Source: Kineococcus sp. TRM81007
Lineage (GTDB): Bacteria > Actinomycetota > Actinomycetes > Actinomycetales > Kineococcaceae
NCBI RefSeq assembly: GCF_022669155.1
Contig: NZ_JALBVB010000056.1
Span: 590,355-632,327 of the forward strand
DNA: 41,973 bases
Direction: 5' to 3'
Below are positions 1-41,973 of this stretch, piece by piece; within the stretch, counting starts at the first letter, position 1, and each line of letters opens with the position of its first letter. The position numbers and the translations under genes are program-made. The notes below the pieces were generated by a model. It worked only from the letters and a program-made list of their open reading frames with translations, was not told the origin of the DNA and searched no databases.

Positions 1-22
1 GCGGGGCCCTCTCGCGTCCGGC

Positions 23-1273
23 TCAGACCGAGGCGAAGACCAGGCTGATGTTGTGGCCGCCGAAGCCGAAGGCGTTGTTCAGGCCCACCAGCCGGCCGGT
101 GCCGTTCAACGGCCGGGCGTCCTTGCGCACCACGTCGAGGCTGACGTCCGGGTCCAGGTCGTCGACGTTGATGGTCGGCGGCGCCGTGCGCTCCTGCAGC
201 GCCCGCACCGTCAGGATGCTCTCCACGGCACCGGCTGCGCCCAGGAGGTGGCCCGTCATCGACTTCGTCGCCGAGACCGCGACGCCGTCCACGGCGTCGC
301 CCAGGGCCAGGCGCAGGCCCTTGTCCTCGGCGACGTCGCCGGCCGGGGTCGACGTGGCGTGGGCGTTGACGTGGTGCAGGTCCGCCGGGGTCAGGTCCGC
401 CGACCGCAGCGCGTCGCGCACGGCCCGGGCGACACCGGCGCCCTCCGGCTCCGGGGCGGCCACGTGGTGGGCGTCCGCGGACAGCCCCGCGCTCAGCAGC
501 TCGGCGTGGACGCGAGCGCCGCGGGCGCGGGCGTGCTCCTCGGACTCCAGCACGACGATGCCGGCGCCCTCACCCAGGACGAAGCCGTCGCGCTGGGTGT
601 CGAAGGGGCGTGAAGCCCGCGCAGGGTCCTCGTTGCGCCGCGACAGGGCGTGCATGGCCGCGAAGGAGGCGATGGGCAGCGGGTGGATGGCCGCCTCGGT
701 GCCGCCGGCGATGACGATGTCGGCGCGCCCGGTGCGGATCATGTCGGCGCCGTAGGCCAGCGCCTCCGCGCCCGAGGCGCAGGCGCTGACCGGGGTGTGG
801 GCGCCGGCGCGGGCGGTGAACTCCAGGCTGATCGCCGCGGTCGGGCCGTTGCCCATGAGCATCGGCACCGTCAGGGGCAGGACGCGGCGGGCGCCCTTCT
901 CCCGCAGCGTGTCGTAGGCCGTCAGCAGGGTCCAGATGCCGCCGATCCCGGTGGCGACCACCGACGCGAGCCGCAGCGGGTCCACCTCGGGGGTGCCGGC
1001 GTCCGCCCACGCCTCGCGGGCGGCGATCACGGCGAACTGCTGGGAGGGGTCCAGCCGCTTGATCTCGCGGCGCTCCAGGACGTCCTCGGCCGGGACGGCG
1101 GCCTGGGCGCCGAACGTCACGGGCAGGTCGTACTCCTGGGTCCAGGAGGCGCTGAACGGCCGTGCGCCGGACCGGCCGGCGAGCGCGCCCTCCCACGTGG
1201 AACGGACGTCCCCGCCGAGCGGTGTCGTCGCTCCCATCCCGGTGACGACGACGCGGCGAGCGGTCGCGGTCAT
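23..1273 (-). CDS. fabF: Beta-ketoacyl-ACP synthase II (FabF)
   Basis: Condenses malonyl-ACP with acyl-ACP in the elongation step of cytosolic type II fatty acid synthesis. The 416-residue product has the usual family length. The nucleophile is Cys165 in VSACASG, and the other active-site residues are His305 (NAHATSTPAGD) and Lys337/His342 (KSMTGHLLGAAG). The ATG start is preceded by AAGGAG about ten bases upstream. It is the last gene of fabD-fabH-acpP-fabF and lies 88 nt after acpP, with a stem-loop in the gap. I see nothing broken. A KasA/KasB-like preference for longer chains cannot be excluded from sequence alone, but the operon contains only one KAS II gene. Confidence 0.96.
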   Translation of the reverse strand: MTATARRVVVTGMGATTPLGGDVRSTWEGALAGRSGARPFSASWTQEYDLPVTFGAQAAVPAEDVLERREIKRLDPSQQFAVIAAREAWADAGTPEVDPLRLASVVATGIGGIWTLLTAYDTLREKGARRVLPLTVPMLMGNGPTAAISLEFTARAGAHTPVSACASGAEALAYGADMIRTGRADIVIAGGTEAAIHPLPIASFAAMHALSRRNEDPARASRPFDTQRDGFVLGEGAGIVVLESEEHARARGARVHAELLSAGLSADAHHVAAPEPEGAGVARAVRDALRSADLTPADLHHVNAHATSTPAGDVAEDKGLRLALGDAVDGVAVSATKSMTGHLLGAAGAVESILTVRALQERTAPPTINVDDLDPDVSLDVVRKDARPLNGTGRLVGLNNAFGFGGHNISLVFASV

Positions 1274-1315
1274 GGTCGGTCAACTCCTTCTCGAGCGGTG
1301 ACGGCTGTGGTGCCG

Positions 1316-1342
1316 GGCCGGCCCGCTGCGTGCGGGCCGGCC
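1316..1342 (-). promoter_or_regulatory. Stem-loop between acpP and fabF
   Basis: Perfect 11-bp inverted repeat (GGCCGGCCCGC and its complement) around a 5-nt loop in the acpP-fabF spacer. There is no T-run after it, so complete termination is not implied. Partial termination or an RNA-processing/stability element that raises acpP over fabF is my inference. Confidence 0.5.
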
Positions 1343-1361
1343 TCGCGGCGGTGCAGGCTGC

Positions 1362-1607
1362 TCAGCCCTGGGCCTGGGAGATGTAGGCGACGGCGTCGCC
1401 CACGGTCCGCAGGTTCTTCACGTCCTCGTCGGGGATGCGCACGCCGAACTTCTCCTCGGCGTTCACCACGATCGTCATCATCGACAGCGAGTCGATGTCG
1501 AGGTCGTCGGTGAAGGACTTGTCGGCCTGCACGCTGTCGGTGGGCAGGCCCGTCTCCTCGTTCACGATCTCGGCGAGACCGCTGAGGATCTCCTGCTCAC
1601 TGGCCAT
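1362..1607 (-). CDS. acpP: Acyl carrier protein
   Basis: Carries growing acyl chains on 4'-phosphopantetheine for the FabD/FabH/FabF enzymes encoded alongside. The product is 81 residues, acidic, and has the carrier helix-II motif DIDSLSMM; Ser40 in DSL is the attachment serine. The start ATG has a good Shine-Dalgarno sequence (AAGGAG). It lies between fabH and fabF, the usual actinobacterial order. Stem-loops occur in the spacers on both sides, which suits a protein needed in excess over the enzymes. Confidence 0.95.
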   Translation of the reverse strand: MASEQEILSGLAEIVNEETGLPTDSVQADKSFTDDLDIDSLSMMTIVVNAEEKFGVRIPDEDVKNLRTVGDAVAYISQAQG

Positions 1608-1626
1608 GCGTAGCTCCTTCGGTGGG

Positions 1627-1648
1627 GGTGACCGGGGGGCCGGTCACC
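1627..1648 (-). promoter_or_regulatory. Stem-loop upstream of acpP
   Basis: Perfect 9-bp stem (GGTGACCGG / CCGGTCACC) with a four-base loop, ending about a dozen bases before the acpP AAGGAG ribosome site. It could mark an mRNA 5' end or processing site for acpP. The sequence shows only the structure; the role is inferred. Confidence 0.45.
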
Positions 1649-1715
1649 TCGTCGGCCTGGTGCGCGCCTCGCGCCCAGGGGTCTGGGACCGGGCGGGGAC
1701 ACCGCCCGGGACGGC

Positions 1716-2762
1716 TCACGGCAGGCGGACGACCTGCGCGGCGTAGGACAGGCCCGCGCCGTAGCCGATGAGCAGCGCCAGGCCGCCCGAGGGGGCGTGC
1801 CCGTCGGCCATGGCGCGCTCCATCGCCAGCGGCACGCTGGCCGCGGAGGTGTTGCCCATGTCGACGATGTCGCGGGCCACGTGCACCGACTCCGGCAGCT
1901 TGAGCTGCTTGACCATCGCGTCGATGATGCGCGCGTTCGCCTGGTGCGGCACGAAGACGTCGATGTCCTCCGCCCGCACGCCGGCGGCGTCGAGGGCGCG
2001 CTGCGCGACGGGGGCCATCTGCCACACCGCCCAGCGGAAGACGGACTGCCCCTGCTGCTCCAGGTAGGGCCACTTGACCGGCTCCTGGGCGGCGGCCTCC
2101 GCGGCGATCGGGTCGGCCATGGCGGCGGCGTGCGAGGAGCGCAGCTCCAGCCAGGAGAACTTCGAGCGGATGGCGTCGGCCTGGGCGCCGTCCGAGCCCC
2201 ACACGGTGGGGCCGATGCCCACCTCGTCGGAGGCGCCGACCACGGCCGCGCCCGCGCCGTCGGCGAACAGGAACGCCGTGGAGCGGTCGTGCTTGTCCGT
2301 GAAGTCGGAGAGCTTGTCGACGCCCACCACGAGCACGTTGCCCGCGGTGCCGCCGCGCACGAGGTCCCCGGCCAGGGCGATGCCGTGGCAGAAGCCCGCG
2401 CACCCGGCGGAGATGTCGAACGCCGCGGCGGGGGTGGCGCCGAGGCGGTCGGCCAGCACCGCGGCGGCGGCCGGCGTCTGGTACGGGTAGGAGACGGTCG
2501 CCAGGACCACCGCGTCGACGTCGGAGCCGGTCAGGCCCGCGGCGGCCAGCGCCTTGGCGGCGGCGTCCTCGGACATCTCGACCACGCCGACGTCCTCCGC
2601 CGCCCAGCGGCGGGTGCGGATGCCGGTGCGCTGCTGGATCCACTCGTCGGAGGAGTCGATCCAGGTGCACACCTCCTCGTTGTCGATGACGCGCGGCGGG
2701 CGGTGCGCGCCGACGCCGAGGATCCGCGCGTGGCGGGCGGCGGGGGACTTGATGCTGGTCAC
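1716..2762 (-). CDS. fabH: Beta-ketoacyl-ACP synthase III (FabH)
   Basis: Starts fatty acid synthesis by condensing an acyl-CoA primer with malonyl-ACP. The catalytic triad is visible as Cys121 (DISAGCAGF), His in VPHQANARI and Asn in DMGNTSAAS. I chose the GTG at 2762 (VTSIKSP, 348 aa) because it overlaps the fabD stop in a GTGA and because the conserved N-terminus begins there. The same frame stays open further upstream inside fabD, but that stretch is not FabH-like. It is translationally coupled to fabD and followed by acpP. In actinobacteria the primer preference often includes branched acyl-CoAs, which cannot be read here. Confidence 0.95.
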   Translation of the reverse strand: MTSIKSPAARHARILGVGAHRPPRVIDNEEVCTWIDSSDEWIQQRTGIRTRRWAAEDVGVVEMSEDAAAKALAAAGLTGSDVDAVVLATVSYPYQTPAAAAVLADRLGATPAAAFDISAGCAGFCHGIALAGDLVRGGTAGNVLVVGVDKLSDFTDKHDRSTAFLFADGAGAAVVGASDEVGIGPTVWGSDGAQADAIRSKFSWLELRSSHAAAMADPIAAEAAAQEPVKWPYLEQQGQSVFRWAVWQMAPVAQRALDAAGVRAEDIDVFVPHQANARIIDAMVKQLKLPESVHVARDIVDMGNTSAASVPLAMERAMADGHAPSGGLALLIGYGAGLSYAAQVVRLP

Positions 2763-3724
2763 TGGACGTCTCCTGCGCCGGACGTCGCGACCGGGGTCGC
2801 GCCGTGCTCGGCGATCATGGTGCGGGCCCGCTCGAGGTCGGCGGGCGTCTTCAGGGCGAGGACGTCGATCCCCTTCAGCTGGCGCTTGGCGAGGTTCACC
2901 AGCGTGCCCGCGGGCGCCAGCTCGATCAGCGCGGTGACGCCGAGGCGCCGGAACGACTCGGTGCACAGGTCCCAGCGCACCGGGCGGCCGACCTGCGCCA
3001 CCAGGCGGCGCAGCAGCTCACCGCCGTCGGTGACGAGCTCGCCGTCGGCGTTGGCGGCCAGCGGCACGCTCGCCGTGCCCGGCTCCAGGCCGGCGGCCAG
3101 CTGGCCCAGGGTGCCGGCGGCGGGGGCCATGTGCTCGGTGTGGAAGGCGCCGGCGACCTGCAGCGGCACGACGCGCGCCTTCGCGGGCGGCTGGTCCGCC
3201 AGGGCGGCCAGGGCGCCCAGCTCGCCGGCGGCCACGACCTGCCCGCCGCCGTTGTCGTTGGCGGCCGTCAGCCCCAGGCGCTCCAGCGCGGCGGCGACCT
3301 CGGCGGGGTCGCCGCCCAGGACGGCGCTCATGCCGGTGGGCCGCACGGCCGCGGCGGCGGCCATGGCGCGACCGCGCTCGCGCACGAGCACCAGGGCCTG
3401 CTCCGGGGTCAGGGCCCCGGCGGCGGCCGCCGCGGTCAGCTCGCCGACGGAGTGGCCGGCGACGGCGCCGGCGACGCGTGCCAGCTCGGCGGGGCCCGCG
3501 ACCAGCTCGCGCAGCGCCACCAGGCCCGCGGCGACGATCAGCGGCTGGGCCACCGCGGTGTCGCGCAGGGTCTCGGCGTCGGAGACGGTGCCGTGCGCCA
3601 CGAGGTCGTCGCCGACGACGGCGGAGGCCCAGCGCAGGCGGTCGGCCACGCCGGGCAGCTCCAGCCAGGGGGCCAGGAAGCCCGGCGACTGCGAGCCCTG
3701 ACCGGGGAAGACGAAGACGAGCAC
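2759..3724 (-). CDS. fabD: Malonyl-CoA:ACP transacylase (FabD)
   Basis: Transfers malonyl from CoA to ACP. The 321-residue product starts with the family hallmark FVFPGQGSQ and has the nucleophile Ser92 in GHSVGEL and the His partner in GAFHTEHM. The start is GTG with a weak ribosome site. It is the first gene of the fab operon: the 139-nt spacer to the upstream regulator gene carries an imperfect palindrome, and the last base of its final sense codon plus its stop codon form the GTGA overlap with fabH. Length and motifs are typical. Confidence 0.95.
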   Translation of the reverse strand: MLVFVFPGQGSQSPGFLAPWLELPGVADRLRWASAVVGDDLVAHGTVSDAETLRDTAVAQPLIVAAGLVALRELVAGPAELARVAGAVAGHSVGELTAAAAAGALTPEQALVLVRERGRAMAAAAAVRPTGMSAVLGGDPAEVAAALERLGLTAANDNGGGQVVAAGELGALAALADQPPAKARVVPLQVAGAFHTEHMAPAAGTLGQLAAGLEPGTASVPLAANADGELVTDGGELLRRLVAQVGRPVRWDLCTESFRRLGVTALIELAPAGTLVNLAKRQLKGIDVLALKTPADLERARTMIAEHGATPVATSGAGDVQ

Positions 3725-3791
3725 CCGATGAGACTGCCCCGTGCCGCCTGGTGTTCACGGTCACGACGCTCACGGACTTTACCCGCACACG

Positions 3792-3808
3792 TTGTGGGAA
3801 ACCTACAA
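3792..3808. promoter_or_regulatory. Candidate FasR-type operator
   Basis: TTGTGGG-AAA-CCTACAA is an imperfect palindrome (six of seven arm positions pair) in the fasR-fabD spacer, about 70 nt before the fabD start. It is AT-rich by local standards, and the sequence TAAAGT downstream of it on the fabD strand could be a -10 element. Binding by the adjacent PucR-type regulator is inferred from position and from known control of Streptomyces fabD by FasR. Confidence 0.45.
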
Positions 3809-3863
3809 ACCGTGCGGGGCCCCGTGCGAGCCGGGCACGGTGGGTGAGGGTCCGTCACCGCCT

Positions 3864-5078
3864 TCACGGGGTGTCGCGCCCGGCTTCCCGGCCACCCGGG
3901 GGAGCGGCCTGGGCCAGCCGCCCCAGCGCCAGCGCGACCTGCAGCACGAACCGTTCGCGGGGCTCGTTGGGCGTCCAGCCGCACACCTCCCCCACCCGGC
4001 GCAGCCGGTAGCGCACGGTGTTGGCGTGGACGAACAGCGAGCGCGCGCACGCCTCCAGCGACCCGCCGGAGTCCAGGTAGGCGGCCAGCGTCTCCAGCAG
4101 CGCCCCGCCCGCCCCGGCCAGCGGCACGTAGGCGCGGTCCACCAGCGCCCGGCGCGCCGTCGCGTCGCCCGACAGCGCACGCTCCGGCAGCAGGTCGTCC
4201 GCCTCCACCGGCCGCGGCGCGCGCGGCCACGCCCGCGCCGCCACCACCCCGGCCAGCGCCGCGCGCGCCGAGCGCGCCGCCACCGGCAGCGAGGGGACCG
4301 TGGGGCCCACCACGACCGGCCCCGGCCCGAACTCGGCGGCCGCCAGCGCCTCCGCCGTCGCGCGGACGTCCGCCACCCCGGACAGGACGACGACCAGGCG
4401 GTCGCCCTGCACCCCCACCAGGGCCTCCCCGCCGGCCGCCCGCGCCGCCTTGCGCACCCGCGGCACCACCCCGCCGGGAGCCTGCTCGCCCGCCGCGCCG
4501 ATGACGACGGCCGTGGGGGCGTCCATCGTCCAGCCCAGCGCCGCCGCGCGGGAGGCGATGGTGTCCTCCCCGTCACCGCGCAGCACGGCGTCCACCACCA
4601 GGGCCTCCAGCCGCGCGTCCCAGGCGCCGCGCGACTCCGCGGCCCGCGCGTACACGGCGGCCGCCGCGAAGGCCACCTCCCGCGAGTAGCGCAGCAGCGC
4701 CTCCCGGGCGCGCACCTGCTCACCCGGTCGCGCGTCGCCCACGACCGCGTCCAGGCCCTCCTCCACGACCGTGATGGCGGTGCGCACCAGCTCCACGGTC
4801 TGCTGCAGCGTCACCGAGCGCATCAGCTCGCGCGGCGCCGTGCTGAAGACCGCGGTGGCCGCCAGCACCGCCGGCTCCGGCTCGGTCAGCCAGCGCACGA
4901 AGTCCGTGAACCCCGCCTGCGCCACCAGCCCCACCCAGGAGCGCTCGTCCGGTGGCAGCGCCGCGTACCAGGGCAGGGCGGCGTCCATGCGCGCCGCGAT
5001 GGCCGAGGCGAACGTCCCCGCGGCCGCCTCCAGCCGGCGCACCGTCTCCTCGGACAGCTCGGCGGGGGGCTGGGGCAC
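3864..5078 (-). CDS. fasR: PucR-family transcriptional regulator (FasR type)
   Basis: A 404-residue regulator with a C-terminal PucR-type helix-turn-helix (HANTVRYRLRRVGEVCGW, about residues 345-365). Before it lie a GGDEF-like/PucR linker region and an all-helical N-terminal domain. Its place directly upstream of and co-oriented with fabD-fabH-acpP-fabF matches Streptomyces FasR, an activator of that operon, and Rv2242 of M. tuberculosis. The gene symbol rests on that context. The GTG start has no ribosome site; instead TACGCT lies 7 nt upstream, so a leaderless transcript is likely. The N-terminal coordinate is therefore well placed even without a Shine-Dalgarno sequence. Confidence 0.85.
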   Translation of the reverse strand: MPQPPAELSEETVRRLEAAAGTFASAIAARMDAALPWYAALPPDERSWVGLVAQAGFTDFVRWLTEPEPAVLAATAVFSTAPRELMRSVTLQQTVELVRTAITVVEEGLDAVVGDARPGEQVRAREALLRYSREVAFAAAAVYARAAESRGAWDARLEALVVDAVLRGDGEDTIASRAAALGWTMDAPTAVVIGAAGEQAPGGVVPRVRKAARAAGGEALVGVQGDRLVVVLSGVADVRATAEALAAAEFGPGPVVVGPTVPSLPVAARSARAALAGVVAARAWPRAPRPVEADDLLPERALSGDATARRALVDRAYVPLAGAGGALLETLAAYLDSGGSLEACARSLFVHANTVRYRLRRVGEVCGWTPNEPRERFVLQVALALGRLAQAAPPGGREAGRDTP

Positions 5079-5085
5079 GTGCGCG

Positions 5086-5091
5086 AGCGTA
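5086..5091 (-). promoter_or_regulatory. -10 element of fasR (leaderless)
   Basis: TACGCT on the minus strand, 7 nt before the GTG start of the regulator gene, fits TANNNT. There is no Shine-Dalgarno sequence in the gap, so transcription probably starts at the GTG. No clear -35 is visible. Confidence 0.5.
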
Positions 5092-5236
5092 CGGCGACGG
5101 GCCGCCCCGAGGCCGCTGGGCTAGGGTTCGAGGACGGCGCCCTCTGCCCGCACCGGCACCGCCGGCCCCGGTGGCCGGCACCGCACACCCGCCGGGACCC
5201 GCCGCGGGGACCGACGAGGACGCCGGGGAGGGACGC

Positions 5237-5911
5237 ATGGGACTGCTCGACCGCTGGCGCCGACGCCCCGCGGAAGCCGAGAGGACGGGTGAGGCCGGCC
5301 GCCGCCGGCGCCGCCGCCCGGCCCCGGCCGCCCCCGTGGGGGAGACCGCGCTGCGCGAGACCCTGCACGACGACCCGAACGACGAGACGGCCTTCGACGC
5401 CCTGGCCGAGACCGTGCGCACCCGCGCCGCCGAGGCCCACGTGGCGGACCACCCCGCCGAGGGCCACGAGGCCGAGGACGCCCGCCGCGCCGCCGACAAC
5501 GCGGTGTGGGCCCTGGCCGAGGAGCTGGCGCAGAGCCCCAAGGCGTGGCGCCCGCTGCTGGTGATGGGACGGCTGTCCCTGCAGGACGACCGCGAGGCCG
5601 CCCTGCGGCGCCTGGGCATCGCCGCCGAGCGCGACTCCTCCGGCACCGCCCTCGCGCAGGCGCTCGGGATCCTGCGCGAGGGCGGCATGAACGACGAGGC
5701 GCTGAGCCTGGGCGTGGGCCACTGGCGACCGCGCGAGCACGACGTGGAGGCCGGCCGGCACCTGGTGGCCGCCGCCATCGACTCCGGCCGCCTGGCCGAG
5801 GCGCGCCGGCACCTCAAGGCGCTGGGGGAGCACCCCGACCAGGGGCGCGTGGCCCCGCTGCGCGCCGAGCTGGAGGACGCCATCGCCAGGGCCGACCGCT
5901 CGCGGCACTGA
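5237..5911 (+). CDS. Helical-repeat (TPR-like) hypothetical protein
   Basis: A 224-residue protein of unknown function. The N-terminal 35 residues are a basic Arg/Pro/Ala-rich tail (GLLDRWRRRP onward). The rest is Ala/Leu/Glu-rich amphipathic helix, with repeated A..L..L patterns (LGIAAERDSSGTALAQALGI; HLVAAAIDSGRLAEARRHL) that resemble TPR-type helix pairs. There is no signal peptide or membrane segment. I chose the ATG at 5237 because of GGGAGGG just upstream. TAGGGT at 5122-5127 may be its -10 element. It faces aceE and shares the palindromic terminator at 5936 with it. Actinobacterial relatives are usually annotated only as hypothetical or tetratricopeptide proteins. Confidence 0.75.
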   Translation: MGLLDRWRRRPAEAERTGEAGRRRRRRPAPAAPVGETALRETLHDDPNDETAFDALAETVRTRAAEAHVADHPAEGHEAEDARRAADNAVWALAEELAQSPKAWRPLLVMGRLSLQDDREAALRRLGIAAERDSSGTALAQALGILREGGMNDEALSLGVGHWRPREHDVEAGRHLVAAAIDSGRLAEARRHLKALGEHPDQGRVAPLRAELEDAIARADRSRH

Positions 5912-5935
5912 CGACGGCCGCCCCGCTGCGCACGC

Positions 5936-5977
5936 ACGAGGGCCCCGCACCGCGAGCTCGCGGTGCGGGGCCCTCGT
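5936..5977. terminator. Bidirectional terminator, 42-bp perfect palindrome
   Basis: Uninterrupted 21-bp arms meet at a central GAGCTC between the 3' ends of the TPR-like gene and aceE. Either strand would fold into a very stable GC hairpin at the end of its gene. There is no T-tract, as is common in actinobacterial terminators. Confidence 0.8.
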
Positions 5978-5992
5978 CGTGGCGGGGCGGGG

Positions 5993-8749
<2,757 letters not shown>

Positions 8750-8806
8750 GGTGGTGGTCCTCCCGCTGTCGTCCGTCGGCCCGCGGTCAGCGGGCACGGG
8801 CCCAGG

Positions 8807-9697
8807 CTATTCCGCCACCCCGACGGTCGGCGCACCCGGGAGGCGTCGCACCCCCGCGTGCGCGGGCGCGCGCAGCCGGTGACCGCCCGCGTACACGTTC
8901 GCGGTGGGCGGGCGCAGGAAGCCCACGAGCGTCATGCCCGCCTCCCGGGCCAGCGAGACCGCCAGCGAGGACGGTGCGGAGACCGCCGCGAGCACCGGCA
9001 CGCCCGCCACGGCGGCCTTCTGCACCAGCTCGAACGAGGCCCTCCCGCTGACGACCAGCACGCGCCCCCGCAGCGGCACGGCGCCGGAGCGCAGCGCCCA
9101 CCCCACGACCTTGTCGACCGCGTTGTGCCGCCCGACGTCCTCGCGCAGGCACAGCAGCTCGCCGTCGGCGGTGAACAGGCCGGCCGCGTGCAGCCCGCCG
9201 GTGCGGTCGAAGGCCGACTGGTGCGCGCGCAGCGCCCCCGGCAGCTCCGCCAGCACCGCCGGGTCCAGGAGCACCCCGTCGTCGTGCAGGGGGGCGGGCA
9301 CCCGCGCCAGCACCTCCTGAACGCTGGCCGACCCGCACACCCCGCACGCCGACGTGGTGGTGAACGGGCGGGCGGTGCGGCGCCCGGCGAGCCTGCTGCC
9401 GGGCCGGGGGGTGACCTGGGCCACGTTGTACGTCGGCTGCCCGTCCTCGCCCAGGTCGGTGCAGTGCCGCAGCGCCACCACGTCCCCGGCGCCCGCGAGC
9501 AGCCCCTCGGCGTGCAGGAACCCCATCACCAGGTCCACGTCGTGGCCGGGGGTGCGCATCGTCACCGCCAGCTGCTCGCCGGCCACCTCGATCTGCAGCG
9601 GCTCCTCCACCGCGAGCGTGTCCACCCGGGTGCCGGGCGCCGCGCCCGGGCGCAGGTCCAGCCGCTCGGTGCGCGTGCGCGTCGTGACCCGTCCCAC
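8807..9697 (-). CDS. fdhD: Formate dehydrogenase sulfurtransferase FdhD
   Basis: Delivers sulfur from a cysteine desulfurase to the molybdenum/bis-MGD cofactor of formate dehydrogenases. The 296-residue product has the catalytic CGVCG loop (Cys118 and Cys121), the ARPF..TSACG approach and GRHNAVDK, all typical of FdhD. No formate dehydrogenase or molybdopterin gene lies in the window, so the client enzyme must be encoded elsewhere. It is 57 nt upstream of aceE, in the same orientation but probably with its own transcript. It diverges from the DUF3052 gene across a 223-nt spacer. Confidence 0.93.
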   Translation of the reverse strand: MGRVTTRTRTERLDLRPGAAPGTRVDTLAVEEPLQIEVAGEQLAVTMRTPGHDVDLVMGFLHAEGLLAGAGDVVALRHCTDLGEDGQPTYNVAQVTPRPGSRLAGRRTARPFTTTSACGVCGSASVQEVLARVPAPLHDDGVLLDPAVLAELPGALRAHQSAFDRTGGLHAAGLFTADGELLCLREDVGRHNAVDKVVGWALRSGAVPLRGRVLVVSGRASFELVQKAAVAGVPVLAAVSAPSSLAVSLAREAGMTLVGFLRPPTANVYAGGHRLRAPAHAGVRRLPGAPTVGVAE

Positions 9698-9729
9698 GGC
9701 GCCAGGTTCCCACGAGGGGCGCCGCCGCG

Positions 9730-9773
9730 CCCGCGAGGAGCCCGCGAGGAGGCCGCGAGGAGCCCGGGAGGGG
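9730..9773. repeat. 11-bp tandem repeat, four copies
   Basis: The unit CCCGCGAGGAG occurs at 9730 and 9741 (identical), at 9752 (one change) and at 9763 (two changes). The copies run head to tail in the divergent fdhD/DUF3052 spacer. The 11-bp period is one helical turn. GGTCACG follows at 9787 and 9798, also 11 bp apart, and again at 9864; TCACGTGA at 9800-9807 is an 8-bp palindrome. Confidence 0.75.
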
Positions 9774-9920
9774 GCGGCCGCGGGGAGGTCACGCGACGGT
9801 CACGTGATCGCCGTGTGCGCGGTGCCGCCTTGCGCGCGGGGCACCGGGTGGGCTGGACTAGGCGGTCACGGAGCACCAGACGATCCCCGGCAGCGGGGCA
9901 GAGGGAAGGCAGGACAGAAC

Positions 9921-10349
9921 GTGGGCGCCACCGCGGACCCTGCCGCCGACACGGCGGCAGTGGCCAAGCTGGGCTTCAAGCCCGGCCAGATCGTGCAGGA
10001 GTTCGGCTGGGACGAGCAGGTCGACGAGGAATTCCGGACCGCCGTCGAGGAGCTGGTCGGCGGTGAGATCCTCGACGAGGACGCCGACGAGGTCGCCGAC
10101 GTCGTCCTGTGCTGGTACCGCGACGGCGACGGTGACCTCGTGGACGCGCTCGTCGACGCGATCACCAACCTCGCCGACGGCGGCATCGTGTGGCTGCTGA
10201 CGCCGAAGAAGGGCCGCACCGGGCACGTGCCCGCCGCGGAGATCGACGAGGCCGCCCCCACCGCGGGGCTGCACGCCACCTCCAGCGTCAGCGCCAGCGG
10301 CAACTGGGCCGGCACCCGCATGACCACGCCGAAGAGCGGCCGCCGCTGA
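9921..10349 (+). CDS. DUF3052 family protein
   Basis: A 142-residue acidic soluble protein with the DUF3052 pattern: LGFKPGQIVQEFGWDEQVD, then a run of acidic residues (ILDEDADEVADVV), then GGIVWLLTPKKGRTGHVPAAEI. Function is unknown; the acid-rich compact fold is conserved through Actinomycetota. The GTG start follows GGAAGGCAGGA. It sits directly before an AhpE-type peroxiredoxin whose frame overlaps its stop codon, the same pairing I recall in M. tuberculosis (Rv2239c-ahpE). A shared redox role is possible but unproven. Confidence 0.85.
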   Translation: MGATADPAADTAAVAKLGFKPGQIVQEFGWDEQVDEEFRTAVEELVGGEILDEDADEVADVVLCWYRDGDGDLVDALVDAITNLADGGIVWLLTPKKGRTGHVPAAEIDEAAPTAGLHATSSVSASGNWAGTRMTTPKSGRR

Positions 10350-10390
10350 GCGCGCCGGAGCGGGCCACCGCGACCCCCGGCACCTTCCCC

Positions 10391-10834
10391 GTGCCCGGGG
10401 CGCTGGTGCGCGACCAGCACGGCGAGGCCCTGCGGCTGTCCGAGCTGTGGTCGCAGGGGCCCGCGCTGCTGGTGCTGGTGCCGGCCGCGTTCTCCACGCA
10501 CTGCACCGCGGAGCTCGGGGCGCTGGCCCACGACGTCGACCGCTTCGACGACGCCGGCGTGCAGCTCGCCGCCCTCTCGTGCGACCCCGTGCCGGCTCTG
10601 CGGGCCTGGGCCGAGGAACGGCGCTACCCGTTCCCGCTGCTGTCCGACTTCTGGCCGCACGGGGCCGTCTCGCGCGCCCTGGGCGCCTTCGACGAGGAGC
10701 TGGGCACGAGCCGCCGCCTGTCGCTGCTCGTGCAGGACGGCCGGGTGCGCTGGAGCCTGCGCAGCCCGGTGGACCGGCCCCGCTCACCGGCCGTCCACGA
10801 GGAGGTCCTGGACGTCCTCCGCGGTCCCGGCTGA
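10391..10834 (+). CDS. ahpE: AhpE-type peroxiredoxin
   Basis: Reduces hydroperoxides through a cysteine. It contains the peroxidatic motif PAAFSTHC (PxxxS/TxxC) and a block nearly identical to mycobacterial AhpE as I recall it (PLLSDFWPHGAVSRALGAF). A second Cys lies 26 residues after the peroxidatic one. The start is uncertain: GTG at 10391 gives 147 aa but cuts off about ten residues of the expected N-terminus and has no ribosome site. The only candidate giving a full-length protein is a CTG at 10346 whose last two bases are part of the upstream TGA. The frame also runs open back into the DUF3052 gene. Confidence 0.85.
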   Translation: MPGALVRDQHGEALRLSELWSQGPALLVLVPAAFSTHCTAELGALAHDVDRFDDAGVQLAALSCDPVPALRAWAEERRYPFPLLSDFWPHGAVSRALGAFDEELGTSRRLSLLVQDGRVRWSLRSPVDRPRSPAVHEEVLDVLRGPG

Positions 10835-10883
10835 TCCCGCCGGTCAGGCACTACCGTGGACGCGACCGGCCCCGAGCCGGTGC

Positions 10884-10956
10884 GGGCCCGTAGCTCAGCT
10901 GGTAGAGCACCGCGCTTACACCGCGGCCGTCGTCGGTTCGAACCCGGCCGGGCCCA
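10884..10956 (+). tRNA. tRNA-Val (anticodon UAC)
   Basis: A 73-nt cloverleaf. Its parts are acceptor GGGCCCG/CGGGCCC, D-arm TAGCTCAGCTGGTAGAGCA, anticodon stem CCGCG/CGCGG with loop CTTACAC (anticodon TAC), T-loop TTCGAAC and discriminator A. CCA is not encoded. The nif3-like gene starts 20 nt downstream. Confidence 0.96.
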
Positions 10957-10964
10957 CTCGCCGC

Positions 10965-10970
10965 TAGGGT
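10965..10970 (+). promoter_or_regulatory. -10 element of the nif3-like gene (leaderless)
   Basis: TAGGGT, then six bases, then the GTG start. It lies 8 nt after the tRNA end, so any -35 would fall inside the tRNA gene. No ribosome site is present. Confidence 0.55.
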
Positions 10971-10976
10971 GCGGCC

Positions 10977-11888
10977 GTGGCGACGACGACCCCCGTGCAG
11001 GAGCAGCCGCCCGGCCCGAGCGCCCCCACCCTCGCCGAGGTGCTGGAGGTCCTGGAGGCCATGCACCCGGCGCGGTGGGCCCAGCCGTGGGACGCGGTCG
11101 GGCTGGTCTGCGGCGACCCCGCCCGCACGGTGCGCCGCGTGCTGCTGGCCGTCGACCCCGTCGACGCCGTCGTGGACGAGGCCCTGGCCGCCGGCGCCGA
11201 CCTGCTGCTCGTGCACCACCCGCTGCTGCTGCGGCCCGTGACCTCCGTGGCCGCCACCACGGCCAAGGGGAGCGTCGTGCACCGCCTCGTGGAGGCCGGC
11301 TGCGCCCTGCACGTGGCCCACACCAACGCCGACGCCGCCGCGCCCGGCGTCTCCGACGCCCTGGCCCGCGTCCTCGACCTGGACGGGCTGGTCCCGCTCG
11401 AACCCCTGGCGTCGGAGCCGGGCCGCCCCGAGCTGGGCATCGGCCGCGTCGGCGACCTGCCCGCCCCGGAGCGCCTGGCCGACTTCGCCGACCGGGTCGC
11501 GCAGGCCCTGCCGGCCACCGAGCAGGGCGTGCGGGTGGCCGGCGACCCCGACGCGCTCGTGCGGCGCGTCGCCGTGTGCGGCGGGTCCGGCGACAGCCTG
11601 TTCGACCGGGTCCGCGCCTCCGGCGCGGACGTGTTCGTCACCGCGGACCTGCGGCACCACCCGGCCTCGGAGGCCAGGGAGAGCGCCGCGTTCGCCGGTG
11701 CCGCCGGCGCTGCGGGCACCCCCCACCTGGTCGACGTGGCCCACTGGGCCAGCGAGTGGCCGTGGCTGGCCGGTTGCGCCGACCGCCTGGTGACGGGGCT
11801 GGCCGCGCGCGGCCGTACGGTGGACGCCCACGTGTCCACCACGCGCACCGACCCCTGGGTGCTGCGCGTCCCCAGTCGAGGAGAGTGA
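10977..11888 (+). CDS. Nif3-like dinuclear metal centre protein
   Basis: Member of the Nif3/YqfO/DUF34 family, often named GTP cyclohydrolase I type 2 homolog; its physiological role is unresolved. Metal ligands are visible as LLLVHHPLLLRP near residue 80, HTNADAAAPG near 120, and the C-terminal TADLRHHPASEA and VDVAHWASEWPWL. At 303 residues it lacks the long insert domain of some relatives. The GTG start fits the leaderless signal TAGGGT six bases upstream. Its stop overlaps a possible GTG start of the next gene, so it heads a three-gene unit with the zinc-ribbon protein and the RNase H/phosphatase. Confidence 0.9.
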   Translation: MATTTPVQEQPPGPSAPTLAEVLEVLEAMHPARWAQPWDAVGLVCGDPARTVRRVLLAVDPVDAVVDEALAAGADLLLVHHPLLLRPVTSVAATTAKGSVVHRLVEAGCALHVAHTNADAAAPGVSDALARVLDLDGLVPLEPLASEPGRPELGIGRVGDLPAPERLADFADRVAQALPATEQGVRVAGDPDALVRRVAVCGGSGDSLFDRVRASGADVFVTADLRHHPASEARESAAFAGAAGAAGTPHLVDVAHWASEWPWLAGCADRLVTGLAARGRTVDAHVSTTRTDPWVLRVPSRGE

Positions 11889-11896
11889 CCCGGCGG

Positions 11897-12640
11897 ATGC
11901 CCAAGGCCCCGGCGATCGACCAGCAGAAGCTGCTGGACCTGCAGGCCGTCGACATCCGGCTGGCGCAGCTCGCCCACCGGCGCGCCACCGTGCCCGAGCA
12001 GGCCGAGCTGGACTCCCTGCTCGCCGAGCGCCGCCGCGTCGGCGACGTGCTCGTGGCCGCCCGCGCCCTGGTGAGCGACGCCGAGCGCGCCGTCGCCAAG
12101 AGCGAGGCCGACGTGGCCCAGGTGCGCGACCGCGCCGCCCGCAACACCGCCCGGCTGAACGCGGGCAGCGGCAGCGCCAAGGACCTGCAGGGGCTGCAGC
12201 ACGAGCTGGAGTCCCTGGCCCGCCGCCAGTCCGTCCTGGAGGACGCCGAGCTGGAGGCCATGGAGAAGCTGGAGCAGGCGCAGTTCGCGGCCGCCGAGCT
12301 GGCCACCACCGACGGTGAGCTCGCCGAGCAGGTCGAGGACGTCACCCGCCGGCGCGACGCCGTCCTGGCGGAGGTCGCCACCGAGGAGCGTGCCGTCCTG
12401 GCCCGCCGCGAGGCCATCGCCACCGGCGTCGACGCCGAGCTGCTGCGGCTGTACGAGGTCACGCGCGCGCCGCGCGGGGGCGTGGGCGCTGCGCTGCTGC
12501 GCGGCCGGCGCTGCGAGGGCTGCCGGCTCGAGCTGAACGCCTCCGACCTGGGGGCGGTGCGCGCCGCCGCGGCCGACGAGGTGGTCTTCTGCGAGGAGTG
12601 CGGGCGCATCCTCGTGCGCACCGCCGAGTCCGGTCTGTGA
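11897..12640 (+). CDS. Coiled-coil C4 zinc-ribbon protein
   Basis: A 247-residue protein with a long N-terminal coiled coil (about residues 5-180, heptad-like Leu/Ala/Glu/Arg). The C-terminal zinc ribbon has paired Cys motifs: CEGC near 212 and CEEC near 237. It matches the actinobacterial zf-RING_7 family (Rv2229c type), a suspected nucleic-acid-binding protein of unknown role. The start may be the ATG given here or a GTG at 11885 in a GTGA overlap with the upstream stop; GAGGAG sits very close to the latter. Its own stop forms a GTGA overlap with the RNase H gene, so the pair is translationally coupled. Confidence 0.88.
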   Translation: MPKAPAIDQQKLLDLQAVDIRLAQLAHRRATVPEQAELDSLLAERRRVGDVLVAARALVSDAERAVAKSEADVAQVRDRAARNTARLNAGSGSAKDLQGLQHELESLARRQSVLEDAELEAMEKLEQAQFAAAELATTDGELAEQVEDVTRRRDAVLAEVATEERAVLARREAIATGVDAELLRLYEVTRAPRGGVGAALLRGRRCEGCRLELNASDLGAVRAAAADEVVFCEECGRILVRTAESGL

Positions 12641-13752
12641 GCGCTCGCCTGCTGCGCGTCGAGGCCGACGGGGGCTCGCGCGGCAATCCCGGCCCCGCCG
12701 GGTACGGGGCGCTCGTCAAGGACGCCGCCACCGGTGAGGTGCTGGCTGAGGTCGCCGAGTCCATCGGCCGCGCCACCAACAACGTCGCGGAGTACCGCGG
12801 GCTGCTGGCCGGCCTGCGCGCCGCCGCCGAGATCGACCCGAGCGCGCGCGTGGAGGTCCGCATGGACTCCAAGCTCGTCGTCGAGCAGATGTCCGGGCGC
12901 TGGCAGGTCAAGCACGCCGACATGCGCCGCCTGGCGGAGGAGGCGCGCGCCGTCCTGCCCGCCGACCGGGTCGACTACGGCTGGATCCCGCGCGCGCAGA
13001 ACTCCCACGCCGACCGCCTCGCGAACGAGGCGATGGACGCCGCGGCCGCCGGGCGGCCCTGGCAGCGCAGCACCGGGGGCCCCGCGGCGGCCGCCGGCCC
13101 CGCACCCGCCGGTCCCGCCGCCCCCGCCGGTTCCGCGCCCGCCGCGGGGGAGCCGCTGGAGCTCGTGCTCGTGCGGCACGCCTCCACGCCCCTGACCGAG
13201 CAGCGCCGCCTGTCCGGCCGCCACGGGGAGGACCCGGAGCTGTCCGAGGCGGGCCGCGAGGAGGCGCGGCGGGTGGCGCGGTGCGCCGAGGTGCGCGGTG
13301 CGGACGTCGTCGTCTCCTCCACCCTGCGCCGCTGCCGGCAGACCGCCGAGGTGATCGCGGAGCACGTCGGCGCCCCGGTCCTGCTGGACCCGCAGTGGGA
13401 CGAGACCGACTTCGGGGACTGGGACGGCTGCACCACCGCGGAGGTCGTCAGGCGCTGGCCCGCGGAGTTCGCGGCCTGGTCGGCCGACCCCGCGGTGGCG
13501 CCACCCGGCGGGGAGCCCCTGGTGGCGGTGGAGCGCCGCGTGCGCGACGCCGCGTCCGCGCTGCGCGCCCGCTGGGCCGGCAAGCGCGTCGTGCTCGTCA
13601 CCCACGGCGACCCGCTGCGGGCGCTGCTGCGCGAGTGCCTGGGGTGCGGGGCCGGTGCGCAGCGCCGCATCCGCGTCGACCCCGGCTCGCGCACGCTGCT
13701 TCGCCTGCACGGCGACGGCTCCAGCGAGGTCGTGGCGGTCAACCGGGTCTGA
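12637..13752 (+). CDS. Fused RNase H type I and histidine phosphatase
   Basis: Two enzymes in one 371-residue chain, as in M. tuberculosis Rv2228c. Residues 1-140 are RNase H1, which cleaves RNA in RNA-DNA hybrids: DGGSRGNPGPAGYG, NNVAEYRGLL, RMDSKLV and NSHADRLANEA supply the acidic residues. A Pro/Ala-rich linker of about 30 residues follows. Residues 175-371 are a phosphoglycerate-mutase-like phosphatase: LVRHAST, RRCRQTAE, ETDFGDWDG and VTHGDPLRALL. In mycobacteria the second half acts as an alpha-ribazole/acid phosphatase; the substrate here is unknown. The GTG at 12637 overlaps the upstream stop. A strong hairpin terminator follows. Confidence 0.93.
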   Translation: MSARLLRVEADGGSRGNPGPAGYGALVKDAATGEVLAEVAESIGRATNNVAEYRGLLAGLRAAAEIDPSARVEVRMDSKLVVEQMSGRWQVKHADMRRLAEEARAVLPADRVDYGWIPRAQNSHADRLANEAMDAAAAGRPWQRSTGGPAAAAGPAPAGPAAPAGSAPAAGEPLELVLVRHASTPLTEQRRLSGRHGEDPELSEAGREEARRVARCAEVRGADVVVSSTLRRCRQTAEVIAEHVGAPVLLDPQWDETDFGDWDGCTTAEVVRRWPAEFAAWSADPAVAPPGGEPLVAVERRVRDAASALRARWAGKRVVLVTHGDPLRALLRECLGCGAGAQRRIRVDPGSRTLLRLHGDGSSEVVAVNRV

Positions 13753-13791
13753 CCGGCGGTGCGGGTGGGTGCGCCGGCGGCGGCGCAGGAG

Positions 13792-13831
13792 GGGGTGGTG
13801 GAGGGGGCTGGACCGGCCCCTCCACCACCCC
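13792..13831. terminator. Bidirectional terminator hairpin
   Basis: A perfect 15-bp inverted repeat (GGGGTGGTGGAGGGG and complement) with a 10-nt loop lies in the 88-nt gap between the convergent RNase H/phosphatase and 5'-nucleotidase genes. It serves both strands and has no T-run. Confidence 0.8.
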
Positions 13832-13840
13832 GCGCTGGCC

Positions 13841-15640
13841 TCAGTCGAACAGGCGCTCACCGTTCGCGGTGAGCCACCAGTTCTCCACCGCGAAGTCGGC
13901 CGGGTCGATCGTCCCGGTCTCCTGCGCGTGGTCGATGAGCAGCTGACGGATCTCCGCCTGCTCGTCGTACACGATCGGCGCCTCGGCGATGTGCGGGAAC
14001 TGCCCGCCGCCGGAGCGCCGGTAGTTGTTGACCGCGACGACGAACTGCTGGTCGTCGGCGACGGGCGCGCCGTCCAGGGTCAGCGACGCCACGCGCGAGC
14101 CGGCCGGCTGCGACAGGTCCAGCTCGTACTCCACACCCGCGAGCTGGTCGAGGTTGTAGTCGGGGACCTCGCCGGACGCGAGCGACTCCGGGTCCGCGGG
14201 GTTCCCCGGCGGGACGCTGGCGTAGTACTCGGCGGACTTCTCCAGGTAGTCGCGCACCTGCGCACCCGTCATGCGCACGGCCTGCAGGGTGTTGTCGTAC
14301 ACGTACAGCCCGGCCACGTCCTTGACGGTGACCTCGCCCCGCGGGAAGACCGCGGTGCGGCTGAACGGCGCGGCGATGGACAGCACCGGCAGGTCCGCGT
14401 CGGGTGTGCCGGCGATCGCCGCGCGCACCGTGTCGGTCTGCACCCGCTGGATGAAGTCGATGAGCGGGGTGTCCCGCCAGCGCGACTCGGTGGCCGGCAG
14501 CTCCTCGGTGGAGGTGGCGACGACCTGGTTGACGTAGTCGACGGTCTTGCGGTGCTCCTCGGCGACCACCTCGACGATCTCGGGGTCCTCGGGGACGTCG
14601 GCGGCCCGGACCTCCTGCACGTCGGCCCCGGCGAGGGAGTACTCGCCCTTCGTCCTGCGCAGCTCCAGCTGGCTGACGGTCACCGAGGCGCCCCAGCGGT
14701 ACGGCTGGGTGACGAGGACGCGCTTGCCGGGGGTGGCGGTGGAGTCCACCCACGCCTCGGGCAGGTCCTGGTGACTGTGCCCGGCGACGACGACGTCCAC
14801 GCCGGCCACCTCGGCGGCGACGCGGTCCGTGACGTTCTCCGCCGGCAGCTCCTCCTCGCTGTAGGAGGACTCCCCGGAGCGGCCGGAGTGCGAGAGCACG
14901 ACCACCAGGTCGGCGCCGGCGGCCTTCATCCGCGGCACCTCCCGCTGCGCGGTGGCCACCACGTCCTCGAAGGTGAGCTGCCCCTCGACGTTCTGCTTGT
15001 CCCACACGGCCGAGCCGGGGGTGGTCAGGCCCAGGATGCCGACCTTCACGGGCTTGCCGCCGCCGGTGGGCTCCACGTCCCGCAGCACCCACGGCCGCAG
15101 GTACGGGGTGCCGGTGCGGTCGTCGACCACGTTGGCCCCGAGCAGCGGGGCGTCCAGGTCGAGGCGGTACTTCGCCAGGGTGTCCAGGCCGTAGTTGAAC
15201 TCGTGGTTGCCGACGACCTGGGCGTCGATGCCGATGGCGTCGTAGGCCTGCGCCACCGGGTGCTCGACGCCGGTGGCGGTCACCGGCTCCTGGCGCGCGT
15301 AGTAGTAGGTCAGCGGGGTGCCCTGGATGGCGTCGCCGTTGTCGACCACGAGGGTGGAGTCGGCGCCGCGCTCTGCGCGCACGCGGTCCACGGCGGTGGA
15401 CACGCGCGCCAGGCCCAGGCCCTGCCCCGCGGCGTACGGAGCGCCGGCGAAGTAGTCCCAGTCCAGGACGTGGCCGTGCACGTCCGTCATGGACACCAGG
15501 GTGATGGAGGGCGGGACGGGGGCCGCGGAAGCGGCGCCCGCGCCCGTGGTGGCGCCGAGGCCGACCAGCAGGCCGGTGGCGCTGAGGGCGGCGGCCGCGC
15601 GGGTGCGGCCGCGGCGCCCGGAGGTGGGGGGAAGCTGCAT
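13841..15640 (-). CDS. Secreted bifunctional 5'-nucleotidase / 2',3'-cyclic nucleotide phosphodiesterase
   Basis: Exported metallophosphoesterase that salvages phosphate and nucleosides from nucleotides outside the cell. The N-terminus is a signal peptide (basic GRRGRTR, hydrophobic AAALSATGLLVGLGA, AxA-like cleavage near residue 40); the paired arginines could allow Tat export. The calcineurin-like domain shows TDVHGH, NGDAIQG, GNHEFNYG, LSHSGR and AGHSHQ. The C-terminal 5'-nucleotidase domain follows from about residue 370 (NYRRSGGGQF). The ATG was chosen for GGAG eight bases upstream. No LPXTG anchor is visible at the 599-residue end. It lies 74 nt after yaaA on the same strand. Confidence 0.92.
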   Translation of the reverse strand: MQLPPTSGRRGRTRAAAALSATGLLVGLGATTGAGAASAAPVPPSITLVSMTDVHGHVLDWDYFAGAPYAAGQGLGLARVSTAVDRVRAERGADSTLVVDNGDAIQGTPLTYYYARQEPVTATGVEHPVAQAYDAIGIDAQVVGNHEFNYGLDTLAKYRLDLDAPLLGANVVDDRTGTPYLRPWVLRDVEPTGGGKPVKVGILGLTTPGSAVWDKQNVEGQLTFEDVVATAQREVPRMKAAGADLVVVLSHSGRSGESSYSEEELPAENVTDRVAAEVAGVDVVVAGHSHQDLPEAWVDSTATPGKRVLVTQPYRWGASVTVSQLELRRTKGEYSLAGADVQEVRAADVPEDPEIVEVVAEEHRKTVDYVNQVVATSTEELPATESRWRDTPLIDFIQRVQTDTVRAAIAGTPDADLPVLSIAAPFSRTAVFPRGEVTVKDVAGLYVYDNTLQAVRMTGAQVRDYLEKSAEYYASVPPGNPADPESLASGEVPDYNLDQLAGVEYELDLSQPAGSRVASLTLDGAPVADDQQFVVAVNNYRRSGGGQFPHIAEAPIVYDEQAEIRQLLIDHAQETGTIDPADFAVENWWLTANGERLFD

Positions 15641-15714
15641 GGGCCCACTCCACCGTCCCCGGGTGTCGAGCAGGTGACGCGCAGGTGTCACACCGGTCAC
15701 GGCAGCCCCCTGCG

Positions 15715-16458
15715 TCACGGCGCTTCCACCTCCAGGGTCCACGTCGCCCCGCGCTGCGCCGGCTCCAGCAGCTTCGCGCCGAACGCCTCCACGGTCGCGT
15801 CCAGCAGCGCGGCGGGGCTGCGCGGCGGACGGCCCGGACGGGTCAGCAGGTGCCGGGCCAGCAGGCCGCGGGTGTGCTTGGCGGCGTGCGAGACGACCTT
15901 CCCGTCCCGCAGCACCCGCACCGCGACGGTGCGCTCGGCCGCCGCCGCGTCCGGCACCCACGCGGCGGCGTACGCCGCCGAGCGGCAGTCCACGACCACG
16001 CCCGACGGCTCCAGCGCCTGCTGCAGGTGCGGGCGCCAGAACGCCGCCAGCGGCCCCACCCCGGGCAGGTCGGTGCCCATCGACAGCCGGTAGCCGGGCA
16101 CCCGGTCGCGCGGTCGCAGCACCCCCCACAGCGCGGAGACCACCAGCACCCGCCGCGCGGCGGCCGCCGGCAGCGACGGCAGGTCCAGGGCGTCGAACAG
16201 CACACCGGTGTAGACGCGCGCCGCGGGCGCGGCGGGCCGGGTGCGCAGCGTCGTGTTCGCGCGCACCACGTCGGCCAGGCTCGCCCCGGCCCCCAGCAGC
16301 GCCGGTGCGTCGGGCCGCGCCGAGACCTCCACCAGGGCGTCCAGGACCCGCTCGCGCGCCGCCGTCAGCTCCGGAGCCGTCAGCGCCTCCGGTCGCACGG
16401 GGGCGCCGCGCGCCGGCCCCGCCCACTTCGACTCCGACGGGGGCAGCAGCACGAGCAC
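15715..16458 (-). CDS. yaaA: YaaA family peroxide-stress protein
   Basis: Member of the UPF0246/DUF328 family, which in E. coli lowers free intracellular iron during peroxide stress. The family N-terminus LLPPSESK is present at residues 4-11, then YTGVLFDALDLP, LWGVLRPRD.VPGYRLSMG and SHAAKHTRGLLARHLL. The 247-residue length is typical. The GTG at 16458 is chosen because the conserved motif starts within three residues; another GTG at 16452 would also serve. TAAGCT lies eight bases before it, so the transcript may be leaderless. It diverges from the RNase P RNA gene with only 33 nt between. Confidence 0.9.
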   Translation of the reverse strand: MLVLLPPSESKWAGPARGAPVRPEALTAPELTAARERVLDALVEVSARPDAPALLGAGASLADVVRANTTLRTRPAAPAARVYTGVLFDALDLPSLPAAAARRVLVVSALWGVLRPRDRVPGYRLSMGTDLPGVGPLAAFWRPHLQQALEPSGVVVDCRSAAYAAAWVPDAAAAERTVAVRVLRDGKVVSHAAKHTRGLLARHLLTRPGRPPRSPAALLDATVEAFGAKLLEPAQRGATWTLEVEAP

Positions 16459-16466
16459 GAGGGGGC

Positions 16467-16472
16467 AGCTTA
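16467..16472 (-). promoter_or_regulatory. -10 element of yaaA
   Basis: TAAGCT on the minus strand, eight bases before the GTG start; no ribosome site lies between. It is nearly back-to-back with the rnpB promoter. Confidence 0.45.
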
Positions 16473-16479
16473 GGGGCGC

Positions 16480-16485
16480 TACCCT
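16480..16485 (+). promoter_or_regulatory. -10 element of rnpB
   Basis: TACCCT ends seven bases before the first base of the P1 helix of the RNase P RNA, the right distance for a transcription start at about 16492. Any -35 would lie over the yaaA start codon. Confidence 0.55.
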
Positions 16486-16491
16486 GGTCGT

Positions 16492-16883
16492 GGACGAGTC
16501 GGCCGGGCGGTCGCGTCGGCCCGGGAGACCGGGCTGCCGAGGAAAGTCCGGACTCCACAGGGCAGGGTGGTGGGTAACGCCCACCCGGGGTGACCCGCGG
16601 GACAGTGCCACAGAAAGCAGACCGCCTCCCCGGCGCGAGCCGGGGCGGTAAGGGTGAAACGGTGGTGCAAGAGACCACCAGCGCACCGGGTGACCGGTGC
16701 GGCTCGGCAAACCCCACCCGGAGCAAGACCAGACAGGCAGCGTTCGAGGGCGGCCCGCCCGAGCTGCCGGGTAGGTCGCTGGAGGCGCGCGGTGACGCGC
16801 GTCCTAGAGGGATGGCCGCCGCCCGCGGCGGGTCGCGAGACCCGCCGCGGGGCACAGGATCCGGCTTACAGGCCGGCTCGTCC
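16492..16883 (+). ncRNA. rnpB: RNase P RNA, bacterial type A
   Basis: Catalytic RNA that removes 5' leaders from pre-tRNAs. The 5' end GGACGAGTCGGCC pairs with the 3' end GGCCGGCTCGTCC to form P1. Conserved core elements follow in order: GAGGAAAGTCCGGACTCC (16540s), ACAGAAA, GGTAAGGGTGAAA, GTGGTGCAAGAGACCACC, AGAGGGATGG and ACAGGATCCGGCTTACAG near the end. At about 392 nt it has the usual actinobacterial size. The ends are set by the P1 helix and could extend by a few bases. Confidence 0.95.
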
Positions 16884-16897
16884 GCCCCCGGTCCCGC

Positions 16898-17293
16898 TCA
16901 CAGCGAGCCCAGGGACCAGCCCGCCACCTCGCTGATGCGCCCGCGCCACAGCAGGCCCTCCGCGATGCGCTGCGTGCCGTCGATCTGCGCGCCGGCCAGG
17001 TGCAGGAAGTCGTGGTGCACCGGCTCACCGGCGGTGCGCTGGCGGTCCACCGCGCGGAACAGGCGCTGGACGTCCTCGCCGACCTGCCGGCCCCCGCCCC
17101 CGCCCCGCGCGGCGCGCTCCACGAACTGCTGCAGCCAGCGGTCCCGGCCGATGAGCGTCCCGGAGACGACCTGCCCCCCCGCGAAGAGGGTGATGTCCAG
17201 GACCATGCCGTGGTCCGCCATGGCGGCCAGCCGTTCCAGGACGGCGTCGCCGCCGATGTCGAGGATCTCCTGCACGTCGTGATCGTCGGGCAC
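16898..17293 (-). CDS. GvpU-like small protein
   Basis: A 131-residue soluble protein. Two blocks recall the gas-vesicle accessory protein GvpU of Bacillus: HGMVLDITLFAGGQVVSGTL near residue 30, and LHLAGAQIDGTQ...WRGRISEVAGWSLG at the C-terminus. A glycine run (RGGGGG) sits between them. No gas-vesicle gene is in the window, so I infer only family resemblance and not function. The GTG start is preceded by TAGGCT six bases upstream, a leaderless signal that lies across the last codons of the upstream gene. The rnpB 3' end lies just beyond its stop, on the opposite strand. Confidence 0.7.
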   Translation of the reverse strand: MPDDHDVQEILDIGGDAVLERLAAMADHGMVLDITLFAGGQVVSGTLIGRDRWLQQFVERAARGGGGGRQVGEDVQRLFRAVDRQRTAGEPVHHDFLHLAGAQIDGTQRIAEGLLWRGRISEVAGWSLGSL

Positions 17294-17297
17294 GCGC

Positions 17298-17882
17298 TCA
17301 GCCTAGGCCGTCGTCCGCGGGCGCGGTGTCGCGGTGGGTGCGCCACACCTGCCGCAGCCGCGGGTTCCCCGGCTCCGGGGAGTCGCCGCACACCACCTCG
17401 TGCAGCAGCCGGGCACCCACCTGGCCGGGGTCGTCCCCGGCCGGCTCGGCACGCCCGTCGCGCACCCGCCAGCGGTCCTGCACCGGCACGGCCGTCGCCA
17501 GCACCGCCTCCTTCGCCAGGCGCACCACCTCGCCGTCGGCGCGCCGGTAGACGTGCACCACCCCCGGGCAGCGCGGGCAGTCCTCCTCGGTGAACGGCCG
17601 GGCGGCGGCGATCCGGGCCACCCGCGCCAGGTGCCGCAGCACCTCGGGGGAGTGCTGCCCCAGCGTGGGCGGCAGGCCGGCACCGCCGGCCGGCTCGGGG
17701 TCCGGCTCGGGCTCGGGCTCGGGCACCGCCGAGAAGCGCGCGGTGCACCGGGCGCACACGCGCACGCGCACCCCGAGGCGCTCCTGCACGCCGACGTCCT
17801 CCGTGCCGCCGCAGAACGCGCAGGGGCCGGCGGGGTCGGGCTCCACCACGGCCCGCGGCGCCGGGGCGTCGTCCTCGCTCAC
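17298..17882 (-). CDS. DUF6083-like zinc-finger hypothetical protein
   Basis: A 194-residue protein of unknown function. It has CAFC near residue 21 and CARC near 43, a possible zinc site, then a Glu/Pro linker (VPEPEPEPDPEPAGG), then CPRC and a region with VPVQDRWRVRDG and LLHEVVCGD. That C-terminal pattern resembles DUF6083 of streptomycetes. Its start is GTG, with only a poor -10-like CACGCT upstream. It ends four bases before the GvpU-like gene, and its final codons contain that gene's -10 hexamer. The two may be cotranscribed. Confidence 0.7.
   Translation of the reverse strand: MSEDDAPAPRAVVEPDPAGPCAFCGGTEDVGVQERLGVRVRVCARCTARFSAVPEPEPEPDPEPAGGAGLPPTLGQHSPEVLRHLARVARIAAARPFTEEDCPRCPGVVHVYRRADGEVVRLAKEAVLATAVPVQDRWRVRDGRAEPAGDDPGQVGARLLHEVVCGDSPEPGNPRLRQVWRTHRDTAPADDGLG
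17300..17305 (-). promoter_or_regulatory. -10 element of the GvpU-like gene, inside the upstream coding end
   Basis: TAGGCT, six bases before the GTG at 17293. It overlaps the last two codons and the stop of the DUF6083-like gene, so the downstream gene may have its own leaderless transcript. Confidence 0.45.
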
Positions 17883-17924
17883 GGCGTCAGCGTGCCAGCC
17901 CGTCCCGACAGCACCGCACCCGCG

Positions 17925-18935
17925 TCAGCCGCGCAGCGCGGGGACGACCTCGCGCTCGAACAGCTCGACGCCGCTGGTGTCGGTGGCCGCCTCGGGGAAG
18001 TACAGGATCGGGTACGTCATGCCCGCGTCGACGACCGGCTTGAGCTTCTCCACGATCTGCTCGGGCGTGCCCACCCCCGGCAGGTGCGGGGCGACCGAGC
18101 CCATCTCGCGCTCGGCGGCCTCGGCGCCGACGTGCCGCTCCAGCACCGCGCGCCGCGCGGCGAGCCGCTCGGCGACCTCCGCCTCGTCCCGGCCGATCGC
18201 GATGTTGTAGTTGGCGCTGCGCACGATCGAGCCGAAGTCGGTGCCCACCTCGCGGCAGTGCTCCCGGAGCACCCGCGACTTGTGCGTGAACCCCTCCAGC
18301 GTGCCGTCGAAGTTCGTGTACCGCGCGTACCTCGCCGCGGTGCGCAGCGTCTTGCGCTCCCCGCCGCCGGCGATCCACAGCGGGATGCCGCCCTCCTGCA
18401 GCGGCAGCGGCCGCACGATCGCCCCGTCGGTGGTGTAGTGCTCCCCGGCGAACGTGGACACGCCCTCGGTCCACGCCTGCCGCATGATCTGCACCCCCTC
18501 GTCCAGGCGGGCGAGGCGCTCGCCGGCGGACGGGAAGCCGTAGCCGTAGGCGAGCCACTCGTGCTCGTACCAGCCGGCTCCGATGCCCATCTCCACGCGC
18601 CCGCCCGAGACCACGTCGACCGTCGCGGCGACCTTCGCCAGGTACGCCGGGTTCCGGTAGCTCATGCACGTGCACATCTGCCCCAGCCGGACGCGCTCCG
18701 TGGCCGCTGCGAAGGCCGCCATCAGCGTCCACGCCTCGTGGGTCGCCTCGTCGGTGGGCTCCGGGACCGTGTGGAAGTGGTCGAAGACCCAGATCGACTC
18801 CCACACGTCGCCGGCGTCGGCGCGCTGCGCCAGCGAGCGCATCGTCGCCCAGTGCTCGGCGGGGGCCACCCCCACCAGGTCGTGCTTCCAGCCCTGGGGC
18901 ACGAAGAGTCCGAACCGCAGCGTCGCGTCGCTCAT
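17925..18935 (-). CDS. LLM-class F420-dependent oxidoreductase
   Basis: Luciferase-like TIM-barrel monooxygenase/dehydrogenase, 336 residues. Family signs are RFGLFVPQG at the N-terminus, [13 protein letters not shown] near 46-58, [20 protein letters not shown] near 82-100, [17 protein letters not shown] near 110-127 and [14 protein letters not shown] near 195. The cofactor is probably F420, since the same window encodes Fgd, but the substrate is unknown. The ATG start has TAGGGT six bases upstream and no ribosome site. Neighbours (ppgK upstream, DUF6083-like gene downstream) give no clear functional hint. Confidence 0.9.
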
Positions 18936-18941
18936 GGCGCG

Positions 18942-18947
18942 ACCCTA
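18942..18947 (-). promoter_or_regulatory. -10 element of the LLM oxidoreductase gene (leaderless)
   Basis: TAGGGT on the minus strand, six bases before the ATG. No Shine-Dalgarno sequence is present. Confidence 0.5.
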
Positions 18948-18984
18948 GTGCCCCGGGCCACCGATCGGCCCGTGCCGCCCGGCG

Positions 18985-19794
18985 TCAGCCCCGGGCGCGG
19001 GAGGCCGCCAGCGAGGCCGCCCCGATGATGCCGGCGTCGTTGCGCAGCGCGGCCGGCACGACGGGGGTGCGCAGGTCCAGCAGCGGCAGGAACTTCTCGT
19101 GCTTCTTGCTGACGCCCCCGCCGACGACGATGAGGTCCGGCCACAGCAGGTCCTCCAGGTGCGAGTAGTACCGCTGCAGGCGCTTGGCCCACTGCGACCA
19201 CGACAGGTCGTGGCGCTCGCGGGCCGAGTCGGCGGCCTTCTTCTCCGCGTCGTGCCCGCCGATCTCCAGGTGGCCCAGCTCGGTGTTCGGCACCAGGGTG
19301 CCGTCGACGATGAGCGCGCTGCCGATGCCGGTGCCCAGCGTGGTGACGACGACCACGCCCCTGACGCCCTTGGCGGCGCCGAAGGCCGCCTCGGCGTACC
19401 CCGCGGCGTCGGCGTCGTTGACCACGAGCACGGAGCGGCCCAGCGCGTCGGAGAACAGCGCCTCGGCGTCCGCGCCGATCCACGAGGGGTCGACGTTGGC
19501 GGCGGTGCGCGTGATGCCGTGCTGCACGACGGCGGGGAACGTGATGCCCACCGGCACGTCCGGGTCCGCCTCGAAGCCCGCCAGGACCTCGGCGACCACC
19601 GGCGCGACGGCACCCGGGGTCGCCGGCTGCGGGGTCGCCAGCCGGACGCGTTCGGCGGTGAACTCCCCGGCGGCCAGGTCCACCGGGGCGGCCTTGATGC
19701 CGGAACCGCCGATGTCGACGCCCAGGGCCCTGACCGGCCGGGCCGGGGCGGGGGTCTCGGGCAGGCCGCTGCTGGACTCCGTGGGGGTGCTCAC
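18985..19794 (-). CDS. ppgK: Polyphosphate glucokinase
   Basis: ROK-family kinase that phosphorylates glucose with inorganic polyphosphate (and often ATP), giving glucose 6-phosphate, the substrate of the Fgd encoded at the right edge. The 269-residue product has the phosphate-1 motif [38 protein letters not shown], and ELGHLEIGG with the PPGK-specific helix [25 protein letters not shown] is the C-terminal block. The start is GTG, with TAGGCT six bases upstream. The motifs separate it from ATP-only glucokinases. Confidence 0.93.
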
Positions 19795-19800
19795 GCGCCG

Positions 19801-19806
19801 AGCCTA
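19801..19806 (-). promoter_or_regulatory. -10 element of ppgK (leaderless)
   Basis: TAGGCT on the minus strand, six bases before the GTG. There is no ribosome site in the gap. Confidence 0.5.
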
Positions 19807-19849
19807 GGGAAACGGCGCCGCCGCGTCTCGCGGACGCCCCGGGGAGGCG

Positions 19850-20050
19850 TCAGCGGGAGGCGCGCGGGGAGCCCTGCTTGGGCATGATCACCCACAGGAC
19901 CAGGTAGGCGACCACCTGCGTGCCGGGCAGGACGAGGGACAGCAGGAACAGCAGTCGCACCAGGTTGGGGGACAGGCCGAAGCGGTGCGCGAGACCGGCG
20001 CACACGCCGGCGATCACCTTGCCGCGGGCGGGACGGACCAGGCCGTTCAC
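19850..20050 (-). CDS. PspC-domain membrane protein
   Basis: A 66-residue protein that is almost entirely a PspC domain: the amphipathic KVIAGVCAGLAHRFGLSPNLVR, then a hydrophobic hairpin (LLFLLSLVLPGTQVVAYLVLWVIMP). It ends in a short basic tail. PspC proteins sense or respond to membrane stress; this minimal form lacks any sensor or DNA-binding part. The GTG start follows GAGGAG, so unlike its neighbours it uses a ribosome site. It lies between map and ppgK on the same strand. Confidence 0.88.
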   Translation of the reverse strand: MNGLVRPARGKVIAGVCAGLAHRFGLSPNLVRLLFLLSLVLPGTQVVAYLVLWVIMPKQGSPRASR

Positions 20051-20113
20051 GTCGAGCTCCTCTCGTCGGGTTCCGCCCCGCTCAACGCGCGCGGCCGCCC
20101 GCGGGTGCCCGGC

Positions 20114-21004
20114 TCAGGGCAGCGTCAGGACCTCCGCGCCGGTGTCGGTGACCACGATCGTGTGCTCGAACTGGGCCGTGCGCCGGCGGTCCTTCGTCAC
20201 CACCGTCCAGCCGTCCTCCCACATGTCCCACTCGTGGGTGCCCAGGGTGAGCATCGGCTCGATGGTGAAGACCATCCCCGGCTCCATGACCGTCGCGTGC
20301 TCGGGTGCGGCGTCGTAGTGCGGCACGACGAGGCCGGAGTGGAACGCCGGCCCCACGCCGTGGCCGGTGAAGTCGCGCACCACGCCGTAGCCGAAGCGCT
20401 TGGCGTAGGCCTCGATGACGCGGCCGATCACGTTGATCGCCCGGCCGGGGGCGACGGCCTTGATGCCGCGCCGGGTGGCCTCGCGGGTGCGCTCCACGAG
20501 CAGCCGGGACTCCTCGTCGACCTCGCCGCACAGGTAGGTGGCGTTGTTGTCGCCGTGCACGCCGTCCAGGTACGCGGTGACGTCCAGGTTCACGATGTCG
20601 CCGTCGCGCAGCACCGTGGAGTCCGGGATGCCGTGGCAGATGACCTCGTTGACGCTGGAGCACAGCGACTTGGGGAAGTTCCGGTACCCCAGCGTCGAGG
20701 GGTAGGCGCCGTGGTCGCAGAGGAACTCGTGGCAGACCCGGTCCAGCTCGTCGGTGGTGACGCCCGGCGCGATGCGCTTCGCGGCCTCCTCCATCGCCCG
20801 CGCCGCCAGCCGGCCGGCGCGCCGCACGCGCTCCACCGTCTCGGGGTCCAGCACGTGCGGGCCGGTGTACGGGGTGGGCGCGGGCTGGTCCACGTACTCC
20901 GGCCGCGGGATCGACGCCGGCACCGGCCGGCGCGGGCCCACCGTCCCGGGGACGAGGTCGCCGAGGGGCGCGGTGCTGCCGGGGGCGGTGGTGCCGGTGC
21001 TCAT
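20114..21004 (-). CDS. map: Methionine aminopeptidase type I
   Basis: Removes the initiator methionine from nascent proteins. Metal ligands appear in order: [16 protein letters not shown] (two Asp), GHGVG.AFHSG (His), VFTIEPM (Glu) and QFEHTI (Glu). The N-terminal 40 residues carry the Pro-rich extension ([10 protein letters not shown]) typical of the longer actinobacterial form thought to contact the ribosome. The ATG start has TAGACT six bases upstream and no ribosome site, so it is probably leaderless. It diverges from the 61-aa gene across 53 nt. Confidence 0.95.
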
Positions 21005-21010
21005 GCCCCG

Positions 21011-21016
21011 AGTCTA
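21011..21016 (-). promoter_or_regulatory. -10 element of map (leaderless)
   Basis: TAGACT on the minus strand, six bases before the ATG at 21004. Confidence 0.55.
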
Positions 21017-21045
21017 GGTCGGGTGCGCCCGCGGTCCGCAGGGGC

Positions 21046-21051
21046 GAGGAT
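21046..21051 (+). promoter_or_regulatory. -10 element of the 61-aa gene (leaderless)
   Basis: GAGGAT, six bases before the GTG at 21058. It is one base off TANNNT but in exactly the same arrangement as its neighbours. Confidence 0.4.
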
Positions 21052-21057
21052 GGTGCC

Positions 21058-21243
21058 GTGAGCGCAGGACCGTACTTCTACGACACGCGCACCGGCGAGG
21101 TGCACGACGCCGAGCACCGCGGCCCCGGCAAGTACCTCATGGGCCCCTACGCCACGCGCGAGGAGGCGGCGCGCGCACCCGAGCTGGCACGTGCGCGCAC
21201 CGAGGCGCAGGACCGCCGGGACGAGGAGGAGGACGACTGGTGA
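21058..21243 (+). CDS. Small SPOR-like hypothetical protein
   Basis: A 61-residue charged protein. GPYFYDTRTGEVHDAEHRGP at the start and YLMGPYATREEAARAPELA in the middle match small actinobacterial proteins commonly annotated as SPOR-domain, where a GPY.T.EEA motif is typical. The C-terminus is very acidic (DEEEDDW). It has no signal peptide or membrane span. It diverges from map, and I recall a similar small gene beside map in other actinobacteria. Function is unknown. Confidence 0.75.
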   Translation: MSAGPYFYDTRTGEVHDAEHRGPGKYLMGPYATREEAARAPELARARTEAQDRRDEEEDDW

Positions 21244-21353
21244 CCCACCTCCCGCCGCCGCGTCCCCACCGCCGGGTGCACGGGCGGGTCCGTCGTGGGG
21301 TGGATGCCGGGGGCACCCGACCGCGGGCAGGATCGTTGTGCCGGTGCGGCTCC

Positions 21354-21359
21354 TAGGAT
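21354..21359 (+). promoter_or_regulatory. -10 element before telA
   Basis: TAGGAT. A GTG in the telA frame lies ten bases on (21369), and the preferred ATG with its ribosome site is at 21402. This is probably the promoter for the whole downstream plus-strand Ter cluster. No good -35 is seen. Confidence 0.45.
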
Positions 21360-21401
21360 GAGCCGCGCGTGGTGGCAGTCGAGGACGAGGGGAACCGCCT
21401 G

Positions 21402-22661
21402 ATGTCGGAGTCGCTGGACCTGAGCAAGCCGCTGACGCCGCCCGCGGCGCCGGCGCCGGCCGCGAGCGACCTGAACCTGACGCCCCCGGCCCCGGTGCCC
21501 GTCGTCGCCGACGAGCAGGCCGAGAGCATGATCCCGCTGGACGAGTCCACGCGCGCCGAGCTGACCCGCAAGGCGCAGGCCTTCGTCGCGGACCTCGCCG
21601 AGCAGGACCCGCGCAGCCCGGCCTTCACCAAGCGCGTCGACGACATCACGCGCATGGGGGAGCAGGAGGTGCGCGCCTCGGCGCAGGTGTCCAACCGGAT
21701 GCTCGAGCGCCCGGCGTCCTCGCTGGCCGGGGCGAAGGGGCAGAAGGCCTCCGGCCCGGGCGCGGACGCGCAGGTGAAGGTCGCCAACACGCTGCTGGAC
21801 CTGCGCCGCACCGTGACCGACCTCGACCCCGGGCGCGCCGACCTCAAGGGCGCGAAGAAGATCCTCGGGATCATCCCGATGGGGAACAGGATCCAGCGCT
21901 ACTTCGAGCGCTACCAGGACGCGCAGTCCCAGCTCGACGCCATCATCAAGGCCCTGGCCAGCGGTCAGGACGAGCTGCGCAAGGACAACGCCTCCATCGA
22001 GTCCGAGAAGCAGCACCTGTGGACCACGATGGGCAAGCTCACCGAGTACGCCACCCTCGCCAAGGCGCTGGACGAGGCCACGGTCGCCAAGGTCGAGGAG
22101 CTGCGGGTGACGAACCCGCAGGCCGCCGAGGCGCTCACGGCGGACGCGCTGTTCCCGATCCGCCAGCGCCACCAGGACCTGCTGACCCAGCTCGCCGTCA
22201 GCGTGCAGGGCTACCTGGCGCTCGACCTGGTGCGCAAGAACAACATCGAGCTCATCAAGGGCGTGGACCGCGCGCAGACCACCACGGTCGCCGCGCTGCG
22301 CACCGCCGTCGTCGTCGCGCAGGCCCTGGCCAACCAGCGGCTCGTGCTGGACCAGATCAACGCCCTGAACACGACGACGAACAACATGATCCTGTCGACG
22401 TCGGAGATGCTGAAGCAGCAGACCTCGCAGATCCACCAGCAGGCCGCCTCCGCCACCGTGGACGTCGCCACGCTGCAGAAGGCGTTCGACAACGTCTTCG
22501 CCACCATGGACGCCATCGACACCTTCAAGCAGCGGGCGGTGGAGAGCATGGCCACCACCGTCGACGCCCTGGAGGGGCAGGTGCACCGCTCCCGCTCGTA
22601 CCTGGAGCGGGCGCGCAACGGCGAGGGCGACGGCTCCGGCCCGGCGCTGCCGGGGCGGTGA
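21402..22661 (+). CDS. telA: TelA/KlaA-family toxic anion resistance protein
   Basis: Soluble, mostly helical 419-residue protein of the TelA family linked to tellurite and other toxic-anion or membrane-stress resistance; its mechanism is unknown. A Pro/Ala-rich N-terminus (about 40 residues) precedes the family core with IIPMGNRIQRYFERYQDAQSQ, LELRVTNPQAAE and long helices ending in QRAVESMATTVDALEG. I chose the ATG at 21402 for GAGGGGA nine bases upstream; GTG at 21369 would add 11 residues and could be leaderless. It is the first gene of the Ter cluster and its stop overlaps the next start (GTGA). Confidence 0.9.
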   Translation: MSESLDLSKPLTPPAAPAPAASDLNLTPPAPVPVVADEQAESMIPLDESTRAELTRKAQAFVADLAEQDPRSPAFTKRVDDITRMGEQEVRASAQVSNRMLERPASSLAGAKGQKASGPGADAQVKVANTLLDLRRTVTDLDPGRADLKGAKKILGIIPMGNRIQRYFERYQDAQSQLDAIIKALASGQDELRKDNASIESEKQHLWTTMGKLTEYATLAKALDEATVAKVEELRVTNPQAAEALTADALFPIRQRHQDLLTQLAVSVQGYLALDLVRKNNIELIKGVDRAQTTTVAALRTAVVVAQALANQRLVLDQINALNTTTNNMILSTSEMLKQQTSQIHQQAASATVDVATLQKAFDNVFATMDAIDTFKQRAVESMATTVDALEGQVHRSRSYLERARNGEGDGSGPALPGR

Positions 22662-23554
22662 GCGACGTGGCCGAGCGCGCACCGCGAGCCCTGCGGGCCC
22701 GCGCCCGCAGCGGTGACGTCGTGGTGCGCCGGCACGGCGGGCCGGCGCAGGCGCCGCCGGAGGTCGTCTCCCGCCGTCTGCGCAGCCGCACCTGGCGCGC
22801 GGCGAACTCGTGGTGGCTGGCGATCCCCGCGGCGGGGCTGCCGTGGCTGGCGTTCCTCTACATGGGCCTGCGCGGGCGCCGGCCGCAGTGGGTGCTGGCG
22901 GCGATGGGCTACCTGCTCGCCGCGGGTGGCGCGGCGACGCTCGTCGCGATGGACGGACTGCTGCTCGGCGTGCTCGGGTGGCTCCTGGTCGTCGGGACCT
23001 GGGGGACGGGGCTGGTGCACTCGATCATGGCGAACTCCCGATGGCTGCGCATCAAGGCCGCCTTCGCCGGTGAGCACGCGGCGCTGGAGCAGGCGCCGCC
23101 CGCCCCGGTCGAGCCGCCGCCGCCGGCGGACCCCGTGCAGGAGCTGCGAGCGCGGCAGCGCCAGACGGTGCAGCGGGCCAACCGCGCCGGTGGCCGCCTG
23201 CCCGACGGGGCCGTACCCGCGGTGCGCGACCTGGACGACGTGCTGCGCCCGGTGCTGGAGCACGTGGCCCGCCGTGGCGCCCAGGTCGAGGAGCTGCACA
23301 ACCTCGAGGCCATCGTCACCGAGTACCTGCCCGGTGCCCTGGACCGCTACCTGGAGCTGCCGGAGGACTACGCGCTGAACCACCGCGGACCCTCGGGGGC
23401 CACGCCCGCCGAGGAGCTGCTCAACCAGCTCGGACTGCTGCTGGAGGGCGCCCGCGAACTGCAGCAGGCGGTGCACGACCACGACGCGCGCCTGCTGCAC
23501 GAGCAGGGCCGCTTCCTCGACGCGAAGTTCCGCCGCTCGGACCTGGACCTGTAG
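22658..23554 (+). CDS. XpaC-like membrane partner of TelA (first copy)
   Basis: A 298-residue membrane protein. A basic N-terminus is followed by about three hydrophobic segments (roughly 52-70, 78-97 and 99-120), a Pro-rich linker (PPAPVEPPPPADP) and a helical C-terminal domain. That domain (about 190-298) carries EYLPGALDRYLELPEDYA, TPAEELLNQLGLLLEGARE and a final RFLDAKFRRSDLDL. The C-terminal pattern (YLP...YL.LP) and the coupling to telA recall Firmicute XpaC-TelA pairs, so I infer an XpaC-like role; this is not a firm family match. The GTG start overlaps the telA stop. The next gene encodes a related C-terminal domain. Confidence 0.72.
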   Translation: MSDVAERAPRALRARARSGDVVVRRHGGPAQAPPEVVSRRLRSRTWRAANSWWLAIPAAGLPWLAFLYMGLRGRRPQWVLAAMGYLLAAGGAATLVAMDGLLLGVLGWLLVVGTWGTGLVHSIMANSRWLRIKAAFAGEHAALEQAPPAPVEPPPPADPVQELRARQRQTVQRANRAGGRLPDGAVPAVRDLDDVLRPVLEHVARRGAQVEELHNLEAIVTEYLPGALDRYLELPEDYALNHRGPSGATPAEELLNQLGLLLEGARELQQAVHDHDARLLHEQGRFLDAKFRRSDLDL

Positions 23555-23562
23555 GAGGCGTC

Positions 23563-24627
23563 GTGGGGGTCGACCTGGGCAAGGGCGGGGCGCAGCCCCC
23601 CGAGCAGCCGCGCGAGGGCGCCGCACCCGGTGCCACCGGTGCCCCGCCGGGGGCGGGCGCCGCCGTCCCCGTCCGCTCGACGCCCCCACCGGCGCCGTTC
23701 CGGCCGCGGCCGCCCTCCCCGTCACCGCTGCCCGCCCTGCCGGGGAAGCGGCGCGGGAAGGGCCCGGACGGTGCGCACGCCGCCTGCCGGGACGAGGACG
23801 AGGCCGAGGCCCGGGAGCTGGAGGCCCTCGGCGTCGACGAGTCCCGCCTCACCCCGCTGGGTGCCACGCTGCCGAAGGTGGGGTTCGTCCCGGACCCCGT
23901 CCTGCAGGCCGTCCGCTTCGGCTGGATGGGGTTGTGGATCACCCTCTTCGCCGTCAGCTGGGCACCCCTCGCCATGGTGGTGATGTTCGCCTGGATCGGC
24001 GCCAACGCCGCCTACGAGGGGCACAAGAAGGAGCTGCGCCGCCGGCGCAAGCGGGAGATGCGCGCCCTGCGCGACGAGATGGCCGCCGGGCGCGGCCCGA
24101 TGCCGCTCGCCGGGCCCCCGCGCCCGCCGTGCCGGCCGGGCCGGCCGGTCCAGCCCCCCGTGCCGCCGCGGCCGTTCCCCGAGCGCCGCGTCCCGGACGC
24201 CGTGCCGCCCGTCTCCGACGCCGAGCGCGCCCTCATCGCCACCGTGCACCGCGTCGACACCAGCGGCCGCTTCGAGCGGGCCGACGTCGCCCTCGTGCAC
24301 GAGGTCGCCGAGCTGCTCGGACCGCTGCTGCTGCGGGTGGCCGAGCGCGGCGCGGACCCGCGGGTGCGCCACGACCTGGAGACGCTGGCCGCCGAGCACC
24401 TGCCCCGCACCGTCGAGGACTACCTGGCCCTGCCCGCGGACTACGCCCGCGAGCACCGCACCCCCGCGGGCACCACGCCCGCCGAGGAGCTGCGCAAGCA
24501 GCTGCACCTGCTCCTGGAGGGCGGCCGCCGGCTGCGCGACGCCGTGCACGACGCCGACGTGGAGCGCCAGCAGCAGCAGAGCCGCTTCCTGGAGGCGAAG
24601 TTCCGCCGCAGCGAGCTGGACCTGTGA
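23563..24627 (+). CDS. XpaC-like membrane protein (second copy, TerD-like N-tip)
   Basis: A 354-residue protein. It begins MGVDLGKGG, close to the TerD start MGVSLSKGG, then a long Pro/Ala/Gly-rich stretch (to about 65). One long or two short membrane segments follow (about 118-150, GWMGLWITLFAVSW onward), then a basic KKELRRRRKREMR patch and a second Pro-rich linker. Its C-terminal domain (about 220-354) parallels the preceding protein: HLPRTVEDYLALPADYA, TPAEELRKQLHLLLEGGRR and RFLEAKFRRSELDL. GTG follows AGGAGG by five bases. Probably a duplicate of the upstream gene with a different N-terminal half. Function unknown. Confidence 0.72.
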   Translation: MGVDLGKGGAQPPEQPREGAAPGATGAPPGAGAAVPVRSTPPPAPFRPRPPSPSPLPALPGKRRGKGPDGAHAACRDEDEAEARELEALGVDESRLTPLGATLPKVGFVPDPVLQAVRFGWMGLWITLFAVSWAPLAMVVMFAWIGANAAYEGHKKELRRRRKREMRALRDEMAAGRGPMPLAGPPRPPCRPGRPVQPPVPPRPFPERRVPDAVPPVSDAERALIATVHRVDTSGRFERADVALVHEVAELLGPLLLRVAERGADPRVRHDLETLAAEHLPRTVEDYLALPADYAREHRTPAGTTPAEELRKQLHLLLEGGRRLRDAVHDADVERQQQQSRFLEAKFRRSELDL

Positions 24628-24670
24628 CCCCGGCCGACGGGTGCCGGGGCGGGGACGGGAGGAGCCGGAC

Positions 24671-25465
24671 GTGACGCTCGACGTGCAACTGGTCGGCACG
24701 ACCACGCAGATGGCCGTCGTCACCCTGCGGCCGGGGCAGGTGGTGTACGCCGAGGCGGGCAAGTTCCTGTTCTCCTCCGGCGACGTGACGATGGAGACGA
24801 AGCTGTCCGCCCCCGGCGAGAAGGGCGGCGAGGGCGGCCTCGGCGGCCTGCTGCGCGGTGCGGTCGGCGCGGGCAAGCGGGTGCTGGCGGGGGAGTCGTT
24901 CGCCTTCCAGCACTTCACCACCCCCGGCGGCGACGGGCTGCTGGGGCTGGCCGGCGTGCTGCCCGGCGAGATGCGCCACCTCGAGCTGGACGGCGCGACC
25001 ACCTGGTTCGCCGAGAAGGACGCCTTCGTCGCCGCGGAGGCCGGGGTGCGCTTCGACATCGCCTTCTCCGGCGTGGGGCAGGGCCTCATGGGCGGCGAGG
25101 GCTTCGTCCTGGAGAGGTTCTCCGGGCGCGGCTCGCTGCTCATCGCCGGCGCCGGCGACTTCATCGACCTCAACCCCGCCGACTACGGCGGCACGGTGCG
25201 GGTCGACACCGGCTGCGTCGTCGCCTGGGACGACCGCATCCAGTACAGCGTGGAGAGCGTGGGCCGGCTGAACCGCCAGGGCGTCATGAGCGCCGTCTTC
25301 GGCGGCGAGGGCCTGACCCTGGCCACGCTGCGCGGCGACGGCCGCGTCATCCTGCAGTCCGTCACCATCGAGGGCTTCGCCAAGGCGCTCGCCAAGAACG
25401 CCGTCAAGCCCGACCAGCAGGGCCTGGGCGCCATCGGCGGGATGTTCTCCGGCTCGCGCGGCTGA
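24671..25465 (+). CDS. TIGR00266/AIM24 family protein
   Basis: A 264-residue beta-rich soluble protein of the AIM24/TIGR00266 family, found in bacteria, archaea and as mitochondrial Aim24; biochemical role unknown. Family blocks include [20 protein letters not shown], a Gly-rich loop ([14 protein letters not shown]), [20 protein letters not shown] and [18 protein letters not shown]. The GTG start follows GGAGGA. It lies inside the Ter cluster just before terD, and such genes are recurrent Ter neighbours as I recall. It is followed by a 142-nt spacer with a 12-bp direct repeat. Confidence 0.87.
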
Positions 25466-25556
25466 CCGCGGAACCACCACCGGACCCCGGCGGAACCCGC
25501 GCGCCCCCCGCGCGCGTTCACCCGGCGCGGGCAGCGCCCGCACCACGCAGGACCGA

Positions 25557-25580
25557 GCACGACACGAAGCACGACACGAA
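25557..25580. repeat. 12-bp tandem repeat before terD
   Basis: GCACGACACGAA occurs twice without a gap, followed by a degenerate third copy (GCAGACCGACGAA). The repeat ends about 16 nt before the terD ribosome site GGAG. It is purine- and A-richer than its surroundings. Confidence 0.7.
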
Positions 25581-25607
25581 GCAGACCGACGAAACGGAGC
25601 GCACACC

Positions 25608-26183
25608 ATGGGCGTCAGCCTCAGCAAGGGCGGCAACGTCTCCCTCACCAAGGAGGCGCCGGGCATGACCCGCGCCGTCATCGGGCTCGGCTGGGACGCG
25701 AACAGCTTCACCGGCTCGGAGTTCGACCTCGACGCGCAGGCGATCATGGTCGGCGCGAACGGCAAGGTCCCGAACGACGGCTACTTCGTCTTCTTCAACC
25801 AGCTGAAGTCCCCCGAGGGCTCCGTGGAGCACACCGGTGACAACCGCACCGGTGAGGGCGACGGCGACGACGAGAAGATCAACGTCGACCTCTCCGCGGT
25901 CCCGGCCGAGATCGACAAGGTCGTCTTCACCGTCGCCATCTACGACGCCGACACCCGCCAGCAGTCCTTCGGCCAGGTGCGCAACGCGTTCATCCGCGTG
26001 GTGAACGCCGACGGCGGCACCGAGGTCGCGCGCTACGACCTCTCCGAGGACGCCTCCACCGAGACCGCCATGGTCTTCGGCGAGCTGTACCGCAACGGCG
26101 CGGACTGGAAGTTCCGCGCCGTCGGGCAGGGCTACGCCGACGGCCTGCGCGGCATCGCGACCGACTTCGGCGTCAGCGTCTGA
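25608..26183 (+). CDS. terD: TerD family calcium-binding stress protein
   Basis: A 191-residue full-length TerD. It opens with [19 protein letters not shown] and has [37 protein letters not shown] and the acidic cluster [15 protein letters not shown]. The Asp residues of DLDA and of [13 protein letters not shown] form the paired calcium sites of the family. TerD proteins are cytosolic and act in tellurite, phage and membrane-stress resistance together with TerC. The ATG follows GGAG eight bases upstream. It has its own spacer on both sides, with a repeat before and a hairpin after, so it may be expressed more than its neighbours. Confidence 0.96.
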
Positions 26184-26209
26184 CGTTCCCCGTCCCGGAC
26201 GGCGGCGGC

Positions 26210-26238
26210 CCGCCGCGCGGTCGTGCACCGCGCGGCGG
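26210..26238 (+). terminator. Hairpin between terD and terC
   Basis: Perfect 12-bp stem (CCGCCGCGCGGT and complement) with a 5-nt loop, 27 nt after the terD stop. There is no T-run. It may terminate or attenuate terD transcription and leave terC partly to read-through or to a weak promoter downstream. Confidence 0.6.
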
Positions 26239-26316
26239 TTCGCCGTGAGCCACCGCTCCTGAGAAGGTGCGGTGTCCGGCCCGCGCCACGGGCCCGCACG
26301 AACAGGAAGCAGACGC

Positions 26317-27510
26317 GTGATCCTCAAGACCTACGGCTGGTCGTTCGCGGTGACGATCGCCGGGCTGGTGCTGGCCGCCTGGTACGGCCTGTCGGCCCAC
26401 CTCGGCATCTTCCAGGCCCTGCTGCTGGTGGCCATCCTCTGCGTCCTCGAGATCAGCCTGTCCTTCGACAACGCCGTCGTGAACGCGACGGTGCTGGAGA
26501 GGATGAGCGACTTCTGGCAGAAGATCTTCCTCAGCGTCGGCATCATCATCGCCGTCTTCGGCATGCGGCTGGTCTTCCCGATCGTCCTGGTCAGCGTCAC
26601 CGCCGGCCTGGGGCCGGTCGAGACGGTCGAGCTGGCCCTGCGCGGCGGGGACCCGGAGGAGCCGGGGACCTACGGCTACGCGCTCAACGAGGCGCACCCG
26701 ACGATCGCGGCGTTCGGCGGGATGTTCCTCATGATGCTCTTCCTCAACTTCCTCTTCGGGGAGAAGGAGCACCACTGGCTCAAGCCGCTGGAGCGCCTGG
26801 GCGACCGCGTCGGCCGCCTGGAGGCGGTGCAGGTCATCGTCGCCGGGGCCGTCCTGCTCATCGCCGCCGAGACCTTCGCCGCCGAGCACGAGAGCACCGT
26901 CCTGGCGTCCGGCCTCGCCGGCATCCTCACCTACCTGCTGGTCAACGGCCTGGGTGAGCTGTTCAACGTCGAGGACCACCTCGAGCACGGCGAGGACCGC
27001 GCGGACGCCGAGCGCGGCACTCCCGTGGAGGGCGGCGGCGCAGCCGTGCCCGGCCAGAGCGGCACCAGCGCCACCGGTGGCGGCGGCGCGGCCGGACCGA
27101 GCGGGCCGGCGAGGGCGACCGGCAAGGCGGCGTTCTTCCTGTTCCTGTACCTGGAGGTCCTGGACGCCTCGTTCTCCTTCGACGGCGTCATCGGCGCGTT
27201 CGCCATCACCTCCGACCCGATCATCATCGCGATCGGCCTGGGCGTGGGCGCCATGTACATCCGGTCCATGACGGTGCACCTGGTGCGCGAGGGCACGCTG
27301 GCGCAGTACCCGTACCTGGAGAACGGCGCCCTCTGGGCGATCGGCGCCCTGTCGGTCATCCTGATCATCAGCATCGAGGTGCACGTCCCCGAGGTGGTCA
27401 CCGGCCTCATCGGCCTGGCCTTCATCGTGGCCGCCCTCATCAGCTCGATCGTGCGCAACCGGCGCCACCCCGAGGAGGCGCACGTGGAGGCGCACGCCGC
27501 CGCGGGCTGA
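26317..27510 (+). CDS. terC: TerC-like DUF475 integral membrane protein
   Basis: A 397-residue polytopic protein of the TerC/DUF475 branch. It opens ILKTYGWSFAVTIAGLVLA, then VLEISLSFDNAVVNATVL, the acidic transmembrane motif of TerC-like metal transporters, and repeats it in the second half as EVLDASFSFDGVIGAFAIT. The halves are joined by about 45 disordered Gly/Ala/Thr-rich residues (near 225-270). In Ter systems TerC anchors TerD-type proteins at the membrane and is proposed to move or sense metal ions. I chose the GTG at 26317 (VILKTYG) because the family starts there and AGGAAG lies upstream. Confidence 0.92.
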   Translation: MILKTYGWSFAVTIAGLVLAAWYGLSAHLGIFQALLLVAILCVLEISLSFDNAVVNATVLERMSDFWQKIFLSVGIIIAVFGMRLVFPIVLVSVTAGLGPVETVELALRGGDPEEPGTYGYALNEAHPTIAAFGGMFLMMLFLNFLFGEKEHHWLKPLERLGDRVGRLEAVQVIVAGAVLLIAAETFAAEHESTVLASGLAGILTYLLVNGLGELFNVEDHLEHGEDRADAERGTPVEGGGAAVPGQSGTSATGGGGAAGPSGPARATGKAAFFLFLYLEVLDASFSFDGVIGAFAITSDPIIIAIGLGVGAMYIRSMTVHLVREGTLAQYPYLENGALWAIGALSVILIISIEVHVPEVVTGLIGLAFIVAALISSIVRNRRHPEEAHVEAHAAAG

Positions 27511-27531
27511 CGCGGCGGGCCGGGACGGTGG

Positions 27532-27556
27532 GCCGGGCGGCGTCGCGCCGCCCGGC
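27532..27556 (+). terminator. Hairpin after terC
   Basis: Perfect 11-bp stem GCCGGGCGGCG/CGCCGCCCGGC with a 3-nt loop, 22 nt after the terC stop. It ends 20 nt before the ribosome site of the next gene. It is either a terminator or an attenuator inside the Ter cluster. Confidence 0.55.
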
Positions 27557-27589
27557 GGGGTGCGGGTGGTGAGCGCGGAGGAGGACGAG

Positions 27590-28426
27590 GTGGCGGGCGG
27601 GAGTCGGCCGGCCGAGGCGGTGCACAACTTCCTGGGCCGGCCCGGGCCGAGGCGCAGCGATCGCACGCTGGCCGACCACCTGGCGCCGCGACCGGTGCCC
27701 GCGGCCACCCCCTCACCCGCGCCGCGCCCCGCTCCGGCCCCCCCGCCGCCCCGGCCCGCGGCGACGGCAGCACCACCGCCCGCCACCGCGCCACCGCCCG
27801 CCGCGGTGGGCACCGCGCGCACCTCCGAGAGGCTCGTCGTCCTCGACGACGACACCCCGTCGTGGCGGGTGCCGACCGCCGAGCGGGGCACCGGCACGCT
27901 GCGCGTGCAGCTGGAGTGGGAGCCGCTGGTGACCGCCTCCGGGCTGCAGCGCTCCACCGACCTGCACCTGGGGTGCCTGTGGGAGACCCGCGACCGCCGC
28001 AACGGCCTCGTGCAGTCCCAGGGCGAGCTGCTCGCCGCCCCCGGGTACGGTGCGCGCCAGGTGCTCCGGCTCGGGGCCCGCGGCGCGCAGGGCGAGGAGC
28101 TGCTCGTGGACACCCGCCACCTGGACCTGCTGCGCCGCGTGGTGCTGTACCTCTACACCACCCGCTCCGCGCCGCCCGGCTACCCCGAGCTCGCCCCGCA
28201 CGTGACGCTGCGCCGCCGCGACGGTGCGCGCCTGCAGGCGTGGGCCACCGGTGCACCCGCTGGTGCGCGCACCTGCGCGCTGCTCTCCGTCCACGACGTG
28301 GGCGGCGAGCTCGTGGTGCGCAGGGAGAACGAGTACTTCACCGGCCCGCAGCGCGAGGTGGCCGAGGCCTACGGCTTCGACGACCTGACGTGGGGACCGG
28401 ACGGCACCGTGCCGCTGCACGCCTGA
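27590..28426 (+). CDS. TerA-like tellurium resistance protein
   Basis: A 278-residue protein. A Pro/Ala-rich N-terminal region (about 30-75) leads to a TerD-fold domain of the TerA type: VQLEWEP, DLHLGCLWETRDRRNGLVQS, a middle segment LLRRVVLYLYTTRSAP, then CALLSVHDVGGELVVRREN and YFTGPQREVAEAYGFDDLTW. The family usually reads DLDLGC with a calcium-type Asp; here His replaces the second Asp, so metal binding may be altered. I chose GTG at 27590 for GGAGGAGG five bases upstream; GTGs at 27560-27569 are possible but lack a ribosome site. It is followed by a second TerD. Confidence 0.78.
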   Translation: MAGGSRPAEAVHNFLGRPGPRRSDRTLADHLAPRPVPAATPSPAPRPAPAPPPPRPAATAAPPPATAPPPAAVGTARTSERLVVLDDDTPSWRVPTAERGTGTLRVQLEWEPLVTASGLQRSTDLHLGCLWETRDRRNGLVQSQGELLAAPGYGARQVLRLGARGAQGEELLVDTRHLDLLRRVVLYLYTTRSAPPGYPELAPHVTLRRRDGARLQAWATGAPAGARTCALLSVHDVGGELVVRRENEYFTGPQREVAEAYGFDDLTWGPDGTVPLHA

Positions 28427-28494
28427 ACCGCCGGCGCCACCGGGCCCGGCGGGGACGCACGACGGACGAGACACCGCACGAGAGGAGCAGGCAC

Positions 28495-29073
28495 GTGGTG
28501 GACCTGAACAAGGGGCAGAGGCTGTCGCTGAGCAAGGAGGGCGGTGGCACGCTCACACGCGTCTCCATGGGCCTGGGCTGGGACGCCGTCGCCAAGGGGT
28601 TCCTGGGGCGCAGGAAGTCCATCGACGTCGACCTCGACGCCTCCTGCCTGCTGTTCGACGCCTCCGGGAAGCTGGTGGACACCGTCTGGTTCCAGCAGCT
28701 GCGCAGCCAGGACGGGTCCGTGACCCACACCGGCGACAACCTCACCGGCGAGGGGGAGGGCGACGACGAGGTGATCCTCGTGGACCTGCCCGCCGTCCCG
28801 GCGCAGGTCGCCGCGCTCGTGTTCACCGTGAACAGCTTCACCGGCCAGGACTTCTCCTCCGTCGAGAACGCCTACTGCCGGCTGCTGGACAGCGCGCAGC
28901 CGCGCACCGTCGAGCTGGCCCGCTACCGGCTCACCGGGTCCGGCAGCCACACCGCCCAGGTCATGGCCAAGCTCAGCCGGGACGGGGCCGGGTGGGCGAT
29001 GACCGCCATCGGCCAGCCCGCCTCCGGCCGCACCTTCCGCGACCTGATGCCGGCGATCACCCCGCACCTCTGA
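28495..29073 (+). CDS. TerD family protein, second copy
   Basis: A 192-residue TerD paralogue: LNKGQRLSLSKEGGGTLTRV, MGLGWDAV, SIDVDLDASCLLFDASG, WFQQLRSQDGSVTHTGDN and TGEGEGDDEVILVDL. The acidic calcium-binding residues of the first TerD are kept (DLDA, GDNxTGEGxGDDE). The N-terminus differs (VVDLNKGQRL rather than MGVSLSKGG), and the domain has a short basic insert FLGRRKS. GTG at 28495 follows AGGAG; the adjacent GTG at 28498 would also work. It is the last Ter structural gene before the four-enzyme set, 66 nt upstream of it. Confidence 0.93.
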   Translation: MVDLNKGQRLSLSKEGGGTLTRVSMGLGWDAVAKGFLGRRKSIDVDLDASCLLFDASGKLVDTVWFQQLRSQDGSVTHTGDNLTGEGEGDDEVILVDLPAVPAQVAALVFTVNSFTGQDFSSVENAYCRLLDSAQPRTVELARYRLTGSGSHTAQVMAKLSRDGAGWAMTAIGQPASGRTFRDLMPAITPHL

Positions 29074-29139
29074 GCGACGCCCCCGCCCCACCGACGACCC
29101 CGCCCACCTCTCCGACCCGACGGGAGGAGGAGCGCCGCC

Positions 29140-30390
29140 GTGCGCCACTTCGCCGAGCTCGACCCCGCGCGCACCGCGGCGCTCTTCCTGCACCCCCCGC
29201 AGCCGGTGGACCTCGCCGCCGGGCGCGACGAGCTCGCCACCGCGCTCGGGGCCACCATCTACTGCCCGGCGACTCGGCAGCGCCTGGCCGGCGACCTGCT
29301 GCGCCTGGCCCGCCGCGGCGTGCGCAGCGCCGTGGTGTGCCTGGAGGACTCGGTGCCCGACGACCGCGTCGGCCAGGCCGAGGACACGCTGGTGCGGGAG
29401 CTGGCGGACCTCGCCGGGCGCCCCGAGTGGGCCGGCGGACCGCCGCTGATGCTGTTCCTGCGCGCGCGCACCCCCGAACAGCTCCTCGCCGTCGTCGAGC
29501 GCAGCGGCGTCGGCGTGGACTGCCTGCAGGGCTTCGTGCTGCCCAAGTTCGGCGGCACCGGCCAACCGGACCCGCGGCGCTGGACGGCGGCCGTGCGCCG
29601 GGCCTCCGAGCTCGCGGGCCGGCGGCTGTGGGCGATGCCCGTGCTGGAGAGCCGCGACATCGCCCACCTGGACACCCGCCTCGAGGCGCTGCTCGGCGTG
29701 CGCGACGTCCTCGACGAGCACCGCGACCTCGTCCTCGCCGTGCGCACCGGCGCCACCGACCTGTCCGCCGCGTACGGCCTGCGCCGCCCGCGCGGGGCGA
29801 CCGTGTGGGACGTGCGGGTCGTCGCCGACGTCCTCGGCGACGTCATCAACGTCCTGGGTCGCGCCGACGGCAGCGGGTACCCCATCACCGCGCCGGTGTG
29901 GGAGCACTTCACCTCCGGCGCGCGCGTCTCCCGCACCACCCTGTCGGCCGGGCCGTTCGCCGGCTCCGGCGCCGAGGGGCTGCGCGAGCAGCTCATCGCC
30001 GAGGACCTCGACGGGCTGGTGCGCGAGCTGGAGCTGGACCGGGTCAACGGGCTGCAGGGCAAGACCGTCATCCACCCCTCGCACGTCGCCGTCGTGCACG
30101 CGGTCTCCGTGGTCACCCACGAGGACTTCTGCGACGCCTCCGACGTGCTCGCCCAGTCCGCCGGCGGCGTCATGGCCTCCAGCTACCGCAACAAGATGAA
30201 CGAGGCCGGCCCGCACCGGCCGTGGGCCGAGCGGGTGCTGGCCCGCGCCCACGCCTTCGGCGTCGCCCGCCCCGAGGTGTCGTACGCGCACCTGCTCCAG
30301 GCGCAGGACGACGCCTGGGACGCGTTCGCACAGCCGAGGGACGAGCCCGCCGGTGACGCCGGCGGGGACGACGCGGCGGTGGGCCGGTGA
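29140..30390 (+). CDS. HpcH/HpaI-CitE-like C-C lyase of the Ter enzyme set
   Basis: A 416-residue TIM-barrel enzyme of the HpcH/HpaI-citrate lyase superfamily, in the branch linked to Ter loci. Typical blocks are RSAVVCLEDSVPDDRV (acidic metal site), QGFVLPKFG, WAMPVLESRDIAHL, VRTGATDLSAAYGLRRP, and KTVIHPSHVAVVHA near 308-321. The C-terminus (ASSYRNKMNEAGPHRPWAERVLARA) is characteristic. The natural substrate is unknown; a condensation or cleavage step in a nucleoside-like metabolite pathway is inferred from its partners. GTG follows GGAGGAGGAG. Its stop overlaps the next start in GTGA. Confidence 0.87.
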   Translation: MRHFAELDPARTAALFLHPPQPVDLAAGRDELATALGATIYCPATRQRLAGDLLRLARRGVRSAVVCLEDSVPDDRVGQAEDTLVRELADLAGRPEWAGGPPLMLFLRARTPEQLLAVVERSGVGVDCLQGFVLPKFGGTGQPDPRRWTAAVRRASELAGRRLWAMPVLESRDIAHLDTRLEALLGVRDVLDEHRDLVLAVRTGATDLSAAYGLRRPRGATVWDVRVVADVLGDVINVLGRADGSGYPITAPVWEHFTSGARVSRTTLSAGPFAGSGAEGLREQLIAEDLDGLVRELELDRVNGLQGKTVIHPSHVAVVHAVSVVTHEDFCDASDVLAQSAGGVMASSYRNKMNEAGPHRPWAERVLARAHAFGVARPEVSYAHLLQAQDDAWDAFAQPRDEPAGDAGGDDAAVGR

Positions 30391-31799
30391 GGACCGCGGG
30401 CACCTGGAGCGGCACCTGGGTGCAGGACCGGCTGGGGGTGCGGCTGGACGGCCCGCCCGGCGCCGACGGCCTGGACGTGCGCGACCTGCTGGGCCTGGCG
30501 CTGCGGCGCAACCCCCGCCGGGCCCACCTGCTCGTCTCGACGGTGCTGGGCAAGCACGTGCCCACCGACCCGCGCCTCGTGCGGGCCGCGGGGTTGCGCC
30601 TGGGAGCGCTCGTCGCGCACGCGCTGGGGGCACCGGCCGGTGCGGGCGCGGACGCGGCCGCCTGGCGCACCGCGCTGACCGGGGACGTGCCGGACGGCGC
30701 GGCGGCGGCCCCGGTCCTCGCCGCCGCGGAGGCCGCCACCGCCGCCGTGCCCGCGGCGCTCGTCGTGGGCTACGCCGAGACCGCCACCGGCCTCGGGCAC
30801 GCGGTCGCCGACGCCCTGGGCGCCGCCTGCCTGCACTCCACCCGCCGCGCGGCGCGCGGCGCCCCCGGCTACGCCGGGTTCGAGGAGGAGCACTCGCACG
30901 CCACCGGCCACCAGCTGCTACCCACCGAACCGGCCGTCCTGGCCCGGCTGGCGGACCCCGCCGCGCCGCTCGTGCTCGTCGACGACGAGCTGTCCACCGG
31001 CCGCACCGTCGCCAACACGCTGCGCGCCCTGCACGCGCGCACCCCGCGCGAGCGCTACGTCGTGGCCGCCCTGGTGGACGTGCGCGCCGGCGACGACCGC
31101 GGCCGGCTGGACGCGCTGGCCGCCGAGCTCGGCGCCCGCGTCGACGTCGTCGCCCTCGCCGCCGGGACGGTGCTGTTGCCCGACGGCGTCCTGGAGCGCG
31201 GTGCGGAGCTGGCGGCGCGGACCGCGCCCGTCGCGCCGCGCGAGAGGCCCGTGCCCGGCGTCCACGAGGTGGTGCTCCCGTGGCCGGCGCAGGTGCCCAC
31301 CACCGCCCGCTTCGGCACCCCGCCCGGTCACGCCGCCGGGGCCGCCGCGGCCGACGCGGCCGACGCGCTGGCCGCGGCCCTCACCGGGGCCCGGGGCGGG
31401 GCCGGTGACGTCCTCGTCCTCGCCAGCGAGGAGCTGATGCACGCACCGCTGCTGCTGGCGCGGGAGCTGACCGCCCGGTCGCCGGGGCCGGTGCGGTTCT
31501 CCTCCACGACCCGCTCGCCGGTGCTCGCCGTGGACGCCGACGGGTACGCGGTGCGCTCCTCGCTCGCCTTCCGCGGCCACGACCCGGCCGTGGACGGCGC
31601 CGGCGTGCGCTACGCCCACAACGCCGACCGCACCGCGCGGGGTGAGCCGCCGTGGGGTGCGCTCGTGCTCGTCGTGGACTCCGCCTCCGACCCCGCCGCC
31701 CTGCGCGCCCCGGACGGCGCGCTCGCGGCGCTCGCACCGCTGGCCGAGCGGCTGCACCTGGTCACCCTGCCCGCCGACGACTGGAGCCGGACCGCGTGA
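30387..31799 (+). CDS. Phosphoribosyltransferase with TRSP domain
   Basis: A 470-residue protein. The N-terminal half is a PRTase of the Ter-linked type: RRAHLLVSTVLGKHVPTDP at 45-62, ALVVGYAETATGLGHAVADAL near 124-143, FEEEHSHATGHQLLP, and the PRPP loop VLVDDELSTGRT at 196-207. The C-terminal part (about 310-470), with VLVLASEELMHAPLLLAREL, VRFSSTTRSPVLAVD and the terminal LHLVTLPADDW, matches the TRSP domain. It should transfer ribose-5-phosphate from PRPP onto an unknown base-like acceptor. It is coupled at both ends by GTGA overlaps. Confidence 0.88.
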   Translation: MRTAGTWSGTWVQDRLGVRLDGPPGADGLDVRDLLGLALRRNPRRAHLLVSTVLGKHVPTDPRLVRAAGLRLGALVAHALGAPAGAGADAAAWRTALTGDVPDGAAAAPVLAAAEAATAAVPAALVVGYAETATGLGHAVADALGAACLHSTRRAARGAPGYAGFEEEHSHATGHQLLPTEPAVLARLADPAAPLVLVDDELSTGRTVANTLRALHARTPRERYVVAALVDVRAGDDRGRLDALAAELGARVDVVALAAGTVLLPDGVLERGAELAARTAPVAPRERPVPGVHEVVLPWPAQVPTTARFGTPPGHAAGAAAADAADALAAALTGARGGAGDVLVLASEELMHAPLLLARELTARSPGPVRFSSTTRSPVLAVDADGYAVRSSLAFRGHDPAVDGAGVRYAHNADRTARGEPPWGALVLVVDSASDPAALRAPDGALAALAPLAERLHLVTLPADDWSRTA

Positions 31800-32965
31800 G
31801 CACACCCCTGCCCGAACCCCTGCGGGGCCCGGAGTTCTCCAGCTACGCGCCCGACGAGGTCGGCTGGCTGCTCACCGACCTGACCGGCGTGCCGCTGGAG
31901 GCGCCCGCCGAGGAGCGCGAGGAGGCCGTGCAGTCCGGCGGCGCCCACTACGCGGAGTCGCTGCCGGTGGAGTACCTGCCCAGCGCCGAGTACGGCGCGC
32001 TGTTCGAGACCGCGCTGCGGCGCAGCGCCCGACGTGTCGCCCTCGGCGTCGGCGTGGTCGCCGAGCTGCTGCGCGCCGAGCGGGGTGAGCGGCTGGTCGT
32101 GGCGTCGCTGGCGCGCGCGGGTACGCCGGTGGGCGTGCTGCTGCGCCGGTGGGCGGCGCGCGCGGGCCTGGACTGGCCGCACTACGCGGTCTCCATCGTG
32201 CGCGGGCGCGGCATCGACGCGCTGGCGCTGCGCTGGCTGGCGGCGCACCACGACCCCGCGGACGTGGTGTTCCTCGACGCGTGGACCGGCAAGGGCGCCA
32301 TCACCCGGGAGCTGTCGGCGGCGCTGGCCTCCTCGGGCGTCGGCGGCTTCTCCGACGAGCTGGCGGTGCTGGCCGACCCCGGTGCCTGCGTGCGCACGTT
32401 CGGCAGCCGCGAGGACTACCTCGTGCCGTCGGCGTGCCTGAACTCCACCGTCTCCGGCCTGGTCAGCCGCACCGTCCTGAACGACCGCCTCATCGGGCCG
32501 GACCGCTTCCACGGCGCGAAGTTCTACGCCGACCTGGCCGGCGCGGACGTCTCGAACCGCTTCCTCGACGTGGTGTCCGGGTTCTTCGACGACGTGGCCG
32601 GTGAGGTCCCCGCCGCCGTGGCGGCCGTGCGGGCGGGGGAGCGCGATCCCACCTTCGCCGGCTGGGCGCAGGTGGAGCGGATCTCCGCCGAGTTCGGCAT
32701 CGGCGACGTGAACCTCGTCAAACCCGGTGTGGGGGAGACCACGCGGGTGCTGCTGCGGCGGGTGCCGTGGCGGGTGCTGGTGCGCCCGGACGCGGAGCTG
32801 GAGCACCCCGGCGACCTGGCGCACCTGCGGCTGCTGGCCGACCAGCGCGGCGTTCCCGTGCAGGAGGTGCCGGGCCTGGCGTACAGCGCCGTCGGCCTGA
32901 TCCACCCCAGGTACACGCGCGGCGCCACCGGGGCGGACGGGCGCGCGGCCCAGGTGGCCCCGTGA
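31796..32965 (+). CDS. StiP/PELOTA-domain phosphoribosyltransferase-like protein
   Basis: A 389-residue protein of the family annotated as 'cysteine protease StiP', which by its fold is a second Ter-linked PRTase with a C-terminal PELOTA RNA-binding-like domain. Signature blocks are FSSYAPDEVGWLL at the start, GAHYAESLPVEYLPS, VVASLARAGTPVGVLLRRW, HYAVSIVRGRGID, VFLDAWTGKGAI near 155-166 and DYLVPSACLNSTVSGLVSRT. The C-terminal 80 residues (GETTRVLLRRVPWRVLV onward) are the PELOTA part. Protease activity is doubtful. It is coupled to the PRTase before it and the HAD after it by GTGA overlaps. Confidence 0.88.
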   Translation: MSTPLPEPLRGPEFSSYAPDEVGWLLTDLTGVPLEAPAEEREEAVQSGGAHYAESLPVEYLPSAEYGALFETALRRSARRVALGVGVVAELLRAERGERLVVASLARAGTPVGVLLRRWAARAGLDWPHYAVSIVRGRGIDALALRWLAAHHDPADVVFLDAWTGKGAITRELSAALASSGVGGFSDELAVLADPGACVRTFGSREDYLVPSACLNSTVSGLVSRTVLNDRLIGPDRFHGAKFYADLAGADVSNRFLDVVSGFFDDVAGEVPAAVAAVRAGERDPTFAGWAQVERISAEFGIGDVNLVKPGVGETTRVLLRRVPWRVLVRPDAELEHPGDLAHLRLLADQRGVPVQEVPGLAYSAVGLIHPRYTRGATGADGRAAQVAP

Positions 32966-33891
32966 GCGGGGACGGCACCGTGAGCGGTGTGCTGGCGGCC
33001 AGCGACCTGGACCAGACGCTGGTGTTCTCCGAGCGTTCGGCCGGCGTGGACGTCGCCGGCCTGGTGCCGGTCGAGGACTACGACGGCCGCACGATCTCCT
33101 GGGTGACGCCCGCGGCGTGGGAGGTGCTGGGCGAACTGGTGGCGTCGGGCGCGTTCGTGCCCGCCACCACCCGCACCCCGGAGCAGTACCTGCGCATCCG
33201 CTGGCCGCAGCGGCCCCCGCACCTGGCGGTGTGCGCGAACGGCGGGGTGCTGCTCGTGGACGGCGAGCCGGACGAGGCGTGGACGGCGCAGGTGCGCCGG
33301 AACCTCGGCGGCTGCGCACCGCTGGAGCGCGTGCACGCGGAGGTCGCCCGGGTCGTGGGCGAAGCGCGCGCGGCGGCGCCGGGTTCCGCGGAACCCGCGG
33401 TGCGGGACGTGCCCGGGTCGTTCTGCTACGCGGTGCTGCGCGACGGGCAGCGCCCGGCGCTGGAGGGCGCGCTGCTGGGGGACCTGACGGTCCTGCTGGA
33501 CGGCTGGGGGTACGTGGTGTCCCTGCAGGGCCGCAAGCTGTACGCGGTTCCGCGGCCGCTGACGAAGTCGGCGGCGGTGGCCGAGGTGGTGCGTCGCGGC
33601 GGGTACGGCGGTCTCGTCGCCGCCGGCGACTCGCTGCTGGACGTCGACCTGCTGGTGGCCGCCCGCGCCGCGGTGCGCCCCGGGCACGGGGAGCTGTTCC
33701 GCACCGGGTGGGAGCACCCCGGGGTGCGGCTGCTGGAGGCGTCCGGCGCACGGGCGGGGGAGGAGACGGCCCGCTGGCTGCTGGCGCGGGTGCGCGGGGC
33801 GGGCAGCCCGTCCCGCGGAGTTCAGAAGGGCGGAGTTCAGAAGGAGTGCTCGGGTCCCGGGAACGTGCCCTCGCGCACCTCGTCCGCGTAG
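32962..33891 (+). CDS. HAD-family phosphatase of the Ter enzyme set
   Basis: A 309-residue HAD-superfamily hydrolase. The nucleophile motif [10 protein letters not shown] holds Asp15 and Asp17, motif II is [13 protein letters not shown] near 65, the motif III lysine is in PLTKSAAV and motif IV is [12 protein letters not shown] near 220. A cap domain lies between. It probably removes a phosphate in the last step of the Ter metabolite pathway. The GTG at 32962 overlaps the upstream stop; a second GTG at 32980 is possible. The final 18 residues lie antisense over the panB 3' end, include part of a duplicated GVQK unit, and probably are not part of the fold. Confidence 0.88.
33816..33845. repeat. 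15-bp tandem duplication across the HAD tail and the panB stop
   Basis: CGGAGTTCAGAAGGG and CGGAGTTCAGAAGGA lie head to tail (14 of 15 identical). On the plus strand they encode [10 protein letters not shown] in the HAD tail. On the minus strand they place a second in-frame TGA after the panB stop. Confidence 0.85.
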
Positions 33892-34658
33892 GAGCGCGCC
33901 GCGTCGCCCAGCGCGGCGCGCAGGTCCGCGTACCGCTTGACGAACCGCGCGGTGCGCTCGGACAGGCCGGCGAAGTCCTGCCACACCAGCACCTGCGCGT
34001 CGCAGCCGGCGCCCGCGCCGATGCCGACGGTGGGGATCGCCAGGGTGCGCGTCACCTGCTCGGCCACGCCCACCGGCACCATCTCCAGCACCACCGAGAA
34101 CGCCCCCGCCTCCGCGACGGCACGCGCGTCGGCCAGCACCGCGTCGGCCGCGTCGCCGCGGCCCTGCACGCGGTAGCCGCCCAGGGCGTGCTCGGCCTGC
34201 GGGGTGAACCCCACGTGCCCCATGACGGGGATCCCCGCGTCCACCAGCGCCCGCACCCGCGAGGTGCTGCGCACCCCGCCCTCCAGCTTCACCGCGTGCG
34301 CGCCGCCCTCCTTCATCAGCCGCACGCCCGAGGCCAGCGCCTGCTCGTCGGAGGCCTCGTACGTGCCGAACGGCAGGTCCGCCACGACCAGCGCGTGCGG
34401 TGCGCCGGCGACGACCGCGCGCACCATCGGCAGCAGGTCGTCCAGGGTGATGCCCAGCGTGCTGGGCATCCCCAGCACCGTGTTGGCCGCCGAGTCGCCC
34501 ACGAGCAGCACCGGGATGCCCGCCTCGTCGAACACCGCGGCGGTGAGCGCGTCGTAGCTGGTGAGCATCGCCCAGCGCTCGCCGCGCTCCTTCAGCTGCT
34601 GCAGGTGGTGCACGCGGGTGCGCCGACGCGGCGCGGGAGCTTCGGTCGCGTAGCTCAC
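33837..34658 (-). CDS. panB: Ketopantoate hydroxymethyltransferase
   Basis: Makes ketopantoate from 2-oxoisovalerate and methylene-tetrahydrofolate, the first committed step to pantothenate and CoA. The 273-residue product shows [32 protein letters not shown] (metal-binding Asp), [16 protein letters not shown] (substrate Lys/Glu), [19 protein letters not shown] and [18 protein letters not shown]. The GTG start overlaps the nadE stop in GTGA. Its last 55 bases are antisense to the HAD gene, so the two transcripts converge. Confidence 0.95.
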
Positions 34659-36469
34659 GTGAGCGTCTCCGCGGCCGCGTCGCCGGGGACCACCGGTGGT
34701 GCCAGCTGCGGGTCCGCGGCGGGTTCGCGCCAGCGGCTGGAGATGGGCAGCCGCCGGTCGCGGCCGAACGCCTTGTACGAGATCTTCGGCCCCGGTGCGA
34801 ACTGCCGGCGCTTCCACTCCGCGCGGTCCACCAGGGTCAGGACCGAGTCCACGACCGCGGCGTCGAAGCCCTGCGCGATCATCTCGGCGCGGCCGCGGTC
34901 GCCCTCGACGTAGTCCTCCAGGATCGCGTCGAGCACCTCGTACGGCGGCAGGGAGTCCTGGTCGGTCTGGTCCGGGCGCAGCTCCGCCGAGGGCGGCTTG
35001 GTGATGGTGTTCTCCGGGATCGGCGGCTGCTCGCCGCGCTCGGCCGCCTGCGCGTTGCGCCAGCGCGACAGCTCCCACACCAGCGTCTTCGGCACGTCCT
35101 TCAGCGGCGCGTAGCCGCCCACGGAATCGCCGTACAGGGTGGAGTACCCCACCGCCAGCTCGCTCTTGTTGCTGGTGGCCAGCGCCAGGTGCCCCTCCTG
35201 GTTGGCCAGGCCCATCAGGGTGGTGCCGCGCACCCGCGCCTGCAGGTTCTCCTCGGCCACGCCCGTCAGCGGCACCGTGCCCAGGAAGGCCTCCACCATC
35301 GGCGCGATCGGGTACTGCCGGTACTCGAAACCGCACCGCCGCGCCAGGTCCTCGGCGTCGTCGCGGGAGTGCTGCGAGGAGTACCCGGAGGGCAGGGAGA
35401 CGCCCACCACGTTCTCCGCCCCGACGGCGTCGCACGCCAGCGAGGCGACCAGCGCGGAGTCGATGCCGCCGGACACCGCGATGATCACCGAGCGGAAGCC
35501 GTTCTTGCGCACGTAGTCCCGCAGCCCCAGCACCAGGGCGGCGTGCACGTCGGCGACGTCCGGCAGCGGTTCGTGGTGCACCGCCTCGCGCGGCTCGTAC
35601 GCGGGCACCGGTTCGTCGCCGACCGTCACCCTCTTCACCCCGCCCACCCAGGACGGCGAGGTGTCGGCCGCGGCCAGCTCCAGGTCCGCCACCACGAGCG
35701 CCTCGGTGAACTGCGGCCCGCGCGCCAGCACCCGCCCGCCGGCGTCCACGACCAGCGAGTCGCCGTCGAAGACCAGCTCGTCCTGGCCGCCGACGGCGTT
35801 GACGTAGGCGATGGGGCAACCGGCCTCCGCGGCGCGCCGCTCCACCAGGTCCAGGCGCACGTCGTCCTTGTTGCGCTCGTACGGGGAGGCGTTCAGGACC
35901 GCCAGAAGGCCGGCGCCGGCGTCGCCGGCCTTCTGCACCGGCCCGCCGTCCTGCCACAGGTCCTCGCAGATCGCCACGGCCACGTCCACCCCGCGCACCC
36001 GCACCACCAGCAGGTCCTCGCCGGGGACGAAGATGCGGTACTCGTCGAAGACGCCGTAGTTGGGCAGGTGGTGCTTGGCGTACCGGGCCACCACGCGGCC
36101 GCGGTGCAGCACCGCGGCGCAGTTCTGGGGCAGGTCGCGCCGAGCGGTGGCGCCGCCCGGCGGGGTCGGTCCCGTCTCCCGCTCGGGTGCGCGGTCCACG
36201 TACCCGACGACCACGACCAGCTCGCCGTTGCCGTCGTCGGCCAGCTCCGCGGCCAGCCGCCCCAGCGCGCGCTTGGAGGCGTCCACGAAGGAGCGGCGCA
36301 GCGCCAGGTCCTCCACCGGGTAGCCGGTCACGGCGGTCTCGGGGAACAGGGCCAGGTGCGCGCCCTCCTCCGCGGCGCGCCGCGCCCACTCCCGCACCGC
36401 ACGCACGTTCCCGTCGACGTCGCCGACGGTCGTGTCGACCTGCGCCATGGCGACCCGCAGCTGAGGCAT
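34655..36469 (-). CDS. nadE: Glutamine-dependent NAD+ synthetase
   Basis: Final step of NAD synthesis: amidates nicotinic acid adenine dinucleotide using glutamine and ATP. The 604-residue product has an N-terminal nitrilase-type glutaminase with the triad Glu44 ([10 protein letters not shown]), Lys132 (AKHHLPNYG) and Cys168 (AICEDLW). The C-terminal synthetase has the PP-loop [13 protein letters not shown] at about 333 and [29 protein letters not shown] further on. ATG at 36469 opens [10 protein letters not shown], as the family does. TACGCT lies six bases upstream, so a leaderless transcript is likely. It is coupled to panB by a GTGA overlap. Confidence 0.96.
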
Positions 36470-36475
36470 GGCGCC

Positions 36476-36481
36476 AGCGTA
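36476..36481 (-). promoter_or_regulatory. -10 element of nadE-panB (leaderless)
   Basis: TACGCT on the minus strand, six bases (GGCGCC) before the ATG. No Shine-Dalgarno sequence is present. Confidence 0.55.
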
Positions 36482-36617
36482 GTGAGCGCCGTCACGGGCC
36501 TCGCGCCCGCCCGGCCGCAGGGTGCTCCGCCGCGCCGGCGCGGGCATGGGGGAGGATGTCGCCGCAGGACGCCGACGACCGCCGGCGGCCCGGTGAGCGA
36601 CGACGGGAAGGGTGGCC

Positions 36618-37961
36618 ATGGACCGCCAGCAGGAGTTCGTGCTGCGCACGCTGGAGGAGCGGGACATCCGCTTCGTGCGTCTGTGGTTCACCGACGTCAT
36701 CGGCACGCTGAAGTCGGTGGCCATCGCGCCCGCCGAGCTGGAGGGCGCCTTCAGCGAGGGCATCGGCTTCGACGGCTCCGCCATCGAGGGCCTCTCGCGC
36801 GTGTCGGAGTCCGACATGCTGCTCAAGCCCGAGCCGAGCACCTTCCAGGTGCTGCCCTGGCGCACCACCGACGACCACCAGGGCACCGCCCGCATCTTCT
36901 GCGACATCCTCACGCCCGACGGGCAGCCGGCGCGCTCGGACCCGCGCAACGTGCTCAAGCGCGTCCTGGACCGCGCCGCCCAGCACGGCTACACCTTCTA
37001 CACGCACCCCGAGATCGAGTTCTACCTCTTCAGGGGGCCCCTGCAGCGCGGTGCCGTGCCCGAGCCGGTCGACTACGTCGGCTACTTCGACAACCACCCC
37101 GGCGGCACCACGACCGACTTCCGCCGCGAGGCGATCTCCGTGCTGGAGAGCATGGGCATCTCCGTGGAGTTCAGCCACCACGAGGGCGGCCCCGGCCAGA
37201 ACGAGATCGACCTGCGCTACGCCGACGCCCTGACGACCGCGGACAACGTCATGACGTTCCGCACGGTGCTGAAGGAGGTCGCCGGGGAGATGGGGCTGTA
37301 CGCCAGCTTCATGCCCAAGCCCCTGGAGGCGCAGCCCGGCTCCGGCATGCACACCCACCTGTCGCTCTTCGACGGCGACGCCAACGCCTTCTACGAGGCC
37401 GGCTCCGAGTACCAGCTGTCCACCACGGGGCGGCGGTTCATCGCCGGGATCCTGCGGCACGCCGCCGAGATCACCGCCGTCACCAACCAGTTCGTCAACT
37501 CCTACAAGCGCCTGTGGAGCGGCGGCGAGGCGCCCAGCTACGTCAGCTGGGGCCACAACAACCGCTCCGCGCTGGTGCGGGTGCCGATGTACAAGCCCAG
37601 CAAGGCGCAGTCGGTGCGGGTGGAGTACCGGGCGCTGGACTCCGCGTGCAACCCGTACCTGGCCTTCGCGGTGCTGCTGAGCGCCGGCCTGAAGGGCATC
37701 GAGGAGGGTTACGAGCTGCCCGACGGCGCCGAGGACGACGTGTGGGCGCTCACCGACGCCGAGCGGCGCTCCATGGGCATCGAACCCCTGCCGCAGAGCC
37801 TGGAGCACGCCATCTCCGTCATGGAGCGCTCCGAGCTGGTCGCCGAGACCCTCGGCGAGGGCGTGTTCGACTTCTTCCTGCGCAACAAGCGCGCCGAGTG
37901 GGCCGACTACCGCGCGCAGGTCACGCCGTTCGAGCTGCAGCGCTACCTGCCGCTGCTGTGA
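36618..37961 (+). CDS. glnA2: Glutamine synthetase GlnA2 type
   Basis: ATP-dependent ligase making glutamine (or a related gamma-glutamyl compound) from glutamate. It is 447 residues long and opens MDRQQEFVLRTLEERDIRFV, nearly as in M. tuberculosis GlnA2. Catalytic blocks are HPEIEFYLF (131-139), NEIDLRYADAL, GSGMHTHLSLF (241-251), NRSALVRVPMY and SACNPYLAFAVL. The adenylylation-loop region reads AEDDVWALTD (371-380) with Trp376 and no Tyr, so covalent control at the classic site is not expected. I chose ATG at 36618 for GGAAGGG upstream; GTG at 36612 is too close to it. It is coupled to glnE by GTGA. Confidence 0.94.
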   Translation: MDRQQEFVLRTLEERDIRFVRLWFTDVIGTLKSVAIAPAELEGAFSEGIGFDGSAIEGLSRVSESDMLLKPEPSTFQVLPWRTTDDHQGTARIFCDILTPDGQPARSDPRNVLKRVLDRAAQHGYTFYTHPEIEFYLFRGPLQRGAVPEPVDYVGYFDNHPGGTTTDFRREAISVLESMGISVEFSHHEGGPGQNEIDLRYADALTTADNVMTFRTVLKEVAGEMGLYASFMPKPLEAQPGSGMHTHLSLFDGDANAFYEAGSEYQLSTTGRRFIAGILRHAAEITAVTNQFVNSYKRLWSGGEAPSYVSWGHNNRSALVRVPMYKPSKAQSVRVEYRALDSACNPYLAFAVLLSAGLKGIEEGYELPDGAEDDVWALTDAERRSMGIEPLPQSLEHAISVMERSELVAETLGEGVFDFFLRNKRAEWADYRAQVTPFELQRYLPLL

Positions 37962-40900
37962 TCGCCGGCCCCGGGCGCCGCACCAGCGCCACCGCGCAGC
38001 TGGCCCGGGCGGGGTTCGCCGACCCCGCCCGGGGCCTGCGGCTGCTGCGCGACAGCGCCCTCGAGGGCGTGGTGCGCCCGGGCGCCGACGACGAGCCCCT
38101 GCACGACGAGGCCACCGCCTCGCTGGTGCGCGCCCTGGGCCGCACCGCCGACCCCGACCAGGCGCTGCTGAGCCTGGTGCGCTTCACCGAGGCGCTGGCC
38201 GCCCGCGGCGACGCGGCGGGCGCGGGGCGCGCCCGGGACCTGCTGCGCGGCGGCGGCCCGGACGACGGCCGGGACGGCGACGGCGTGGGGGCCCGGGCCC
38301 GCCTGCTCGCGGTCCTCGGCGGTTCGGTCGCCCTCGGCGACCACCTGGTGCGGCACCCGGAGCACTGGACCGCGCTGGTCCCCGCCACCGCACCCGACCC
38401 CGCCGAGCTGCGCGCCGAGCTGCTGCGGGCCGTCGGTGCCGACCCGGCCGCACCCGTCCCCGTCGCCGGGCCCGACGCGGCCGGCACCCCGGGCGCGGAG
38501 GCCCTGCGGGTGGCCTACCGCCGTCGCCTCACCGGGCTGGCCGGGCGCGACCTCGCCGCCGCCGACCCCACCGCGGTGCTGCACGAGACGGCCGCCGAGC
38601 TGGCCGACCTGGCCGCGGCCGCGCTGGAGACCGCCCTGGCGCTGGCGCGGGCGGAGCTGCCCGGCGGCGGCCTGGAGTGCCGCCTGGCCGTCATCGGCAT
38701 GGGCAAGGCCGGTGGCCGGGAGCTGAACTACCTCTCCGACGTGGACGTCGTCCACGTCGCCGAGCCCGCCGACGGCGCCGAGGAGGCCGAGGCGCTGCGC
38801 ACCGGCACCAAGCTGGCCGCCGCCCTGCAGCGCATCTGCTCCGCACCCACCGCCGAGGGCACGCTGTGGGAGGTCGACGCGGGCCTGCGTCCCGAGGGCA
38901 AGCAGGGGCCGCTGGTGCGCACCCTCGACAGCCACCTGGAGTACTACCGCCGCTGGGCGAGCACGTGGGAGTTCCAGGCGCTGCTGAAGGCCCGCCCCCT
39001 GGCCGGCGACCGCGACCTGGGCGCCGCGTACGTGCGGGGCATCGCCCCGATGGTGTGGAGCGCGGGGGAGCGCGAGGGGTTCGTCGGCGAGGTGCAGGCG
39101 ATGCGCCGGCGCGTGGAGTCCCTCATCCCCTCGAAGGAGGCCGAGCGCCAGCTCAAGCTCGGCAGCGGCGGTCTGCGCGACGTGGAGTTCTCCATCCAGC
39201 TGCTGCAGATGGTGCACGGGCGCACCGACGAACGGCTGCGCGGCAGCGCGAACACCCTGGAGGCGCTGGACGCCCTGGCCGCGTTCGGCTACGTCGGCCG
39301 GCACGACGCCGGCGAGCTGGACCGCGACTACCGGCTGCTGCGCGCCCTGGAGCACCGCGTGCAGCTGCACCGGATGCGCCGCACCCACGTGCTGCCCACC
39401 GCGGAGGCCGACCTGCGTCGCCTCGGCCGCGCCCTGGGACTGCGCGGCGACCCCGTCCGCGCGCTGGAGGACGTCTGGCGCGGCACCCGCCGCGACGTGC
39501 GCCGCCTGCACGAGAAGCTCTTCTACCGGCCGCTGCTGCCGGCCGTCGCCAGGTTGTCGGCGGCCGACGCCCGCCTGGACGCCCAGCTCAGCCCGGAGGC
39601 CGCCCGCGCGCGCCTGGCCGCCCTCGGCTACCGCGACCCCGCGGGTGCGATGCGGCACCTGCAGGCCCTGACCTCCGGCGTCAGCCGCCGCGCCAGCATC
39701 CAGCGCACCCTGCTGCCGGTGATGCTCGGCTGGTTCGCCGACGGCGCCGACCCCGACGCGGGGTTGCTGACCTACCGCCGGGTCTCCGAGGCTCTGGCCG
39801 GCACCCAGTGGTACCTGACGATGATGCGCGACTCCGGCGCGGCCGCCGAGCGGCTGGCGTCCGTGCTGTCCGCGGCGCGGATGCCGGCGGAGCTGCTGCT
39901 GCGCAGCCCGGAGGCGGTGGCGGTGTTCGCCGACGACGAGCGCCTGGCGCCCTACGACGTCTCGGAGGTCGTCGCCGACGCCGCCGCGGCCGCCGCACGG
40001 CGCGCCGACCCCGCCGCGGCGGTGCTGGCCGTGCGGGGGGTGCGCCGCCGCGAGCTGTTCCGCACCGTCGTCGCCGACCTGGTGGGCGCCCGCGACCTCG
40101 CCGGGGTGGGGCGGGCGCTGGCCGACGCCGACCAGGCCGCCCTCGACGTGGCGCTGCGGGTCAGCGCCCGCGCCGTCGAGCAGCGCACCGGTGCACCTCT
40201 GCCCACCCGGCTGCTCGTGGTGGGCATGGGCCGTCTCGGCGGCGCCGAGACGGGGTACGGCAGCGACGCCGACGTGCTGTTCGTGCACGACCCGCTGCCG
40301 GGCGCGTCGGACACCGACGCGCAGCGCGCCGCCACGGAGGTCGTCGCCGAGCTGCGCCGCCAGCTCAGCGGGCCCGGCCCGGAACCGGCGCTGGAGGTGG
40401 ACGCCGACCTGCGACCCGAGGGCCGCAACGGGCCGCTGGTGCGCTCCCTGGACAGCTACCGCGCCTACTACGCGCGCTGGTCGCAGCCGTGGGAGGCGCA
40501 GGCGCTGCTGCGCGCCCGCCCCGTCGCGGGGGACGCCGACCTCGGCGACGAGTTCCTGGAGCTGGTCGACCCGCTGCGCTGGCCGGCCGGTGGCCTCTCC
40601 GAGGCCGACGTGCGCGAGGTGCGCCGCATCAAGGCCCGCGTGGAGGCCGAGCGGCTGCCGCGCGGTGCGGACCCGCTGCGCCACCTCAAGCTCGGCCGCG
40701 GCGGGACCTCGGACGTGGAGTGGACCGCGCAGCTGCTGCAGCTGTGCCACGCCGGCGAGCACGAGGCGCTGCGCACCACCTCCACCAGCGGCGCCCTGCA
40801 GGGGGCGGTGCGCGCAGGGGTGCTGGACGCCGCGGACGCGGAGGTCCTCGTGGGGGCGTGGACGCTGGCGTCCCGCGCCCGCAACGCCCTGACGCTGTGG

Positions 40901-41065
40901 CGCGGCAAGCCCGGCGACGCGCTGCCCAGCCACGTGCGCGACCTCGACGGCCTCGCCCGCCTGCTGGGTTTCGAGCCGGGCTCGGCCGCGGAGTTCGAGG
41001 AGCTGTACCTGCGCACCACCCGGCGCTGCCGCGCGGTCGTCGAGCAGGTCTTCTACGGGCGCTGA
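37958..41065 (+). CDS. glnE: Bifunctional glutamine synthetase adenylyltransferase/deadenylase
   Basis: Adenylylates and deadenylylates glutamine synthetase I in response to nitrogen status. The 1035-residue product has two nucleotidyltransferase halves. The N-terminal adenylyl-removing domain has [20 protein letters not shown] near 245-265 and [15 protein letters not shown] after it. The C-terminal adenylyl-transferring domain has [20 protein letters not shown] near 755-775 and [15 protein letters not shown]. Each is followed by a helical KLGxGGxxDVEx block. The GTG start overlaps the glnA2 stop. Its real target is probably a GlnA1 encoded elsewhere. Its last 13 bases overlap the convergent fgd gene. 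Confidence 0.95.
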
Positions 41066-41973
41066 GCCCCCGGCCGCAGCAGGGGCACCACGTCGGCGGT
41101 GAACTGGGTCAGGAAGCGCGCCTGGTCGTGGCCGGGGGCGTGGAAGACCAGGTGGGTGAACCCGGCGTCGACGTACTCCTGCACCGCGGAGGCCACCTGC
41201 GCGGGCTCGGAGGCGACGATCCAGCGCTGGGCGACCTGCTCGATGGGCAGCTGGTCGGCCAGGCGCGCCATCTCCACCGGGTCGTGCACGGACGCCTTCT
41301 GCTCCGGGCTCAGCGACAGCGGTGCCCAGAACCGGGTGTTCTGAAGCGCCCGGGCCGGGTCCTCGTCGAAGGACAGCTTGATCTCGATGGTGCGGTCGAT
41401 CGAGGTGGCCCGGCGCCCGGCGGCGGCCAGCCCCTCTTCCAGCGCCGGCAGCAGCGTCTCGCGGTACAGGTCCATGCCCTTGCCGGAGGTGCAGATGTAG
41501 CCGTCGCCGGCGCGGCCGGCGTACTTCGTCACCCCCGGCCCGCCGCCGGCGACGTAGATCGGCACCGGCTGCGTGGGCCGGTCGTAGACGGTCGCGTCGT
41601 GCAGGCGGTAGAAGTCGCCGTCGAAGGTGACGCGCTCGCCCGCCCACAGGGCCTTGATCAGGCGCACCGCTTCGCGCAGGCGGGCGAAGCGTTCCTTGGC
41701 CTCGGGGAAGGGCACGCCCACGGCGGTCTCGTTCAGCGCTTCGCCGGTGCCGATGCCCAGGATGACGCGGCCGGGGGCCAGGCAGCCCAGGGTGGCGAAG
41801 GCCTGGGCGATCACGGCGGGGTTGTAGCGCAGGGTGGGGGTCAGCACGCTGGTGCCCAGTTGCACCCGGTGGGTCTTGGCGGCCACCCACGGCAGCCAGG
41901 TCAGCGCGGCGGGGGCGTGCCCGTCCACGTGCCGCCAGGGCTGGAAGTGGTCGGAGATCCACACCGAGTCCAG
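41053..41973 (-). CDS. fgd: F420-dependent glucose-6-phosphate dehydrogenase (5' end outside window)
   Basis: Oxidises glucose 6-phosphate and reduces cofactor F420, the main source of F420H2 in actinobacteria. The visible 306 residues contain [18 protein letters not shown] (active-site His), [79 protein letters not shown] and [14 protein letters not shown], all close to mycobacterial Fgd1. About 30 N-terminal residues lie beyond the right edge. The stop is TAG inside the glnE 3' end. It completes a polyphosphate-glucokinase to F420H2 route with ppgK at 18985. Confidence 0.93.

Follow-up and report, generated by a model that had tools for sequence, protein, structure and literature searches.

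What do the four enzymes encoded beside the Ter genes of a Kineococcus genome do, and do they act as one pathway? We analysed a stretch of 41,973 nucleotides from Kineococcus sp. TRM81007 (contig NZ_JALBVB010000056.1), hereafter called the window. The initial annotation had described twelve co-oriented genes, and 12 ORFs, every one on the + strand, were indeed located at 21402-33891 (Table 1). It had also proposed that a Ter locus is combined here with a PRTase/HAD/lyase module. This was borne out, since TerD, TerC-type and TelA genes adjoin the enzyme genes, as judged by Pfam and, for HAD, by a match to the solved chains 6cj0 and 6d3v. The accessible part of PMC7824862 describes Ter systems with a biosynthetic module by the same hallmark, PRTase and HAD genes located next to TerD, TerC-type and TelA genes. 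The locus is the Gram-positive form, common to many bacteria, of a known Ter stress-response cluster. Anantharaman et al. 2012 is the source cited for the module in the accessible parts of PMC7824862 and PMC8115787, and the latter, in the same part, treats the product of the Ter enzymes as a prediction only so far.

The gene content was established by computation. Pfam supported eight of the 12 genes, namely TelA, AIM24, both TerD, DUF475/TerC, C-C_Bond_Lyase, PRTase_2 with TRSP, and StiP with PELOTA, so that each TelA, AIM24, TerD and DUF475/TerC label given earlier is backed by a family match. Xpa1, Xpa2, the TerA-like gene and HAD were without a Pfam match. Other collections added little: the sole PADLOC match (9/12 proteins submitted) was that of a weak JetC coiled-coil to TelA (19.7 bits), PHROGs (7/12 submitted) matched TelA and one TerD and none other, and DUF475 alone passed an NCBIfam cut-off (10/12 submitted). 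A promoter scan ill-suited to the host organism detected none in the locus. Four terminator-like sites were detected where 1.6 would be expected; a single one was on the + strand, within the DUF475 gene. StiP was present in all 11 Kineococcus genomes examined, which, like the recurrent overlaps described below, indicates more than a chance arrangement.

Table 1. Genes of the Ter locus in the window
Gene product	Position	Strand	Evidence
TelA, toxic anion resistance protein, 419 aa	21402..22661	+	PF05816, 314.5 bits
Xpa1, membrane-type protein (by eye), adjoins TelA	22658..23554	+	41% identical to Xpa2
Xpa2, paralogue of Xpa1, 354 aa	23563..24627	+	identity with Xpa1
AIM24-family protein, 264 aa	24671..25465	+	PF01987, 190.7 bits
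TerD domain protein (first), 191 aa	25608..26183	+	PF02342, 285.5 bits
DUF475/TerC-like membrane protein	26272..27510	+	PF04332, 411.2 bits; PF03741, 69.7 bits
TerA-like protein, proline-rich N-terminus, then C-terminal TerA half	27560..28426	+	TerA matches
TerD domain protein (second)	28498..29073	+	PF02342, 153.4 bits
CitE/HpcH-type TIM-barrel C-C lyase, 416 aa	29140..30390	+	PF15617, 362.5 bits
PRTase_2 + TRSP, 470 aa	30387..31799	+	canonical PRPP loop VDDELSTGRT
StiP + PELOTA, PRTase-like and L7Ae-like domains, 389 aa	31796..32965	+	PF11202, PF15608
HAD phosphatase, trehalose-phosphatase type, 309 aa	32962..33891	+	6cj0/6d3v, E 7.8e-10

Among the Ter and membrane genes, the two proteins called XpaC-like are present as paralogues, but the XpaC label itself found no support in Pfam: 12 members of the Xpa group were scanned and none reached E<=1 with an XpaC model; distant homology is possible. 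Xpa1, read from 22673, matched no Pfam family at E<=0.001. The AIM24 protein scored 93.1 bits against TIGR00266, slightly below the cut-off of 96.6. The DUF475 protein matched NF010613 above its cut-off from residue 17 onward, so that translation may in fact begin at the GTG at 26317. For the TerA-like gene, nothing exceeded a Pfam cut-off, but its product matched the C-terminal half of TerA from a Pseudomonas plasmid (49 bits) and could also be aligned with Klebsiella TerA. The second TerD was closest, among the queries, to Klebsiella TerZ (phmmer, 184 bits versus 120 bits with the first TerD).

The four enzyme assignments stood up in domain and structure-sequence searches: a CitE-type lyase (PF15617), PRTase_2-TRSP, StiP-PELOTA and a HAD phosphatase. 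The lyase-family profile matched CitE-type structures (best 3qll, E 3.6e-11). A phmmer search with the lyase alone retrieved two SAKe chains only, which we take to be designed repeat proteins; they were set aside. PRTase_2-TRSP has both the type I phosphoribosyltransferase fold and a PRPP loop with its acidic pair, and resembles nucleobase PRTases. The three GTGA overlaps reported between the enzyme genes were confirmed at 30387, 31796 and 32962, and a fourth was found between the TelA stop and a possible Xpa1 start at 22658. In 15 loci including the window, 37 of 40 unfused enzyme junctions carried an in-frame ATGA or GTGA overlap (reading frame checked). These conserved overlaps, likewise established computationally, imply that the four enzymes are co-translated. 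The computation also established that PRTase-StiP fusion is frequent and that lyase and StiP co-occur across loci.

The function of StiP is central to the question. Its predicted model (pLDDT 79.7) matched phosphoribosyltransferases and an L7Ae-type domain, and had the type I phosphoribosyltransferase fold. The best 50 matches listed in each fold comparison were mostly PRTase or L7Ae/L30e entries, none of the Foldseek matches reaching E 0.001. By sequence, the StiP profile matched no PDB chain at E<=0.1, and a single-sequence search gave L7Ae-type chains, none better than E 0.08. The vicinal acidic pair usual in PRPP loops is absent; all 39 rows examined, including two from one contig, have an altered loop, D[GA]WxGKG, instead. 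The PELOTA_1 part has the L7Ae/L30e fold. The k-turn motif of this RNA-binding family is NExxK; it is absent from the PELOTA_1 part of StiP, where (G/A)ExTR occupies its position. The top fold match was the structure of a capsule multienzyme, over the part described in its paper as an O-ribosyltransferase, CriT, in which two separated acidic residues replace the DD pair. Such a fold match is no proof of activity. No paper connects StiP with CriT in the titles and abstract openings retrieved by queries that did not join the two names.

Pfam and NCBI naming call StiP a cysteine protease, after the PF11202 family name and the annotation of plasmid genes, which would couple proteolysis to stress at this locus. 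Computation found no invariant cysteine column among 10 or 21 homologues (best columns, 8/10 and 20/21), which rules out this assignment as far as an invariant cysteine is needed and leaves it only a very slim chance. Moreover, the best 50 fold matches listed were mostly of the PRTase or L7Ae/L30e kind and cysteine proteases were not prominent among them, an absence that by itself excludes nothing. The predicted folds point to a ribose-bearing small molecule, so the usual protease label of StiP is probably wrong.

The same two folds would suit a non-enzymatic, PyrR-like regulator, in which the PRTase fold senses PRPP or a nucleotide and the L7Ae-like domain binds RNA to control the pathway. 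PyrR retains a normal PRPP loop, whereas the altered loop of StiP is kept in every row; (G/A)ExTR stands where the k-turn motif would be expected, and its fusion to PRTase_2 hints at a partner in catalysis. We therefore regard a regulatory role as unlikely, if still worth bearing in mind. Catalysis could also take a bolder form. StiP might be a new class of PRPP-dependent O-ribosyltransferase that uses its L7Ae-like domain and places ribose 5-phosphate onto a hydroxyl of a nucleoside made by PRTase_2, or onto RNA, after which HAD would dephosphorylate it, giving a ribosyl-ribonucleoside signal or an RNA mark read by Ter proteins. We think this a long shot. At one locus (L136), the module lies beside Macro and ADP-ribosylglycohydrolase genes with no TerD, TerC or TelA gene, a gene set compatible with a product bearing a ribosyl-ribose bond.

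The HAD protein is of the trehalose-phosphatase type by both its motifs and its sequence match to solved members. DLDxT, TxR, K and GDxxxD, which we take to be the HAD motifs by name, aligned over 12 homologues; the solved chains that it matched are deposited as HAD-type 'trehalose phosphatase', and one Ter-module HAD is near-identical to such a solved protein. Trehalose-phosphatase assays in the accessible part of PMC6838324 suggest that its substrate could be a hexose phosphate and not a ribose phosphate. Titles and abstract openings, from queries that did not combine the names, yielded no paper that links the solved trehalose phosphatase with the HAD proteins of Ter loci. HAD and StiP might act on sugar or trehalose phosphates, the module making an envelope saccharide and not a signal molecule. 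The deposited name of the solved Ter-type HAD would fit this, as would the capsule polymer made by CriT and the proposal of an envelope role for the ter operon of Klebsiella (PMC9933665), in the accessible parts of these sources. Against it, the Pfam matches of the locus include no glycosyltransferase family (four of the 12 genes are without a match), and PRTase_2 is similar to nucleobase PRTases; we consider a saccharide product improbable.

For the Ter enzyme module we favour PRPP-dependent ribosylation followed by dephosphorylation. The four enzymes of the Gram-positive-type locus would form one co-translated pathway, an explanation to which, taken whole, we give an even chance. We infer that both PRTases use PRPP and that the steps run as follows. 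PRTase_2-TRSP would attach ribose 5-phosphate to a first acceptor. StiP would add a further ribose 5-phosphate, possibly on an alcohol group like CriT, or would handle the first product, and HAD would take off the 5-phosphate. The part of the CitE-type lyase would be to make or trim the carbon skeleton of the acceptor. The resulting ribosylated small molecule would be bound by the TerD/TerA-like proteins, whose partners at the cell envelope would be DUF475/TerC, TelA and the membrane genes. The predicted folds fit an O-riboside product equally well as a nucleoside. A comparable chemistry is described for CriT-CrpP of Haemophilus Bcs3 and Cj1432 of Campylobacter, in which a PRTase-fold domain transfers ribose 5-phosphate from PRPP and a HAD enzyme then dephosphorylates it; unlike in our case, the product is a polymer, and the accessible parts of the papers describe no L7Ae-like domain (PMC10299916, PMC12096443).

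Related loci vary in their partners. In the enterobacterial plasmid Ter locus, TerD/TerA/TerC-type genes are likewise accompanied by PRTase, HAD, StiP and lyase genes of the families seen here; they follow the order ATP-grasp, PRTase, HAD, StiP, lyase in an array that diverges from terZABCDEF, and TerB and VWA/TerY-type genes are present; the window instead has the order lyase, PRTase, StiP, HAD, with TelA, AIM24 and DUF475 and no ATP-grasp or TerB. Lactococcus cremoris MG1363 plasmid pFI430 (L180) resembles the window in its lyase, PRTase, StiP and a HAD-like gene (matching the window HAD with 53 bits), followed by TelA, TerD genes (three on the plasmid) and DUF475, and ATP-grasp was neither annotated nor found in its Ter cluster. 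It differs in that the enzymes come first, YceG is present, and no Xpa or AIM24 is annotated in the stretch. The enzyme order of the window recurs in Streptomyces Ter loci, which make up 77 of the 78 loci L058-L135 and the longer of which also have the enzymes beside TerD, DUF475 and TerA; unlike in the window, PRTase and StiP are usually fused and a divergent TerD gene adjoins the lyase. In Brevibacillus, a 19-kb stretch contains lyase-PRTase-StiP, and neither a HAD nor a Ter gene was found there. One 21-kb viral-collection stretch has the enzymes without TerD, TerC or TelA, and the link to Ter proteins is therefore not absolute.

TerB and ATP-grasp are missing from the window locus, as had been noted. 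A genome-wide search located TerB elsewhere (G000:C55:187062-187415, 87.4 bits) but no strong Ter-type ATP-grasp: the best ATPgrasp_Ter match scored 38.9 bits, whereas the Klebsiella protein, used as a control, reached 133.4. Weak matches were left uncounted because the Pfam model also matches unrelated ATP-grasp proteins in 13 of 14 control genomes. The Klebsiella protein as a query found nothing in the genome, a result that carries no information unless a genome with an established match is searched alongside.

The suggestion that the pathway is a reduced version, with ATP-grasp and TerB lost from the locus or acting in trans, did not fare well. ATP-grasp or TerB occurred in 0 of 19 and 0 of 80 other actinobacterial loci (two loci being in both sets, and several of the 80 ending at contig ends), while the same scans did detect them in proteobacterial and viral-collection loci. 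None of three Bacillota loci examined had ATP-grasp, and the lyase-PRTase-StiP-HAD order without it recurs on Alkaliphilus, Lactococcus and Mycolicibacterium plasmids, two of these being Bacillota. In a StiP tree of 25 proteins, the rows without ATP-grasp all fell to the same side of one branch, whose support was modest at best (77/59); the tree carries a long-branch warning and omits an Acinetobacter phage row (L177), a locus without ATP-grasp found. As it is unrooted, loss of ATP-grasp is conceivable, and TerB elsewhere in the Kineococcus genome would agree with loss or action in trans, as would strong ATPgrasp_Ter matches elsewhere (117-128 bits) in 6 of 12 StiP-positive genomes of the phylum sample. 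However, the copies in those six genomes, probably of Streptomyces, lie in 16-kb stretches without module genes, the other six genomes have none at E 1e-15, the best match here is far below the control, and the absence spans Actinomycetota and all three Bacillota loci. We judge reduction to be quite improbable. The Ter-type ATP-grasp, often present but not universal, is treated here as a lineage feature and not as a defining one.

StiP relatives occur in 2,567 plasmid records, and the enzyme set is thus widespread. The 'cysteine protease' name of StiP may misdirect experimenters, while the fold evidence gives concrete assays, namely PRPP consumption and then dephosphorylation. For one Ter-type HAD, a solved structure and an assay apparently exist already under a different name. 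As a smaller system, the Gram-positive form with its four enzymes lends itself to reconstitution, and it is carried by pFI430, a plasmid recorded for a laboratory strain of Lactococcus. The window locus is a member of a known system whose chemistry is now sharper and testable.

All twelve genes of the locus lie on the plus strand, in agreement with the co-orientation claimed in the initial annotation (see table). Eight of them were given Pfam families; the TerA-like gene was placed by a direct 49-bit match to Pseudomonas TerA, together with an alignment, and the HAD gene by comparison with solved structures. The two genes labelled XpaC-like earlier are paralogues (Xpa1 and Xpa2), and neither found a family by comparison or in Pfam. 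Start-stop overlaps couple TelA to Xpa1 and, as claimed, link all four enzyme genes in succession. The largest intergenic gap among the listed locus genes is 142 bases (25465 to 25608), which makes a single transcript for the twelve genes plausible.

The four enzymes belong together. Across 15 loci, the window included, an in-frame ATGA or GTGA overlap was observed at 37 of the 40 unfused enzyme junctions, the other three being two CTGA overlaps and one that was out of frame; PRTase_2-TRSP and StiP shared one open frame in 5 of the 15. Among the 80 collection loci listed with both proteins, the PRTase and TRSP parts both lay within the StiP frame in 71 and only part did so in 4, and the two proteins were separate in 5 (K. 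rubinsiae, two Streptomyces and two viral-collection loci). Full-length lyase and full-length StiP were found in the identical 12 of 296 genomes of the phylum sample.

The initial annotation had suggested a reduced version of the pathway, lacking ATP-grasp and TerB. This reading was not supported. Domain scans found no ATP-grasp in 19 actinobacterial loci or in the best 80 genome-collection loci (mostly Streptomyces; two contigs common to both sets; several loci truncated by contig ends). By the same scans, ATP-grasp did turn up in loci of Klebsiella, Citrobacter and Pseudomonas and on two contigs of the viral collection. TerB was seen only in plasmid and viral-collection loci and, standing alone, elsewhere in the window's genome. 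Plasmids of Alkaliphilus, Lactococcus and Mycolicibacterium carry the order lyase-PRTase-StiP-HAD without ATP-grasp, and those of Aromatoleum and Polaromonas the order ATP-grasp, PRTase, HAD, StiP, lyase. A Brevibacillus halotolerans plasmid has only the first three genes of the former order, with neither HAD nor Ter gene found within 19 kb. When 25 StiP proteins were placed in a tree, one change explained presence or absence of ATP-grasp, as it did in 77% of bootstrap trees; the separating branch had weak support (77/59), and the tree carried a long-branch warning. Because ATP-grasp was not found across the actinobacterial and Bacillota loci scanned, the window locus has the usual Gram-positive form; ATP-grasp may have been lost here or gained elsewhere.

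Of the two partners missing from the locus, a genome-wide search, as proposed earlier, recovered TerB but not a convincing ATP-grasp: the best ATPgrasp_Ter match in this genome reached just 38.9 bits, and the Klebsiella ATP-grasp protein as query gave no match. TerD domains also occur outside the window. In the phylum sample, 6 of the 12 StiP-positive genomes encode an ATPgrasp_Ter protein, and no module genes were found within the 16 kb fetched around those six genes. In the fetched stretches L168-L173, from one genus (g73, probably Streptomyces), the ATPgrasp_Ter proteins are encoded about 7-10 kb from the start, in a shared locus that lacks Ter module genes.

Coordinates of the window, the locus, scattered Ter domains and related loci
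Feature	Location	Description
Window	G000:C55:590355-632327	Kineococcus sp. TRM81007
Ter locus	21402-33891 (window)	twelve genes
TerB domain	G000:C55:187062-187415 (L054)	C-terminus of an open frame of 574 residues; about 400 kb away from the window
TerD domain	G000:C34:34549-35109	one in 289-residue frame
TerD domains	G000:C18:53617-54681	two in one 629-residue frame
TerD domain	G000:C39:82996-83505	one in 808-residue frame
Brevibacillus halotolerans plasmid	L181, 6491-10047	lyase-PRTase-StiP
Lactococcus cremoris MG1363 plasmid pFI430	L180, 6550-16672	four-enzyme set
IMG/VR UViG_3300019373_000210	L136, 607-16357	lyase, PRTase, StiP, HAD, ATP-grasp together

StiP was present in all 11 genus genomes examined and, in partial draws from the order and the phylum, in 19 of 198 and 15 of 296 genomes, respectively (above 300 bits in 12 of the 15). 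Six Kineococcus loci (L036-L038, L040, L044 and L045) have the gene order of the window plus at least one extra Xpa-type reading frame, that is, at least three versus two in the window; L046-L049 are interrupted by contig ends. Upstream lie genes that we take to be map and ppgK, in L036, L038, L040, L044, L045 and sister-genus L039, with map alone in L037. Downstream, panB/nadE-like genes flank the locus in the window, L046, L047 and L049, and were not found in the 3-4 kb available on that side in L036-L040, L044, L045 and L048. The downstream flank thus varies within the family, whereas the upstream flank is constant where sequence covers it, and this constancy argues against a recent arrival of the locus in this family. 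Outside this family, none of the six loci tested from the same order (about 20 kb each) showed any of these flanking genes.

We favor a pathway that combines PRPP-dependent ribosylation with dephosphorylation by the HAD enzyme, and in which the product bond may be either N-glycosidic, giving a nucleoside as in the published proposal, or O-glycosidic, as for CriT. The viral-collection stretch L136 combines the four enzymes with ATP-grasp, and TerD, TerC and TelA were not found in its 21 kb. Its neighbors include a papain-fold deamidase-type gene, FtsK, VWA and Sel1, as well as Macro and ADP-ribosylglycohydrolase; the stretch, a single case, fits a product with a ribosyl bond. The product would act on the membrane genes of the locus. 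Plasmid pFI430, which is recorded for a laboratory strain, carries the same four-enzyme set as the window along with YceG, TelA, three TerD and DUF475, and its cluster offers a tractable model.
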